A stretch of DNA of 64,000 nt. Source: Acidobacteriota bacterium (GTDB lineage: Bacteria > Acidobacteriota > Thermoanaerobaculia > Multivoradales > Multivoraceae). A program made the position numbers and the translations under genes. The notes beneath the pieces are model-generated. The model made no database searches, was not told the DNA's origin, and was given only the letters and a program-made list of their open reading frames with translations. Positions 1 through 64,000 of the stretch are shown piece after piece. How positions within the stretch are numbered: position 1 is the first letter of the stretch; each line of letters begins with the position of its first letter. Location: the NCBI GenBank assembly GCA_028875725.1, contig JAPPCR010000015.1, forward strand, positions 1 through 64,000. Direction: 5' to 3'.

Positions 1-2201
1 ACCGGAGCGCCGGTGCGGGCGCGGCAGAGATCGCCGGCGCAACCGGCGTCCGCCGCGATCGCGGCCTCGGGAGGCGACGGGGGCGGAGGAGGAGGTTCAG
101 GTTCCGGCTCGGGCTCGGGTTCCGGCTCGGGCTCGGGTTCCGGTTGAGGCGCCGAAGGACCTGACGGCCCCGATGGACCCGAAGGTCCCGAGGGCCCCGA
201 CGGACCCGACGGGCCCGGCGGTGCCGCGTCGTCGTCGTTCACCGCCACGTTTGCGGCGCTGTTCGTCCCGACGGTGTACCCGGTACCCGACACCACCATG
301 ACCGTCACCGCGCCGTTCGGCTCGTCCGTGGTGTCGGCCTGCGTGGTCACCGAGTAGGTGGCGGTCGCGTTTCCGGAGGTGATCGTCACCGTCTTCGTGC
401 CTTCGTCCGCGGCCGCCACGTGGTCGCTGCCCGGCGACTCCGACACCCTCAGGTTGACCGTCAGGTCCGCGCTCGGCGCCGGGTCCGCCGTCACCGTGAA
501 TCTCGCCGCGGTGCCCTCCGTCACCGCCGAACCGCCGGAAATCGTTACCGTCGAATCGGAAGAATCCGTGCGAACGTACATCCAACTGCTCGACGCGGAG
601 TCGCCGGTTCGATACAGGATCCAGTAGTCCGTCGCCTCCGACAGGATGCGCCCCGAGGAGCTGTTCTCGGCGCGCTTCACCGTCTTCGTGCCATCGGCCG
701 TCGCAAGGAAGGTCCCCGCCGTGACGCCGCTGTCGTCGGTCGTGTACGCCCTGTGGTGCGAACCGTCCGCATGACAGAGCCAGAGCGACCCCTGTGTCGT
801 GGCGGACGTCGGAAGCGGATTGGCGAACGTGACCATGATGGACGAGGTGGCCGAAGTGACGCTCTGGAACCACGCGCCGCTGGCGCCGATCCCGCAGCCC
901 GACGGCAACGCCGGGTTGTCGTCGTCGTTCACCGTCACGCTCGCGAGGCTCGTCGAGCCCACGTTGTACCCGCTGCCCGAGGCCACCGTCACCGTCACCG
1001 AGCCGTTCGGCTCATCCGTGGTGTCGCCCTGCGTGGTCACCGAGTAGGTGGCGGTCGCGTTGCCGGCGGTAATCGTCACCGTCTTCGCACCCTCGTCCGC
1101 CGCCGCCACGTAGTCGCTGCCCGCCGACTCCGACACCGCCAGGTTGACCGTCAGGTTCGCGCTCGGCGCCGGGTCCGCCGTCACCGTGAACGCCGCCGCC
1201 GTGCCCTCCGTCACTGCCGAACCGCCGGAGATCGTGACCGACGGATTGGAGGCCGTGCGGATGTACATCCAACTGCTCGACGCGCTGGAGCCCAACGCGT
1301 TGAACGCGATCCAGTAGTCGGTCGCCGGCTCCAGCAAGTCACCCGTGGAGCTGTTCTCACCGCGCTGCACCGTCTTGGTGCCGTCGGCCATCGGAGTGAA
1401 GTTCCCCGCGGTGGCGCCGCTGTCGTCGGTCGTGTACGCGTCGTTGAACGAGCCGTCCGAGTGGCAGAGTGTGAGTACGCCGGAACCCGTATCCGGAAGC
1501 GTGTCGGCGAACGTGACCGTGATCGACGACGTATCCGACGTGGCGCCCTTGAACCAGGCGGCGTCGCCGCCGGGGCCGCAGCCCGACGGGGTGGCCGGAT
1601 GGCCGTAGATCGCGAGAACCAGAACGGAATCGGCGCTACTGGACCAACCGGAAGCAGTACCGAAAGCCCGCCACAGCCGGGAGTCCGCAATGCTCCAACC
1701 CGGCCACGCTCCGCTGTCCTCGTCGTATTTGTTCTCGACGTCAAGATCTGTCACGGAGGTGCCATAACCGGAGCCTGCTTCGTTGGCGACGTCTATCACC
1801 AACCAGTACTTCGTGCTGGCGTCCAGCGCTATGCCGCCGCTTGGCGCCGAGAACCGGGCGAGCCCGGGTGAACCCGGCCAGGACGGGTTTGTCAACGTGC
1901 CCTGGCTGGTGCCTGGACAACTGGTCAGACTGGTTGGGTCGCAGGTGGACGAGTCCGAGTGGATCTGCACAGTGTAGCTCGGCGACGGCCCGGTCCCACC
2001 CGTCAGTCGAATGTCCACGCCGGTCAACCTGTAGCCGTCGCTGCCGGTAGTGAAGGCCTGTGCCCGGTCGTGACGAAACCCAACCCCTTCTGGCGTGACA
2101 CTGGTGTTGCCCACGAGCTTGACCTCGGTCTGCGCCGACGCCGACGCCGCCAGAGCGAGCGCGCCCAAGCAGAAGGACGCCGCGAACGCCCGCCGGCGCA
2201 T
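1..2201 (-). CDS. Secreted Calx-beta/collagen-like repeat surface protein, copy 1 (C-terminus off window)
   Basis: The reading frame is open from an ATG at 2199-2201 to the window edge, so the C-terminal part (PKD and terminal domain in copy 2) is missing here. The protein starts MRRRAFAASFCLGALALA, a signal peptide ending in ASAQ. It continues with an anchor-like domain, two modules of the type CGxGGDAAWF, each followed by a Calx-beta-like domain (TISGGSAVTEG), a Gly-Pro-rich collagen-like stretch and a Pro-Glu repeat. I translated the 5' part and see no frameshift. It is a tandem paralogue of the gene at 3374-6145. Position 1 aligns with about 3933 of that copy in the same codon phase, and the 1240-1560 segment is nearly identical to 5180-5500. 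It is likely exported and surface-exposed; its ligand is unknown. Confidence 0.85.
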   Translation of the reverse strand, partial: MRRRAFAASFCLGALALAASASAQTEVKLVGNTSVTPEGVGFRHDRAQAFTTGSDGYRLTGVDIRLTGGTGPSPSYTVQIHSDSSTCDPTSLTSCPGTSQGTLTNPSWPGSPGLARFSAPSGGIALDASTKYWLVIDVANEAGSGYGTSVTDLDVENKYDEDSGAWPGWSIADSRLWRAFGTASGWSSSADSVLVLAIYGHPATPSGCGPGGDAAWFKGATSDTSSITVTFADTLPDTGSGVLTLCHSDGSFNDAYTTDDSGATAGNFTPMADGTKTVQRGENSSTGDLLEPATDYWIAFNALGSSASSSWMYIRTASNPSVTISGGSAVTEGTAAAFTVTADPAPSANLTVNLAVSESAGSDYVAAADEGAKTVTITAGNATATYSVTTQGDTTDEPNGSVTVTVASGSGYNVGSTSLASVTVNDDDNPALPSGCGIGASGAWFQSVTSATSSIMVTFANPLPTSATTQGSLWLCHADGSHHRAYTTDDSGVTAGTFLATADGTKTVKRAENSSSGRILSEATDYWILYRTGDSASSSWMYVRTDSSDSTVTISGGSAVTEGTAARFTVTADPAPSADLTVNLRVSESPGSDHVAAADEGTKTVTITSGNATATYSVTTQADTTDEPNGAVTVMVVSGTGYTVGTNSAANVAVNDDDAAPPGPSGPSGPSGPSGPSGPSGPSAPQPEPEPEPEPEPEPEPEPPPPPPSPPEAAIAADAGCAGDLCRARTGAP
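95..146 (-). repeat. In-frame 18-bp tandem repeat encoding Pro-Glu (copy 1)
   Basis: The plus strand shows GTTCCGGCTCGGGCTCGG repeated twice plus a partial unit. It encodes alternating Pro-Glu in the surface protein. The unit is a multiple of three, so gain or loss changes linker length without breaking the frame. The paralogous tract at 4027-4096 carries one more unit. Confidence 0.8.
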
Positions 2202-2275
2202 CACAGCCGCCGCCCGAAGCGAGCGGCTGCCGAAGCGGGTGGCTCTACCCCCCCCCCCCCCCCGCCAAAATGACG
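2195..2275 (-). promoter_or_regulatory. Promoter region of copy 1 with 16-base G homopolymer
   Basis: On the minus strand a TTGGCG-like -35 element (plus strand CGCCAA at 2263-2268) is followed by an uninterrupted G run (2248-2263) and then TAGAGC, placed like a -10. The tract ends about 46 bases upstream of the ATG. The same arrangement precedes copy 2 with a 14-base run. A homopolymer in the -35/-10 spacer is a classic substrate for slipped-strand phase variation. The promoter assignment is inference. Confidence 0.5.
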
Positions 2276-2612
2276 TGGTTGTGACGAGCGCCACGGCGAA
2301 GAACCGCGCGGGCGCGACCCGCGCTGAAGTGTGCGCCCAACAGAGGCATCAGTCATGTCCTTGGCTCTCCCGAAACTGCGTAGACCGAACTCGTCGCCGG
2401 GGGTCTTCTACAACAGGCGAAAGGCCTCTTGCATCTCCCGTGTGGGAGACAGATCAGCGCCCTTCTCACCGCCGTCGGAGGTCAGAAAGTCCTTTCCACT
2501 GGTGGCTTTCGCCACCTCTCGTCCTGGAGGTCTCCAGCGCCAGGAGAGGAGGAAAGAAAACCCGGCCGGAGAGCGCGACCCCTTTACCTCTTCCTCTCCA
2601 GGAGTTGACGTA
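2276..2612. other. Intergenic region between surface-protein copy 1 and a toxin-antitoxin pair
   Basis: No convincing gene. It holds the far-upstream part of the copy 1 promoter and the leader of the antitoxin gene. An imperfect inverted repeat, CCTCTCGTCCTGG with CCAGGAGAGG (about 2515-2552), could be an operator for the ribbon-helix-helix antitoxin. A good Shine-Dalgarno (CCAGGAG, about 2598-2604) precedes the ATG at 2613. Confidence 0.4.
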
Positions 2613-2888
2613 ATGACAACACGAGTACATACTGGTGCTGTCGTGCCTTCAACTCAACTGACCATACGAAACGTAGACGCTGATCTGGCTTCCCGGCTAC
2701 GCGCCATCAGCGCGGAGCGAGGCGAGAGCCTCAACACCACGGTGCTGCAGGTCCTGCGTGAGGCAGTCGGCCCGGACGCCCGGCGAGAACGCCTGCTCCG
2801 CTACGCCACCTGGACCGATGAAGACGCCCGCGAGTTCGACGCGGCACTGGCGGAACAGCGCGTGATCGACCGGCAGTACTGGGAATGA
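2613..2888 (+). CDS. Ribbon-helix-helix antitoxin (VapB/FitA-like)
   Basis: 91 residues. The segment from STQLTIRNVDADLASRLRAI to GESLNTTVLQVLREAVG is the beta-strand plus two-helix layout of Arc/FitA-type antitoxins, which bind their own operator through an N-terminal strand. The C-terminal half (ATWTDEDAREFDAALAEQR) is acidic and helical, as expected for the toxin-neutralising tail. The ATG at 2613 was chosen because of the AGGAG 8 bases upstream and because the RHH fold begins right after it; the frame stays open upstream. The stop overlaps the toxin ATG by four bases (ATGA, 2885-2888), so the two genes are translationally coupled. The operon is probably autorepressed. Confidence 0.88.
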   Translation: MTTRVHTGAVVPSTQLTIRNVDADLASRLRAISAERGESLNTTVLQVLREAVGPDARRERLLRYATWTDEDAREFDAALAEQRVIDRQYWE

Positions 2889-3295
2889 AGACGATCGATC
2901 GACTCGTCCTCGACACCAGCGCCTACTCGCACCTCCGCAAGGGACACCCCCAAGTACTCGCACGACTCACGGACGCCGTGCGGGTGTCAGTGCCTGTCGT
3001 CGTCCTCGGAGAACTGGAAGCAGCCTTCGAACGAGGAAGTCGAGCCGCCGAGAACAGACGGGTGCTCGCGGAGCTCCTGGCCGAACCGTTCGTCAACGTG
3101 TTGAACGTGACGCCCGCGACTGTTCGCCACTACGCCCGTGTCTTCGTGTCGCTCCGAACCGCCGGTACGCCCATCCCATTGAATGACGTCTGGATCGCTG
3201 CTTGCACGCTCGAGTGTCACGGCCACCTCCTGACCTTCGACCAGGACTATCTGCGCGTACCCGCGCTCGAGTGCACGGTGCTTGAAACGCCCTGA
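2885..3295 (+). CDS. PIN-domain ribonuclease toxin (VapC family)
   Basis: 136 residues, the usual VapC length. The four acidic PIN residues are visible: D10 (LVLDTSAY), E43 (LGELEAAF), D101 (LNDVWIAAC) and D119 (LTFDQDY). Family members are Mg-dependent endoribonucleases, often cutting tRNA or rRNA; the target here is unknown. The gene is coupled to the preceding antitoxin by ATGA overlap. The pair sits between the two tandem surface-protein genes, on the opposite strand. It may stabilise the duplication or simply have inserted there. Confidence 0.92.
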   Translation: MKTIDRLVLDTSAYSHLRKGHPQVLARLTDAVRVSVPVVVLGELEAAFERGSRAAENRRVLAELLAEPFVNVLNVTPATVRHYARVFVSLRTAGTPIPLNDVWIAACTLECHGHLLTFDQDYLRVPALECTVLETP

Positions 3296-3373
3296 AGACA
3301 CTCCCGCGCCGAAGAATCCTGTGTGCCCCGTATGGTCAGTCAGCGCGGACAGGATGCGCGCGTCATTTGAACC

Positions 3374-6145
3374 CTAGGGCCGGCAGCCCTCCGGAAACGC
3401 CGTGACGTCGGTGATCGCGGGAGCCGGCATGCCCGGCTCGTTGCCGTACTCCTTCGACGTTCCGGTCACCGTGTCCACCACCCGGATCACGTAGCCCAGG
3501 TCCGTCGTCGAAGCCCCGAACACCCACACGTGGCCGTTCGCCGAACAGCCGTCCAGCAGCTTGATCAGCACCTCCCAGTTGTCCGCGTCGAAGAACCGGA
3601 ACAGCCCCGACTCGTTCGTGCCGGCGTGGACCACCGAGGCGGCGCCGCCGTCGCCGTTCGCGTTGCGCCACTCCGCGGTGACCGCGTAGCGCGAGTCCAG
3701 CAGGCAGCGCATCCCGGCGTCGGCGACGCAGGTCCCGGCAGGCTCGGCCGCCTCGACCAGGAACGTCAGCGAGGCGGTCGACTCGACCGTGCCGTCCGAC
3801 ACCGTCAGTGTGACCTCGTAGAAGCCCGGCGAGGCCCAGGCATGCCGGGGCGCCGGGGACCGGGACGTCGTTCCGTCGCCGAAGTCCCAGCGCCGTGAGG
3901 TCACCGTGCCGGCGCTTTCGTCGTCGAAGAACACCGGAGCGCCGGTGCGGGCGCGGCAGAGATCGCCGGCGCAACCGGCGTCCGCCGTGATCGCGGCGCG
4001 CGGCGGCGACGGGGGCGGAGGAGGAGGCTCCGGTTCCGGCTCGGGCTCGGGTTCCGGCTCGGGCTCGGGTTCCGGCTCGGGCTCGGGTTCCGGTTGAGGC
4101 GCCGAAGGACCTGACGGCCCCGATGGACCCGAAGGTCCGGACGGACCCGACGGTCCGGACGGACCCGACGGTCCCGGCTGCGCCGGGTCGCTCGCCGCCA
4201 CGTCGGCGGAGCTGGTCGTGCCCACGGTGTAGCCGGTGCCCGACACCACCGTGACCGTCACCACGCTGTTCGCACTGTCTAAGCCGCTAAATGTGGGCAC
4301 CAGGTAGGTGGCCGTCGTGTCGCCGGAGGCGATCGTCACTGTCGGGCTTTTTCGGTCGTCTTCCGCCACATGTACCCCGTTAACCTGCAGGTTGACCGTG
4401 AGGTTCGCGCTCGGCGCCGGGTCCGCCGTCACCGTGAAGCTCGCCGGGACGAAACCCGCCGTAATCGCCGAACCGCCGGAGATCGTGATCGTCGGACCGG
4501 AGGAGTCCGTGCCAACGTACATCCAACTGCTCGACGCGGAGTCGCCGGTTCGATAGAGGATCCAGTAGTCGGTCGCCTCCGACAGGGTTCTTCCCGTGGA
4601 GCTGTTCTCGGCGCGCTCCACCGTCTTCATGCCCGTTGCCGTCGCGAGGAAGGTCCCCGCCGTGACGCCGCTGTCGTCCGTCGTGTACGCCCTGTGGTGC
4701 GAACCGTCCGCATGGCAGAGCCAGAGAGAGCCCTGTGTCGTGGCGGACGTCGGAAGCGGATTGGCGAACGTGACCATGATGGACGAGGTGGCCGAAGTGA
4801 CGCTCTGGAACCACGCGCCGCCGGCGCCGGTCCCGCAGCCCGACGGCAATGCCGGATTGTCGTCGTCGTTCACCGTCACGTTGGCGGAGCTGGTCGAGCC
4901 CACGTCGTAGCCGCTGCCCGAGGCCACCCTCACCGTCACCGAGCCGTTCGGCTCATCCGTCGTGTCGCCCTGCGTGGTCACCGAGTACGTGGCCGTCTTG
5001 CTGCCGGCGGTGATCGTCACCGTCTTCGAGCCCTCGTCCGCGGCAGCCACGTGGTCGCTGCCCGCCGACTCCGACACCGCCAGGTTGACCGTCAGGTTCG
5101 CGCCCGGCGCCGGGTCCGCCGTCACCGTGAACTCCGCAGCCGTGCCCTCCGTCACCGCCGAACCGCCGGAGATCGTGACCGACGGATTGGAGGCCGTGCG
5201 GATGTACATCCAACTGCTCGACGCGCTGGAGCCCAACGCGTTGAACGCGATCCAGTAGTCGGTCGCCGGCTCCAGCAAGTCACCCGTGGAGCTGTTCTCA
5301 CCGCGCTGCACCGTCTTGGTGCCGTCGGCCATCGGAGTGAAGTTCCCCGCGGTGGCGCCGCTGTCGTCGGTCGTGTACGCGTCGTTGAACGAGCCGTCCG
5401 AGTGGCAGAGTGTGAGTACGCCGGAACCCGTATCCGGAAGCGTGTCGGCGAACGTGACCGTGATCGACGACGTGTCCGACGCGACGCCCTTGAACCAGGC
5501 GGCGTCGCCGCCGCTGCCGCAGCCCGACGGCAGGGACGGCTGACCGTAGATCGCGAGAACAAGAGACTCGGAGTCGCTCCAGCCCCAGCCGGAAGCAGTA
5601 CCACGGGATCGGCCCAGGAAGGAGTCCGAGATGCTCCAACCCGGCGACTTTCCGCTGTCTTCGGCGTCGGACTCTGTTTCCAAGACATTGTAGAGAGCGC
5701 CTGGGGAGGCGGCGACGTCCTTCAGCAACCAGTACTTCGTGCTGGCGTTCAGCGCTACGCCGCCGGTTGGCGCCGAGAACCGGATGAGCGCGGTTCCAGC
5801 CGGCCAGGAGGACGGGTTTGTCAACGTGCCCAGGCTGGCGCCTGGACAACTGGTCAGACTGGTTGGGTCGCAAGTGGACGAGTCCGAGTGGATCTGCACT
5901 GTGTAGCTCGGCAGCTGGCCGATCCCACGCTCCACTCGAAGGTCCACGCCGGTCAACCTGTAGCCAGCGGTGTGGCTGCCGGTGGTGAAGGCCTGGGCGT
6001 GGTCGATGCTAAACGCGAGTGACCCGGACTCGGGCGTGGCGCTGGTGTTGCCCACGAACTTGACCTCGGTGGTCTGCGCCGCCGCCGACGCCGCCAGCGC
6101 GAACGCGCCCAACGCGAAGGCCGCCGCGAACGCCCGCCGGCGCAT
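3374..6145 (-). CDS. Secreted Calx-beta/collagen-like/PKD surface protein, copy 2
   Basis: 923 residues from the ATG at 6143-6145. That ATG is chosen over an in-frame upstream ATG (6292) because it gives a clean signal peptide (MRRRAFAAAFALGAFALA, then SAAAQ) and matches copy 1. Approximate layout: 25-200 anchor-like domain with SSTCDPTSLTSCPG; 205-315 and 433-548 two modules beginning with a Cys and GGDAAWF or GGAWFQ; 318-425 and 549-650 Calx-beta-like domains; 654-683 Gly-Pro-Ser collagen-like repeats; 683-706 Pro-Glu repeats; 718-803 PKD domain (RRWDFGDGTTS); 808-922 a Cys-containing C-terminal domain (NWEVLIKLLDGC, GHVWVFGA). It is probably an exported adhesin or matrix protein; Calx-beta and PKD folds commonly mediate binding. 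No catalytic motif was seen. Confidence 0.88.
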   Translation of the reverse strand: MRRRAFAAAFALGAFALAASAAAQTTEVKFVGNTSATPESGSLAFSIDHAQAFTTGSHTAGYRLTGVDLRVERGIGQLPSYTVQIHSDSSTCDPTSLTSCPGASLGTLTNPSSWPAGTALIRFSAPTGGVALNASTKYWLLKDVAASPGALYNVLETESDAEDSGKSPGWSISDSFLGRSRGTASGWGWSDSESLVLAIYGQPSLPSGCGSGGDAAWFKGVASDTSSITVTFADTLPDTGSGVLTLCHSDGSFNDAYTTDDSGATAGNFTPMADGTKTVQRGENSSTGDLLEPATDYWIAFNALGSSASSSWMYIRTASNPSVTISGGSAVTEGTAAEFTVTADPAPGANLTVNLAVSESAGSDHVAAADEGSKTVTITAGSKTATYSVTTQGDTTDEPNGSVTVRVASGSGYDVGSTSSANVTVNDDDNPALPSGCGTGAGGAWFQSVTSATSSIMVTFANPLPTSATTQGSLWLCHADGSHHRAYTTDDSGVTAGTFLATATGMKTVERAENSSTGRTLSEATDYWILYRTGDSASSSWMYVGTDSSGPTITISGGSAITAGFVPASFTVTADPAPSANLTVNLQVNGVHVAEDDRKSPTVTIASGDTTATYLVPTFSGLDSANSVVTVTVVSGTGYTVGTTSSADVAASDPAQPGPSGPSGPSGPSGPSGPSGPSGPSAPQPEPEPEPEPEPEPEPEPEPEPEPPPPPPSPPRAAITADAGCAGDLCRARTGAPVFFDDESAGTVTSRRWDFGDGTTSRSPAPRHAWASPGFYEVTLTVSDGTVESTASLTFLVEAAEPAGTCVADAGMRCLLDSRYAVTAEWRNANGDGGAASVVHAGTNESGLFRFFDADNWEVLIKLLDGCSANGHVWVFGASTTDLGYVIRVVDTVTGTSKEYGNEPGMPAPAITDVTAFPEGCRP
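4027..4096 (-). repeat. In-frame 18-bp tandem repeat encoding Pro-Glu (copy 2)
   Basis: Three GTTCCGGCTCGGGCTCGG-type units plus partials, against two in copy 1. It encodes the Pro-Glu linker between the collagen-like stretch and the PKD domain. The copy-number difference between paralogues shows that the tract changes length. Confidence 0.8.
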
Positions 6146-6522
6146 CAGCGCCGTAGCCCGGGGCAAGAGGTTCCCGGGCCGACGCTGGGTGCCTCTTCTA
6201 CCCCCCCCCCCCCCGTCAAAATGACGCGGTGAGGGGCGCGCGGTACGACCGCGAAACGCCGAGCATCGAGCGAGCACCCCATCCCGCAGCACCTATAGCA
6301 ACAAAGGAAAGCCCGCGCATATCCCGTTCGGTAGATGCGCTTCCTCCTCTGACCCGATCAGTCGAGGGCATCAACCGTTGTCAAGGAATCACGCCGCCTA
6401 TCTCCCGTTTTGCAGGTCTCCGCGGAGATTTCCAGGGTCGGCCACGAGCCGCTCTGGTCCTGGTTGCGAACGTGCGACTGGGCCGCGATGCCCCAGTCGA
6501 ACGCCCAGGCGGGGTCTTCCGC
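6146..6522. other. Intergenic region upstream of surface-protein copy 2
   Basis: It contains the homopolymer promoter near 6200. The remainder, up to the stop of the coiled-coil gene at 6523, shows no gene, repeat or RNA that I can support. Confidence 0.5.
6195..6219 (-). promoter_or_regulatory. Promoter region of copy 2 with 14-base G homopolymer
   Basis: On the minus strand TTGACG (6214-6219) is followed by a G run (C run on plus, 6201-6214) and TAGAAG (6195-6200). The -35/-10 spacing would be 13 bases, against 15 in copy 1, both shorter than the optimal 17. Gain of a few G residues would therefore be expected to strengthen the promoter. The start codon is about 50 bases downstream. Confidence 0.5.
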
Positions 6523-7074
6523 TCAGGAAGCGGCGGAGGCCATCGCGTAGCCCAGGAAGCCGAGAAGAAGCGTGATCAAGGCCATGAAGCTGCCGAAGGT
6601 CCACTTCAGCATGGCCACCTGACCGGCCAGTCCCGCGATCTGTCCCTCGACCGAGCCGAACCGGGCCTCAATCGAGCCGAACCGACCCTCGACCGAGCCG
6701 AACCGGGCGTCCATGTGGCCCTTGAGCTCGGCGAAGCGGGTGTCCATTTCGCCCTTGAACTCGGCGAAGCAGGCGTTGATCTCCGCCCGGTGCTGCGCGT
6801 GCTTCGCATCGTCACGCTCCAGCATCGCCGCGAACCGGGCGTCCGCCTCGGCTTTCGCCATGTCCTGACGCTCCAGAATCGCCGCAAACCGGGCATCCGC
6901 TTCCGCTCTCGTCATCATCGGCGCCGCCTGTTCATCCAGCAGGTCGACAAGCGTCTCCGCGACCGGGCGCTCCATCCCCGCGTCGGTCAACGCCTTGCGC
7001 CGGGCAGCCGCCCGTCCTCTGGTCCACGCTGGTTCCGCTCCCGTACTCTCCGAACTCGTCATCGTCGGCCCCAT
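6523..7074 (-). CDS. Coiled-coil protein with C-terminal membrane anchor (DUF1640-like)
   Basis: 183 residues. The N-terminal third is charged (TRGRAAARRKALTDAGMERP). Next come repeated coiled-coil units, first EADARFAAILERQD and EADARFAAMLERDD, then MDTRFAELKGH and ARFGSVEGRFGSIEARFGS. One hydrophobic segment near the C-terminus (TFGSFMALITLLLGFLGYAMA) would be a tail anchor, with the coil in the cytoplasm. The layout resembles DUF1640/MCUR1-like proteins common in bacteria with large accessory genomes, but the function is unknown. A GGGG six bases before the second Met makes a start at 7062 (M5) also plausible. The gene is not coupled to its neighbours. Confidence 0.75.
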   Translation of the reverse strand: MGPTMTSSESTGAEPAWTRGRAAARRKALTDAGMERPVAETLVDLLDEQAAPMMTRAEADARFAAILERQDMAKAEADARFAAMLERDDAKHAQHRAEINACFAEFKGEMDTRFAELKGHMDARFGSVEGRFGSIEARFGSVEGQIAGLAGQVAMLKWTFGSFMALITLLLGFLGYAMASAAS

Positions 7075-7231
7075 CCCTTTCGCTCTTCCGCGTCGGGCAG
7101 CCGCGACGTCGAGACGATCGTATTACAGGCCCCGGCGCCCGGCCCGCGGCGGGCGCGGCCAGTCGGCGCCCCTCATGGACATGGACGGATTCGGGCTCGG
7201 GCTAGCGGGCGCGCCGCGAGTCCGGGCGGGT

Positions 7232-7750
7232 CTAGTGGAGACTCCAGCCCGCCGCCTGCGCGGCAAGGACAATCCGAGCGCAAGCCAGAGCGTCCGAGCC
7301 GGCGTCGTGGTGGTGCAGAGGGATGTCCAGCCGACGACAGACATCGGGCAGCCTGGCCGAAGAGACACCCCACTGAGCCCCGGCCAGTTCCACCGTGCAG
7401 ACGAAGCGCTTGCGCGGGGCGCGCAGGCGATTTCGAGCGCAGCAGGCGTTCAGCACCCGCCGATCGAACTTCGCGTTGTGAGCGGCAACGAACCTCGCCC
7501 GAGCGAGCCATCCTCGCAATGTCGGCCAGAGATCGCGGAACGTCGGCGCTTCGCGCACATCGTCCCAGCCCAAGCCGTGGAGCTCGGTGAAAGTGAACCG
7601 CCTGCCCGGAGGGCGGATCAAGTAGCTGCGCGACTGCACCACCTGGCCGCCGCTGCACGCCGCCAGGCCGACCGCGCACGCGCTGTCGTGACGGGAGTTC
7701 GCGATCTCGAAATCGATCGCCACGAAGGAGTCCGTCGGCTCGCGTACCAT
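7232..7750 (-). CDS. DEDDh 3'-5' exonuclease (DnaQ/epsilon-like)
   Basis: 172 residues from the ATG at 7748-7750. The frame is open further upstream, but that part overlaps cas3 and is not exonuclease-like. All three Exo motifs are present: D13 and E15 (VAIDFEIAN), D96 (AAHNAKFDRRVL), and H148 with D153 (HHHDAGSDALAC), the HxAxxD of the DEDDh class. It should degrade single-stranded DNA or RNA 3' ends with two metal ions. There are no polymerase-binding or helicase extensions. The start is 81 bases from the divergent cas3 start, so a shared promoter region is likely. DnaQ-like nucleases trim prespacers in type I-E adaptation, and some Cas2 proteins carry a fused DnaQ domain. A CRISPR role here is inference from position. 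Confidence 0.9.
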   Translation of the reverse strand: MVREPTDSFVAIDFEIANSRHDSACAVGLAACSGGQVVQSRSYLIRPPGRRFTFTELHGLGWDDVREAPTFRDLWPTLRGWLARARFVAAHNAKFDRRVLNACCARNRLRAPRKRFVCTVELAGAQWGVSSARLPDVCRRLDIPLHHHDAGSDALACARIVLAAQAAGWSLH

Positions 7751-7831
7751 GCGGCGTCGGATGCTAGCGGCGAAACCAACTGGCCGAGCCGGACGAGTGC
7801 GACTCGTAGCGGACTCGCGAAGTGAGGCAAG

Positions 7832-10351
7832 TTGCTGACCGCTGACGAGATCGGTGCCTGGCCCGGGAAGACGATCGACGACGCCCTGCACCCCGCGTTG
7901 TGGCACATGCTGGACGTCGGAGCGGTCGCCAAGTGTCTGACGTCCGGAACGCCGTTGACGAACGACCCCGCGCTCGATGACGCACTCGTCCTTCTTGTAG
8001 CCCTTCATGATCTTGGCAAGTTCAGCACGAACTTCCGCGAGATGCTCCGAGGGAGCCTGCCCTCGGGTTTCAGGCACTGGCAGCACAGTTACCGGCTTCT
8101 CGGCAACCACGATGAGACTGTGGCCGGCTTTGTTGGAGGAACACGAGGCGCCCGGAAGATCCTCTACGCTGCCGTAGCCGGCCACCACGGAGGCCCGCCT
8201 GAACGTCTGGACGCGCAGAAAGCCAGGGATCAGGCCAGGCAGATCGGTGTTGAGGCCAACGACGTGGCGCCGAGAGTGATCCGAACTGTCGGTGAGCTCC
8301 TGCCGAACGCGTCCCTAAACGCGTTGAACGAGTCCGAGGCTCGCCGTCTGTCGTGGTTGCTCTCCGGACTAACGGTCCAGGCCGACTGGATCGGGTCAAA
8401 CACCGATTGGTTTGGAGCCCGTAGCGCCGCAACACCGGTGGGTGTCTACTGGGCCGACGCGCTGAGCCGGGCCGAAGCCGCAATCTCCAAGGCGGGCCTC
8501 CGTAGCGCGCGCGCGCTCCCAGATGGCGCGCGGCATGTCCTTCTGGGTTCCCAGATACCGCGCCCGATGCAATCGGCGGTGGGCGATGTCGAGCTACCAG
8601 ACGGAGCCTGTCTCGCTCTGATCGAGGACGCGACAGGCGCCGGCAAGACGGAAGCGGCTTTGATCCTGACCGCGCGAATGATGGCGGTCGGCAAGGCTCG
8701 TGGCTTCTTCTTCGCTCTACCGACGATGGCGACCTCGAACGCGATGCTCGCAAGACTCGAGGAGATCGCCCCTCGCCTCTTCGAGGGAACGCCAAGCTTG
8801 GGCCTCACGCATGGCAGGGCGAACCTGAACGAGCTCTTTCGCAGCATCCGCGGTCGGGATGGGTCGGACCCCGGCGTCGAGGTGAGCTGCGGTCCATGGC
8901 TCGCGGACGATCGTCGTCGGATCCTGTTGGCCGACGTTGGCGTCGGCACGATCGATCAGGCCTTGATGGCCGTGTTGCCCACGCGGTTCAACACCCTCAG
9001 GCTCAAGGCTCTCTCCGAGCACATCCTGATCGTGGACGAGGCACACGAGTTCGACCCGTACATGGAGACGCAGCTTCAACGGTTGTTGGAGTTCCAGGCC
9101 AGGCTTGGCGGATCGGCGGTCGTCATGACCGCGACGCTGCCTCTCGAGATGCGCGATGGCTACACGCGAGCATTCCAGAGAGGTCTCGGAGTGCGTCGCC
9201 CACCGGTCATCTCGGGCAGGAGCTACCCCGCGCTGCATCTCATTGGGAGCGACGTTAGGGCCTCTAGCCCGGATCCCGTCCCGGCGACATGCCGCGACGT
9301 CAAGGTGCGCCGGCTTGCCGATGAGGAGGCGGCTCTGGCCCTGCTCCGCCACGGTGCCCAGAAGGGCGCAGCTTGTGTCTGGGTGCGAAACGCCGTGGAC
9401 TCCGCCATCGCTGCAGTGACTGCGCTACGAGCCGCGGGGATCGAGGCCGACCTGCTTCACGCACGATTCACCGTCGCCGACCGCCTGAGGCACGAGCGCG
9501 CCCTGCAGAGCCGCTTCGGGCGAGAGGGCAGCGGGAGAGAAGGGCGCATCCTGATCGCCACTCAAGTCGTCGAAGCCTCGCTCGACCTCGACTTCGACCT
9601 GATGATCTCCGACCTGGCGCCGGTCGGCTCGCTGATCCAGCGCGCCGGCCGGCTCTGGCGCCACATGGATCTGCGTCCGGCTGACCGGCGCCCGGTCGCC
9701 GGGCCAACGCTGCACGTCCTTGCGCCCGATCCGGCCCACGTCGACGACGTGAACTGGTTGAAGCGTGTGCTAGGACCGGGGGCCCTGGTCTACCCCCTGG
9801 ACGTCCAGTGGCGCACCGCCAACACCCTGTTCGATCGAGGCGTGATCCGGGCTCCCAGTGGCCTGCGTGACCTGATCGAAGCGGTTCACGGCGACGAAAA
9901 GGAACCCGTGCCCGCGGCGTTGGAGCCGTCCGAGTTCGAGACCCAGGGGCGGGAGATGAGCGAAGCGCAGCAGGCGTTGATGTTGGTGCTCGACGCCAAC
10001 GACGAGTACGACCAACTGCAGATGCAGCGGGTGTTCGACGACGATCGCTTCCCGACCCGGCTCGGCATCCCGCAGGTCACGCTGCGTTTGGCGAGGGCCA
10101 TGAACGGCAGAATCGAGCCCTGGGCCGGCAACGGAGCCTTCGGGTGGCAGTCTTCGGAAACGCAGGTGTCGGCCCACAGGTACGGGAACCTCGTGGGAGT
10201 GGATCAAGACCGGCCCGAAATCGCGGAAGTGCGCGAAGGCTGGCCGAAGTGGACCAAGGCGTTCGTGTTCGTCGCTCCCGTCGCGGACGACGGCTCCATC
10301 TGCGAGGGATTGCGCTACGACAGCGAGCTCGGCGTCGAGTTCGTCGGCTGA
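7832..10351 (+). CDS. cas3: CRISPR-associated helicase/nuclease Cas3 (type I-E)
   Basis: 839 residues. The N-terminal HD nuclease domain shows H20, H59-D60 (LVALHDLGKF), HH at 118-119 (AVAGHHGGPP) and D185 (VQADWIG). The SF2 helicase follows, with Walker A GAGKT (269-273), DEAH (402-405), a TAT motif (VVMTATLP) and QRAGR (603-607). It is recruited by Cascade to nick and unwind target DNA. The start is a TTG at 7832, the first possible start after an in-frame TGA at 7823; GAGG lies four bases upstream. It is the first gene of the cas cluster and is separated from cse1 by 167 bases. Confidence 0.96.
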   Translation: MLTADEIGAWPGKTIDDALHPALWHMLDVGAVAKCLTSGTPLTNDPALDDALVLLVALHDLGKFSTNFREMLRGSLPSGFRHWQHSYRLLGNHDETVAGFVGGTRGARKILYAAVAGHHGGPPERLDAQKARDQARQIGVEANDVAPRVIRTVGELLPNASLNALNESEARRLSWLLSGLTVQADWIGSNTDWFGARSAATPVGVYWADALSRAEAAISKAGLRSARALPDGARHVLLGSQIPRPMQSAVGDVELPDGACLALIEDATGAGKTEAALILTARMMAVGKARGFFFALPTMATSNAMLARLEEIAPRLFEGTPSLGLTHGRANLNELFRSIRGRDGSDPGVEVSCGPWLADDRRRILLADVGVGTIDQALMAVLPTRFNTLRLKALSEHILIVDEAHEFDPYMETQLQRLLEFQARLGGSAVVMTATLPLEMRDGYTRAFQRGLGVRRPPVISGRSYPALHLIGSDVRASSPDPVPATCRDVKVRRLADEEAALALLRHGAQKGAACVWVRNAVDSAIAAVTALRAAGIEADLLHARFTVADRLRHERALQSRFGREGSGREGRILIATQVVEASLDLDFDLMISDLAPVGSLIQRAGRLWRHMDLRPADRRPVAGPTLHVLAPDPAHVDDVNWLKRVLGPGALVYPLDVQWRTANTLFDRGVIRAPSGLRDLIEAVHGDEKEPVPAALEPSEFETQGREMSEAQQALMLVLDANDEYDQLQMQRVFDDDRFPTRLGIPQVTLRLARAMNGRIEPWAGNGAFGWQSSETQVSAHRYGNLVGVDQDRPEIAEVREGWPKWTKAFVFVAPVADDGSICEGLRYDSELGVEFVG

Positions 10352-10518
10352 CAGCAGCGCCACTCTCCAGTCCCACCTGGGACCGCAGCCTTGGATGCTG
10401 TTCCGTCACAAGGTCGCAGTCGAAGATCACGGATCGGCAGCGAATCGAGTACTCTTTCGTGCTCGTTACGCGATCAACACACTTGGACCGAACCATCTTC
10501 GCGACGAATCTGCGACCC
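10352..10518 (+). promoter_or_regulatory. cas3-cse1 intergenic region
   Basis: A short hairpin, GTCCCA-CC-TGGGAC (10370-10383), lies just after the cas3 stop. No strong sigma-70 promoter is obvious. In other type I-E loci the Cascade operon has its own promoter in this gap. GTG 10459 and TTG 10483 within it are alternative cse1 starts. Confidence 0.3.
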
Positions 10519-12020
10519 TTGGCGACGCTGAACCTGATTAACGACCCTTGGATCCCGGTGCACTGCCTCTCCGGGCGGAGGGTCATCCGGCCCGACCAGA
10601 TTGCGGAGCCGGACGTTCTCCGCCCGGACTGGCCGCGGCCCGATCTGAATCTTGCGTGCTTGGAACTCTTGGTCGGCTTGATGTACCTGGCTCACCCACC
10701 GAGAGGAAGCGACGACCGGGCGAACCCACCAGAGGCGAGCGTCCTCAGGGCTGCGTTGGAACCCTTGGCGCCAGCGTTCGAACTCCTGGGCGACGGGCCG
10801 CGGTTCCTTCAGGACTTGGAGCCGCTTGAAGGAAACGGCATCCCCATCGAACGCCTGTTCATCGACAGTGCTGGCGACAGCACATCGAGGAAGAACCAGG
10901 ACCTGATGATCCGCCGTGACCGGTACGACCCATTGCCGTTGCCGCTAGCCGCAATGGCTCTTTACGCGTTGCAGGCTTTCGCACCCTCCGGCGGGGCGGG
11001 CAACCGCACGTCGCTCCGCGGTGGCGGCCCGATGGTCTGCCTGGTGAAACCGGGCGACGGCGGACTTTGGCCGCTCGTATGGGCGAACGTGCCACACGGA
11101 GAGCCGCTGACGGTCAGCGAGTTCGACGCCTTACCGTGGATGAGACCGACGAAGGTGTCGCGCCCGGTGGGCGGCCAGACGCCCGAGACGTTCCCTGAGA
11201 GCGAGAGTCCGACGAGGCCGGACCCGGAGGTCTTCTTCGGCCAGCCGCGGCGGTTGAGACTCGTTGCACGCGAGGGCCTCGCAACAGAGTTCATCCAGAG
11301 GCCCTACGGTGCGAGCTATCCGACATCCAAGTGGCGTCATCCGCTAACGCCGTACTACGTGAAAGGCACGGACTTTCTGCCGTCCCACCCGAAGCCAGGC
11401 AGCTTCGGCTACCGCCACTGGCGCGGAGTCGTCCTTCGGAGCGACGGCCGGCGGCGCCCCTTGGCTCTCGAGCAGTACCTCCGCGATGTCGAACACGGGT
11501 CTTGCACGGTGTTGGTCGGCGGCTGGGCAATGGACAACATGAAACCGCTTGACTTCGTGTGGTCGGAGCAACCCGCGTTTCGGTTTCTTGACGAGGAAAG
11601 CGAGGACCAAGCCGCTGGCGCAGTCGAGGCGGCAGAGCAGCTCGGTTTCGCGCTCGCCAGACTGGTCAGCGTTGGAGTCGGCGAAGACGACACACGGTCG
11701 GGTGCTGGTCTCAGGGCGCGCGAGACGTTGTTCGAGAACACTCAGACCGCATTCGAGGAGACGCTGGGGAGAATGTCGGCCGTGAGCCAGTTCGTACCAG
11801 AACTCTGGCTCACACAGTTGCGTCACGCCGCCATCACGATCTTCGATGCAGAAGTGACGCCCGGGCTGACCGACTTGAGCGAAGGACGCCGGGCCGACGC
11901 CATCAGTGCCCGCCGCCAGTTGCTGGCGGCTTTCGCCGGACGAAGCGCCGCAGGCAAGAAGATCTTCGACGCACTTGGGCTGCAGCCGACATCGGCACGG
12001 CGCAATGGGGGAAGAGCAGC

Positions 12021-12024
<4 letters not shown>
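10519..12024 (+). CDS. casA: Cascade large subunit Cse1 (CasA/Cas8e)
   Basis: About 501 residues. The family's near-universal N-terminus (NLxxDPWIPV) is seen as LNLINDPWIPV, which places the start close by. TTG 10519 is chosen, with GTG 10459 or TTG 10483 as alternatives; none has a good ribosome-binding site. The segment NRTSLRGGGPMVCLV matches the conserved loop region of Cse1 that contacts crRNA/PAM DNA. Cse1 recognises the PAM and docks Cas3. The stop overlaps the cse2 ATG by four bases (ATGA, 12021-12024). Confidence 0.93.
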
Positions 12025-14302
<2,278 letters not shown>

Positions 14303-14306
<4 letters not shown>

Positions 14307-14997
14307 CGCTCTACTTCTCACGACTGACCCTGAAGCGGGCTGCGCCCACCGCGGCGCTCATGCCACTGCTCGATCCACCGGAAGCGGGCCAGGCCGCCGA
14401 CGCGCACCACCGGCTGATGTGGTCCGTGTTCTCGGACGACGCCGCACGAGAAAGGGACTTCCTGTGGCGCTACGACAGCAGGGGGCGGTTTCTGGCCCTC
14501 TCCGCGAGGATGCCGACACCGAACGACCTCTTCGAACCGCATGAAACGAAGCTCTTTGAACCGAGGCTCCGCGCCGGTGATCGCCTGCAGTTCAAGCTAC
14601 GCGCGAACGCGACCAAGGACAGGGCTGCCGCCAGCCGTGGCCCGAAACGCCAGCGAAAGGACCGCCGTGTCGACATCGTCATGGATCGCCTGTACGGCGA
14701 AGAACTCGCGGGAGACAGCCGGTCGGAGTTGCGAGAGAGGATCGCAGGGGACGCTGCCGGCGAGTGGCTGGCGCGCCAGGGCGTCTCCAGGGGATTCAGG
14801 CCGCACTTCACAGCAGTGGAGAACTACTCGACGATCAACCTGGGACGCCGTCGCCGTCAGGGCGCCACGCTCGGCATCCTCGATCTGATCGGGTCGATCG
14901 AGGTCACGAGCCCCGAGGCCTTCGTCCCGGCCCTCGCCAAGGGCTTCGGCCGAGCGAAGGCGTGGGGGTGCGGCCTCATGCTTATCCGGCGCGCCTG

Positions 14998-14998
<1 letters not shown>
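14303..14998 (+). CDS. casE: crRNA endoribonuclease Cas6e (CasE)
   Basis: 231 residues, GTG start overlapping cas5 (GTGA). The catalytic His is probably H36 in AHHRLMWSVF, matching the family's H-x-x-L-W-x-L-F. The C-terminal G-rich loop (ALAKGFGRAKAWGCGLMLIRRA) is diagnostic. It cuts in the hairpin of each repeat and stays bound to the 3' handle. The repeats of the array downstream form such a hairpin (CCCCGC with GCGGGG). Confidence 0.95.
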
Positions 14999-16210
<1,212 letters not shown>

Positions 16211-16300
16211 CCTTCGTGATGGGCCTGCGAAACGACCGATTTCGCCCGTGGACGAAGGACCCACCGGCAAGTTCTTTGACAACAACAAGATACAGTTAGT
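16211..16300 (+). promoter_or_regulatory. CRISPR leader with large stem-loop
   Basis: 90 bases between the cas2 stop and the first repeat. CCTTCGT (16211-16217) pairs with ACGAAGG (16252-16258). Inside it, GGGC-CTG-CGAAA pairs with TTTCG-CCC, giving a long stem without a U-tract after it. TTGACA at 16276-16281 could be a -35 element for array transcription, though no good -10 follows at the normal spacing. The leader position fits the array orientation, since the degenerate repeat is at the far end. Confidence 0.6.
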
Positions 16301-19300
16301 CCGTTCCCCGCACCCGCGGGGATGAACCGGAGCATCAGGCGGTGCTCGCGACCATGACCGACCGTTCCCCGCACCCGCGGGGATGAACCGTAGCGGCGCT
16401 CGGCTGCCGCCAGCCGCCGACGCCGTTCCCCGCACCCGCGGGGATGAACCGTAGCGGCGCTCGGCTGCCGCCAGCCGCCGACGCCGTTCCCCGCACCCGC
16501 GGGGATGAACCGTAGCGGCGCTCGGCTGCCGCCAGCCGCCGACGCCGTTCCCCGCACCCGCGGGGATGAACCGATCGCCGACCTGTCCGGGGCCGACGGC
16601 GCCACCCGTTCCCCGCACCCGCGGGGATGAACCGGTGGCAGGGAGGATCGCGGGTGTCAACTCAGCCCGTTCCCCGCACCCGCGGGGATGAACCGAACGT
16701 GGGGATCATGCCGTCCCCGGTGCCTGGCCGTTCCCCGCACCCGCGGGGATGAACCGGGCTGGTCACGATCAACGATGCATGGGAGGGCCCGTTCCCCGCA
16801 CCCGCGGGGATGAACCGGCTTCGTCGGCGGCAATCAGCCAGGCACGGACCCGTTCCCCGCACCCGCGGGGATGAACCGGCAGCGGCGAGAGCGGCAAGCC
16901 CCCGACCCTGCCGTTCCCCGCACCCGCGGGGATGAACCGTCTTCGAGTCGGTCAAGCAGGACGGCTTTCGACCGTTCCCCGCACCCGCGGGGATGAACCG
17001 TTCTGGCCGGCACCACCGGCACCGACCGTTTGCCGTTCCCCGCACCCGCGGGGATGAACCGGCCGCTCTCCGGAAGCGGCTCCGGGAGGGGATCCGTTCC
17101 CCGCACCCGCGGGGATGAACCGGCGCGCGTGAACAGGGGCCGGTAGTCGCAAGCCCGTTCCCCGCACCCGCGGGGATGAACCGCCAGCGCACAGCCTTGT
17201 TCCGACTTACGAACGCCGTTCCCCGCACCCGCGGGGATGAACCGAGATCCGTGCACTCCAGCGCGAGATCGACCGGCCGTTCCCCGCACCCGCGGGGATG
17301 AACCGGACTGGACGCGCACGCACGACGACGGGACGACCCGTTCCCCGCACCCGCGGGGATGAACCGGTGCAGCCGAGCTTCCTTGGACGTGAACACACCC
17401 GTTCCCCGCACCCGCGGGGATGAACCGTCCAGGTGCGACTTGTGGACGTAGATCCGGCGCCGTTCCCCGCACCCGCGGGGATGAACCGCTACTTTCCCTC
17501 CTTTGGGTCAGAACGGGATGCCGTTCCCCGCACCCGCGGGGATGAACCGACCCCGCGCACCTTCGAGCACCTGGCGATCACCCGTTCCCCGCACCCGCGG
17601 GGATGAACCGCCCATCACCAGGCCACGGCTGACGCCCAACAGCCGTTCCCCGCACCCGCGGGGATGAACCGCCGAAGGGCTGGAGCAAGGCGAAGCGCGA
17701 GCACCGTTCCCCGCACCCGCGGGGATGAACCGGAGTCGGGCTTGATCAACCCGCGCAACCTCGTCCCGTTCCCCGCACCCGCGGGGATGAACCGATGTTT
17801 GGCTTGCGGATCGCCGCGTAGAGGACCCGTTCCCCGCACCCGCGGGGATGAACCGGTGCAGTTCCAGTACCGGATCTTCCCGCACGGCCGTTCCCCGCAC
17901 CCGCGGGGATGAACCGTTCACGCTCACCGGCACCCACACCGGTAACGTCCGTTCCCCGCACCCGCGGGGATGAACCGAACCAGCCGTCGTCGCCGCCGGC
18001 CGGACGTCTCCGTTCCCCGCACCCGCGGGGATGAACCGGCCGAGTCCGAGGTTGACTTCGAGGTCACCGTCCGTTCCCCGCACCCGCGGGGATGAACCGC
18101 TGATCCGCATCAGCCGGGGCGAGGACGTGGACCGTTCCCCGCACCCGCGGGGATGAACCGGGGCTGTGCACCGGTGTTGCGCGAACGGTGCACCGTTCCC
18201 CGCACCCGCGGGGATGAACCGAGGGCGCAGGCGGTTCCGATTGCGATGTTGCACCGTTCCCCGCACCCGCGGGGATGAACCGACGACCGCGCTCACTCAG
18301 CGCGTCATCGCGCACCGTTCCCCGCACCCGCGGGGATGAACCGCAGATCGATCACTCGATCGAGTTCGTCGCGCTCCGTTCCCCGCACCCGCGGGGATGA
18401 ACCGCACACGCAGATGGCGGAGGTCGGCGGCAAGATCCGTTCCCCGCACCCGCGGGGATGAACCGAGGGAGCACTGGCGTTGGCGCCTCAAGGCTGGCCG
18501 TTCCCCGCACCCGCGGGGATGAACCGAGACAGGCAACCAACCGCATGGGTCATGGTGGCCGTTCCCCGCACCCGCGGGGATGAACCGGCGAAAGCCGCCG
18601 AGGTGATCGGCACCGGCGGCCGTTCCCCGCACCCGCGGGGATGAACCGGACGCGCTGCTGGTCTACGCGCCCCCGTCCCCCCGTTCCCCGCACCCGCGGG
18701 GATGAACCGTCCTGCCAGTCCACGACTGGCACCCTAGCAACCCGTTCCCCGCACCCGCGGGGATGAACCGAGGACAACCGAAAAAGGGGAGCGCCAAGAA
18801 TCCCGTTCCCCGCACCCGCGGGGATGAACCGGAGGAGGAGCTCGAACGGAACGCGCCCGAGCGCCGTTCCCCGCACCCGCGGGGATGAACCGAACCAGTC
18901 CCCGTCCTTCCCGAAGGTGTTGGGCCGTTCCCCGCACCCGCGGGGATGAACCGCGGGATCTACTTGCGGCCGTTGATGCTGCGGACCGTTCCCCGCACCC
19001 GCGGGGATGAACCGGGTATGGGGTCCGCCGCTTGAGTTCGGCCGCACCGTTCCCCGCACCCGCGGGGATGAACCGGAGTCGCTCGGGCACGCCAGGGACC
19101 TCGCGAACCGTTCCCCGCACCCGCGGGGATGAACCGGAGGCTTCGTGCCAGACTTGAGGTTCGCTCATCCGTTCCCCGCACCCGCGGGGATGAACCGGAG
19201 GTGTGGTTCGACCTGGTGATGCTCGGCATCCGTTCCCCGCACCCGCGGGGATGAACCGCTGGACGGGATCGCAGCAGGCGCCCAAGTGAACCGTTCCCCG

Positions 19301-21333
19301 CACCCGCGGGGATGAACCGTCGACCGGGGCGCTCCGCTGGGCGGTCGGGATCCGTTCCCCGCACCCGCGGGGATGAACCGCAAGGCAGTGAAGGAAAGCA
19401 AGCGGTTGATCACCGTTCCCCGCACCCGCGGGGATGAACCGTCATGCCCGGATCTCCGGAGGAAGCCCGGGCCCCGTTCCCCGCACCCGCGGGGATGAAC
19501 CGAGGTCCCGGCATGAGAACGACCTACGACAAGCCCGTTCCCCGCACCCGCGGGGATGAACCGACGCTCACGTTGAACCTAAACCTGGTGTCGCACCGTT
19601 CCCCGCACCCGCGGGGATGAACCGCCGAACGACCAGATGCGATCGTCGTACCGCGCCCGTTCCCCGCACCCGCGGGGATGAACCGCGGACTTGTTTGCGG
19701 CCGTTCTTGTTTGCGTTCCGTTCCCCGCACCCGCGGGGATGAACCGTTTGGCTACGGCAGCGGCCGCGTCCACGACTCCCGTTCCCCGCACCCGCGGGGA
19801 TGAACCGGAACTTTGACTATGCGAACGGTTGCTGAGCGCCCGTTCCCCGCACCCGCGGGGATGAACCGAAGAGCAGGAGTCAGGGAGTCGGCTGAGTCGA
19901 CCGTTCCCCGCACCCGCGGGGATGAACCGCATTTGCAGACCGGGGTTGGGAGATCTGGACGCCGTTCCCCGCACCCGCGGGGATGAACCGCGGGTCCGCG
20001 AATGGTGGGAAGACGAGCCGGTCCGTTCCCCGCACCCGCGGGGATGAACCGCTCGTTTCGGACGTGTGGCCGAGATACCGGCCCCGTTCCCCGCACCCGC
20101 GGGGATGAACCGCTCTTCGGCACGCTGAACCGCGAGGTCGTGAACCGTTCCCCGCACCCGCGGGGATGAACCGCTGCTTCATCATCGCGACGCGCTGAGC
20201 GACCGCCGTTCCCCGCACCCGCGGGGATGAACCGCAGCGCGCGTACCGTCGAGCGCGACGCGAGTCCCGTTCCCCGCACCCGCGGGGATGAACCGGGTTC
20301 CTGGCCGAGAACCCGCTGTGCGTGATCCCGTTCCCCGCACCCGCGGGGATGAACCGACGGCCGTTGAGAGCTTGGGACTCGTCTACTGCCGTTCCCCGCA
20401 CCCGCGGGGATGAACCGGCCGCTACGGTGCGCGGCATAGAGCATCTGCCACCGTTCCCCGCACCCGCGGGGATGAACCGGCACCTCCAGCGGCGTGATCG
20501 AAAACGCCAGGCCGTTCCCCGCACCCGCGGGGATGAACCGACGAGGTTCACTACTACAGCACTTCCGGGTCGCCGTTCCCCGCACCCGCGGGGATGAACC
20601 GTCGTGGTTCTTATCCAACCACTCAGCGAGGTCCCGTTCCCCGCACCCGCGGGGATGAACCGGTCGAGGATGACCAGGCGGCGGACGACGAGAACCGTTC
20701 CCCGCACCCGCGGGGATGAACCGCGACTACACGACTTTCCGCATCGTCTCTGCGGCCGTTCCCCGCACCCGCGGGGATGAACCGTGGAACGACGGCCTTC
20801 ACGCCGCCGCACCCTTCCGTTCCCCGCACCCGCGGGGATGAACCGCTGACTGCAGTGCCCTGAACGTGAATCACCGGCCGTTCCCCGCACCCGCGGGGAT
20901 GAACCGACGGACGGCGGGCCGGCGAACCGGCTGTCGCCCCGTTCCCCGCACCCGCGGGGATGAACCGCTGTCCGCTGGCCGGAGCCGGGCGTCGCTTACC
21001 CGTTCCCCGCACCCGCGGGGATGAACCGTGCTGAACCGGCTGAACCAGAACTGGCACGGCCCGTTCCCCGCACCCGCGGGGATGAACCGGGCGGCGTCAA
21101 GGGCCCGAGTTCGATGCGCTCCCGTTCCCCGCACCCGCGGGGATGAACCGCCGGGCTCCACCACCAACGGCCGGCTGAAATCCCGTTCCCCGCACCCGCG
21201 GGGATGAACCGGGCCTGACCCCGGGGCAGTGGATCAAGGTAGACCGTTCCCCGCACCCGCGGGGATGAACCGGGTTCGCGGCGACGCCGTTCCGCATCGA
21301 GAACCCGTTCCCCGCACCCGCGGGGATAGACCT
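16301..21333 (+). CRISPR. Type I-E CRISPR array, 83 repeats and 82 spacers
   Basis: The 29-base repeat begins CCGTTCCCCGC and ends GGGGATGAACCG, with an internal GC-rich hairpin. The period is 61 bases, and spacers are 32 bases except two of 33 (between repeats starting 17704/17766 and 20389/20451). Repeats are almost invariant. The last copy (21305-21333) is degenerate at its 3' end (GATAGACCT instead of GATGAACCG), which marks the trailer end. The leader lies on the cas2 side. Spacers 2, 3 and 4 are identical. Counts come from repeat start positions: 5004 bases equals 82 units plus 2. Confidence 0.98.
16391..16544 (+). repeat. Three consecutive identical spacers
   Basis: Spacers at 16391-16422, 16452-16483 and 16513-16544 are the same 32 bases (starting TAGCGGCGCTCGG, ending CCGCCGACG). 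They are the second to fourth from the leader, so this is a recent in-array amplification rather than independent acquisition. Confidence 0.95.
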
Positions 21334-21347
21334 GTATTCTCCAGGCC

Positions 21348-21494
21348 ATGTGGACGCTGCTCGAACTCGTCATCGCGGGCGCGCTGGTGGTCGGCCTGGC
21401 CGGTGCCGCGGCGGGCGCGCTGCTCACCCGGGTGGCCATCGGCTTCACCGCGGCCGTTCTCGACGACGTCGAAGCCGCGCGGCGCCGCGAGTAG
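21348..21494 (+). CDS. Possible small membrane protein next to the array trailer end
   Basis: A 48-residue frame starting 15 bases after the last CRISPR repeat. MWTLLELVIAGALVVGLAG and AAAGALLTRVAIGFTAAVL form one or two hydrophobic helices, followed by a charged tail (DDVEAARRRE). TATTCT about eight bases before the ATG could be a -10 element for leaderless or short-leader expression; there is no clear Shine-Dalgarno. I do not recognise it. It could be a chance frame in high-GC DNA, or a small membrane toxin or stress peptide. Confidence 0.35.
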   Translation: MWTLLELVIAGALVVGLAGAAAGALLTRVAIGFTAAVLDDVEAARRRE

Positions 21495-21592
21495 CAGGCC
21501 CTCACGTCGCGGTCTCCTCGATGTGCCGCTCGACGATGTCGAGGATCCGCAGCGGTGCCTCCGTTCCGCAGCCGAGGAATGGCCGCATCGGC

Positions 21593-21622
21593 GTGTTCCC
21601 CCGCACCCGCTGGGATGGATGA
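21593..21622 (+). repeat. Degenerate CRISPR repeat remnant
   Basis: GTGTTCCCCCGCACCCGCTG followed by GGATGGATGA resembles the array repeat with one inserted C and several substitutions. It lies 260 bases beyond the last array repeat, in the same orientation. It suggests that the array once extended further, or that an older array decayed here. Confidence 0.7.
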
Positions 21623-21679
21623 GAATGGCAACTTGCCTCACCGCGCGCCGTGCGCCACGCACTTCCCCGCCGCGGGCCG

Positions 21680-22140
21680 TCAGGCTGCTCGCGAAGCTCC
21701 TCGCTCCCGCGCCACCACCGCCTCCAGGTGTGACGGCGGCTTCCACAGGCACTCCATGACGTAAGGCAGGTCGAGGGGCCGGCCGTCCCAGGTCGGCATC
21801 GACTCCGTGCCCGTGATCAGGATGCCGGCGTCTTCCAGGTGCTCGACCAGTTCCCGTGCGGCGTGGAGGCCGACCGCTGGAGGCGCCGGACTCTGCTCCA
21901 CTCGCCGTCCCTGACGATGGAAGAACTGTACGGCACCGTCCTCGCCCATCCGTACGCTGAAGCCGCCTTCATGGAGCAGTCGGCGGTGTCGGCGGCAGAG
22001 GAGCACGAGGTTCGAGAGCTTCGTCTCGCCGCCGTCGGCCCAGTGGACGATGCGGTAAGCATCGCAGGCGATACGCCGGCCCGTTTCCGCGGAAACACAC
22101 GAGGAGCCGCCGACCGCCGGGGGGTTGGTGACGATCACCA
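21680..22140 (-). pseudogene. Remnant of a DUF222/HNH endonuclease gene
   Basis: The in-frame remnant reads VSAETGRRIACDA followed directly by YRIVHWADGGETKLSNLVLLCRRHRRLLHEGGF. In intact DUF222-HNH (13E12-type) proteins about 40-50 residues containing the zinc/HH motif separate these two segments, and several hundred residues lie before them. The gene is therefore 5'-truncated and internally deleted. The C-terminal part (FHRQGRRVEQSP to CLWKPPSHLEAV) is still open. Its 5' edge abuts the stop of the vapC gene. It is probably inactive debris of a mobile-type endonuclease. Confidence 0.8.
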
Positions 22141-22521
22141 CACCCGGTCTACGACATAGTCGTCGAACGCCCTGTCTACGGAAACGATTCGCAGATCGTG
22201 AGCCAACGCCTGGGCGATCAACATTCGATCGAACGGATCTCGATGCGCACCGGCCAATCGGCCGGCCCGCTCCGCGTCGGCGACGCTGATCCCGAGTTCC
22301 AGGAACCCCTGCGAGGCGATGCAGGCGACAACGTCCCCCGCAACATGTTCGCCTCCCGGCAACTTGCCCAAACGGAACTTGGTGGCCAGCTCCCACGCCG
22401 ATGCCGCACTGACGAAGATGTCGTGCGATTCGTCCGCGATCGCTGCGCGGGCCGTCTCGGAGAGGCGCGCGCTGTCCGCCACCCACCAGAGCAGCGCGTG
22501 GGTGTCGATCAGGGCCCGCAC
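22135..22521 (-). CDS. PIN-domain ribonuclease toxin (VapC family)
   Basis: 128 residues. D6 (LIDTHALLWW), E44 (SAWELATKF), D95/D98 (HRDPFDRMLIAQA) and D116 (VSVDRAF) form the PIN active site. The sequence type (DTHALLWW, then AWELATKFRLGKL) is that of toxins paired with Phd/YefM antitoxins. The start ATG directly follows the antitoxin stop with no gap, so the two are co-translated. Expected to be an Mg-dependent endoribonuclease. Confidence 0.94.
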   Translation of the reverse strand: MRALIDTHALLWWVADSARLSETARAAIADESHDIFVSAASAWELATKFRLGKLPGGEHVAGDVVACIASQGFLELGISVADAERAGRLAGAHRDPFDRMLIAQALAHDLRIVSVDRAFDDYVVDRVW

Positions 22522-22755
22522 TCAGCCGCCTTCCCAGGCGGCGAGTTCATCTTCCGGTAGCGGGTCGAAGAAACTGTCAGGAACCTCGACCTTGCCCTTG
22601 AGGACGTCAGGCTGGCGCCGGGCCGCGGGCTTGCAGGGAACGAGCCGCGCCACCGGCTCACCGTCGCGGGCGATCACGACATCTTCACCCGCCTCCATTT
22701 CCGCCAGCAATCGCGAAAGATGGGTCTTGGCTTGATGGACATTGACGATAGACAT
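22522..22755 (-). CDS. Phd/YefM-family antitoxin
   Basis: 77 residues. MSIVNVHQAKTHLSRLLAEM, followed by GEDVVIARDGEPVARLVP, is the textbook Phd/YefM N-terminal DNA-binding fold. The C-terminus (VPDSFFDPLPEDELAAWEGG) is the toxin-binding tail. It lies immediately upstream of the PIN toxin. Autoregulation is likely through the palindrome at 22778-22789. Confidence 0.95.
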   Translation of the reverse strand: MSIVNVHQAKTHLSRLLAEMEAGEDVVIARDGEPVARLVPCKPAARRQPDVLKGKVEVPDSFFDPLPEDELAAWEGG

Positions 22756-22777
22756 GAGTAGCTACCCCGACGAGTCA

Positions 22778-22789
22778 CCTTAGCTAAGG
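22778..22789 (-). promoter_or_regulatory. Perfect 12-bp palindrome, probable antitoxin operator
   Basis: CCTTAGCTAAGG is a perfect inverted repeat 23 bases upstream of the antitoxin start. AT-rich palindromes in this position are the usual operators of Phd/YefM autorepression. The assignment is by position. Confidence 0.6.
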
Positions 22790-22891
22790 GTAAGACTATG
22801 CTCGTCGACAGTCAACCCGAAGCGTGGCCTAGCCGCTCCCGGATCCAGGAAGGACCACCGGAGTGCAACTCTTGATGGTCTTCCACGTCGA

Positions 22892-23683
22892 CTAGGCGAG
22901 CGCGACAGCCACTTCGGCCAGCCGAACGCCCAGACGGGCCGTCCGAAGGCGGATCTTCACCAGCGGAACAAGGGCAGAGGGACGCATCAGGGCACCGCGA
23001 ACGACCGGGCTCAGCGGGAAACCGCCGCCGGGCGCCGCGCGCTCGAGCCACGACGGAAGCCGATCCGCCGCCGTGTCGCTGATGGCGCGCACCGCGGCGA
23101 AGGGAACGCCGGCGCGCTGAAGCACCCGGGCCGCCGCCCAGGTCTCCATGTCGACGGCGGTCCGGGGCTGAGAGCCGGTGCTCCGCCAAAGCGCCTCGCG
23201 CGACGAGGCGGTGACCACCAGACCCGAGGCGGTGACCAGAACGCCCGGACGGCAGCCTCGCGCCATGGCCGCCTCGACCAGGGTCTCGTCGACGCCTGTG
23301 GGCGGCTGCTCCGGAGCCATCACGGTCCGGCCGACGACCAGATCGCCCACCTCGAGGTCCGGCGACAGGGCGCCGGCGATGCCGATCCAGACCACCCTGC
23401 CGCAGGCGCCTTGGGAGGCCAGGCGAGCGCAGCGTTCGGCGGCCCGCCGCGCCGCCCGCTGACCGACGCCGCAGACGGCCACCTGGACGGGCCGGTCTCC
23501 AATGCGGCCCCTGACGGCTGCAGCGGTAGCGCCATCACCGACGCGCGAGGCGCCTTCCACGCGGCGCAACAGGGCCGAAGCCTCGGACTTCATCGCGGCC
23601 AGGTAGACCGTCTCTCCTCCAGAGGCCGGCGGGGGCGCCGACGCACCCAGTGTGGGACGCCGTGTGCCGCCTGCCGCCGTCAC
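22892..23683 (-). CDS. hpnG: Hopanoid-associated nucleoside phosphorylase HpnG
   Basis: 263 residues using the GTG at 23683, which overlaps the hpnA stop (GTGA). A later ATG at 23593 is possible. The core is a purine/uridine phosphorylase-like fold: VVWIGIAGALSPDLEVGDLVVG, and RTAVDMETWAAARVLQRAGVPFAAVRAISDTAAD, which carries the family's DMExxA substrate-binding motif and the S/D catalytic region. HpnG removes adenine from adenosylhopane to give ribosylhopane, the step after HpnH. The position in an shc-hpnH-hpnA-hpnG operon supports the assignment. Confidence 0.88.
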   Translation of the reverse strand: MTAAGGTRRPTLGASAPPPASGGETVYLAAMKSEASALLRRVEGASRVGDGATAAAVRGRIGDRPVQVAVCGVGQRAARRAAERCARLASQGACGRVVWIGIAGALSPDLEVGDLVVGRTVMAPEQPPTGVDETLVEAAMARGCRPGVLVTASGLVVTASSREALWRSTGSQPRTAVDMETWAAARVLQRAGVPFAAVRAISDTAADRLPSWLERAAPGGGFPLSPVVRGALMRPSALVPLVKIRLRTARLGVRLAEVAVALA

Positions 23684-24681
23684 CGGCGCGGTCCGTTCAC
23701 GTAGCCGTTCTCCTGGAACCACCGCACCGCGCGTTCGAGTGCCTCCCGGACCGAACTCTGGACCAGGCCGAGTTCCCTGACCGCCTTGCCGGCATCGAAG
23801 AACATCCTGTGGCGCGCCATGCGCGCACTGTCGAGCGGGACGCGGGGTTCGCCGCCGGCCAGCCGCGCCCAACCGGTCGCCAGAGCCGCGGCGCCGACCG
23901 GCAGCCAGTGCGGCAGCCGCAGGCGGGGCGCTTTCATCCCCGTGATGTCGGCCAGCATCCCCAGCATCTCGACCAGGGTGACGTTGCGGTGCCCGAGAAT
24001 GTACTTCTCGCCGACGCGGCCGTGCTCCGCGGCCAGCAGGTGGCCTTGGGCGACATCGCGCACATCGATCAGGTTGAGCCCGGTGTCGACGTACGCCGGC
24101 ATGCGCCGGGACAGGAAGTCGACGATGATCCGGCCCGTCGGCGTCGGCTTGACGTCCAGCTCGCCGACCGGTGTCGACGGATTCACGATGACGACCGGAA
24201 CGCCGGCCGCGGCCGCCTCGACGGTGGCGCGCTCGGCGAGGTACTTGCTGCGCTTGTAGTGCCCGACCATCGCCGCGATGCTGACGGGAGTCGTCTCGGT
24301 CGCGGGGCGGCCGCCGGGCTCCAGCCCGAGCGCGCCCACCGAACTCGTGTAGACGATGCGCTCCGCCCCCGCCTCGGCCGCCGCCGCCAGCAGGTGACGG
24401 GTGCCGTCGACGTTCGAGGCGTAGATGTCACGAGGACGGCGGACGAACAGCCGGTAGTCGGCGGCGCAGTGGTAGACCTCGCGGCAGCCCGCGCAGGCTG
24501 CCCGGAGACTCGCGGGATCCCGCAGGTCCCCCTCGACGATCTCCACGTCCCAGCCATCGAGGTTCGAGCGGTCTCCGCCCGACCGCGCCAGGCAGCGCAC
24601 AGGGTCGCCGCCACGAGCGAGCAGTGCCCGAACGACGTGCGCGCCAACGAACCCCGTGCCGCCGGTGACGAGAACCGTCAC
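23680..24681 (-). CDS. hpnA: Hopanoid-associated NAD(P)-dependent sugar epimerase HpnA
   Basis: 333 residues, GTG start. Extended SDR: GGTGFVG nucleotide loop at residues 7-13, catalytic YxxxK as HYKRSKYLAE, and NPSTPVGELDVKPTPTGRII, a signature of HpnA. It is close to dihydroflavonol-4-reductase. The role within hopanoid biosynthesis is not firmly established biochemically. Its 3' end is coupled to hpnG. Confidence 0.93.
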   Translation of the reverse strand: MTVLVTGGTGFVGAHVVRALLARGGDPVRCLARSGGDRSNLDGWDVEIVEGDLRDPASLRAACAGCREVYHCAADYRLFVRRPRDIYASNVDGTRHLLAAAAEAGAERIVYTSSVGALGLEPGGRPATETTPVSIAAMVGHYKRSKYLAERATVEAAAAGVPVVIVNPSTPVGELDVKPTPTGRIIVDFLSRRMPAYVDTGLNLIDVRDVAQGHLLAAEHGRVGEKYILGHRNVTLVEMLGMLADITGMKAPRLRLPHWLPVGAAALATGWARLAGGEPRVPLDSARMARHRMFFDAGKAVRELGLVQSSVREALERAVRWFQENGYVNGPRR

Positions 24682-24710
24682 CCGTCAGGGCCGGCCGGCC
24701 CGGCACAGCG

Positions 24711-24754
24711 GCTGGGCCCGACCCGGGGGCTGGGCCCGACCCGGGGGCTGGGCC
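24711..24754. repeat. Short GC-rich 18-bp tandem repeat between hpnH and hpnA
   Basis: GCTGGGCCCGACCCGGGG occurs twice (24711-24728, 24729-24746) plus a partial third copy. The unit contains GGGCCC and CCCGGG self-complementary blocks and could fold, perhaps tuning expression between the two hopanoid genes. No coding role on the operon strand. Confidence 0.7.
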
Positions 24755-24764
24755 GTCGCGGCCG

Positions 24765-25766
24765 TCATCCCGACAGGTGCCAGGCGGCGAGGCGCAGCGC
24801 GTCCTTCGGGCTCTTCCGGACCTCGCGCACGACCGAGGCTTCGAACCCCGAGTGCATCGCGCAGTTCGTGCACAGCGGATCCTGGCGCGACTCCCAGTAG
24901 TCCCAGTCCGTCTGCTCCCAGAACTCCTCGTAGGTCGCGTAGTGCCCCTTGCCGATCAGGTAGCAGGGCCCCTTCCAGCCGAGCGGCGTTCTCGTGACGG
25001 TGCTCCACGGGGAGCAGGAGTAATCCCTCAAGCCGGCCGCGAACTCGAGGAACATGGGGGTCGAGGTCAGCTTGTACTCGCCCGCGATCTCGAGAATGCG
25101 CCGGAACTTCCGCTCCGTGTCCTGACGCGTGAGAAAGATGTCGCGGTCCACTGACTCGTATTGGTAGCCGGGTGAGATCAGCATGCCGTCGATGTCGAGG
25201 TCGCGCAGGAACCGGCACAGCTCCTCCACCTCGTCGATCCGCGTCTCCTTGAACACGGTCGTGTTCGTCGTGACGTGGTAGCCGCGCTCCTTCGCCGCGC
25301 GGATCATCTCGATCGCCTTGTCGAACACGCCGTCGCGGGCGCACACGTAGTCGTGAGTCTCGCGCATGCCGTCGAGGTGCACGTTCAGCGTCAGCCGCCG
25401 GTTCGGAGGCACCCGATCGAACACCTTCGTATCCAGGAGCAGCGCGTTCGTGCAGAGGTAGATGTGCCGGCGCCGGGCGATGATGCCGGAGATCAGCTCC
25501 GGGAGTTCGGGGTAGATCGTCGGCTCGCCGCCGCAGATCGAGACGACCGGAGCATCGCTCACGCGTACCGCGTCGAGACACTCCGAGACCGGCAGCCTGT
25601 CCCTGAGCTTGCCCGTGTGCCTCTCCACCGCGCAGCCCAGGCAGGCCAGGTTGCAGGTGTAGAGCGGCTCGAGCATGAGCACGAACGGATACCGGCGCCT
25701 GCCGAGGAGCGCGTTCTTCGCCTGGTGCCTCAGGTTGTCGGTCACCATGTGCAGCGGTGTTCGCAT
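24765..25766 (-). CDS. hpnH: Adenosyl-hopene transferase HpnH (radical SAM)
   Basis: 333 residues. The radical-SAM cluster CxxxCxxC is C38, C42 and C45 (YTCNLACLGCAVERH), followed by SICGGEPTIYPE. C-terminal cysteines (QDPLCTNCAMHSGFE) and the SPWSTVTRTPLGWKGPCYLI stretch are characteristic of HpnH. It joins a 5'-deoxyadenosyl group to diploptene as the first side-chain step of extended hopanoids. It follows shc by 21 bases. Confidence 0.96.
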   Translation of the reverse strand: MRTPLHMVTDNLRHQAKNALLGRRRYPFVLMLEPLYTCNLACLGCAVERHTGKLRDRLPVSECLDAVRVSDAPVVSICGGEPTIYPELPELISGIIARRRHIYLCTNALLLDTKVFDRVPPNRRLTLNVHLDGMRETHDYVCARDGVFDKAIEMIRAAKERGYHVTTNTTVFKETRIDEVEELCRFLRDLDIDGMLISPGYQYESVDRDIFLTRQDTERKFRRILEIAGEYKLTSTPMFLEFAAGLRDYSCSPWSTVTRTPLGWKGPCYLIGKGHYATYEEFWEQTDWDYWESRQDPLCTNCAMHSGFEASVVREVRKSPKDALRLAAWHLSG

Positions 25767-25787
25767 GGTCTCAGCTCAGGTCCTTTC

Positions 25788-27869
25788 TCAGAAGGGTCCG
25801 TTCGCGGACATCGCGTCAGGCTCCGGCACGGCCAGACGTCTGTACGCGGCCAGCGCCTCGAGCGGGAAGTACTGCGCGTAGCCGTGGTAGCGGAGGTAGA
25901 ACACGCCGGGAAAGCCTACGCCGGTCCAGTCGCGGTCGCACCACGAACCGTCATCGCGCTGGCGCTCCTGCAGGAACGCCACGCCGCGATCCAGCGCAGC
26001 CACGGTCGGGGCCGCGTCTTCGCTCCAGACCTGCGATTCGAGCGACGCGATCAGACCCATCATCGCCCAGGCGGTCTGCGAAGCCGTGCTGCGCCCGCGG
26101 CCCCTGAAGCCGGGATCATCGTAGGAGCGCAGCGACTCTCCCCAACCGCCGTCCTCGTTCTGCACCGCGAGCAGCCAGCGCCGGCCGAGCCGGCATGCCC
26201 GGCTCAGACGTTCCCCCGCTCGGCCACCCGTCCGCGCAGCCAGCGGCGCCAGCGCGGAGAGGGCAAGCCAGGTGCCGTAGATGCCGTTGGCGCCCCAGCG
26301 CCCCGGCCAGCTTCCATCCCTCTCCTGCTCGCGCAGCAGGTAGTCCGTCGCGCGTCGGACCGGTTCCTCGCCCGGATCGTGTCCATGAGCCAACAGGGCG
26401 CTGATCACCCGGGCGGTGATGTCGGGGGTGCTCGGATCGATCATCGCGTTGTGGTCCGCGAAGGGGATGAGGGTCAGCACCTGCTTGTCGCAGCAGCGGT
26501 CGAACGAGGCCCAGCCTCCGTCTGGATTCTGCAGACCAAGGAGCCAGCGCTTCCCGCGCGCCGCCGCTGCCTGCTTCCGCGCTTCCAGCTCGCCGGCCCG
26601 GCCCTGGACCGCGGCCAGAACCAGCAGGACTTCCGCCGTGTCGTCGCAATCGGGGTAGTGATCGTTGCGGTACTCGAAACACCAACCCCCCGAAGCGTCC
26701 TGAAGGCTCTTCTCCCGCCAGTCGCCAGCAACGGTGACCTCCCGCTCGAGCAACCACTCCACCGCTTCCCGGATGGGCGCGTCGTTCCCGTCCATGTCCG
26801 CCGCGAGCAGGGCACCCACCGACAGCGCCGTGTCCCAAACCGGCGACAGGCAAGGCTGGAGCCGCATCTCTCCGACCTCCTCGATCTCGAACCGTTCGAG
26901 TTCCCGCAGTTGGCCCTGGACCAGCGGATGACTCTCCTCGTAGCCCAGGCAGCGGAACGCGATGACCGCGTTGACCATCGCCGGGAAAATCGCACCCAGA
27001 CCGTCCGAGCCCTCGACGTGGGCAACCAGCCATTCCTCCGCCTTCTTCAGGGCGGGGCGACGCCACCCGGGCACCGGGCCGATGACCTCCACCAGCTTGA
27101 TCAGGCCGTTGACGCCGGCGAACACACGGGACCAGAACGACTCGTAGAGAGTCGTCCGCCTGCGTCCGGGCGCTCTTCTCCCCTGAAGTTCGTCGAGCGT
27201 CACATCGAGCGGCACGCTCGGCCTGAGGGCCCAGATCACCGACAGCGGCACCACGATCGTCCGGGTCCAGGAGGACATCTCGTGGAGGTTGAAGCAAAAC
27301 CAGCGGGGCAGCAGGATGAGCTCCGGGGGCACCGCCGGCGACCGCCGCCAGGTCCACAGCCCGAAGATCGACAGGTAGAGCTTCGTGTACGAGTTGCACG
27401 CCCGCAGTCCGCCCGCCCGCAGGATCGCCCGGCGCGCATCGGCCATCCGCGGCGATTGGGGATCGTCGCCGGCGAGTTTCAGGCACAGGTAGGCCTTGAC
27501 CGAGACGCTCGGGTCCGTCGGCCCGTCCGGGTAGATCGCCCAGCCGCCGTCCTGCTGCTGCTGGCCGCGCAACCGCTCGCAGCAAGCCGCGACGCGCGGG
27601 TCGTCGCCGCGGCCCAGGAAGTGAAGCAGCAGAACGTACTCCGACTCGAGAATCGTGTCGCCCTCGAGTTCGGCGCACCAGTGGCCGTCTTCCCGGCGCT
27701 GGCCCAGCAGATGGCGGACGGCCGCGGCGATCGTCAGGTCGATGACCTTGGCTGGCCGAGGGCGAGGAGTTCCTGCCCGGCGCTGAGCGGTTCGAGCTCG
27801 ATCCGATGCTGGCGGCGGAGTTGGAGACGACTCCGGGCGCTCGTGGAGTCCTCTGGTCAGGCTGGCCAA
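25788..27869 (-). CDS. shc: Squalene-hopene cyclase
   Basis: 693 residues. The catalytic DxDD is DCDD at 407-410 (HYPDCDDTAEVLL). Multiple QW repeats are visible: QQQDGGWAIYP, QNPDGGWASFD, QERDGSWPGRW, QNEDGGWGES and QRDDGSWCDRDW. The C-terminal TGVGFPGVFYLRYHGYAQYFPL is canonical. It cyclises squalene to hopene at the inner membrane and is the first gene of the hopanoid operon. The first 40 residues are low-complexity, so a later start is possible. hpnC/D/E squalene-synthesis genes are not in this window. Confidence 0.97.
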   Translation of the reverse strand: MASLTRGLHERPESSPTPPPASDRARTAQRRAGTPRPRPAKVIDLTIAAAVRHLLGQRREDGHWCAELEGDTILESEYVLLLHFLGRGDDPRVAACCERLRGQQQQDGGWAIYPDGPTDPSVSVKAYLCLKLAGDDPQSPRMADARRAILRAGGLRACNSYTKLYLSIFGLWTWRRSPAVPPELILLPRWFCFNLHEMSSWTRTIVVPLSVIWALRPSVPLDVTLDELQGRRAPGRRRTTLYESFWSRVFAGVNGLIKLVEVIGPVPGWRRPALKKAEEWLVAHVEGSDGLGAIFPAMVNAVIAFRCLGYEESHPLVQGQLRELERFEIEEVGEMRLQPCLSPVWDTALSVGALLAADMDGNDAPIREAVEWLLEREVTVAGDWREKSLQDASGGWCFEYRNDHYPDCDDTAEVLLVLAAVQGRAGELEARKQAAAARGKRWLLGLQNPDGGWASFDRCCDKQVLTLIPFADHNAMIDPSTPDITARVISALLAHGHDPGEEPVRRATDYLLREQERDGSWPGRWGANGIYGTWLALSALAPLAARTGGRAGERLSRACRLGRRWLLAVQNEDGGWGESLRSYDDPGFRGRGRSTASQTAWAMMGLIASLESQVWSEDAAPTVAALDRGVAFLQERQRDDGSWCDRDWTGVGFPGVFYLRYHGYAQYFPLEALAAYRRLAVPEPDAMSANGPF

Positions 27870-27938
27870 GCTGCGTAACCTAGTCCGGCGGTTCGCTTCC
27901 GGTCAAACGTCCCGGTTCCGCGTCAGCGCCGCAGCTTC

Positions 27939-28844
27939 CTAGAAGCTGTACTTCATGCCGAAGCTGACTCCCCACATGCTCAGGTCGCCGGTCGACACGA
28001 CGTACAGCACGTCGGCCCCGCCGGGGCCGCGGCTCGAGTGGTGGCTCCGAAGCTGATCCCAGGGCAACCGGCCGCTCTCGAAGTCGCCGTACTCGACCAG
28101 ACGGGCCTTGACGCCGAGCGTCACCGAGTCGCCGACCGCGAAGTCGACGCCCGCGAGCAACTGGTAGGCGGACACGCTGTCCTGGAGCTTGGTGTTCGCG
28201 ATGGTCGTCGTCCCCGCAACGATCCGCCGCAGGCTCTCCTCGTCCGGATGGCCCGCGAACGTGGTGATGGCGGCCGGATCGCCGTTCCGCTTCCACCGGT
28301 TGAAGTAGTCGATCGACGCGTCCGCCGTGCCCACACCGAGACCGACGTACGGGGAGACTCTCGCGCCCGGGGTGAAGTCCCAGTAGACATTGGCGAAGAA
28401 GCTCTCGTACTGCACGGTTTCGACCCGCGTTTCCGCGATCTCGAGTTCCTGCTGCGCCTTGTCCACCGTCACGTCGTCGGTCGCCGCCAGGTCGGCAGTC
28501 GCGTCGTAGGAAAGCGCCGAGTGGGTGTACTCGAGTTCGGCGCGGATGTTGCCGAAGCGATAGCCGAACGCGAGACCGCCCAGCATTCCCGCGCCGCTGC
28601 CGATGTCCGAAGACCAGGCCGATGCTGGCGGATCACAGCCCGCGTTCGTGCCGTCGATCGGCACGATCCAAGCGTCGCAGGTGGTCGCGACGTCGTTGTC
28701 CGTGCCGTCGAGCGTCATGGACGCCCCGTTGCCGATGCCGATCTCCAGGCCGAGGTACGGCCCGTTCTGCGCGGCAACCGGACCGGCGGCGAACAGCGCC
28801 GGAGTCGCCAGCAGGGGAAGCAAACGCAATCGCAATCGTCTCAC
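27939..28844 (-). CDS. Outer-membrane beta-barrel protein
   Basis: 301 residues with a GTG start at 28844, seven bases after AAGGAG; the GTG overlaps the stop of the upstream dehydrogenase (GTGA). The signal peptide is RLRLRLLPLLATPALFAAG, ending PVAAQ. The mature part shows alternating beta-strands (YLGLEIGIGNGASM, GGLAFGYRFGNIRAELEYTH, SPYVGLGVGTADASI) and ends in a C-terminal Phe (WGVSFGMKYSF), as expected for Omp85-inserted barrels. It resembles OmpA-like/porin beta-barrel families. The function is unknown. Confidence 0.8.
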   Translation of the reverse strand: MRRLRLRLLPLLATPALFAAGPVAAQNGPYLGLEIGIGNGASMTLDGTDNDVATTCDAWIVPIDGTNAGCDPPASAWSSDIGSGAGMLGGLAFGYRFGNIRAELEYTHSALSYDATADLAATDDVTVDKAQQELEIAETRVETVQYESFFANVYWDFTPGARVSPYVGLGVGTADASIDYFNRWKRNGDPAAITTFAGHPDEESLRRIVAGTTTIANTKLQDSVSAYQLLAGVDFAVGDSVTLGVKARLVEYGDFESGRLPWDQLRSHHSSRGPGGADVLYVVSTGDLSMWGVSFGMKYSF

Positions 28845-30055
28845 TCCAGTACTCCTTGATTCGTCTCGTAGTCGACCCGCCGTCCTTCCACCGCCGACAC
28901 ATACGCCGAGTACAGCACCCGCACGACCTCGAGGCCGAGCTCGCCGTCCGACTCGGCCGCCACGCCGTCCAGCAGGTTGGCGGCAAACGCCTGGCACATG
29001 CCGAGCTGGCCCGAGGTCCAGTCCTCGTCCGGCATCGGCGTCGTCCAGCCGGCGCCGGAGTCGATCTTCTCCATGATGTAGGCGTCGTCGAAGACACTCC
29101 CGTCGGGCGCGTATGCGCTCAGCATGTCGTTCGGGCTCAGGCTGAGCCGCAGCCGACAGTTGCTGGCAAACAGATCGAGGCCGCTTTCCATTCCACCGAG
29201 GACGTGGTCGCCGCCCCAGGCGACGGCGCGGGAACCGTCGTCGAAGCCGATCACGGCGCAGCCCCAGTTCTCGACCTCGCCCCACTCCCCCGCGATGCGG
29301 AGCTCTTCCGCCGAGACGCCCGCGACCGCGCTCAGATCGGCGGTCTCCGCGCTGACCCAGGCGGGTTGTACCGGCTTGCTGGACCTCCACAGCCCTTCCA
29401 CTCGCTTCAGGTGAAGCATGGCGCCGACCGGATGGGCGGCGAGCCGGATCAGGGCGCCGCCGCCGGTGTGGCGCCAGACCCGCGAGTAGGGCGAGTGAGA
29501 GCCGCTGTGGCACTCGCCGCCCCGCATCTCGAGCAGAACCGCGTCCGCTTTCTCAAGCAGCCCGAGAGCGCGGCGGAAGGCCGGAGCGAAGATCCAGTTC
29601 TCGCCGTAGAGAAGCTGCACCCCGGCCCGCCTCGTCGCCTCGACCATGGCCCGCGCGTCCGCTTCGGCCACCCGCAGCATCTCGCGCCGGTCCCGACCGG
29701 CGACATCGGCGTCGCTCGCGTCCTCCGGCAGATCCTGGCCGGTATAGGCGGTCAGGGGCTTGGTGCAGATGACGTGCTTGCCGGCCGCGGCCGCGGCCTC
29801 GGTCATCTCGCGATGCAGGCGGTTCGGGACGCAGAGATCGACGACGTCGATCGCCGGGCTGGTAAGCATGGCGTCGAGGTCGTCGAAGACCGCCGGCACG
29901 TCGAAGCGTTGCGCGTAGTCCTCCGCACGCTCGCGGCGGCGTGACGCGACGCCGGCGACGCTGGCTGAGACGACCTGCTTCCAGCAGCGCGCCCTGGTTT
30001 CGGCGAGGAATCCCGCTCCGACGATGCCTACGCGTAGCTGTTTCGGCGTCCTCAT
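28841..30055 (-). CDS. Gfo/Idh/MocA-family oxidoreductase
   Basis: 404 residues from the ATG at 30055, chosen because the Rossmann motif VGIVGAGFLAETRARCW begins right after it; an in-frame ATG at 30082 adds nine residues. The KP motif (VICTKPLTAYTGQDL) is present, and the C-terminal alpha/beta domain includes GGALIRLAAHPVGAML. Expected to be an NAD(P)-dependent dehydrogenase of a sugar or cyclitol; the substrate cannot be told. It is coupled to the outer-membrane protein gene. Confidence 0.85.
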   Translation of the reverse strand: MRTPKQLRVGIVGAGFLAETRARCWKQVVSASVAGVASRRRERAEDYAQRFDVPAVFDDLDAMLTSPAIDVVDLCVPNRLHREMTEAAAAAGKHVICTKPLTAYTGQDLPEDASDADVAGRDRREMLRVAEADARAMVEATRRAGVQLLYGENWIFAPAFRRALGLLEKADAVLLEMRGGECHSGSHSPYSRVWRHTGGGALIRLAAHPVGAMLHLKRVEGLWRSSKPVQPAWVSAETADLSAVAGVSAEELRIAGEWGEVENWGCAVIGFDDGSRAVAWGGDHVLGGMESGLDLFASNCRLRLSLSPNDMLSAYAPDGSVFDDAYIMEKIDSGAGWTTPMPDEDWTSGQLGMCQAFAANLLDGVAAESDGELGLEVVRVLYSAYVSAVEGRRVDYETNQGVLE

Positions 30056-30107
30056 CGACTCGCCGGAGCATAGCCTCCACACCGGCCTCTGCTACCCTCC
30101 GCAGCCG

Positions 30108-30485
30108 ATGCTGAACCGGACCGGCTCGCCACTCGCCATCGTCAACGCCCTCGCGCTGACGTGCGCCACCCTGCTCACGGGTGCCTGGGACGCGAGCAAT
30201 CACGGTCACGACGTGGTCGAGACGAACACCACCCACTGCACGGTCGATCACGACGCCGAGGCCACGGTAGCCCCGAGCCACGCCACCGTCACCACGGCCG
30301 CGAGGGTGCACGACCATTTCTGCATCGCCTGCCAGCTCGGCTGCGCCACCACCAGTCAGATCGGCCAGGCTCCGGACGCGAAGCCCCTGGACCTCCCGTC
30401 GGCCGCGCCAAGGCCGGACAGCGCAGGCAGGTTCGAGAGCGACGAACGCCGGCCACGGACCGCCCGCGGACCGCCCACGGGCTGA
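30108..30485 (+). CDS. Small His/Cys-rich exported protein upstream of TonB receptor (DUF2946-like)
   Basis: 125 residues. The N-terminal hydrophobic segment SPLAIVNALALTCATLLTG could be a signal or anchor. It is followed by a His-rich stretch (SNHGHD, THCTVDHD) and HDHFCIACQLGC, which resembles the H-x-C-x-x-C of DUF2946 proteins often found beside metal-linked TonB receptors. The C-terminus is low-complexity. It lies about 250 bases before the TonB receptor on the same strand. A metal-binding role is inference. Confidence 0.55.
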   Translation: MLNRTGSPLAIVNALALTCATLLTGAWDASNHGHDVVETNTTHCTVDHDAEATVAPSHATVTTAARVHDHFCIACQLGCATTSQIGQAPDAKPLDLPSAAPRPDSAGRFESDERRPRTARGPPTG

Positions 30486-30738
30486 GCCGACACCGGACTC
30501 CGCCTCCGACCCTCCTCGCATCGCGAGCCGCGTCGAAGTCGCCGGAAGCCACCTGAACACGAGCCCCACCCGCCGGGAAGGGCAGAGGCCTGACGGCCGC
30601 CGCCAGCAGGGCTTGACCTGGCAGCGCCGCCGAGGGCGCACCGCCGATTGCCTCGGTGCATTTACGGCGACGCTCCGACGCCACGACAAACCGACCACTA
30701 CCCATCGACTCGAATCGACGACCACAGGACCTTCTCGC

Positions 30739-33108
30739 ATGCACTTTCTTCGACCCAGGAACTCCCTTCTGCTCGCCTTCCTCCTTCTCCTGCCGCTCCC
30801 CGCGCTTGCGCGGGACGGCGACGTCTCGGGCACCGTGACCGACCAGACCGGCGCCGCCCTGCCGGGCGTGACCGTGGAGGCGGCAAGCCCGGCACTCGCC
30901 GACGGCCCCCGCTCCGCCAGGACGGACACCGAAGGGTCCTTCGTCATCGGCGGTCTGCCCGCCGGGGAGTACTCGGTCTCCTTCAGCCTCAGCGGATTCG
31001 ACACCCTGAACCGGGACGGCGTGTCGGTCTCCAGCGTCGACGGCGCGAACCTGGACGTCCGCCTGCGGATCGAGAGTCTCATCCAGGAGGTCACGGTCGT
31101 CGGCAGCAAGCTGGGCACGGGCAGACAGGAGTTCGGCGTCAGCGTCGCCCATCTGGGGGCCGAACGCATCGACTCCGATGCGATCATCAACGTCGAGGAC
31201 GCCTTCCACCGGGCGGCGAATGTCTACGTCGGCGCCGCCGAGCAGGGCGGCTACGCCATCCGCGGAGTGAACAACAGCGGCCTGGAGTCCGATCACTCCA
31301 ACGGCACCGCGCTGGCATCCGTCCTCGTCAATCAACTGGCGCTCGCACCGCGCACGAGCGACCATCTGAACCCGTCACTGTTCGACGCCGAGTCGGTGGA
31401 GATCCTCCGCGGACCCCAGTCGACCCTGCAGGGGCCGAACTCCCTGATCGGGTCGGTTCTCATCAACTACAACCGGCCCGCGTTCGATGGCTACGACGGG
31501 CGCGTCCGGGTCGAGGGAGGCGGCCTCGACACGGAGCGGATCCAGTTGATGCAGAACGTCGAGCTCGTCGACGAGATTCTCTCCGCGCGCGTCGTCCACG
31601 AGGACCGCTACATCCGCGGAGCGGTCTCGAACATCGTGAACGACACCGACGACCGGCACCGCACGGACGTCGAAACGTCCCGCGTTCTGCTGGCCTTGAG
31701 ACCGCGGGCCGACGAGAGCCTCCGGTTCGACCTCACCTGGCTCCGGAGCGACTCGGACTCGATCCCCTGGGGCTACCACATGGAAGACCCGGCGCGGGGG
31801 ATCACGATGGAGGACCGGCAGCAGGTCTGGAACCGCGAGGACGCGTATCCTTCCAAGATCGACCTCCTGAACCTGGAAGCGCACATCGACCTCGGCGAGC
31901 GCTGGGCCCTCGACGCGGTCGTCGGCGCGAGTGAGTTCGACGGCCTGCAACTCTTCGACGCCGACTTCACGCCCTGGGACATCCTGAACGTCGACGCGTG
32001 GAGCCAGGACGACGTCGCGAGCCAGGAGATCCGCGCCTCGTACCGCGGCGCCGGCGTGAACCTGCTGCTCGGCGCCTTCCACTCGCAGTCCGACTTCGGC
32101 TACGGCTTCACAGGCGCCGGCTTCTTCCCCGACGGACTGGGCAACATCGTTCCCTTCAACCGGACGACCAGACTGACCGAGGACGTCGAGCAGACCGACT
32201 TCTTCGGACGGGTCGAGTGGGACGCGACGGATCGGGTGCACCTGACCGGGGGCGTCCGGCTCAGCCGGGACTCCAGAGCCAACGTCAACTTCGCGGACAA
32301 CAACGGCTTCATCACCGAACTGGACGCCGAGACGGACTTCGAACAGGTGCTCCCATCCGCCTCGGTGACCTTCGACGTGGCCCAGAACACCTCGCTAGGC
32401 GCGTCGTACGCACGCGGCTTCAAGGCCGGCGGGTTCGCCTTCGGGCTCTTGCTCGGGCTGGCGGAGCCGTTCGACGAAGAGTTCACGGACAACTTCGAGT
32501 TGTTCCTGAGGCACCGCACCACCGACGGCCGCATGATCCTCAACGCGAACCTCTACCGGATCGACTGGACCGATCAGCAGATTCCGTACACGCCACCGGG
32601 GGGTTTCCCGCAGTTCGACTCGTTGGTCGCGAACGCCGGAGAGTCACTTCTTCAGGGCCTCGAAATCGAGACCGAGGTCTTCGTCAGCAACGCGCTGAGC
32701 CTGTTCGGGTCGCTCGGCATCTCGGATTCCGAGTTCGTCCATTTCGTCCTCGACGGCGTGGACTACGCCGGCAGGGCACTGCCGCAGGCGCCCTCGTGGA
32801 GCGCCTCCGCGGGTCTGAACTGGCGCTCGCCGACGGGCTGGTTCGCCGGCGGAACGCTGAGCTACGCCGACGACGCCTACAGCGAACTGGCGGCGCCGGA
32901 GATCACGCGGCTGAAGACCCGGACGCTGCTCGACGGCCGGTTCGGCTACCGGCGCGGCGGCTGGGCGCTCTACGCCTGGGGCAAGAACCTGCTCGACCAC
33001 CAGTACGAACGCCAGTTGTACAACGGCGCGCCGTTCGGACTGCCGGGCGCCTACGGCATCTTCGGTCGGCCGCGGTCGGCCGGTGTCGGCATCGACTTCA
33101 ACTGGTAA
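30739..33108 (+). CDS. TonB-dependent outer-membrane receptor
   Basis: 789 residues. The signal peptide is MHFLRPRNSLLLAFLLLLP, ending LPALA. Residues 25-110 form a carboxypeptidase-regulatory-like domain (VSGTVTDQTGAALPGVTVEA). The plug follows (QEVTVVGSKL, then VEDAFHRAANVYVG, YAIRGVNNSG and SVEILRGPQSTLQGPNSLIG), then a 22-strand-type barrel ending GVGIDFNW. It imports a siderophore, cofactor or oligomer with TonB energy. Together with the ABC-2 genes 55 bases downstream it looks like part of one transcriptional unit. Confidence 0.93.
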   Translation: MHFLRPRNSLLLAFLLLLPLPALARDGDVSGTVTDQTGAALPGVTVEAASPALADGPRSARTDTEGSFVIGGLPAGEYSVSFSLSGFDTLNRDGVSVSSVDGANLDVRLRIESLIQEVTVVGSKLGTGRQEFGVSVAHLGAERIDSDAIINVEDAFHRAANVYVGAAEQGGYAIRGVNNSGLESDHSNGTALASVLVNQLALAPRTSDHLNPSLFDAESVEILRGPQSTLQGPNSLIGSVLINYNRPAFDGYDGRVRVEGGGLDTERIQLMQNVELVDEILSARVVHEDRYIRGAVSNIVNDTDDRHRTDVETSRVLLALRPRADESLRFDLTWLRSDSDSIPWGYHMEDPARGITMEDRQQVWNREDAYPSKIDLLNLEAHIDLGERWALDAVVGASEFDGLQLFDADFTPWDILNVDAWSQDDVASQEIRASYRGAGVNLLLGAFHSQSDFGYGFTGAGFFPDGLGNIVPFNRTTRLTEDVEQTDFFGRVEWDATDRVHLTGGVRLSRDSRANVNFADNNGFITELDAETDFEQVLPSASVTFDVAQNTSLGASYARGFKAGGFAFGLLLGLAEPFDEEFTDNFELFLRHRTTDGRMILNANLYRIDWTDQQIPYTPPGGFPQFDSLVANAGESLLQGLEIETEVFVSNALSLFGSLGISDSEFVHFVLDGVDYAGRALPQAPSWSASAGLNWRSPTGWFAGGTLSYADDAYSELAAPEITRLKTRTLLDGRFGYRRGGWALYAWGKNLLDHQYERQLYNGAPFGLPGAYGIFGRPRSAGVGIDFNW

Positions 33109-33162
33109 GGAGGCGGAGCGCCGGGGACATCTCGCAACCACGGGATTCAGGAGAACCACCCA

Positions 33163-34062
33163 ATGCCACAGAAGAACGAAGGCCTTGAAGTCACCGGCCT
33201 GAACAAGACCTACCCGGGCGGCATCCGGGCGCTGGAAGACGTCGACCTCACCGTCGAGCCGGGACTGTACGGCCTGCTCGGCCCGAACGGCGCCGGCAAG
33301 AGCACGCTGATGCGAACCCTGGCTACCCTGCAGGCGCCGGACAGCGGCACGATCCTGCTCGACGGCGTCGACGTCCTGGCGGACCCGGACTACCTGCGGC
33401 GGCGGCTCGGCTACCTGCCGCAGCAGATCGGGACCTACCCGACGGTGACCGGCCGCCAGCTCCTGGACCGATTCGCCAACCTGAAGGGGCGCACGAACGC
33501 CTCCGAGCGGCGGCGCGAAGTAGCAGGACTCCTGGAACAGGTGAATCTCAGCCAGGACGCGGACCGGGCCGTTGCGACCTACTCCGGCGGCATGCTGCGC
33601 CGCTTCGGCATCGCGATCGCCCTCGCAGGCGACCCGCGCCTGCTGATCGTCGACGAACCGACTTCGGGCCTCGACCCGGCGGAACGGAGCCGCTTTCACC
33701 GGGTGCTGGCCGACATCGCGGCGGACAACGTCGTACTGCTGTCGACCCACATCGTCGACGACGTCGAGAGCCTGTGCGAACGGCTGTCCATCCTGGACCA
33801 GGGCCGGATCGTCGCCGAAGGAACGCCGGCGTCCCTGGCCGCGGAGCTCGAAGACCGCCTGTGGTCGCGCGTGGTTCCCCGCGGCGAGCCACTGCCGGAG
33901 GACGCCCTGCACGTCTCGGCGAAGCCCGCGGGCTCGCTGGTCGTCGTCGAGGCGTCTTCCCGCCCCGACGACCACTGGGAACCCCAGACGCCGCGCCTGG
34001 AGGACGTGTACCACGCCGCCATCGCGCACGGCAGCCGGCCGCGGGAAGCGAGGGTCGCGTGA
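33163..34062 (+). CDS. ABC transporter ATP-binding protein
   Basis: 299 residues, AGGAG before ATG. Walker A GPNGAGKST, signature YSGGMLRRFGIA, Walker B LLIVDEPTSGLDP and the switch His in LLSTHIVDDVE are all present. The C-terminal extension is that of ABC-2 exporter ATPases (GRIVAEGTPASL). It overlaps the permease GTG (GTGA at 34059-34062). It likely powers the large permease that follows. Confidence 0.94.
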   Translation: MPQKNEGLEVTGLNKTYPGGIRALEDVDLTVEPGLYGLLGPNGAGKSTLMRTLATLQAPDSGTILLDGVDVLADPDYLRRRLGYLPQQIGTYPTVTGRQLLDRFANLKGRTNASERRREVAGLLEQVNLSQDADRAVATYSGGMLRRFGIAIALAGDPRLLIVDEPTSGLDPAERSRFHRVLADIAADNVVLLSTHIVDDVESLCERLSILDQGRIVAEGTPASLAAELEDRLWSRVVPRGEPLPEDALHVSAKPAGSLVVVEASSRPDDHWEPQTPRLEDVYHAAIAHGSRPREARVA

Positions 34063-37000
34063 ACAACCTGCGCTTCGTCGCCACCCAGGCGTGGCAGGAG
34101 TTCCGGGCCGGCTGCCGCGGGCCGCTGCTGGCGATCGTCTTCCCCGGGCTCATCGGCTATGCGCTCATCGTGATTCTCAACGCCGACTACATGCGCGAGA
34201 TGGGCGCCACCGAGGTGCCGCGCAACAGCCCCCACGTGATCTACCTGATGATGGCCGGACAGGCCGTCTGGATCTTCTTCGTCTGGGCCTGGCTCTTCGG
34301 CCTGAACGTGGTCCGCGACCGGAACGCCAGCCTGCACGAGGTCGTCCTGTCGACACCCGTTTCCCTACCGGCCCTGCTCTTCGGCCGCTACCTGGGCGCC
34401 CTGGCTCTCTCGACCCTCCTTCCGGTCGCGACGGCCATCGGCTTCTGGCTGGTTCCGGCGCTCGGCGCCCTGGGGATCATCCCGCCGGACGCGGTGGGGC
34501 CGCACCCGTGGTTCGCGATGGCCCATTCGCTCCTGCTGTTTACTCTGCCGACCGCGGCTGGAGTCGGCGCGCTGTTCCTGTGCGCGGCGATCTGGACCCG
34601 AAGCATCGCCGGGCCCTTCGCGGTCGCGGCCATGCTGATGCTGGTCTGGATGGTGGCCATGGTCGTCGTTCGCGGCGGCGACGCCAGCCCGGCGGTCGCG
34701 ACCCTGCTCGACGCCTCCGGCTTCGCCGAGATCGAGGAACAGACGAACCTGATGACGCCGCGCGAGAAGGCGGTCGCCGTCATCGAACTGACGCCGCCCC
34801 TGCTCGTCAACCGCCTGATCTGGACGCTGCCGCCGCTGCTCCTGTTGGCGGTCGTGCTGCGCCGCGTCGGCCGGGAACAACTGGCGCTCGAGAAGGCGCC
34901 GGCGACGCGCCGGCGAAGGTCGCAAGCGAGCGGGGAGCGAGCGAAAGCGCCGCCGGAGTCCGTTCTTCCCCCAGGCCCCGAGGCCACGCCGTCCTGGCTC
35001 AGGGCGACCTGGACCGAGGCGGCATGGCACCTGAAACTCTCGTTCCGGGGCTGGGGCACGCCGCTCGCCCTCGCCATGATGGTGGCGACGGGCGTCGGCG
35101 GCGCCTTCGTTCACGTCGTCCTTCACGCCGACGGTCCGCTGCAGCCCCGCTCCGGGTTGGTCGAGCGGATGACCATCGAGTACTTCTACCTCGTGATCGT
35201 CTTCATGGTGGCCGCCTTCGTCGGCGTCATGGCGCGCCGCGACGACCGCACCGGCTGGAGCGAGATCAGCGACGCGACCCCGGCGCCGGTCGGCACGCGC
35301 GTCGTCGGACGGGCGCTGGCGTCGCTCTGCCTGACGGTCGCCTTCGCCCTGACTCCCCTCGTGGCGGTGTGGATCGTGACCGGACTGGCGCTTCCCGGCG
35401 CCTTCAGCCTGGCCAATCCGGCCCCCTTCTTCGCCCTGCTGCTGGCGCCCGCGCTGCTGGAGATCGCCGCGCTCGTGCTGCTGGCGCATGCGCTGATCCG
35501 CCACGCGGGAGCGGCGCACGCCGTCTCGGTCATCTGCGCGTTCATCATCGTGGTCAACCACGAACTGGCCGTCACGACCTATCCGCCGGCGGAGTTCGGC
35601 GTGCCGGCGCACGCCACGGTGTCCGAGTTCGCCGGCTGGGGGCCCTGGGTGAACCACATTCTGACGGCAGACCTGTTCAAGCTGGCCATCGTGGTGGTTC
35701 TCTTTGCCGTGGCGTGGTTGGCGTGGCCGCGAGGCACCGCGCTCACCGTGCCGCTGCGCTGGCGAACCGCTCTCGGTCGGATTCCGAGTGGAGCGGGAGT
35801 GCTGGCGGCGACCGGCGTCGTCCTGGCCTTCGGAACCCACGTCGTGCTGTACGAGCAGTTCGTCACCCTGGGCGGTTATCAGTCCGAAGCCAGCGAGACG
35901 GCGGAAGACGCGGAGTGGGAGAAGCGCTGGTGGCCGTCGGCGACCCCGTTCTCGACCGCCGGCGGCGAGGCGGTCGTCGATGTCGATCCCGCGGGACGCA
36001 CAGCCACCTCCCGGTGGCGCCTGGACGGCGTCCGCGCCACGTCGGGCCTTCTTCATGGAGCGCTTCCGGACGGCGCGGAGATCCAGCACGCGACCGTGGA
36101 CGGCGAACAGGCGGTGGTGACGGTCGCCTTCGATCAGTTCTCGCTCGAACTCGGCGATTGCGGCCGGACCGAAGAAGAGGGCTGTACCGTGGAGCTCGAC
36201 CTGACCGTCCGCGACGAGGGCTGGGCGGACCACGGCGAGAGCAGGTGGCTGCACGAATCGGGCGTCTGGCTGCGCGCGGCCGACGTTCTGCCGGCGCTCG
36301 GTCACGATCCCGACCGGCTGGTGCGTGCTCCGCACGATCGCGAGCTCCACGGTCTGCCGGACGATCCCGCCGAGGCCAACGTCCACGCGTTGTCGCCCGC
36401 CATGGGAGTCGCCCCCGCGGGAGACTGGCGCTGGACGATTCGCTTCGCCTCGAGCGAAGACGCGGACCAGTCGCGGCAGGCGCGGACCGCGACCGCGGGT
36501 CAAGTCAGCGGTCCTCTCGATTTCGCTGCCGCCTGGTGGCCGCGAAAGCCCATGGAAGCGAACGTGGGAGGCGTCACCGTGTACCACGGTTCGATGCGTT
36601 CGAACGACGTCGAGGTCGTCCTGAACGACGTGACCGAGATGCGGAACTGCGTGGCCGGCCTGCTCGGAAGGGCGCCGGCCGTCGGCGCCGTGCTCCAGGC
36701 GCCCCGCGAACTGGGAGAGACCGCGCTCCACGGCGGACTGCTGTGGCTGCCGGAGCACGAGGGATGGGACGTCGCCGCCGACGGTTTCGGCCACTGGCGA
36801 CGACGGGCAACGCTCGCCGCCGCCTTTGCGGCGCGTCAGCTCGCGGACGAATCCAGTCTCCGCAAGGAGCCCGGCGAGGACTGGCTACGTGTCGGCGTGT
36901 CGGGCTGGATCGGCATGGAGTGTGTGCGCCGCGCGGACGGCAGGGACGCCTGGCTGGCGCTGCACTCCCGGGTCAGTGGTCAGGTCATCGAGGCCTTCGG

Positions 37001-37496
37001 CGCGCTCGATGCGCCCGCGATCAGTGTCGAAGCCGCGGGCGACGTGCCGTGGATTCGTCACTACACGCCTTTGGCCACGGCGGCATGGGTCGAGTCCATC
37101 GGCCCGGCCGAAGCAGTCGCGGCCATCGACGAAGTGATCGCCGCGGTCCGCGCTGGCGAAGCGCTGCCCGAAGCCCTGGCGGCCGCGGTCGGCGAAGGCG
37201 ACGCCCGTGCGCTGCTCGGACCGCCGGCGTCGTCCGACGTGCTGGTCGCGGAGTCCGAGCGCACGGTCGAGATCGCGGGTCAGCGCTGGCTGTGGCGGGA
37301 CGGCGGTTGGGAACCGCTCACCGTGCCCATCCACGTGACCCAGCGCTACGAGGACGGCAGCGACGAGCGCCACCGGATCGGACCGGTGCCCGCGACCGCG
37401 GAGACCGAAGCGCCCTTCACGATCATCGACGCCTGGCCGTCGTTCGAGCGTTCGCCGACCGACAACGTCTGGCACGGAGAAGGAGAAGGACGATGA
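34059..37496 (+). CDS. Large ABC-2 permease with M1-aminopeptidase-like C-terminal half
   Basis: 1145 residues, GTG start. Two sets of membrane helices (about residues 20-280 and 330-610) each resemble an ABC-2 transmembrane domain. The C-terminal 500 residues form a large soluble domain in the position occupied by an M1 aminopeptidase-like module in similar permeases. I find no HExxH zinc motif, so the peptidase-like domain would be non-catalytic. It overlaps the ATPase genes on both sides by four bases. Export of an unknown substrate, or assistance of TonB-linked uptake, is inferred. Confidence 0.75.
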   Translation: MNNLRFVATQAWQEFRAGCRGPLLAIVFPGLIGYALIVILNADYMREMGATEVPRNSPHVIYLMMAGQAVWIFFVWAWLFGLNVVRDRNASLHEVVLSTPVSLPALLFGRYLGALALSTLLPVATAIGFWLVPALGALGIIPPDAVGPHPWFAMAHSLLLFTLPTAAGVGALFLCAAIWTRSIAGPFAVAAMLMLVWMVAMVVVRGGDASPAVATLLDASGFAEIEEQTNLMTPREKAVAVIELTPPLLVNRLIWTLPPLLLLAVVLRRVGREQLALEKAPATRRRRSQASGERAKAPPESVLPPGPEATPSWLRATWTEAAWHLKLSFRGWGTPLALAMMVATGVGGAFVHVVLHADGPLQPRSGLVERMTIEYFYLVIVFMVAAFVGVMARRDDRTGWSEISDATPAPVGTRVVGRALASLCLTVAFALTPLVAVWIVTGLALPGAFSLANPAPFFALLLAPALLEIAALVLLAHALIRHAGAAHAVSVICAFIIVVNHELAVTTYPPAEFGVPAHATVSEFAGWGPWVNHILTADLFKLAIVVVLFAVAWLAWPRGTALTVPLRWRTALGRIPSGAGVLAATGVVLAFGTHVVLYEQFVTLGGYQSEASETAEDAEWEKRWWPSATPFSTAGGEAVVDVDPAGRTATSRWRLDGVRATSGLLHGALPDGAEIQHATVDGEQAVVTVAFDQFSLELGDCGRTEEEGCTVELDLTVRDEGWADHGESRWLHESGVWLRAADVLPALGHDPDRLVRAPHDRELHGLPDDPAEANVHALSPAMGVAPAGDWRWTIRFASSEDADQSRQARTATAGQVSGPLDFAAAWWPRKPMEANVGGVTVYHGSMRSNDVEVVLNDVTEMRNCVAGLLGRAPAVGAVLQAPRELGETALHGGLLWLPEHEGWDVAADGFGHWRRRATLAAAFAARQLADESSLRKEPGEDWLRVGVSGWIGMECVRRADGRDAWLALHSRVSGQVIEAFGALDAPAISVEAAGDVPWIRHYTPLATAAWVESIGPAEAVAAIDEVIAAVRAGEALPEALAAAVGEGDARALLGPPASSDVLVAESERTVEIAGQRWLWRDGGWEPLTVPIHVTQRYEDGSDERHRIGPVPATAETEAPFTIIDAWPSFERSPTDNVWHGEGEGR

Positions 37497-38251
37497 CCGA
37501 ATCGCAAGAGTCGAACAGTGGGGCCACGCCCCTTCTCGAAGCCCGCGGACTGACCAAGGACTACGGCGACACGCGAGCCCTTGACTCCCTGGACCTGGCG
37601 ATCGCGCCCGGCGAGGTCTACTGCCTCCTGGGCCCCAACGGCGCGGGGAAGACCACGACGATCAACCTCTTCCTCGGCTTCGTGGCGCCCTCGGCGGGCC
37701 AGGCCCTCGTGTCGGGGCTCGACGTGTCCACTCACGACCGCGAGTCCAAACGCCGGCTCGCCTACATCCCCGAACAGGTGATGCTGTATCGCAACCTCAG
37801 CGGGATCGAGAACCTGGAGTACTTCGCCGCGTTGGGCGGACAGGGATCGCTGGGGCGGAAGCGACTCATCGAGATCCTCGGCGAAGCCGGCCTGGACGCC
37901 GAGGCGGCCGGGCGACGGGTCTCCACCTACTCCAAGGGCATGCGCCAGAAGGTCGGCATCGCGATCGCCATCGCCAAGGAAGCCGACGCGCTGCTGCTGG
38001 ACGAACCGACGTCCGGTCTCGACCCCACGGCCTCGAGCGAGTTCTCGGCGCTCGTCGAGCGGCTCAGGAATCGCGGCGTCGCCGTGCTGATGGCGACTCA
38101 CGACCTGTTTCGCGCAAAGGACACCGGCACCCGAGTGGGCATCATGCACTACGGACGCCTGGTCACGGAGCTGAGCACCGCCGAGATCGGCCATGCCGAT
38201 CTCGAGCGCATCTACCTCGAACACGTAAGCGACAACGGGGGACGGCGATGA
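37493..38251 (+). CDS. ABC transporter ATP-binding protein
   Basis: 252 residues. Walker A GPNGAGKTTTI, signature YSKGMRQKVGIA, Walker B LLLDEPTSGLDP and the switch His in LMATHDLFRAKD are present. It overlaps the preceding permease (ATGA) and the following DUF3526 permease (ATGATCC at 38248). It is the second ATPase in the cluster and probably serves the two DUF3526 subunits. Confidence 0.94.
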   Translation: MTESQESNSGATPLLEARGLTKDYGDTRALDSLDLAIAPGEVYCLLGPNGAGKTTTINLFLGFVAPSAGQALVSGLDVSTHDRESKRRLAYIPEQVMLYRNLSGIENLEYFAALGGQGSLGRKRLIEILGEAGLDAEAAGRRVSTYSKGMRQKVGIAIAIAKEADALLLDEPTSGLDPTASSEFSALVERLRNRGVAVLMATHDLFRAKDTGTRVGIMHYGRLVTELSTAEIGHADLERIYLEHVSDNGGRR

Positions 38252-39660
38252 TCCACCACATCGTTCGCAAGGAGTTCACCGACATGATCCGGGACGGCCG
38301 CTTTCGCTGGTCCGCGATTCTCGTGGGGTCGCTGCTGCTCGTCTCACTGGCTCACGGCTGGGTCCAGGCGCGGAAGGCAAGCCAGGAACTCACGGCCGCG
38401 CAGGCCACGGCCCGCGAGCACTGGGAGACGCAGGGCGAGAAGAACCCTCACTCGGCGGCGCACTACGGCGTCTACGCCTTCAAGCCCCGCCTGGCGCTGT
38501 CCTTTGTCGACGAAGGCGTGGACCCCTTCACCGGCACCTCCGTGTGGCTGGAGGCGCATCGGCAGAACGACTTCCTGTTGCGTCCGGCCCAGGATGCAAC
38601 GGCAGCACAGCGGATAGGGGCTCTGACGGCGGCACAGGTGCTGCAGCATCTCGTGCCCCTGCTGATCATCCTGTTGACCTTCGGCGCCTTCGCAGGCGAG
38701 CGCGAACGGGGAACGCTGCGCCAACTGCTGGCCACCGGCGTTGGCTGGAGAGAGCTGGCCCTGGGCAAGGCGCTGGGCGCTTCCGGAGCGCTGGCGCTCT
38801 TGCTGGTGCCGGCGGCGGTAGCGGGAGCGGCGGCGCTGGTCGTCGCGAGTCCCGGTCCGACGGCGTCGCCGCTGGCTCGGGGCGCCGTCCTGGCCGGCGC
38901 CTACCTGGCCTACTTCGTCGTCTTCCTGGGGCTGTCTCTCGCCGTGTCGGCGAGGGCACGGTCGTCGCGCACCGCGCTGGTGTTCCTGCTGGCAGTTTGG
39001 GTGGTCAACGGCCTCGTCGCGCCGCGCGTCGCGGTGGACCTGTCGAAGCGGGTCTACCCGACGCCCTCCGCCTTCGAGTTCGCTCGTACCGTCGAACGCG
39101 AGATGGCCGACGGTGTCGAGGACATCGCCCCGCCGGACCGGGACGAGTCGACGAAACGGCTGCTCGCCGAGTACGGAGTGGAACGGGTCGAGGACCTGCC
39201 CATCAACGCGGTGGGCGTCTATCTGCAGGAGAGCGAGGAGTTCTCCAACCGGATCTTCGACCGCAACTACGGCGCGTTGTGGGACGCCTTCAGGCGCCAG
39301 GGGATCCTGCAGGAGGCGTTGGCGGCGGCAGCCCCGTCGATCGCGGTTCGCACGCTGTCGATGGGCCTGGCGGGAACGGATGTCGAGCAGCACAGGCACT
39401 TCGCCGAAGCCGCGGAGACCTACCGCCGCGATCTCATGCGACAGATGAACGGCGACATGACCGAGAACTCCCTGACCGGCGACTTCTCGTACGCCGCGGG
39501 CGCCGAGCTCTGGGAATCCGTGCCTCCGCTGGAGTACGAAGCTCCGCCCCTGGGCTGGGTGCTGGGCAACCGGATCCTGTCGCTCGCCGTGCTCGGCGCA
39601 TGGCTTGCGGGCGCCGTCCTGCTCGCGTCCGCTCAGGTCCGGCGGGCGGAGGTGGCCTAG
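38248..39660 (+). CDS. ABC-2 permease of the DUF3526 type
   Basis: 470 residues. IVRKEFTDMIRDGRFRWSAIL at the N-terminus precedes the first helix. A long periplasmic loop is followed by five further helices (VPLLIILLTFGAFAGERERGTLRQLL marks the ABC-2 core). The C-terminus has a last helix (SLAVLGAWLAGAVLLASA). DUF3526 permeases usually come in pairs, as here. Confidence 0.88.
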   Translation: MIHHIVRKEFTDMIRDGRFRWSAILVGSLLLVSLAHGWVQARKASQELTAAQATAREHWETQGEKNPHSAAHYGVYAFKPRLALSFVDEGVDPFTGTSVWLEAHRQNDFLLRPAQDATAAQRIGALTAAQVLQHLVPLLIILLTFGAFAGERERGTLRQLLATGVGWRELALGKALGASGALALLLVPAAVAGAAALVVASPGPTASPLARGAVLAGAYLAYFVVFLGLSLAVSARARSSRTALVFLLAVWVVNGLVAPRVAVDLSKRVYPTPSAFEFARTVEREMADGVEDIAPPDRDESTKRLLAEYGVERVEDLPINAVGVYLQESEEFSNRIFDRNYGALWDAFRRQGILQEALAAAAPSIAVRTLSMGLAGTDVEQHRHFAEAAETYRRDLMRQMNGDMTENSLTGDFSYAAGAELWESVPPLEYEAPPLGWVLGNRILSLAVLGAWLAGAVLLASAQVRRAEVA

Positions 39661-41091
39661 GTGACGGTGCGAACCGTCCTGAAGAACGAGTGGCGTCTGC
39701 TGATGGCCGATCGGCCGCTCAAGATCGCCCTCGGGCTCTTCGTCGTCCTGCTCGGCTACGCGCTGACGAACGGCGTCGTCTGGCTGCGGTTCCAGGAACG
39801 CACCGTGGAGGCCACGACGAGCGGCAACGTCGAGCGCGCCAGCGCCCTGCGGCAGGAACTGGAAGCCATCGAGGCCGGCGGCCAGCCCTCTTCGCCCTTC
39901 GCCGACCCTCGCTCGCCCCGCGTGCTGGGTGGACCTTCGGGCAGCCACACGGCCGTGCTGGCGCCGGGTCCTCTAACCGCCCTCGCGATCGGTCAGAGCG
40001 ATCTCCTCCCCTACTACTACGACGTCAACATCTACACCAACGAAGCGTCGTTTCACCAGAACGGCGAGGTCGAGAATCCACTCAACCTGATGGTCGGGCG
40101 GTTCGACCTCGCCTTCGCGGTGGTCTATCTGCTGCCGCTGCTGGTTCTGGCCCTCAGCTTCAATGTCCTGTCGGAGGAGCGCGAGCAGGGCACGCTGGCG
40201 CTGACCCTCTCGCAGCCGGTGTCGGCCCGGAGCGTCGCGACCGTGAAGCTCGCGTTCCGGGCGCTGGTGGTCGCGGGGATCGTGCTTGGCGTCTCGCTGC
40301 TCGGCGCCCTGGCCACGGGAGGCTTCGGCTCGCCCGGCCGGCTTCTCCTCTGGAGCGTCACGGTCGTCGCCTACGCGCTCTTCTGGTTCGCGCTCGCGGC
40401 GTGGGTCAACGCGCTCGGCCGATCCTCGGCCTGGAACGCGACGGTCCTGGTGGGCGCGTGGCTGGTGCTCGTCGTGGTGCTGCCGGCCGCGATCAACGCG
40501 GCGGCCGGCCTGCTGCACCCGCTGCCGTCGCGCGTCGAGATGGTGACGGCCCAGCGGGAGGCATCGAACGACGCCGTGAACCGGCGCAGCGAGCTCCTCG
40601 CGCGCTACCTGGAGGATCATCCGGAAATGGCGGAAGGCGTGGTCGCCGACGAGCCCGGTCTGGGCGCGCTCTCCTGGGCCGCTACGGACGCCGTGAACGG
40701 CCGCCTGGAGAAAGTCGCGGCGGAGCACGATGCCCGCCGCACCGAACAGACGGCTCTGGTGCGCCGCTACCGCTTCCTGTCGCCGGCGCTCCTGGCGCAG
40801 GAAGCGCTGCTCGACGCCGCGGGGACGGGGGACGCGCGCTTCGCCGACTTCCAGTCCCAGGTGCGGGAGTTCGCCGAGCGGTGGCGGGAGTTCTTCGTCC
40901 CCGCGATCATGGCCGACGAGCAGATGAACGCCGGCGTCCTCGCCGACGTGCCGACGTTCAGCCTCGCGGACGGGGACTCCGCCGACCTGACCCGCCGGGC
41001 GACCGCGCCGCTCGCCGTGCTGGCTGGACTCCTCGCGCTGATCGGCGCGGCCGCGGGGGTCGGACTCGGCCGCGTGCGAGGCGCCGACTGA
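39661..41091 (+). CDS. ABC-2 permease of the DUF3526 type, second subunit
   Basis: 476 residues, GTG start immediately after the stop of its paralogue. Same layout: LKNEWRLLMADRPLKIALGLF, a periplasmic loop with YYYDVNIYTNEASFHQNGEVENPLNL, then the ABC-2 core (SFNVLSEEREQGTLALTLSQP). It presumably heterodimerises with the preceding protein and uses the ATPase at 37493. Confidence 0.88.
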   Translation: MTVRTVLKNEWRLLMADRPLKIALGLFVVLLGYALTNGVVWLRFQERTVEATTSGNVERASALRQELEAIEAGGQPSSPFADPRSPRVLGGPSGSHTAVLAPGPLTALAIGQSDLLPYYYDVNIYTNEASFHQNGEVENPLNLMVGRFDLAFAVVYLLPLLVLALSFNVLSEEREQGTLALTLSQPVSARSVATVKLAFRALVVAGIVLGVSLLGALATGGFGSPGRLLLWSVTVVAYALFWFALAAWVNALGRSSAWNATVLVGAWLVLVVVLPAAINAAAGLLHPLPSRVEMVTAQREASNDAVNRRSELLARYLEDHPEMAEGVVADEPGLGALSWAATDAVNGRLEKVAAEHDARRTEQTALVRRYRFLSPALLAQEALLDAAGTGDARFADFQSQVREFAERWREFFVPAIMADEQMNAGVLADVPTFSLADGDSADLTRRATAPLAVLAGLLALIGAAAGVGLGRVRGAD

Positions 41092-41115
41092 CGGCGGATA
41101 CGATGCGCAGTCACC

Positions 41116-43188
41116 ATGCCGGGAACTCGCATCGTCTCCGCCGGCTTCGCCGCAATCGCCCTCCTACTGACCGCGCCGGCCGCCGCCCAGCGCGGCGCCC
41201 CGGCCGGCGAGTGGCCGAGCTACGGCGGTGACGTAGGGTCGACCAAGTACTCGCCGCTCGATCAGATCGACGCCGCCAACTTCGGCGAACTCGAGGTCGC
41301 CTGGCGCTGGCGGTCGGTCGACGGTTTCCTCAGCAAGTCGGAGGCGGGCGGCGAGTGGTACGCCGACCGCGACGTCATCTTCAGCAGGCTGAAGGACGAC
41401 GATCCGCTGCTCTGGCGCGCCGGCCGCGCTCCCTTCATCCGCAACCTGAAGGCGACGCCGCTGATGCAGGAGGGGCTGCTCTTCCTGAACACGCCGATCT
41501 CGATCGGGGCCGCGGTCGACCCCGGCACCGGCCGGACGGTCTGGGCGTACAACCCGAAGAGCTACGAAAGCGGCACGACGACGATGACCGTGGTCTGGAA
41601 CCAGCGCGGCGTCGCGTACTGGACGAACGGAGAGGAAGGCGACGACGCGGACAGTCGCGTCTACTGGGGCACTGGCGACGGCTACCTGCTCTCGGTCGAT
41701 GCCCGTACCGGCCGCCCGAACGAGGACTTCGGAGACGGCGGCCGGGTCGACCTGATGGAAGACCTGCCGCGCGCGAACCGCGGCGAGCGGGACTACCTGA
41801 ACGCCCTGCTCTACTCGATGCAGTCGCCGCCGGTTGTGGTCCGGGACGTCGTCGTCACCGGCGCCTCGATCGCCGACCGCCGGATCACCAGGGAGTCGAT
41901 ACCCGGTTGGGTGCGCGGTTGGGACGCGCGCACAGGCGAGCTCCGCTGGGTGTTCCGCACGGTGCCCCAGGAGGGGGACGAAGGCGTCGAGACCTGGGAG
42001 GACGGGTCCTGGCGCTACTCCGGCAACGCGAACGTCTGGACGATGCTCTCGGGCGACAACGAGAACGGCATCGTCTACCTGCCCATCGGCACCGCGACGA
42101 ACGACTTCTACGGCGGCCACCGCCCGGGGGACAACCTCTACTCGGAGAGCCTGGTCGCGGTCGACGTAGAGACGGGCGAGAAGCTCTGGCACTTCCAGGC
42201 CGTCCGCCACGGCCTCTGGGACTACGACTTTCCGGCCGCGCCGACACTGATCGACCTCCCGGGCCGCGACGGCGCCGACTCCCGACAGATCGTCGCCCAG
42301 GTCAGCAAACAGGGTTTCCTCTACGTCTTCGACCGCGTCACGGGCGACCCGGTCTGGGAGATCGAGGACCGGCCGGTGCCTCCGGCGACGATGCCCGGCG
42401 ACACCGCCGCGCCGACCCAGCCCTTCCCGACGAAGCCGGCGCCGTTCGAGTACCAGGGCGTGACGGAGGACGACCTGGCCGACTTCACGCCGGAGATCAG
42501 GCAGATGGCCCTCGACGTGATCGCCGACTTCGAGATCGGGCCGCTCTACACGCCACCGTCGCTGCCGGTGCGAGGCGGCAAGCAGGGCACGATCTTCCGG
42601 CCGTCTGCCGGAGGCGGCGCGAACTGGTACGGCGCCGCGGTCGATCCGGAGACCGGCTGGCTCTACGTGCCGTCGCGGAACGCCTTCAGCATGGTCACCT
42701 TCTACACGCCCGACCCGCTCGAGGGCGGCACGCTCCGGTACACCCACGGTGGCCGCGGCAAGCGGCCCGAGATGCCGGAAGGCTTGCCCCTGTTCAAGCC
42801 CCCCTACACGCGGATGACCGCGATCGACCTGAAGTCCGGCGAGCACGTCTGGATGAAGCCGCTGGGCAACAACGACACGCTGCGCAACCACCCGCGCCTC
42901 AAGAACCTCGACCTGCCTCCGCTCGGCGGCGACACCTACACCGGACCGCTGCTGACGAAAACCCTGCTGATCCACGGCCAGCACGCTCCTGAGGACGACG
43001 GCGGTAACCGCCTCGTGGCCCGGGACAAGCGGACCGGCGACGTGCTCGCCGAAGTGCCGCTGCCGGCACGCGGACTCGGCACGCCAATGACCTACCTCTG
43101 GGAGGGCCGGCAGTACATCGCGCTGACGGTCGCCGGCAGGCGCGAGACGGACGGCGTGCCGGAGTTGATGGCGTTCGCGCTGCCTTGA
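41116..43188 (+). CDS. PQQ-dependent dehydrogenase (quinoprotein)
   Basis: 690 residues. Signal peptide (VSAGFAAIALLLTAPAAAQ). Beta-propeller repeats are typical of quinoprotein glucose/alcohol dehydrogenases: EWPSYGGDVGSTKYSPLDQI, WRAGRAPFIRNLKATPLM, GANWYGAAVDPETGWLYVPS and WEGRQYIALTVAGRR. It oxidises an alcohol or sugar in the periplasm and passes electrons to quinone or cytochrome. There are no N-terminal membrane helices as in membrane-bound Gcd. It starts 25 bases after the ABC cluster and may be co-transcribed. Confidence 0.88.
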   Translation: MPGTRIVSAGFAAIALLLTAPAAAQRGAPAGEWPSYGGDVGSTKYSPLDQIDAANFGELEVAWRWRSVDGFLSKSEAGGEWYADRDVIFSRLKDDDPLLWRAGRAPFIRNLKATPLMQEGLLFLNTPISIGAAVDPGTGRTVWAYNPKSYESGTTTMTVVWNQRGVAYWTNGEEGDDADSRVYWGTGDGYLLSVDARTGRPNEDFGDGGRVDLMEDLPRANRGERDYLNALLYSMQSPPVVVRDVVVTGASIADRRITRESIPGWVRGWDARTGELRWVFRTVPQEGDEGVETWEDGSWRYSGNANVWTMLSGDNENGIVYLPIGTATNDFYGGHRPGDNLYSESLVAVDVETGEKLWHFQAVRHGLWDYDFPAAPTLIDLPGRDGADSRQIVAQVSKQGFLYVFDRVTGDPVWEIEDRPVPPATMPGDTAAPTQPFPTKPAPFEYQGVTEDDLADFTPEIRQMALDVIADFEIGPLYTPPSLPVRGGKQGTIFRPSAGGGANWYGAAVDPETGWLYVPSRNAFSMVTFYTPDPLEGGTLRYTHGGRGKRPEMPEGLPLFKPPYTRMTAIDLKSGEHVWMKPLGNNDTLRNHPRLKNLDLPPLGGDTYTGPLLTKTLLIHGQHAPEDDGGNRLVARDKRTGDVLAEVPLPARGLGTPMTYLWEGRQYIALTVAGRRETDGVPELMAFALP

Positions 43189-43305
43189 CGTTGCGTGGGA
43201 CCGCCCGCCAAAGCGGGGCCGGCCTCGCGGCCGGCGCGTACACTTGGCCGCCTTCGGCGGCAGCGGGTCAGAAGACCCGCGCACCCAGCAACACGGAGAT
43301 CCACC

Positions 43306-44022
43306 ATGCGAAAGACCTTGATGCGGGCGATCCTGTCAGCCGTTCTCGCCGGGTGCGGCGGTAGCGGCGCCACGCCCAACGTCGCGGTCGTCGACGGCCC
43401 GGGAACCTCGTCGTTCAAGGGCGAGGTCTGGGCCGACAACTGGTTCGCCTTCTATCTGGGCGACCGCCTGATCATCGAGGATTCCGTTTCGATCACGACG
43501 GAGCGGTCGTTCAACGCCGAGGCCTTCGTCTTCAACGCCGACTACCCCCTGCAGCTCAACTTCGTCGCCAAGGACTTCAAGGAGAACGACACGGGTCTCG
43601 AGTACATCGGCCGCGGCAACCAGCAGATGGGCGACGGCGGACTCATTGCGCAGTTCACGGACGCCGCCACCGGGGGGCCTATCGCCGCGACCGACTCCGC
43701 CTGGCGCTGCCTCGCGATCCACGAGGCGCCACTCGACCGCGCCTGCCAGGACGAGGCCGATCCGGCGCCCGGCGTCGGCCCCTGCCAGTTCACGGCAACG
43801 GCGGAGCCCGAAGGCTGGCGGGAGCCTGGATTCGACGACAGCGAGTGGCCGTCAGCGGTCGAGCACAGCGCCGCGGCGGTCAGGCCGAAAGGCGGCTACG
43901 ACGCGATCGACTGGCGGAACGACGCGCGCCTGATCTGGTCGGCCGACCTCGAGACGCAGAACACGCTGCTATGTCGCTTGACGGTGTCGCAACCCCCAGT
44001 ACCGATAGGGCGCCGGCCTTAA
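43306..44022 (+). CDS. Hypothetical lipoprotein
   Basis: 238 residues. The signal ends in SAVLAGCGG, a good lipobox with Cys as the +1 residue. The first part (EVWADNWFAFYLGDRLIIEDSVS to LQLNFVAKDFKENDTGLEYIG) and the second (CQFTATAEPEGWREPGFDDSEW) look like two beta-rich, perhaps carbohydrate-binding-like, halves. I do not recognise the family. The stop codon falls in the loop of the terminator hairpin. Confidence 0.7.
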   Translation: MRKTLMRAILSAVLAGCGGSGATPNVAVVDGPGTSSFKGEVWADNWFAFYLGDRLIIEDSVSITTERSFNAEAFVFNADYPLQLNFVAKDFKENDTGLEYIGRGNQQMGDGGLIAQFTDAATGGPIAATDSAWRCLAIHEAPLDRACQDEADPAPGVGPCQFTATAEPEGWREPGFDDSEWPSAVEHSAAAVRPKGGYDAIDWRNDARLIWSADLETQNTLLCRLTVSQPPVPIGRRP

Positions 44023-44040
44023 CGGCCGGCGCCTTCTCTT
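44009..44040. terminator. Bidirectional intrinsic terminator
   Basis: GGCGCCGGCC and GGCCGGCGCC (44009-44018, 44024-44033) form a perfect 10-base-pair stem with a TTAAC loop, followed by TTCTCTT. It lies between convergent genes. The TAA stop of the lipoprotein gene (44020-44022) is inside the loop. Confidence 0.85.
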
Positions 44041-44047
44041 CCCCGGG

Positions 44048-44827
44048 TCAGCGTTTCGCCATGAAGGCGGCGACGGCTTCGCGGTGAGCGTCGCTCGCGT
44101 AGGCCGCGTTCAGTTCTTCCATTTCGCGGCGGTGGACTTCGTCCAGGTCATGCGATGAGCCGTTCTTCGTCAACAACCGCTTGATGGCGCGAAGCGAACT
44201 GTCGGCGTTCTCGCCGATCCGGGCGGCGATCTCGAACGCCCGCTGCAGCGTCTCGTCGTGCGGCACGACGGCGTTCGCGAACCCCATCGCCTCGAGTTCC
44301 GGTGCGTCGTAGAGACGTCCGGTCAGGCACATCTCGCTCGCCTTCGCCCAGCCGACCCGCTGCATCAGGAAATGGGAGGAGCAGAGCTCCGGCACCAGCC
44401 CCATCCGGACGAAGAACATACCGACGCGGGCGCGTTCCGAGAGCACGATGACGTCGAATGGCAGGGCCAGCGTGATCCCGACGCCGACGGCTACGCCGTT
44501 GATCGCGGCGATCATCGGCTTCGACTCCCGCACTAGTTCCACCCAGGGGCGCGCCGGCCTGCGGTCGGCCTCCGCCCCGGCCTCGCCGCCGTCGAGCCGG
44601 GCCTTGAATTGCGCTCCGATGTCGGCGCCGGCGCAGAACCCTCGTCCGGCACCGGTGACCACGATGGCCGCCAACTCGGGGTCCTCGTTGGCGGCTTCGA
44701 TCGCGTCCACCAGCTCGAGGTTCATCTGCCGGGTCCAGGCGTTCAACTTGTCCGGCCGGTTCAGGGTGACGATGCGGGTACGGCCCCGGTCCTCGACCAG
44801 GATCTGCTCGTAGTTCGGCGCGGTCAT
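44048..44827 (-). CDS. Enoyl-CoA hydratase/isomerase family protein
   Basis: 259 residues, crotonase fold. The oxyanion-hole segments are TGAGRGFCAGADIGAQF and PMIAAINGVAVGVGITLAL. E of FVRMGLVPELCSSHFL is in the catalytic position. Probably acts in fatty-acid or amino-acid CoA-ester degradation; the exact substrate is unknown. It lies 51 bases after the CcmC-like gene on the same strand. Confidence 0.9.
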   Translation of the reverse strand: MTAPNYEQILVEDRGRTRIVTLNRPDKLNAWTRQMNLELVDAIEAANEDPELAAIVVTGAGRGFCAGADIGAQFKARLDGGEAGAEADRRPARPWVELVRESKPMIAAINGVAVGVGITLALPFDVIVLSERARVGMFFVRMGLVPELCSSHFLMQRVGWAKASEMCLTGRLYDAPELEAMGFANAVVPHDETLQRAFEIAARIGENADSSLRAIKRLLTKNGSSHDLDEVHRREMEELNAAYASDAHREAVAAFMAKR

Positions 44828-44878
44828 GAAAGGTCTCCTGATCAGCCCTTGGTGAAACTGTGCGGCTCGCGGCAGCGC

Positions 44879-45586
44879 TCAGGCTCCGCCCCGTACCGGC
44901 TCGATGCGCGGTGGCGGCGCGGTCGCCTCGGCCTGCCGCCGCGCCAGGGAAATTCGGGCACGGCGCGCCACGAACCAGACGCAGACAAGGAAGAGGGCGA
45001 TCGCGTTGATCCTGAGCGGAAGGATCATCGTCGTGTGCACCGTCTCCGGCGACGACTGCATCTGGTGGATGCTCCGCCACCAGTTGACCGAGTAGTAGAC
45101 GAGGGGCGCGTTGACCGAGGCGACGATGCTCGCCGCCGCCGTCCAGGGCGCTCGCCGGTGCTCTTCGGCGAAGCGGCGGAGCGCCAGTACGCCCAGGAAG
45201 GTCAGCCACATGACGAAGGTGAAGGTCAGCCGCGGATCCCAGGCCCAGTAGACGCCCCAGGTCGGCTTGGCCCAGACGATGCCGGAGAGAAGCCCGGCCG
45301 TCTCCAGCACCACGCCGACCTCGATCACGCCGACCAGCATGCCGTCGATCCAGGCCTTGCGCTTCCACAGCGAAGCCGCGCCCACGAAGCCGGCGCCGAA
45401 GAAACAGAGCAGCGCGTTCCACTGCAGCGGCACGTGGACGTAGAGGATGCGGTAGACCTCGCCCATGAAGCGCTCGGTGGGCGCCACGAACAGCCCGAGG
45501 TAGACGCCCGCGATCAGCGCGGCCAGCCCCGTCAAGCCAAACCAATGCTCCCAGGCCCAGGCGCGCCTGGTTTCGGCGGTTGTCAT
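44879..45586 (-). CDS. Heme exporter/cytochrome c assembly protein (CcmC/CcsA-like)
   Basis: 235 residues, six predicted helices. The tryptophan-rich heme-binding motif WGVYWAWDPRLTFTF (WWD domain) is present, with flanking His residues in ILYVHVPLQW and WWRSIHQM. It delivers heme to the periplasm for c-type cytochrome maturation. No other ccm genes are adjacent. Confidence 0.9.
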   Translation of the reverse strand: MTTAETRRAWAWEHWFGLTGLAALIAGVYLGLFVAPTERFMGEVYRILYVHVPLQWNALLCFFGAGFVGAASLWKRKAWIDGMLVGVIEVGVVLETAGLLSGIVWAKPTWGVYWAWDPRLTFTFVMWLTFLGVLALRRFAEEHRRAPWTAAASIVASVNAPLVYYSVNWWRSIHQMQSSPETVHTTMILPLRINAIALFLVCVWFVARRARISLARRQAEATAPPPRIEPVRGGA

Positions 45587-45676
45587 CGCGCCGGGACGTT
45601 AGCACCGGAGGCCCTCACCCCAGCATGCCCCTGATACGGTCTGCGCTCGGTTCAGCGACGGAGGAGTCAGGCGAAG

Positions 45677-46570
45677 ATGACGGAATCGGCACACAACCTC
45701 GGCCGGCTGGGAGTCTGGGCCGGCCTCGACGGCCTCTCCGCGCCCCAGGCGGCCGAGTTCGCCGCCAGTATCGAGGCCCAGGGCTACGGCGCGCTGTGGA
45801 CGCCGGAGGCGATCGGCCGCGACCCGTTCGCTCTGGTCGCCTACCTCGGCGCCCGCACGGAACGCATCACCCACGCCACCGGGATCGCGAACATCTACGC
45901 CCGCGACGCCATGACGACGAAAGCTGTGCACAAGACGCTGTCCGAGATGCTGCCGGGCCGCTTCGTCCTCGGCCTCGGCGTCTCCCACCCGCACCTGGTC
46001 ACCCACCTGCGCGGGCACGAGTACAAGCCGCCGGTGCCGAAGATGCGCGAGTACCTGGAGGCGGTCGGCAAGGCGTTCTACCGGGGCCCCGAACCTGCGC
46101 AGGAAGCGCCGATCGTGATCGCCGCGCTCCGGCCGCTCATGCTGAAACTGGCCGCCACCGACGCCGACGGCGCTCACCCCTACCTGGTGACGCCCGAGCA
46201 CACGCGACAAGCGCGCGAGATCATGGGCGCTGGGCCGCTCCTCTGCCCCGAGCAGAAGGTGATCCTGACCACGGACGCCGAGGCGGCCCGCAAGATCGGC
46301 CGCGCCAACCTCTACGTCTACCTGCGGGCCCCGAACTACCAGAACAGCCTGCTGGAGCTGGGCTACACAGAGGACGACTGGCAGGAGTTCCAGGCCAGCG
46401 ACCGTCTGGTCGACGCCCTGGTCGCCTGGGGCACCGAGGATCAGGTCCGCGAGCGCATTCAGGCCCACTGGGACGCCGGCGCCGACCACGTCTGCATCCA
46501 GGCGTTCCGCCCCGACGGCAAGCCCGGAGCGGACCTCGACGCCCTGGCGAAGCTCGCGCCCGGCCGCTGA
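45677..46570 (+). CDS. LLM-class (probable F420-dependent) oxidoreductase
   Basis: 297 residues, TIM-barrel luciferase-like family. LGRLGVWAGLDGLSAPQAAEFAASIEAQGYGALWTPEAIGRDPF at the N-terminus and RFVLGLGVSHPHLVTHLRG are typical of TIGR03620-type F420 enzymes. Substrate unknown. It stands alone between a ccmC-like gene and a lipoprotein gene. Confidence 0.85.
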   Translation: MTESAHNLGRLGVWAGLDGLSAPQAAEFAASIEAQGYGALWTPEAIGRDPFALVAYLGARTERITHATGIANIYARDAMTTKAVHKTLSEMLPGRFVLGLGVSHPHLVTHLRGHEYKPPVPKMREYLEAVGKAFYRGPEPAQEAPIVIAALRPLMLKLAATDADGAHPYLVTPEHTRQAREIMGAGPLLCPEQKVILTTDAEAARKIGRANLYVYLRAPNYQNSLLELGYTEDDWQEFQASDRLVDALVAWGTEDQVRERIQAHWDAGADHVCIQAFRPDGKPGADLDALAKLAPGR

Positions 46571-46600
46571 CGCCAGCCATCGAAACGAAGGAGAACGAGC

Positions 46601-47803
46601 ATGAAGAACCGCCACACCGCCTCTCTCATCGTGACCGTCGCCCTGCTGGCGCTGGCCGCACTCGCCTGCGCCCCGGCCGAGGAAGCCCCCGAACCGGTCG
46701 ACCTCGAGGCGCCGCTCGCCGACCTCGGGGAAGGCTGGAACACGATCACGCCGGGTGGAAGCACGACCTGCTCCGACGGTTCGCCGTTCCGGTTCTTCGT
46801 CCGCAAGGCCGATCCGACCCGGCTCGTCTTCTACCTCCAGGGCGGAGGCGGCTGCTGGACCGCCGAGACCTGCGACCCGCAGGGCCGGCCGACCTACACG
46901 ATGACCGCCATCGAGGAGATGCGCTCTCCGAGCGGCACGGAGCCCGAGGAAGGCGCGGCCCACGGCATCGCCGCCTTCAACCACCCCGACAACCCGTTCG
47001 CCGACCACAGCTTCGTCTTCGTGCCCTACTGCACCGGCGACGTCCACATCGGCGACAGCGACACGGTCTACGAGGCGGCGGCCACCGAGGATGCGCCGGC
47101 GCGCGAGTTCACCATCCACCACCGCGGCTACACGAACGGCCGGGCGGCTCTCGACTGGACCTACGAGCACTTCCTGGGTCCCGAGACGGTGTTCATCACC
47201 GGTTCGAGCGCCGGCTCGATCCCTTCGCCGGTCTACGCCCGCCACTTCGCGGAGAACTACCCCGACGCCCGCGTCACCGCCCTCGGCGACGGCGCCGGCG
47301 GCTACCGCAACCTCTCCGACGGCCGACCGCACGAGTCCTGGGGAACGCTCGCCGCGCTCTCCCACTTCGAGAACATGAACGAGGTCGACACCGACAGCTT
47401 CTCGTTCGAGGCGCTGTACATCCAGGCCGCCAAGGCCCATCCCGAGGCGATGTTCACGCGCTACGACACCGCGGAAGACGACGTCCAGATTCAGTTCCTG
47501 GAGATTGCCGGCACCGATGTCAGTGGCGGTCTGCAGCCGCTGCTCGACGCGAACGAGTCCGACATCGACGCGGCGCTCGAGGGCCAGGACAACTACCGGA
47601 GCTACATCGCGGCGGGCGAACTGCACACGATCATGCTGCGGCCCCAGTTCTACACGTACGAATCGGACGGCGTGAAGATTCGCGACTGGGTCGCGTCGCT
47701 CGCCGCCGGCGAAGCGGTCGACGACGTCCACTGCGGCGACTGCACGGGCTCGCCCGTGCCGGAGTCTGAACCGGTGGAAGGCGGCGAAGCGACGGGGCCG
47801 TAG
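46601..47803 (+). CDS. Pectinacetylesterase-family lipoprotein
   Basis: 400 residues. Lipobox LAALACAP. The pectinacetylesterase/Notum fold motifs are seen: LVFYLQGGGGCWTAETC, VPYCTGDVHIGDS, the nucleophile elbow ITGSSAGSIPSPV and GDGAGGYRN. Expected to be a serine carboxylesterase acting on acetylated glycans or lipids outside the cytoplasm. Ends with an acidic tail. Confidence 0.85.
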   Translation: MKNRHTASLIVTVALLALAALACAPAEEAPEPVDLEAPLADLGEGWNTITPGGSTTCSDGSPFRFFVRKADPTRLVFYLQGGGGCWTAETCDPQGRPTYTMTAIEEMRSPSGTEPEEGAAHGIAAFNHPDNPFADHSFVFVPYCTGDVHIGDSDTVYEAAATEDAPAREFTIHHRGYTNGRAALDWTYEHFLGPETVFITGSSAGSIPSPVYARHFAENYPDARVTALGDGAGGYRNLSDGRPHESWGTLAALSHFENMNEVDTDSFSFEALYIQAAKAHPEAMFTRYDTAEDDVQIQFLEIAGTDVSGGLQPLLDANESDIDAALEGQDNYRSYIAAGELHTIMLRPQFYTYESDGVKIRDWVASLAAGEAVDDVHCGDCTGSPVPESEPVEGGEATGP

Positions 47804-47839
47804 AAAGGTCGGCCTTCGGCCCGCGTTTCAAGGCAGTTC

Positions 47840-48973
47840 CTACTCCGGGAAGAGGCTCCGATCGATGCCCGGGATGATCTTCAGCGCGTTGCGGAAGTAG
47901 ACCTTCTCCAGCACCTCGTCGGACAGGCCGAGGCCGTACATCTTCCAGTGGGCGTGACGCTTCCGGTAGTAGTCGAAGTACTCGTCCCGCGTCTCCAGCA
48001 CCCGGAAGTAGACGTGGTAGCCCTCGATCGGGTCCCACGAGTCCTTGCCCATCAGGACGCGGTCCTGGTACTTCTCCATGAAAGCGGCGCCCGTGATCGG
48101 CTGCCGGCCGAGTTCGGCGAGGACAGCCCCGAGTTCCGTGTAGACGTTCGGTAGCTCGTCGAGCAGCTTGCCGAGCCGCGCCAGGTCGTTGCCGAACCAG
48201 CCGAGATGGGCGTTGAGGAAGATCGTGTCCGGATGGTTGCGGAACAGGTTGTGCTGCTCGCTCATCGTCTGCTCGAAGGAGGCGAAGCGCTCGGGATCGT
48301 CGCGACGGCGGTTCGGGAACATCTTGAGTTCGAGCCAGCGCTCGTTGTGCTCGTCCCAGGGATCCCAGAACGCCGACGGCTCGCCGACGTGGATCAGGAC
48401 CGGAATACCCAGCTCACCCGCCTTGTCCCACACCGGAGCGATCCGCGGGTCGTCGGCCGCCACCCGCTTGCCGTGGATGTCGGTCTGGAACATGCTGAGG
48501 TTCTTGTAGATCTTGAGACCCCGCGCGCCGGCGTCGTAGTCGGCCTGGAGTTGTGCCGCCGCCTTCTTGCCCCAGCCGGGTTCACCGATGCCCGAGAAGT
48601 CGACGTTCGCGTAGACGACGAAGCGGTTCGGGTAGCGGCCCTTCGTCGCGGCGAGGTTCGCCTTGAGATCCTCCCCGCTTTGGCCGCTCAGGTTGACGAA
48701 CACGGCCATGTTCATCGCGTCCATCTGCTTGACCATCTGGTCGATCCGTGCCGGATCCCGGGCGCGCAGGTGGCCGTGGGCGTCGACGAAGGGGAACTTC
48801 GCGCGGGTCACCGGTGCGCCCGGCACCTTGAGCGTGGACCGCGGCTCGTATGCCTCCACGGTCATGTCTTGGCCGGCAGCCGGCAGCGCCGCTGCGAGCA
48901 GCAGGGAGGCGAGCACGAACCACCTCGAACCAGCGATGCGAAGCGACGCGTTCGAACGATATGTGACCGGCAT
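47840..48973 (-). CDS. Exported amidohydrolase (amidohydrolase_2 family)
   Basis: 377 residues. Signal-like N-terminus (WFVLASLLLAAALPAAGQ). Metal ligands HxH in PFVDAHGHLRARDP and further His in PVLIHVGEPSAFW and LNAHLGWFG fit the ACMSD/amidohydrolase_2 group. Substrate unknown. Confidence 0.85.
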   Translation of the reverse strand: MPVTYRSNASLRIAGSRWFVLASLLLAAALPAAGQDMTVEAYEPRSTLKVPGAPVTRAKFPFVDAHGHLRARDPARIDQMVKQMDAMNMAVFVNLSGQSGEDLKANLAATKGRYPNRFVVYANVDFSGIGEPGWGKKAAAQLQADYDAGARGLKIYKNLSMFQTDIHGKRVAADDPRIAPVWDKAGELGIPVLIHVGEPSAFWDPWDEHNERWLELKMFPNRRRDDPERFASFEQTMSEQHNLFRNHPDTIFLNAHLGWFGNDLARLGKLLDELPNVYTELGAVLAELGRQPITGAAFMEKYQDRVLMGKDSWDPIEGYHVYFRVLETRDEYFDYYRKRHAHWKMYGLGLSDEVLEKVYFRNALKIIPGIDRSLFPE

Positions 48974-49070
48974 CTTCTGTTCCTCAGCTTCCCTGGTGGA
49001 TCGTCGAAGGCATCAAGGCCGTCGGAGTCTACGGCATGGGACCGTCACCCAGGCGCGTATACTCGCCACG

Positions 49071-49349
49071 ATGTCCATCGTGCGCGCCGCCGAGGTCGTC
49101 GTGCTGCTCTGCACCGTGTACATCGCCTGCGGGCTGGTCTTCGCGCCGCTCTTCGCCTGGCGCGGCGCCGGACGCATTGATCCCGCCGCGAAAACGGCCG
49201 GGCTCGGGTTCCGCCTGATCATCCTCCCCGGCGTCGTCGCGCTGTGGCCCGTGCTGCTCTGGCGCTGGCGCGCCGGTCGGCAACCTCCGCCGGAAAGGAA
49301 CGCGCACCGCGACGCAGCCGCCGGCAGAGCGGGACAGGGCGCCGGATGA
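49071..49349 (+). CDS. Small membrane protein, start of a lipid/redox operon
   Basis: 92 residues with two hydrophobic helices (EVVVLLCTVYIACGLVFAPLF and LGFRLIILPGVVALWPVLLW). The C-terminus is short and charged. Its stop overlaps the next ATG (ATGA). I do not recognise a family. As the first of seven overlapping genes, it may help assemble the ferric-reductase/Rieske protein. Confidence 0.65.
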   Translation: MSIVRAAEVVVLLCTVYIACGLVFAPLFAWRGAGRIDPAAKTAGLGFRLIILPGVVALWPVLLWRWRAGRQPPPERNAHRDAAAGRAGQGAG

Positions 49350-49525
49350 TCCGCGCCCTGCGGCGGCGGCACCGCCTCGTCTGGACGGTGCTGTTCCCCA
49401 TCCTGGCGGTCCTGCTCGCCGCCGCCATCCTCCTCCGTCCCGAGCCGCCGCTCGTGGAGACCCTGCCCGAAGCACGCGCGTACATGCAAGACGAAACCGA
49501 ACCACAGCGGAATGAAGATCCGTGA
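49346..49525 (+). CDS. Small single-pass membrane protein
   Basis: 59 residues: short basic N-terminus, one helix (LVWTVLFPILAVLLAAAILL), then an acidic tail. It overlaps its neighbours on both sides by four bases, which argues for real translation despite the small size. Function unknown; possibly an accessory subunit of the reductase encoded next. Confidence 0.6.
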   Translation: MIRALRRRHRLVWTVLFPILAVLLAAAILLRPEPPLVETLPEARAYMQDETEPQRNEDP

Positions 49526-50592
49526 GCGCCGGATACCAGGCGGTCCTCTGGAACCGCAACAAGAAGCTCTACGACCTGATCATCGCCGTGGGCGTGGTGA
49601 TCTTCCTGGGCCTATTCGTCGGCATCGGCATCGCGACCAGAACCCAGGCGACGATCGAGACCCTGCTGATTCGCGGCTTCGGCGCCGGCGCGCTGCTGCT
49701 GCTGCACGTCGTGCTCGCCATCGGCCCGCTCTGCCGGCTGGACGGGCGGTTCCTGCCCCTGCTCTACAACCGCCGCCACCTCGGCGTCTGCACGTTCCTG
49801 CTGGCCCTGGCTCACGGCGGGTTCTCGATCGTCCAGTTCCACGGCCTCGGGGTCTTCAACCCGCTGGTCAGCGTGCTGGCGAGCAATGGGAACTACGACA
49901 GCCTGACCCAGTTCCCGTTCCAGGCGCTCGGCCTCGCGGCGCTGGTCATCCTGTTTCTGCTGGCGGCGACCTCGCACGACTTCTGGCTCGCGAACCTGAC
50001 GGCGCCGGTCTGGAAGTCGCTTCACATGCTGGTCTACGTGGCGTACGGCCTGATCCTGGTCCACGTGGCGCTGGGGAGCCTCCAGGTTCCAGAGCGGCCG
50101 CCGGCGCTGGCCGTCCTGCTGGGCATCGGCTTCGCCGGCATCGCCTCGTTGCACCTCGTGGCCGGCTGGCGCGAACGTGCCCTGGCGCCGCCCACCGAAG
50201 CGGAGGGCTCCGCAGTCAACGTCTGCGCCGTCTCCGACATCCCCCTCGACCGGGCCCGGATCTTCCTCCTCAGCGGCGAGCGGGTGGCCGTGTTTCGCTA
50301 TCGAGCGGACGGCGGCGAACGGATCGCGGCCGTCTCCAACGTCTGCCAGCACCAGAACGGCCCGCTGGGCGAAGGCCGGGTCATCGACGGCTGCATCACC
50401 TGCCCGTGGCATGGTTACCAGTACCGTCCCGAGGACGGCTGTTCGCCGCCACCGTTCACCGAGACGATTCCGACCTTCAACGTTCGCGTGGCGGGGGGTC
50501 GGGTGCTGGTCGATCCGCTGCCCAATCCGCCCGGAACGCATGCTGAACCGGCACGGCTCGGCACCGCGTCCGGCGCCGGGGAGCCCTCGTGA
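49522..50592 (+). CDS. Ferric-reductase-like membrane protein fused to Rieske domain
   Basis: 356 residues, GTG start in the previous stop (GTGA). About six helices with paired His (LLLHVVLAIG, LALAHGGFSIVQFHG, SLHMLVYVAYGLILVHVAL) match a ferric-reductase/cytochrome-b-type heme domain. The C-terminal third is a Rieske [2Fe-2S] fold with VCQHQNGPLGEG and ITCPWHGYQYRP (CxH and CxxH). It should move electrons across the membrane; the acceptor is unknown. Position suggests it supplies electrons to the lipid-modification genes downstream. Confidence 0.85.
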   Translation: MSAGYQAVLWNRNKKLYDLIIAVGVVIFLGLFVGIGIATRTQATIETLLIRGFGAGALLLLHVVLAIGPLCRLDGRFLPLLYNRRHLGVCTFLLALAHGGFSIVQFHGLGVFNPLVSVLASNGNYDSLTQFPFQALGLAALVILFLLAATSHDFWLANLTAPVWKSLHMLVYVAYGLILVHVALGSLQVPERPPALAVLLGIGFAGIASLHLVAGWRERALAPPTEAEGSAVNVCAVSDIPLDRARIFLLSGERVAVFRYRADGGERIAAVSNVCQHQNGPLGEGRVIDGCITCPWHGYQYRPEDGCSPPPFTETIPTFNVRVAGGRVLVDPLPNPPGTHAEPARLGTASGAGEPS

Positions 50593-50610
50593 CCGGCGAG
50601 CGCCACAACG

Positions 50611-50746
50611 GGTGTCGTCCATGAGCCCGCTGACGGGCTCACGGACCGGGTCGCGTGTGGCACGGAACGCGCCACCCGGGTGTCGTCCATGAGCCCGCTG
50701 ACGGGCTCACGGACCGGGTCGCGTGTGGCACGGAACGCGCCACCCG
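50611..50746 (+). repeat. 68-bp tandem duplication at a start codon
   Basis: The segment starting GGTGTCGTCCATGAGCCCGC occurs at 50611-50678 and again at 50679-50746. Each copy holds an ATG within a hairpin (GAGCCCG-CTGA-CGGGCTC). The period is not a multiple of three. The first-copy ATG (50621) opens a 23-codon frame ending in a TGA (50690-50692) that overlaps the ATG of the second copy (50689), so the duplication created a small upstream reading frame coupled to the real gene. Confidence 0.95.
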
Positions 50747-51630
50747 GGTTCTACGTCGGCTACGTCGACGAGACGCCGCCCGGTGTCTCGCGTTTCGCGC
50801 GCCGCGTCGCGATCGGCCTCCTGCTGCTGGCCGCGGTTCTCGGCGCCGTCCTGGCGCTGCTGCTGGAACGGTTCGACGAGGGCGTGTTCGAGTACGGCAC
50901 GGTGCGGGGCTACGAGGGTGAACTGCTCGTCGATCCGCATCCCCGGCTGCTCACCGCGGACGGACCGGCCGAGGGCTATCTGCTGGTTGGAGTCGGCAAG
51001 CACGGACTCGACGTGGACAGCGAGCCCAGCCCGCCCTGGACACCCTCGCCATCCAGGAAGACCGGGCTCTCGGGCACGCTGATCCGGAATCCGGAAGCGG
51101 CCATGCTCGAAGTGCATTCCCTCGAGCTTCCCGAGGGAGCGACCGAAGCTGGACCCGCCATCGAGCCGGACGCAACGGCCGCTCCGGCGACCAGCGGCTC
51201 GGCCCTCGACAGCGAGAGCGGCGGTCCGGAGGCCGAGGCAGCAACCAACGTCATTCGCGTAAGCGGACAGACCCTGGTGGGCGAGATCGTCGATACGAAG
51301 TGCTATCTCGGCGCCATGAAGCCGGGCCGCGGCAAACCCCACCGGGACTGCGCCTCGCTCTGCATCCGGGGTGGAATCCCGGCCGCGCTCCTGGTGCGGA
51401 CGGAAGGCGGAGAGCGGCACCTGGTCCATCTGCTGAACCCGCAGGGCCAGCCGTTGGGGCGCGAGCTCCTCGAGTGGGTGGGGGAACCGGTCGAGGTGTG
51501 GGGAACCCTGAGACGGCGCGACAACCGCCTGTTCCTGCGGACGATCACCATCAGACCGACACGCGCCCCGGTCCCATCCGTCGTCGTCCCGGCGGTGCGC
51601 GAACCCGGGACTGCAACAGCCGATGACTGA
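50689..51630 (+). CDS. Single-pass membrane protein with conserved Cys motif
   Basis: 313 residues from ATG 50689 (GTG 50680 is an alternative). A helix at about 42-62 (VAIGLLLLAAVLGAVLALLLE) anchors it. A periplasmic domain near residues 200-225 has VDTKCYLGAMKPGRGKPHRDCASLCIRGGIP in short form: three Cys spaced C-x(14)-C-x(3)-C, flanked by HLVHLLNPQG. I have no family name. It may bind a redox cofactor or metal and partner the Rieske protein. Its last eight bases overlap the acyltransferase gene. Confidence 0.75.
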   Translation: MSPLTGSRTGSRVARNAPPGFYVGYVDETPPGVSRFARRVAIGLLLLAAVLGAVLALLLERFDEGVFEYGTVRGYEGELLVDPHPRLLTADGPAEGYLLVGVGKHGLDVDSEPSPPWTPSPSRKTGLSGTLIRNPEAAMLEVHSLELPEGATEAGPAIEPDATAAPATSGSALDSESGGPEAEAATNVIRVSGQTLVGEIVDTKCYLGAMKPGRGKPHRDCASLCIRGGIPAALLVRTEGGERHLVHLLNPQGQPLGRELLEWVGEPVEVWGTLRRRDNRLFLRTITIRPTRAPVPSVVVPAVREPGTATADD

Positions 51631-52486
51631 ACCGGTACGCAGCAACGTCTCGGCAACCGCTTCGAGCGGCGGTACCGTTCCCAGCCCCGAACACCTGCCC
51701 GACGGCCAGATCGAAGCCGGCACCTACCGCCTGCGCTTCGCCCGAACCGCCGAGGACATCGACCGGCTGCTGACGCTGCGTTTCGAAGTCTTCAACCTGG
51801 AGCTGGGCGAGGGGCTGGACGAGTCCTACGAAACCGGCCGCGACACGGACGACTTTGACGCGAACTGTCACCACATGCTGGTGGAGCGAACCGACGGCAC
51901 CATGATCGGCACCTACCGGATGCAGACCGCCGCGATGGCGACCCGCGGCAACGGCTTCTACTCGGCCATCGAGTACGACCTGGACGCACTGCCCGGCAGC
52001 GTCCTCGAGCAATCGGTCGAGATCGGCCGCGCCTGTATCCACCGCCGGCACCGGAAACGGACCGTGTTGTTCCTGCTCTGGCAGGGCCTGGCCCGTTACA
52101 TGGTGCACAACCGGCTCCGCTACCTGTTCGGCTGCTGCTCCCTGACCAGCCAGGACCAGGCCGCCGGCATCCGGCTCTACAGGCAGCTCGTCGCCGCGGG
52201 AAAGGTCCGGCCCGACCTCGACGTGCCGGTCCTCGATCACGCCCGATGCGAGGCATCGCCCGAGGTCGTCGAGAACCGTCCGGACGTCGAGATACCGGCA
52301 CTGTTCGCGACCTATCTGCGCTACGGCGCCCTCGTCTGCAGCCGGCCGGCCATCGACCGCGACTTCAAGACGATCGACTACCTGGTGCTGATGGACACGG
52401 CCACGCTCAGCCGGCGCATCCGGCTGATCTTCGGACTCGACGGGGCACCGCGGGTCGAATCGGCGACGCACGCCGCCGACGCCTGA
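51623..52486 (+). CDS. N-acyltransferase of the OlsB/GNAT type
   Basis: 287 residues. TYRLRFARTAEDIDRLLTLRFEVFNLELGEG, then MIGTYRMQT, EIGRACIHRRHR and YLFGCCSLTS belong to the hemolysin-like GNAT family that includes ornithine-acyl-ACP N-acyltransferase (OlsB). It likely forms an amide between a 3-hydroxyacyl group and an amino acid. The PlsC-like gene four bases downstream would supply the second acyl group, as OlsA does. The exact amino acid is not deducible. Confidence 0.82.
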   Translation: MTEPVRSNVSATASSGGTVPSPEHLPDGQIEAGTYRLRFARTAEDIDRLLTLRFEVFNLELGEGLDESYETGRDTDDFDANCHHMLVERTDGTMIGTYRMQTAAMATRGNGFYSAIEYDLDALPGSVLEQSVEIGRACIHRRHRKRTVLFLLWQGLARYMVHNRLRYLFGCCSLTSQDQAAGIRLYRQLVAAGKVRPDLDVPVLDHARCEASPEVVENRPDVEIPALFATYLRYGALVCSRPAIDRDFKTIDYLVLMDTATLSRRIRLIFGLDGAPRVESATHAADA

Positions 52487-52490
52487 GGGA

Positions 52491-53303
52491 ATGCGCCTCC
52501 TGCCCGTCTGCCGGCTGGCCTGGCGTGGCCCGGCGTTCCTCCTCCTAACCCTGGCCGCCTGGCTGCCGCTCTTCGTCCTGAAGCCGTTTCTCGCACGCCG
52601 CTACCCGACGTGGCGGAAGGTCCGCGCCGGCATCATGCGCCGCTGGGGCCGCGCCTGCCTGGCCGTCCTGAGCTGCCGGGTCACGGTCCGGGGCGCGCCG
52701 CCGGCGGCGCCTTGCCTGCTGGTCTCAAACCACATCTCCTACGTCGACATCCTGGTCCTCGCGGCGCATTCGCCCGCCCGCTTCGTCTCCAAGGCCGAGA
52801 TCGCGGACTGGCCTCTGGCGGGCACCGTGTGCCGGACGGTCGACATCATCTTCGTCGACCGCGGCCGGCGCCGCGACGTGACCCGGGTCGGCGAACAGAT
52901 CGCCGAAGCCCTGGTGGCCGGCGACCCGGTCATCCTCTTCCCCGAGGGCACCTCGACCCCCGGCGATGCCGTGGCCACCCTCAAGCCCTCCCTGCTGGCG
53001 CCGGCCGCCGCCCGGGAACTCCCGGTCCACTGGTCCGTTCTGCGCTACGAGACACCGGATGACGAGGACCCCGCCTTCCTGAGCGTCGCCTGGTGGGGCG
53101 AGATGCCGATGACGCCGCACGCGCCCGAACTGCTCAAGCTCCGCCGGATCGATGCGGAACTCGAGTTCGGCGATGAATCGATCCGTCACGCCGATCGCAA
53201 GGAACTCGCCCGCGGGCTGCGGGCGCGGATGACCGCGGCGTTCCGCCCCATGACCTCGAGCGAGGAAGCTGCAGCCTCGGTCGGCGATCGCCGCTTCCCA
53301 TGA
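52491..53303 (+). CDS. 1-acylglycerol-3-phosphate-type acyltransferase (PlsC/OlsA-like)
   Basis: 270 residues. HxxxxD is H81-D86 (SNHISYVD), and FPEGTSTPGD carries E152. An N-terminal hydrophobic helix (FLLLTLAAWLPLFVL) anchors it to the membrane. It transfers an acyl chain to a lipid hydroxyl. Paired with the OlsB-like gene it could build an ornithine-lipid-type aminolipid. Its stop overlaps the next ATG (53300). Confidence 0.9.
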   Translation: MRLLPVCRLAWRGPAFLLLTLAAWLPLFVLKPFLARRYPTWRKVRAGIMRRWGRACLAVLSCRVTVRGAPPAAPCLLVSNHISYVDILVLAAHSPARFVSKAEIADWPLAGTVCRTVDIIFVDRGRRRDVTRVGEQIAEALVAGDPVILFPEGTSTPGDAVATLKPSLLAPAAARELPVHWSVLRYETPDDEDPAFLSVAWWGEMPMTPHAPELLKLRRIDAELEFGDESIRHADRKELARGLRARMTAAFRPMTSSEEAAASVGDRRFP

Positions 53304-55999
53304 CCACCCGCATGGGGCGCCGGTCCTGGCTTCGCATGGCGATCGGCGTGTACTGCGCGCTGCTCCTCGCTTCGACGGTCGTGCGGTTCGCTCGCGAGCA
53401 ACACCCGTCCGTGATTCCGCTCGAGTTTCCCGCCCCGGACGGCGAGTTCGTGCTGATGCGTTCCCCATTCAGCTTCAAGCCGACGATGGAGATCCCCGCA
53501 CCGAGTGGAGAAGGCACGCTGCGCATCGCATGGGACGAGACCGACTCACCGAACCCCGAATCGCTGCCCCTCGTGCTCCTCCATGGATCGCCTGGCAGCT
53601 CTGACAACTTCAACCGTCTCAAGGGGACGTTGCACTACGCGGCCCGGCCAGACGACGACGGCAGGACCGCCACGGTTCTCTCCGACTCCCTGATCCGCCG
53701 CACCATCGCACCCGATCTGCCTGGGTTCGGCGCTTCCGATCACCGGGTCGCCGACTACTCCTCGCGCGGTCACGCCGACTCGACGCTCAAGCTGCTCGAT
53801 CGACTAGAGGTCGAGCGGTTCCACGTGCTCGGTTTCAGCATGGGCGGCGCCGTCGCGCTCCATCTCGCCGACCAGGCGCCTGACCGGGTGGCCTCCATCA
53901 TCCTGATGTCGTCGATCGGCGTCCAGGAACTCGAACTCCTGGGCGACTACCGAGTCAACCACGGGCTTCATGGGCTCCAACTCGGCCTGTTCTGGGGCCT
54001 CCGCAACCTGGTCCCCCACTTCGGCGCCCTCGACATGGCCGTCGCCCGTTCCTACGCCCGCAACTTCTACGACACGGACCAGCGGCCGCTGCGCGGCATC
54101 CTGGAGTCCCTCGAAGCGCCGGTCTTCATCATTCACGGCGCGCAGGATCCGCTGGTGCCGGCCGCCGCGGCACGGGAGCATCACCGGATCGTGCCGCACA
54201 GCGAGCTGTGGATGCGGCCGGACAGCCACTTCTTCCTGTTCCGCAGCGGCGAGGGCCTTGCAGCCCGGATCGAGGACTTCGTCAGCCGGGTCGAGGCGGG
54301 CGAGGCGGCCACGCGCGCCGATGCCGAAGCGGAGCGGCTGCGGCGGGCGGCACTGCCGTTCGACGACCTGGACCTGCCGCCCTTCACCGGGCCCGCCCTG
54401 CTGATCGTCTTCCTGCTCCTCGTGTTCGCCGCGTATGCCAGCGAGGACCTGACCTGCATCACAGCCGGCCTGCTCGTGGCCCAGGGGCGGCTCGACTTCC
54501 CCGTCGCCGTCGCCGCCTGTTACGTCGGCATCCTGAGCAGCGACCTCGGCATCGCCTGGCTGGCGCGCGTCCTGGGCCGGCCGGCTCTCAGATTGCCGCC
54601 TTTCAGCTGGTGGGTCAGCGAAGCCAGGTTCGAAGAAGCCTCCGCCTGGCTGCGGCGGCGAGCCCTGGTCGTCGTGCTGGTCAGCCGCTTCCTGCCCGGA
54701 ACGCGGCTGCCGACGTGCCTCGCCGCCGGCATCCTGCGCACGAGCCTGCTCCGCTTCTGCTTCTACTTCGCTCTCGCCGTCTCGATCTGGACGCCCGCCT
54801 TCGTCGGCGTCAACGCGCTCCTGGGGCGCGAGGCGGTCGAGCGCTTCGGCGGCCGCCTGCCGGGGGGGCTGCTCGGCGCCGCGCTGGCGCTGGCCGTCGT
54901 CATCTTCATCGTACGGAGCGTGGTCGTGCCGCTCTTCACCTGGCGCGGCCGCCGCCTCTGGCGCGGCCGGCTGCTGCGCATCCGTCACTGGGAGTTCTGG
55001 CCGATGTGGGCGTTCTACCCGCCGCTCGCGCTCTACATCCTCTGGCAGGGTCTGCGGCGCGGTCGCCTGACGGCCTTTACCGCGATCAACCCCGCCATGC
55101 CGCTCGGCGGCCTGCTGGGCGAGTCGAAGAGCGACATCCTCGACGGACTGGCCGGAATCGGGGCGGCACTGCCGGCCTGGAGGCGCATGCCGACCGGCAG
55201 CCCGGAGGAACGCATCGCGGCCCTGGACCGGTTCCTGGAGGAGGAGAACCTCGGCTACCCGGTCGTGCTCAAGCCGGACACCGGCGAGCGCGGCCGCGGC
55301 GTCGCCGTCGCGCGCTCCGAGGCCGAAGCGGCGACGTTCTTCGCAGCGACCCCCGGGCCCGCGCTCGCGCAGGAGTACATGGCGGGCGAGGAGTACGGCG
55401 TGTTCTGGGCCCGCCACCCAGGCCGGCGCGACGGGCACGTCTTCTCGATCACCCACAAGGTCCGCCCCACCGTGACCGGCGACGGAACCAGCACGCTGGA
55501 GCGGTTGATCCTGGACGACCCGCGCGCGGTCGCCATCGCGCACATCTACCGGCGGGAGCATCCCGAAGCGGCGACGCATGTCCCTGCCGCCGGCGAGAGA
55601 GTCGAGCTGACCCAGGTCGGCGCCCACTCGCGCGGGACGATCTTCCTGGACGCCAACGACCTGCACACCCCGGAACTGGAACGAGCGATGAACGCGATCT
55701 GCACCGCCTACGACGGGTTCGACTTCGGCCGCTTCGACGTACGCGTCCCGAGCGCCGAGGCGCTACGGCGCGGCGAAGGTCTCCGTGTGCTGGAAGTGAA
55801 CGGCGTGACGTCGGAGGCCACCCACATGTACGACCGTCGCCACGGCTTCCTCGCCGCTCACGCGATCCTGCGGCAGCAGTGGAAGCTCGCCTTCGACCTG
55901 GCGGAGGAACGCATCAGCGAAGGTGTCCGACCGGCCACGGTGAGCCGGATCCTCCGCGCCGTGCGGGTCGAACGACGAACCCGCCGCCGCGCGGCGTAA
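53300..55999 (+). CDS. Three-domain fusion: alpha/beta-hydrolase, DedA membrane domain, ATP-grasp ligase
   Basis: 899 residues. 1-30: signal/anchor helix. 90-330: alpha/beta-hydrolase with nucleophile S180 (LGFSMGGAVAL), acid D283 (AQDPLVP) and H310 (PDSHFF). 365-540: DedA/SNARE-associated (VTT) domain, with E382 (YASEDLTCITAGLL) and SRFLPGTRLPTCLAAG matching the family's R/P/G motif. 565-600: helix pair HWEFWPMWAFYPPLALYI. 640-880: ATP-grasp, with K658 (PVVLKPDTGERGRGVAV), E698, D813 (GRFDVRV) and E832/N834 (LEVNG). The domains would respectively cleave an ester, move or flip a lipid, and ligate a carboxylate to an amine. All three catalytic sets appear intact. It follows the OlsB- and PlsC-like genes in the same operon. 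Confidence 0.88.
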   Translation: MTTRMGRRSWLRMAIGVYCALLLASTVVRFAREQHPSVIPLEFPAPDGEFVLMRSPFSFKPTMEIPAPSGEGTLRIAWDETDSPNPESLPLVLLHGSPGSSDNFNRLKGTLHYAARPDDDGRTATVLSDSLIRRTIAPDLPGFGASDHRVADYSSRGHADSTLKLLDRLEVERFHVLGFSMGGAVALHLADQAPDRVASIILMSSIGVQELELLGDYRVNHGLHGLQLGLFWGLRNLVPHFGALDMAVARSYARNFYDTDQRPLRGILESLEAPVFIIHGAQDPLVPAAAAREHHRIVPHSELWMRPDSHFFLFRSGEGLAARIEDFVSRVEAGEAATRADAEAERLRRAALPFDDLDLPPFTGPALLIVFLLLVFAAYASEDLTCITAGLLVAQGRLDFPVAVAACYVGILSSDLGIAWLARVLGRPALRLPPFSWWVSEARFEEASAWLRRRALVVVLVSRFLPGTRLPTCLAAGILRTSLLRFCFYFALAVSIWTPAFVGVNALLGREAVERFGGRLPGGLLGAALALAVVIFIVRSVVVPLFTWRGRRLWRGRLLRIRHWEFWPMWAFYPPLALYILWQGLRRGRLTAFTAINPAMPLGGLLGESKSDILDGLAGIGAALPAWRRMPTGSPEERIAALDRFLEEENLGYPVVLKPDTGERGRGVAVARSEAEAATFFAATPGPALAQEYMAGEEYGVFWARHPGRRDGHVFSITHKVRPTVTGDGTSTLERLILDDPRAVAIAHIYRREHPEAATHVPAAGERVELTQVGAHSRGTIFLDANDLHTPELERAMNAICTAYDGFDFGRFDVRVPSAEALRRGEGLRVLEVNGVTSEATHMYDRRHGFLAAHAILRQQWKLAFDLAEERISEGVRPATVSRILRAVRVERRTRRRAA

Positions 56000-56035
56000 G
56001 CACTCCCCTGCCGGCTGCGCCGGCGAACCCGGCTC

Positions 56036-56536
56036 CTACCCGGCCTTCGCGGGCGTCTTCTTCTTCGCCGCCCGCCGCCGCGGTTTCGGCTTCTCAAGCG
56101 CATCGAGCCGCGCCTCGATCGCGCTCAGCCGTTCGATCACGGCCTCCAGGTCCGCCTGGCCGGGCACGCCGAGTTTCTCGAGTCGGCGCTCCAGGTGCTC
56201 GTCGATTCCCGTCCGCGCCTTCGACCTGGTCTGCTCGAAGCCGCTTCGCGCCTTCGACTTGGTCTGTTCGATCCCCTTCTCGGCCGCGGAACGCACCTGC
56301 TGAACCTTCTCCTCGGCCTTGTCCCGCCAGTCGCTCAGGGACTCCCTGCCCTGGCTCTCGACCTTCGCGCCGCGGGCGACCAGCCGGTCGAAGATCTTGG
56401 CGCCCACATCTGCCGCCTCGCCCGCTACGCCGGCGCCGGCGAGCGCCACCTTGTGGGCCGTTTCGACGGCCGACTCAACCACCGACCGCGGCTTCGATTC
56501 GCTATCTCTGGTTTCCGTCGCGGATGCTGCTGTCAT
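56036..56536 (-). CDS. Phasin-like coiled-coil protein
   Basis: 166 residues from ATG 56536, which overlaps the stop of the dioxygenase gene. SVVESAVETAHKVALAGAGVAGEAADVGAKIFDRLVARGAKVE resembles the PHA-granule-associated protein family (PhaF/PhaI). The middle is a long charged coil with tandem GIEQTKSKARSGFEQTRSKARTGI. The C-terminus is a basic KPKPRRRAAKKKTPAKAG tail, which in PhaF binds DNA. Localisation to polyester granules or the nucleoid is inferred. Confidence 0.75.
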   Translation of the reverse strand: MTAASATETRDSESKPRSVVESAVETAHKVALAGAGVAGEAADVGAKIFDRLVARGAKVESQGRESLSDWRDKAEEKVQQVRSAAEKGIEQTKSKARSGFEQTRSKARTGIDEHLERRLEKLGVPGQADLEAVIERLSAIEARLDALEKPKPRRRAAKKKTPAKAG

Positions 56537-57318
56537 CTGCTCATCCCCCTTGTCTCCGCCAACCGCCGCTTCACGGTCTCGATGGGGTTGCGGTAGTCCA
56601 CCGTGCCCAGACCGCGGTTGGTCAGCTTGTAACCGATCAACGCCTGGAGCTTCTCGGGCATTTCCACCACGACTTCCCACGGCACGCCGACGAACTGGTT
56701 CTCCCGCTGCTTGAGCCACGCCAGGTTGAAGTTGAAGTTGAGGGAGCGTCGATACCCGTTCTGCGTCGAGTTGCCGCCGCCCCGGTGCCAGACGGCGCCG
56801 TCCCACAGGAAGAGCGCCCCGGCCGGCATCTCCACCGTGATGGTCGGTACGTCGGGATCGACCGGATCGGCCGAGCGATGGCTGCCGGGAACGATCTCCG
56901 TGGCCCCGTTCTCCACCGTGAACGGATCGAGGGCGATCAGCGTGTTGGCGATCAGCGGAACGTGCGGCCGCGGAAGCGGATAGTGGCCGTCGTCCTGGTG
57001 CATCCGCTGGGGACGGTCTCCCGGTCCGGGCCGCATCGCGGCGACGCCCGAGACCTGGTAGTCGGGGCCGAGCACGGCCTCCACCAGCCCCAGCAGACGA
57101 TCGTCCATGAGGAGCTCGTCGACGGCCCGCGTCTTGGCCAGCAGGTTGTGCGTATGGATCGTCTGCTGGCCGTAGTCGTCCGTCATCCGGCTGCCGATCT
57201 CGTCGAAGACGGGCGCAAGGTCGCGGAGCAGCCGCTCCAACATCACTTCGTCCAGAAAGTCGGGCTCAACGGTGTAGCCGTCTTCGCGGACGCGTCGTGC
57301 TGCGCTTTCGATGTCCAT
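56533..57318 (-). CDS. Phytanoyl-CoA dioxygenase-family protein
   Basis: 261 residues from the ATG at 57318; an in-frame ATG at 57405 would add 29 residues overlapping the divergent hydrolase gene. Fe(II)/2-oxoglutarate ligands: HxD in QRMHQDDGHYPLP and distal His in AVWHRGGGN, with the 2OG-binding Arg in GYRRSLNFNF. It hydroxylates a lipid or small molecule. Co-translated with the phasin-like gene. Confidence 0.9.
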   Translation of the reverse strand: MDIESAARRVREDGYTVEPDFLDEVMLERLLRDLAPVFDEIGSRMTDDYGQQTIHTHNLLAKTRAVDELLMDDRLLGLVEAVLGPDYQVSGVAAMRPGPGDRPQRMHQDDGHYPLPRPHVPLIANTLIALDPFTVENGATEIVPGSHRSADPVDPDVPTITVEMPAGALFLWDGAVWHRGGGNSTQNGYRRSLNFNFNLAWLKQRENQFVGVPWEVVVEMPEKLQALIGYKLTNRGLGTVDYRNPIETVKRRLAETRGMSR

Positions 57319-57386
57319 GGATTCCTGCCGAGAGTGGGCTGATTGGCGATGCGCGGCAGCGTAACAAAGCAGGTAGCCTTCACTCC

Positions 57387-58292
57387 ATGAGAAGAAGTAC
57401 GACAAATCTGCGACCGAAGTTCCGGACCGTTCTGACGACGCTGATCGCGCTCGTCGCCTTCACCGGCACCTACGCGCAAGCCGACGCCTCAACCCAGTCC
57501 TTCACTGCCAGCGACGGCGTCGAGATCCACTACCTCGTCGAGGGCCGCGGCGACCCGGTCGTGCTGCTTCACGGCATCACAGGTACGGCCGCCTCGAACT
57601 GGGGCGGCCCCGGCATCATCGGCCGGCTGGCCGAAGAGTTCCAGGTCATCTCTGTCGACCAGCGCGGCCACGGCATGAGCGGCAAGCCGCACGACCCCGC
57701 GAGCTACGGCGAGCGCATGGCCCTGGACGTCGTCGACCTGCTCGACCATTTGCGGCTGCAGCAGGCGCACGTCGTCGGCTACTCGATGGGCGGCTTCATC
57801 ACGATGAAACTCGTCGCCCTGGCCCCTGACCGGCTGATGTCGGCGGTTGTCGGCGGCGCCGGCTGGTCGAGCCCCGAACTGCGCGACGACGCGATGTTCG
57901 ACGCGCTGGCCGCCTCCCTCGAGGCGGGTAAGGGCGGCGGTCCCCTGGTCGAGTTCCTGTGGCCCGGCGAGGAACCACCGACCCCCGAACAGGTTCAGGC
58001 GATCGGCCAGGCGATGGTCGCCTCGAACGACCAGATGGCCCTGGCGGCCGTCGTCCGCGGCATGCCCGGCCTCGACGTAAGCGCCGAACTCCTCCGCATC
58101 AACAAGGTGCCGACCCTCAACATCATCGGCAGCGACGATCCCCTGAAGCCCAACGCCGACGCCCTCGTATCTGTCATGAAGGAGCACCGCCTCCACATCA
58201 TCGAAGGCGCCAACCACATGAACACCCTGAGCTCCCCCGAGTTCCTCGACACCGTCCGCGCCTTCTTCATCGAACTCTGCAACTGCGCGTAG
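57387..58292 (+). CDS. Exported alpha/beta-fold hydrolase
   Basis: 301 residues. Signal peptide (VLTTLIALVAFTGTYAQA). Oxyanion motif VVLLHGITG, nucleophile VGYSMGGFITM, acid in IIGSDDPLKPN and His in IEGANHMNTL. Periplasmic esterase or lactonase of unknown substrate. Divergent from the phytanoyl-CoA dioxygenase gene. Confidence 0.88.
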   Translation: MRRSTTNLRPKFRTVLTTLIALVAFTGTYAQADASTQSFTASDGVEIHYLVEGRGDPVVLLHGITGTAASNWGGPGIIGRLAEEFQVISVDQRGHGMSGKPHDPASYGERMALDVVDLLDHLRLQQAHVVGYSMGGFITMKLVALAPDRLMSAVVGGAGWSSPELRDDAMFDALAASLEAGKGGGPLVEFLWPGEEPPTPEQVQAIGQAMVASNDQMALAAVVRGMPGLDVSAELLRINKVPTLNIIGSDDPLKPNADALVSVMKEHRLHIIEGANHMNTLSSPEFLDTVRAFFIELCNCA

Positions 58293-58328
58293 CGGCGACG
58301 GCGGCTACAGCCGCCCGTGGCGCTACGC
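58287..58328. terminator. Hairpin between convergent genes
   Basis: Outer stem GCGTAGCG with CGCTACGC, inner stem GGCGGC-TACA-GCCGCC. It overlaps the 3' ends of the hydrolase and the M20 amidohydrolase genes. There is no T-tract. Probably a bidirectional terminator or mRNA 3'-end stabiliser. Confidence 0.6.
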
Positions 58329-59459
58329 CGAGAGTTGCGTCTCGACGAGGGTGGTCCAGTAGCGCATGCCGATGGGGAGGACGTCGTCGTTGAAGTCGTA
58401 GCGGGGGGTGTGGAGGCCGGCGCTGTTGCCGTTGCCGAGGAACATGAAGGCGCCGGGGCGTTCCTGGAGCATGTAGGCGAAGTCTTCGGAGCCCATCACG
58501 GGGGCGAGGCTGGTGTTGACCTCGCTGCCGACTTCGCGGGCGGCGTTGGCGGCCTTCTCGGTCTGGTCCGCGTGGTTCACCGTGGCCGGGTAGTAGTGGC
58601 GGTACTGGAACTCGAAGCCGGCGCCGTGGGCGGTGCAGATGCCGCGGCCGATCTGGCGCATCCGTCGTTCGACGAGCTTCTGTACCTCGGGCAGGAATGC
58701 CCGGACGCAGCCGCCGTGAACGACCCGGCTCGGAATCACGTTGTCCGCGTGACCGCCATGGACACGGGCCACCGTGATCACCGCGCTGTGGAGCGGGTCC
58801 ACGTTGCGGGCCACGATCGTCTGCAGGGCGAGGACGATCTCGGCCCCGATCGGGATCGGGTCCACCGTGCCGTGAGGGAACGCGGCGTGGCCGCCAGCGC
58901 TGGTCACCGCGAACTCGAACACGTCGATTGCGGCCATCAGCGGCCCGGCGCAGAGGCCGAACTTGCCGACCTCCATTCCCGGGTAGTTGTGGACGCCGTA
59001 AACCTCCTGGGCCGGGAACTGCTCGAACAGGCCCTCCTCGATCATCACCCGGGCGCCGCCGTCCTTCTCCTCCGCGGGCTGGAAGAAGAAGTAGACAGTG
59101 CCGTCGAAGGACCGGTTCTCGCTCAGGTGCTTCGCGGCGCCGAGCAGCATCGCGGTGTGGCCGTCGTGGCCGCAGGCGTGCATCTTGCCGGGGTTCCGGG
59201 AACGGTGCTCAAAGTCGTTCTCCTCGTGGATCGGCAGCGCGTCCATGTCCGCCCGCAGCGCGATGCTGCGATCCGACGAACCGGACCTGAGCACGCCGAC
59301 CACCCCGGTGCCGGCGAGGCCGCGATGGACCTCGAGGCCGCCGAAGGATTCGAGCAGTTCGGCCACCTTGCCGCTCGTCACCTTCTCCTCGAACGCGAGC
59401 TCAGGATGCCGGTGGAAGTCCCGGCGCCAGGACCTCATCTGTTCGTGCAGCGGATCCAT
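58323..59459 (-). CDS. M20-family amidohydrolase (hippurate hydrolase-like)
   Basis: 378 residues from ATG 59459 ([25 protein letters not shown]). The metal site is in [17 protein letters not shown] and [13 protein letters not shown], and [18 protein letters not shown] is the C-terminal signature of aminoacylase/IAA-amino-acid hydrolases. It hydrolyses N-acyl amino acids or related amides. The upstream gene leuS is divergent. Confidence 0.92.
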
Positions 59460-59538
59460 GAGCTTCGATGGTAGCGGACGGTACACTCCGCTGCCGTGCC
59501 GGAGCTTGCCGGCTGAGCGCCTCGACGCAGTGCACCCC

Positions 59539-62139
<2,601 letters not shown>

Positions 62140-62224
62140 AGAGCCGGGATCGGTTATCATCTCCCGCCCTCGGAGGGACACCGCGCACATCCATCCTCCT
62201 GAGCCCCAACCCAGCGAGACGATC

Positions 62225-62467
62225 ATGAAAAGCGATATGCACCCCGAACTCCACCCGGTCGTGTTCATCGATCCGTCGGCGAACGCCGAGTTCATCTCCC
62301 AGTCGACGATGACCAGCGACAAGACCCGGGACGTCGACGGCGTCGAGCACTACGAGATCCGGCTCGAGATCTCATCCGCGTCCCACCCCTTCTACACGGG
62401 ACGCCAGCACTTCGTCGACAGCGCCGGCCAGATCGAGAAGTTCCAGCGCCGGTACGGGCGGAAGTAG
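62225..62467 (+). CDS. rpmE2: Ribosomal protein L31 type B (zinc-free)
   Basis: 80 residues. [23 protein letters not shown] and [19 protein letters not shown] are L31 signatures. The protein contains no Cys at all, so it is the zinc-independent paralogue usually induced by Zur under zinc limitation. No clear Zur box is visible upstream by eye. About 85 bases downstream of leuS. Confidence 0.95.
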
Positions 62468-62563
62468 CACCCGCCAGGGACTGCGGAGGCCGCCCCGGCT
62501 GATGCCGGCCAGAAGGCCGGCGCACCGACAGTCGAGTCGCGGGCAGCCGTCAGCCAGGCCGGC

Positions 62564-64000
62564 CTAGCTCAAGGCCCGCCAAATCTGGGCGACGGCGAAG
62601 CAGAGCACGAAGCCGAGGGCAACGGGCAGCAGGGCTGAGACCGCCGTCCAGCGGACGCTACGGGTTTCCTTCCAGATCGTGTAAAGCGTCGTCGAACACG
62701 GGTTGTGGACGAGGGAGAAGAGCATCAGGCAGACGGCGGTCAGCAGCGTGAAGCCACCGGCCTCGAGAACGCCGGCGGTCGCGGTCTGTGAGTCGAGCTC
62801 GAACATGACGCCGGCGCCGGCGCCGGCACCCGGCACGCCGGCCACGAGCACGGTCAGCATGAGAATCGTCGGGATCACGATCTCGTTGGCCGGGATCGCG
62901 ATGATGTAGGCGACGAGGATGATCCCGGTCAGGCCAAGGGCGAAGCCGAACGGGTCGAGGACGCCGATCAGGCCCTCGGCCAGCGATGCCTCGCCGGCGC
63001 GGATGTTGCTGAGCAGCCAGATGACCGCCCCGGCGGGCGCGGCGAAGATCACCGCGCGCCAGAGCACGATGAGCGTCCGGTCGATGATCGAGGTGTAGAT
63101 CGTCTGCAGCACCCGTGGCGGCCGGTAGGGCGGCAGTTCGAGCGAGAAGGCGGACGCCTCGCCGCGCAGCACGGTGCGCGACAGGAACCAGGAGACGGCG
63201 AAGGTCAGCACGACGCCCAGCACGGCGACCGCGACGACGGAGAGCGCCGAGACCGCGCCCGCGACGTGCGCCGGTACGAGGCCCCCGATGAAGATCGACG
63301 CAACGAGAATCTGGGTCGGCCAGCGGCCGTTGCAGAGCGAGAAGTTGTTCGTGATGATCGCGATCAGGCGCTCGCGCGGGCTGTCGATGATCCGGGTGGA
63401 GACGATCGCCGCCGCGTTGCAGCCCCAGCCCATCGCCATCGTCAGCGCCTGCTTGCCGTGGGCGCCGACGCGATGGAACATCCGGTCGAGGTTGAACGCC
63501 ACCCGTGGCAGGTAGCCGAAGTCCTCGAGCAGGGTGAACAGCGGAAAGAAGATCGCCATCGGCGGCAGCATCACCGCGACGACCCAGGCGGTGGCCAGGT
63601 ACACGCCGTCGATCAGGAGCCCGTCGAGCCACCAGACCAGGCCGAAGGCGGAAGCCACGTCCTTCAGCAGCGGATGCACGGTGTCGATCAGGAGCGACGC
63701 CAGCATGGACGACGGCACGTTGGCGCCGGCGATCGTCAACCAGAAAACGACCGTCAGCATGAGCAGCATCAGCGGGAAACCGAACACGCGGCTGGTGACC
63801 AAGCGGTCGAGACGGGCGTCGAAATCGAAGCGGCGTCGCTCGCCGTCGCGGGAGACGGCGCGGTCCGCGATACGGGCGGCCTCGGCGTAGACCGCCTCGG
63901 TCAACGCCTGGTGGAAGTTCCGGCCCACTCCCCATCGCAGTTGGCCGGCGAGTTCGAGCACCGCTTTGCGGGCGGCGGGCTTGGCGGCAATGGAGGGCTC
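62564..64000 (-). CDS. feoB: Ferrous iron transporter FeoB, C-terminal part
   Basis: Frame open to the window edge, so the N-terminal G domain lies outside. Visible are the Nucleoside_recog/Gate membrane core ([53 protein letters not shown]), a second gate repeat and [17 protein letters not shown]. FeoB imports Fe(II) across the inner membrane using GTP. No feoA is seen at its 3' side. Confidence 0.95.

Follow-up and report, generated by a model that had tools for sequence, protein, structure and literature searches.

What does a single protein do that joins an alpha/beta-hydrolase, a DedA (VTT) membrane domain and an ATP-grasp domain at the end of an operon with two acyltransferase genes? 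Such a gene lies in the window, by which we mean the whole analysed stretch of 64,000 nucleotides from an Acidobacteriota (Thermoanaerobaculia) MAG. The original prediction read the operon as a route for synthesis, transbilayer movement and amine ligation of a non-phosphorus lipid, and our analysis partly supports this reading.

The fusion gene and its neighbours

The predicted fusion was found as an intact open reading frame of 899 codons that starts with ATG and is open throughout (Table 1). It closes a tight operon that contains gene overlaps of 4 and 8 bases and runs in the order OlsB-like, PlsC-like, fusion; the expected overlap with the PlsC-like gene amounts to 4 bases at the 3′ end of the latter. 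The labels of the two acyltransferases hold at the family level, and the OlsA/PlsC-like protein carries the HX4D and FPEGT motifs as VSNHISYVD and LFPEGTS. Both proteins lie far under the ornithine-lipid equivalog cut-offs, with 129.9 and 123.6 bits for the OlsB-like protein against the NCBIfam OlsB models (cut-offs 350 and 320) and 133.4 bits for the OlsA/PlsC-like protein against lyso-ornithine lipid O-acyltransferase (cut-off 300), unlike the enzymes of the known pathway. The OlsB/OlsA (OlsF) ornithine-lipid pathway uses the same two acyltransferase families, encoded adjacently and in the same order, but contains no ATP-grasp, DedA or hydrolase part.

Table 1. Features of the operon region and of the fusion protein (window coordinates)
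Feature	Coordinates	Strand	Basis or remark
MemA, small membrane protein, no family	49071..49349	+	opens conserved block
MemB, small membrane protein, no family	49346..49525	+	positional match to relatives
Ferric_reduct membrane domain and Rieske 2Fe-2S domain	49522..50592	+	Pfam Rieske 54.1 bits, Ferric_reduct 49.5 bits
P4, membrane-anchored, DTKCYLGAMKPGRGKPHRDCA motif, no family	50680..51630	+	kept adjoining Rieske gene
OlsB-like N-acyltransferase (GNAT, PF13444)	51623..52486	+	Pfam 97 bits, cut-off 22.4
OlsA/PlsC-like O-acyltransferase	52491..53303	+	PF01553 Acyltransferase 73.2 bits, cut-off 23
Fusion protein, 899 aa: anchor, alpha/beta-hydrolase, DedA/VTT, ATP-grasp	53300..55999	+
N-terminal transmembrane anchor, N-in, residues 13-30	53336..53389	+	hydrophobicity and charge
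Alpha/beta-hydrolase, residues 56-332, triad S180/D283/H310, predicted periplasmic	53465..54295	+
DedA/VTT domain, residues 363-543, acidic pair E382/D383, arginines R463 and R469	54386..54928	+
Interfacial helix and ATP-grasp, residues 565-890, K658/E698/D813/E832/N834, predicted cytoplasmic	54992..55969	+

Upstream, the Ferric_reduct/Rieske gene is a conserved neighbour with 60-68% identity across the order, and MemA homologs stand before it in many loci. A MemB gene occupies the equivalent place in loci L026, L029, L077 and L090, the window copy itself being only weakly similar. P4 gave no matches in Pfam or NCBIfam profile searches, and a scan for promoters and terminators yielded no signal exceeding shuffles. 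We discarded a tRNA-Leu call within the OlsB gene (51922-52019, minus strand) as a false positive; Rfam gave no match at gathering score. We regard long antisense reading frames such as 53804-55666 (minus strand) as shadow ORFs of a GC-rich genome.

Domains, residues and topology of the fusion protein

All three parts were recovered by Pfam or fold matches, and the key residues S180/D283/H310, the SRFLPGTR motif and K658/E832 lie where they had been predicted. In an alignment of 39 sequences S180 is present in 38, whereas D283, H310, K658 and E832 are present in all; likewise invariant are E382 and D383, the SRFLPGTR positions R463, P466, G467 and R469, and the further nucleotide/Mg residues E698, D813 and N834. 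Fusion proteins of different phyla share 40-50% identity, so the gene can be neither a chance reading frame nor a product of misassembly. The N-terminal anchor has its hydrophobic peak at position 19 with about 4.5 K/R ahead of the peak (39 sequences). The charge pattern places the hydrolase outside and the ATP-grasp domain inside; between them, two helices are predicted to be re-entrant and three to cross the membrane, as in the DedA core described in PMC10127716.

The hydrolase matches Pfam Abhydrolase_1 with 97 bits (cut-off 25.8), and its fold resembles esterase 4uhd (Z 28.1) and PlaF (6i8w, Z 24.9), a membrane-anchored phospholipase A of Pseudomonas aeruginosa. As in the fusion, the PlaF hydrolase is carried on a single N-terminal anchor, although PlaF is not fused to other domains. 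We treat this likeness as an analogy only, because a number of soluble esterases are slightly better matches, with Z values reaching 28.1.

The membrane domain matches PF09335 (VTT) with 47.2 bits (cut-off 33.9) and the NCBIfam UptA model with 51.9 bits, under the cut-off of 250. With DedA subfamily COG0586 (UptA, YghB) it shares the plan of re-entrant and crossing helices, the acidic pair and a pair of arginines at a six-residue spacing; acidic residues stand at the first re-entrant tip and two basic ones at the second, the tips being taken from predicted helices. An acidic pair and two arginines are given for the undecaprenyl-phosphate flippases of COG0586 in the available part of PMC10127716, where DedA fusions to rhodanese and PAP2 domains are listed and no mention is made of fusions to ATP-grasp or hydrolase domains.

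The ATP-grasp part stays just short of all Pfam cut-offs, the RimK model giving 19.6 bits where 21 are required, and a standalone copy from Bacteroidota gave no Pfam match at E 0.01, so that this family is easily overlooked. An AlphaFold model (pLDDT 89.8) superimposes on cyanophycin synthetase CphA1 with Z 17.0 over 273 residues; CphA1 is the closest solved fold, N-terminal part included, followed by GshF, LysX/ArgX, RimK and Ddl. CphA1 is a soluble polymer synthetase, whereas the window domain is joined to the membrane via a conserved WEFWP..YPP segment. The modelled fold and the nucleotide/Mg residues point to a carboxylate-amine ligase. A Pfam-domain search for a peptide-bond enzyme of aminolipid synthesis, as carried out in PMC12746155, would miss this family.

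Distribution and linkage to OlsB and OlsF

The predicted domain order recurs in Acidobacteriota, Bacteroidota, Verrucomicrobiota, Planctomycetota, Gemmatimonadota and Calditrichota, which rules out a chance fusion or assembly error. Among 80 named loci the full order is kept in 58, while 14 encode VTT-ATP-grasp and 8 ATP-grasp only; the hydrolase is absent in many lineages, and its step is therefore not essential to the core.

The expected co-occurrence with acyltransferase genes was borne out. All 26 Bacteroidota fusions have an OlsB gene 2.4-3.0 kb away. OlsB/OlsF were found in 35 of 39 Acidobacteriota genomes with the ATP-grasp family versus 29 of 258 without it (P = 1.7e-23, a value that ignores kinship within the phylum), and when the genus of the window was left out in 24 of 28 versus 29 of 258 (P = 1.9e-16, likewise ignoring kinship). 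Where no OlsB gene adjoins the ATP-grasp gene, OlsB/OlsF is encoded somewhere in 25 of 26 genomes, several of these loci ending at contig edges. OlsF stands in for OlsB/OlsA in Vibrio, Photobacterium and some Verrucomicrobiota. The coupling of the fusion to aminolipid synthesis genes is strong, and this association and the topology of the protein are well supported.

Separate parts with unrelated neighbours would speak against a common function, and for the most part the separate parts keep related company: Variovorax has a separate ATP-grasp gene with OlsB, Vibrio and Photobacterium have separate VTT, ATP-grasp and OlsF genes, and Paracoccus carries separate ATP-grasp, hydrolase and VTT genes together. 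However, the standalone ATP-grasps of Komagataeibacter and Azospirillum have unrelated neighbours, the former being plasmid-borne among iron and arsenic genes and without Ols neighbours, and of 30 Bacteroidota genomes that carry a standalone copy, 12 yielded no OlsB/OlsF hit. The family may therefore serve further substrates.

Proposed function and alternatives

Since the fusion is almost always found with aminolipid synthesis genes, it probably finishes and exports a phosphorus-free aminolipid, and on balance we favour its role as the finishing-and-export module of an ornithine-lipid-type pathway. From the computed domains, residues, conservation, predicted topology and OlsB/OlsF coupling we infer the chemistry, that is substrates, direction of ligation, flipping and the role of the hydrolase. 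The OlsB-like and OlsA/PlsC-like enzymes would work on the cytoplasmic side and build an N-acyl, O-acyl amino-acid lipid. The ATP-grasp domain, kept close to the inner surface of the membrane, would convert a carboxylate, most likely the lipid's own alpha-carboxylate, into an acyl phosphate; this choice is modelled on cyanophycin synthetase, RimK and glutathione synthetase, in which, as in GshF and LysX/ArgX, it is the larger substrate whose carboxylate is activated. Coupling with a small amine or an amino acid would give a conjugated headgroup, the DedA/VTT domain would carry the lipid through the inner membrane, with proton motive force as the probable driver, and the membrane-anchored hydrolase may trim or transacylate it on the periplasmic side. 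That one polypeptide performs three successive steps on the same lipid (cytoplasmic ATP-dependent headgroup conjugation, proton-driven flipping and periplasmic ester editing) is a more tentative proposal, which we consider possible.

The polarity of ligation might also be reversed: a free amino acid would be activated at its carboxylate by the ATP-grasp domain and attached to the lipid through the latter's free amine, such as the delta-amine of ornithine, to give an aminoacylated cationic lipid. Ornithine-type lipids do present a free amine, and the structural neighbours include Ddl, an enzyme whose phosphorylated substrate is a small amino acid. The best matches, with CphA1 in front and GshF, RimK and LysX/ArgX behind it, activate instead the carboxylate of the larger substrate, and we consider reversed polarity unlikely, although the gap in Z between them and Ddl (13-14) is modest.

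Since it shares its acidic pair and both arginines with undecaprenyl-phosphate flippases and matches UptA, with a score under the cut-off, the VTT domain might carry undecaprenyl phosphate (or a phospholipid) with the other domains as accessory enzymes, the adjacency to OlsB/PlsC reflecting a general grouping of envelope genes. Linkage and genome co-occurrence are, however, specific to OlsB/OlsF in several phyla and extend to the separate-gene form, and some OlsB-linked ATP-grasp proteins (L110, L120 and L121) have no VTT domain; we hold this reading to be improbable. Slightly less credible still is that the hydrolase acts as an O-acyltransferase in place of OlsA or in its support, like planctomycete OlsI, an alpha/beta-hydrolase-fold lyso-ornithine lipid O-acyltransferase (PMC12493201). 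Six loci (L026, L027, L029, L073, L077 and L090) indeed have no PlsC gene between OlsB and the fusion, but PlsC and hydrolase coexist in most OlsB-linked loci, the window included. Hydrolases near GH3 genes in planctomycete genomes, through which the similarity was judged, match our hydrolase profile weakly (E about 1e-4), and the predicted periplasmic site of the domain excludes acyl-ACP as donor.

Relation to other aminolipid pathways

The OlsH/OlsI pathway of Singulisphaera likewise combines ATP-dependent amide formation with an alpha/beta-hydrolase in aminolipid synthesis (PMC12493201). There, OlsH is a GH3 enzyme that forms the N-acyl bond and OlsI is a separate protein; in the window an OlsB-like enzyme would form this bond, and the ATP-grasp domain must act at some further step. 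The nearest chemical precedent for the proposed product is cerilipin, the ornithine-taurine lipid of Gluconobacter cerinus, which has a conjugated headgroup; PMC12493201 speaks of 'taurine transfer' without a gene, and the literature searched names none. The link to cerilipin is just a lead, drawn from the literature and from Komagataeibacter, also of the Acetobacteraceae, with its iron and arsenic gene neighbours. Serine-glycine dipeptide lipids have a conjugated headgroup, too, and PMC12746155 lists their serine ligase as unknown. The idea that the ATP-grasp protein is this missing ligase is weakened by G683 and G691, two genomes whose 16S signature is that of Bacteroidales, in which a GlsB-like gene is present and the ATP-grasp family absent.

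According to the estimate in PMC12493201, roughly half of the bacterial species with sequenced genomes make lipids of the ornithine-lipid type. Within the literature searched we found no described system that combines DedA, ATP-grasp and an aminolipid, and no named genes for conjugated headgroups such as ornithine-taurine or for the crossing of the inner membrane by aminolipids. If the three-step reading is true, the fusion would represent the first route to an aminolipid with a conjugated headgroup to be defined genetically, as well as the first dedicated aminolipid flippase. Spread over many phyla and nearly always together with OlsB/OlsF, the module offers named candidate genes for both headgroup conjugation and membrane crossing.

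Domain composition and conservation of the fusion

The 899-residue ORF is the final gene in a series of overlapping or almost abutting genes (see table), and the order Rieske, P4, OlsB, PlsC, fusion is retained in order-level relatives. Pfam scores in this protein exceed the cut-off for the hydrolase, at 97 bits, and for the VTT domain, at 47.2 bits; the ATP-grasp part lies slightly under it. Its closest named relatives are found in Acidobacteriota MAGs ('Holophagales', Thermoanaerobaculia); one locus, L046 of our named collection of loci holding the ATP-grasp family, is 97% identical to the window across the ATP-grasp domain. A full-length fusion was detected in almost all searched genomes of the window's genus and in most of its order, with a few fusions broken by contig ends. 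The 80 classed loci of the named collection come from Acidobacteriota, Calditrichota, KSB1, Gemmatimonadota, Planctomycetota, Verrucomicrobiota, Bacteroidota and others: 58 carry hydrolase, VTT and ATP-grasp in a single frame, 14 VTT-ATP-grasp and 8 ATP-grasp alone, the hydrolase being missing from several lineages.

Of 39 aligned fusions, 38 retain S180, and all retain D283, H310, E382, D383, R463, P466, G467, R469, E608-S609-K610, K658, E698, R742, D813, E832 and N834. This retention of key residues argues that the hydrolase, the VTT domain and the ATP-grasp are all selected for as working parts. The three-domain fusion in a putative aminolipid operon, as originally predicted, was borne out by the ORF, the Pfam and fold matches and the kept residues.

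One ATP-grasp copy (in L221) gave no Pfam match at all and the family otherwise scores under or near the Pfam cut-offs, also in A1, a sequence alignment of this analysis, so that it is readily overlooked by annotation pipelines.

Features of the operon and of related loci (L-numbers, loci of the named collection)
Feature	Position	Strand	Remark
MemA	49071-49349		small membrane protein without family; series ending in fusion
MemB	49346-49525		small membrane protein without family; series ending in fusion
Ferric_reduct + Rieske protein	49522-50592		series ending in fusion
P4	50680-51630		membrane-anchored protein without family; series ending in fusion
OlsB-like	51623-52486		N-acyltransferase; series ending in fusion
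tRNA-Leu call (ARAGORN)	51922-52019	-	within OlsB-like gene; probably a false positive
OlsA/PlsC-like	52491-53303		O-acyltransferase; series ending in fusion
Fusion	53300-55999	+	ORF, 899 residues
Phasin-like and PhyH dioxygenase genes	56036-57405	-	immediately downstream of fusion, convergent
TANGO2/NRDE or DinB-like partners	L061:5316-6110, L064:6334-7086, L221:5879-6586		examples; others found
ATP-grasp copy	L221:6600-7631		no Pfam match

Predicted structure and topology

The full-length model reached a mean pLDDT of 86.4 and a pTM of 0.67, so the individual domains are reliable and their mutual placing is not. The hydrolase model adopts an ordinary esterase fold (Z 28.1 against 4uhd, Z 24.9 against PlaF 6i8w). 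Modelled by itself (pLDDT 89.8, pTM 0.87), the ATP-grasp domain matched cyanophycin synthetase CphA1 best (Z 17.0 over 273 residues), followed by LysX/ArgX, glutathione synthetase GshF, RimK and Ddl. Besides its single anchor, the membrane part is predicted to have three helices that cross the membrane and two re-entrant hairpins, an arrangement in line with the account of the DedA core in PMC10127716. That paper also associates an acidic pair and two arginines, as seen here in E382/D383 and R463/R469, with proteins that flip the anionic lipid undecaprenyl phosphate. Averaged over 39 sequences, three loops are positively charged: the N-terminus with 4.5 K/R, residues 425-449 with 5.1 and residues 544-568 with 6.7. 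Under the positive-inside rule this predicts that the hydrolase lies on the outer side of the membrane and the ATP-grasp on the inner side.

Genomic linkage to OlsB and OlsF

In 296 Bacteroidota genomes, OlsB lies 2.4-3.0 kb off in 26/26 fusions; OlsB or OlsF, which takes the place of the OlsBA acyltransferases in some taxa, was found in 18 of the 30 genomes with a standalone ATP-grasp and in 74 of the remaining 240. Among 297 Acidobacteriota genomes OlsB/OlsF occurs in 35/39 with the ATP-grasp versus 29/258 without it (p = 1.7e-23, and 1.9e-16 after removal of the window's genus; genomes are counted as independent and kinship is ignored). Where no OlsB stands beside the ATP-grasp, 25 of 26 such genomes hold OlsB/OlsF somewhere, some of these loci ending at contig ends. 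In Variovorax OlsB follows the ATP-grasp; Vibrio and Photobacterium carry OlsF, VTT and ATP-grasp as separate genes; in Paracoccus ATP-grasp, hydrolase and VTT are three adjoining genes. The linkage between ATP-grasp and aminolipid genes is therefore re-made in different ways across lineages. Some ATP-grasp homologs have unrelated neighbours.

In several phyla the aminolipid genes are adjoined by a Ferric_reduct and Rieske protein and a family-less protein (window 49522-51630); the latter bears the motif KCYLGxMxPGxGKxHRxCA. The phasin-like and PhyH pair adjoins the fusion only in the window's genus. Further repeated neighbours are DinB-like, TANGO2/NRDE, YHS and DoxX-like proteins; outside the window's genus, bacterial TANGO2/NRDE (PF05742) and DinB-like proteins are repeated operon partners of the ATP-grasp family, and in L227 TANGO2 is flanked by two ATP-grasp copies. 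The gene next to a lone Bacteroidota ATP-grasp often encodes a LysE-like membrane protein of ∼218 aa (L220, L221, L222, L227, L228), which perhaps substitutes for the VTT domain; the one copy scanned had no Pfam match.

A putative aminolipid pathway

The acyltransferases would build an N-acyl, O-acyl amino-acid lipid, whose amino acid is not fixed as ornithine since both enzymes score under the ornithine equivalog cut-offs. By analogy with its nearest folds, the ATP-grasp may conjugate this lipid at its carboxylate; the VTT domain would then flip the product, and the periplasmic hydrolase could trim or transacylate it. Conjugated headgroups on record are ornithine-taurine and glycine-serine (PMC12493201). 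A glycine-serine product seems less likely, because two genomes, admittedly few, that carry the 16S signature of Bacteroidales possess a GlsB-like gene, of the kind tied to serine-glycine dipeptide lipids, and lack an ATP-grasp of the fusion family.

We regard the fusion system as a probable version of the OlsBA-type aminolipid pathway for which the open PubMed Central literature searched gave no description. For the original prediction of lipid synthesis, transbilayer movement and amine ligation, the association is well supported by OlsB/OlsF linkage and co-occurrence; the chemistry is putative. The TANGO2/NRDE partnership may be relevant to the still unsettled function of TANGO2 proteins, and two open questions, aminolipid conjugation and aminolipid transport, become testable with named genes.
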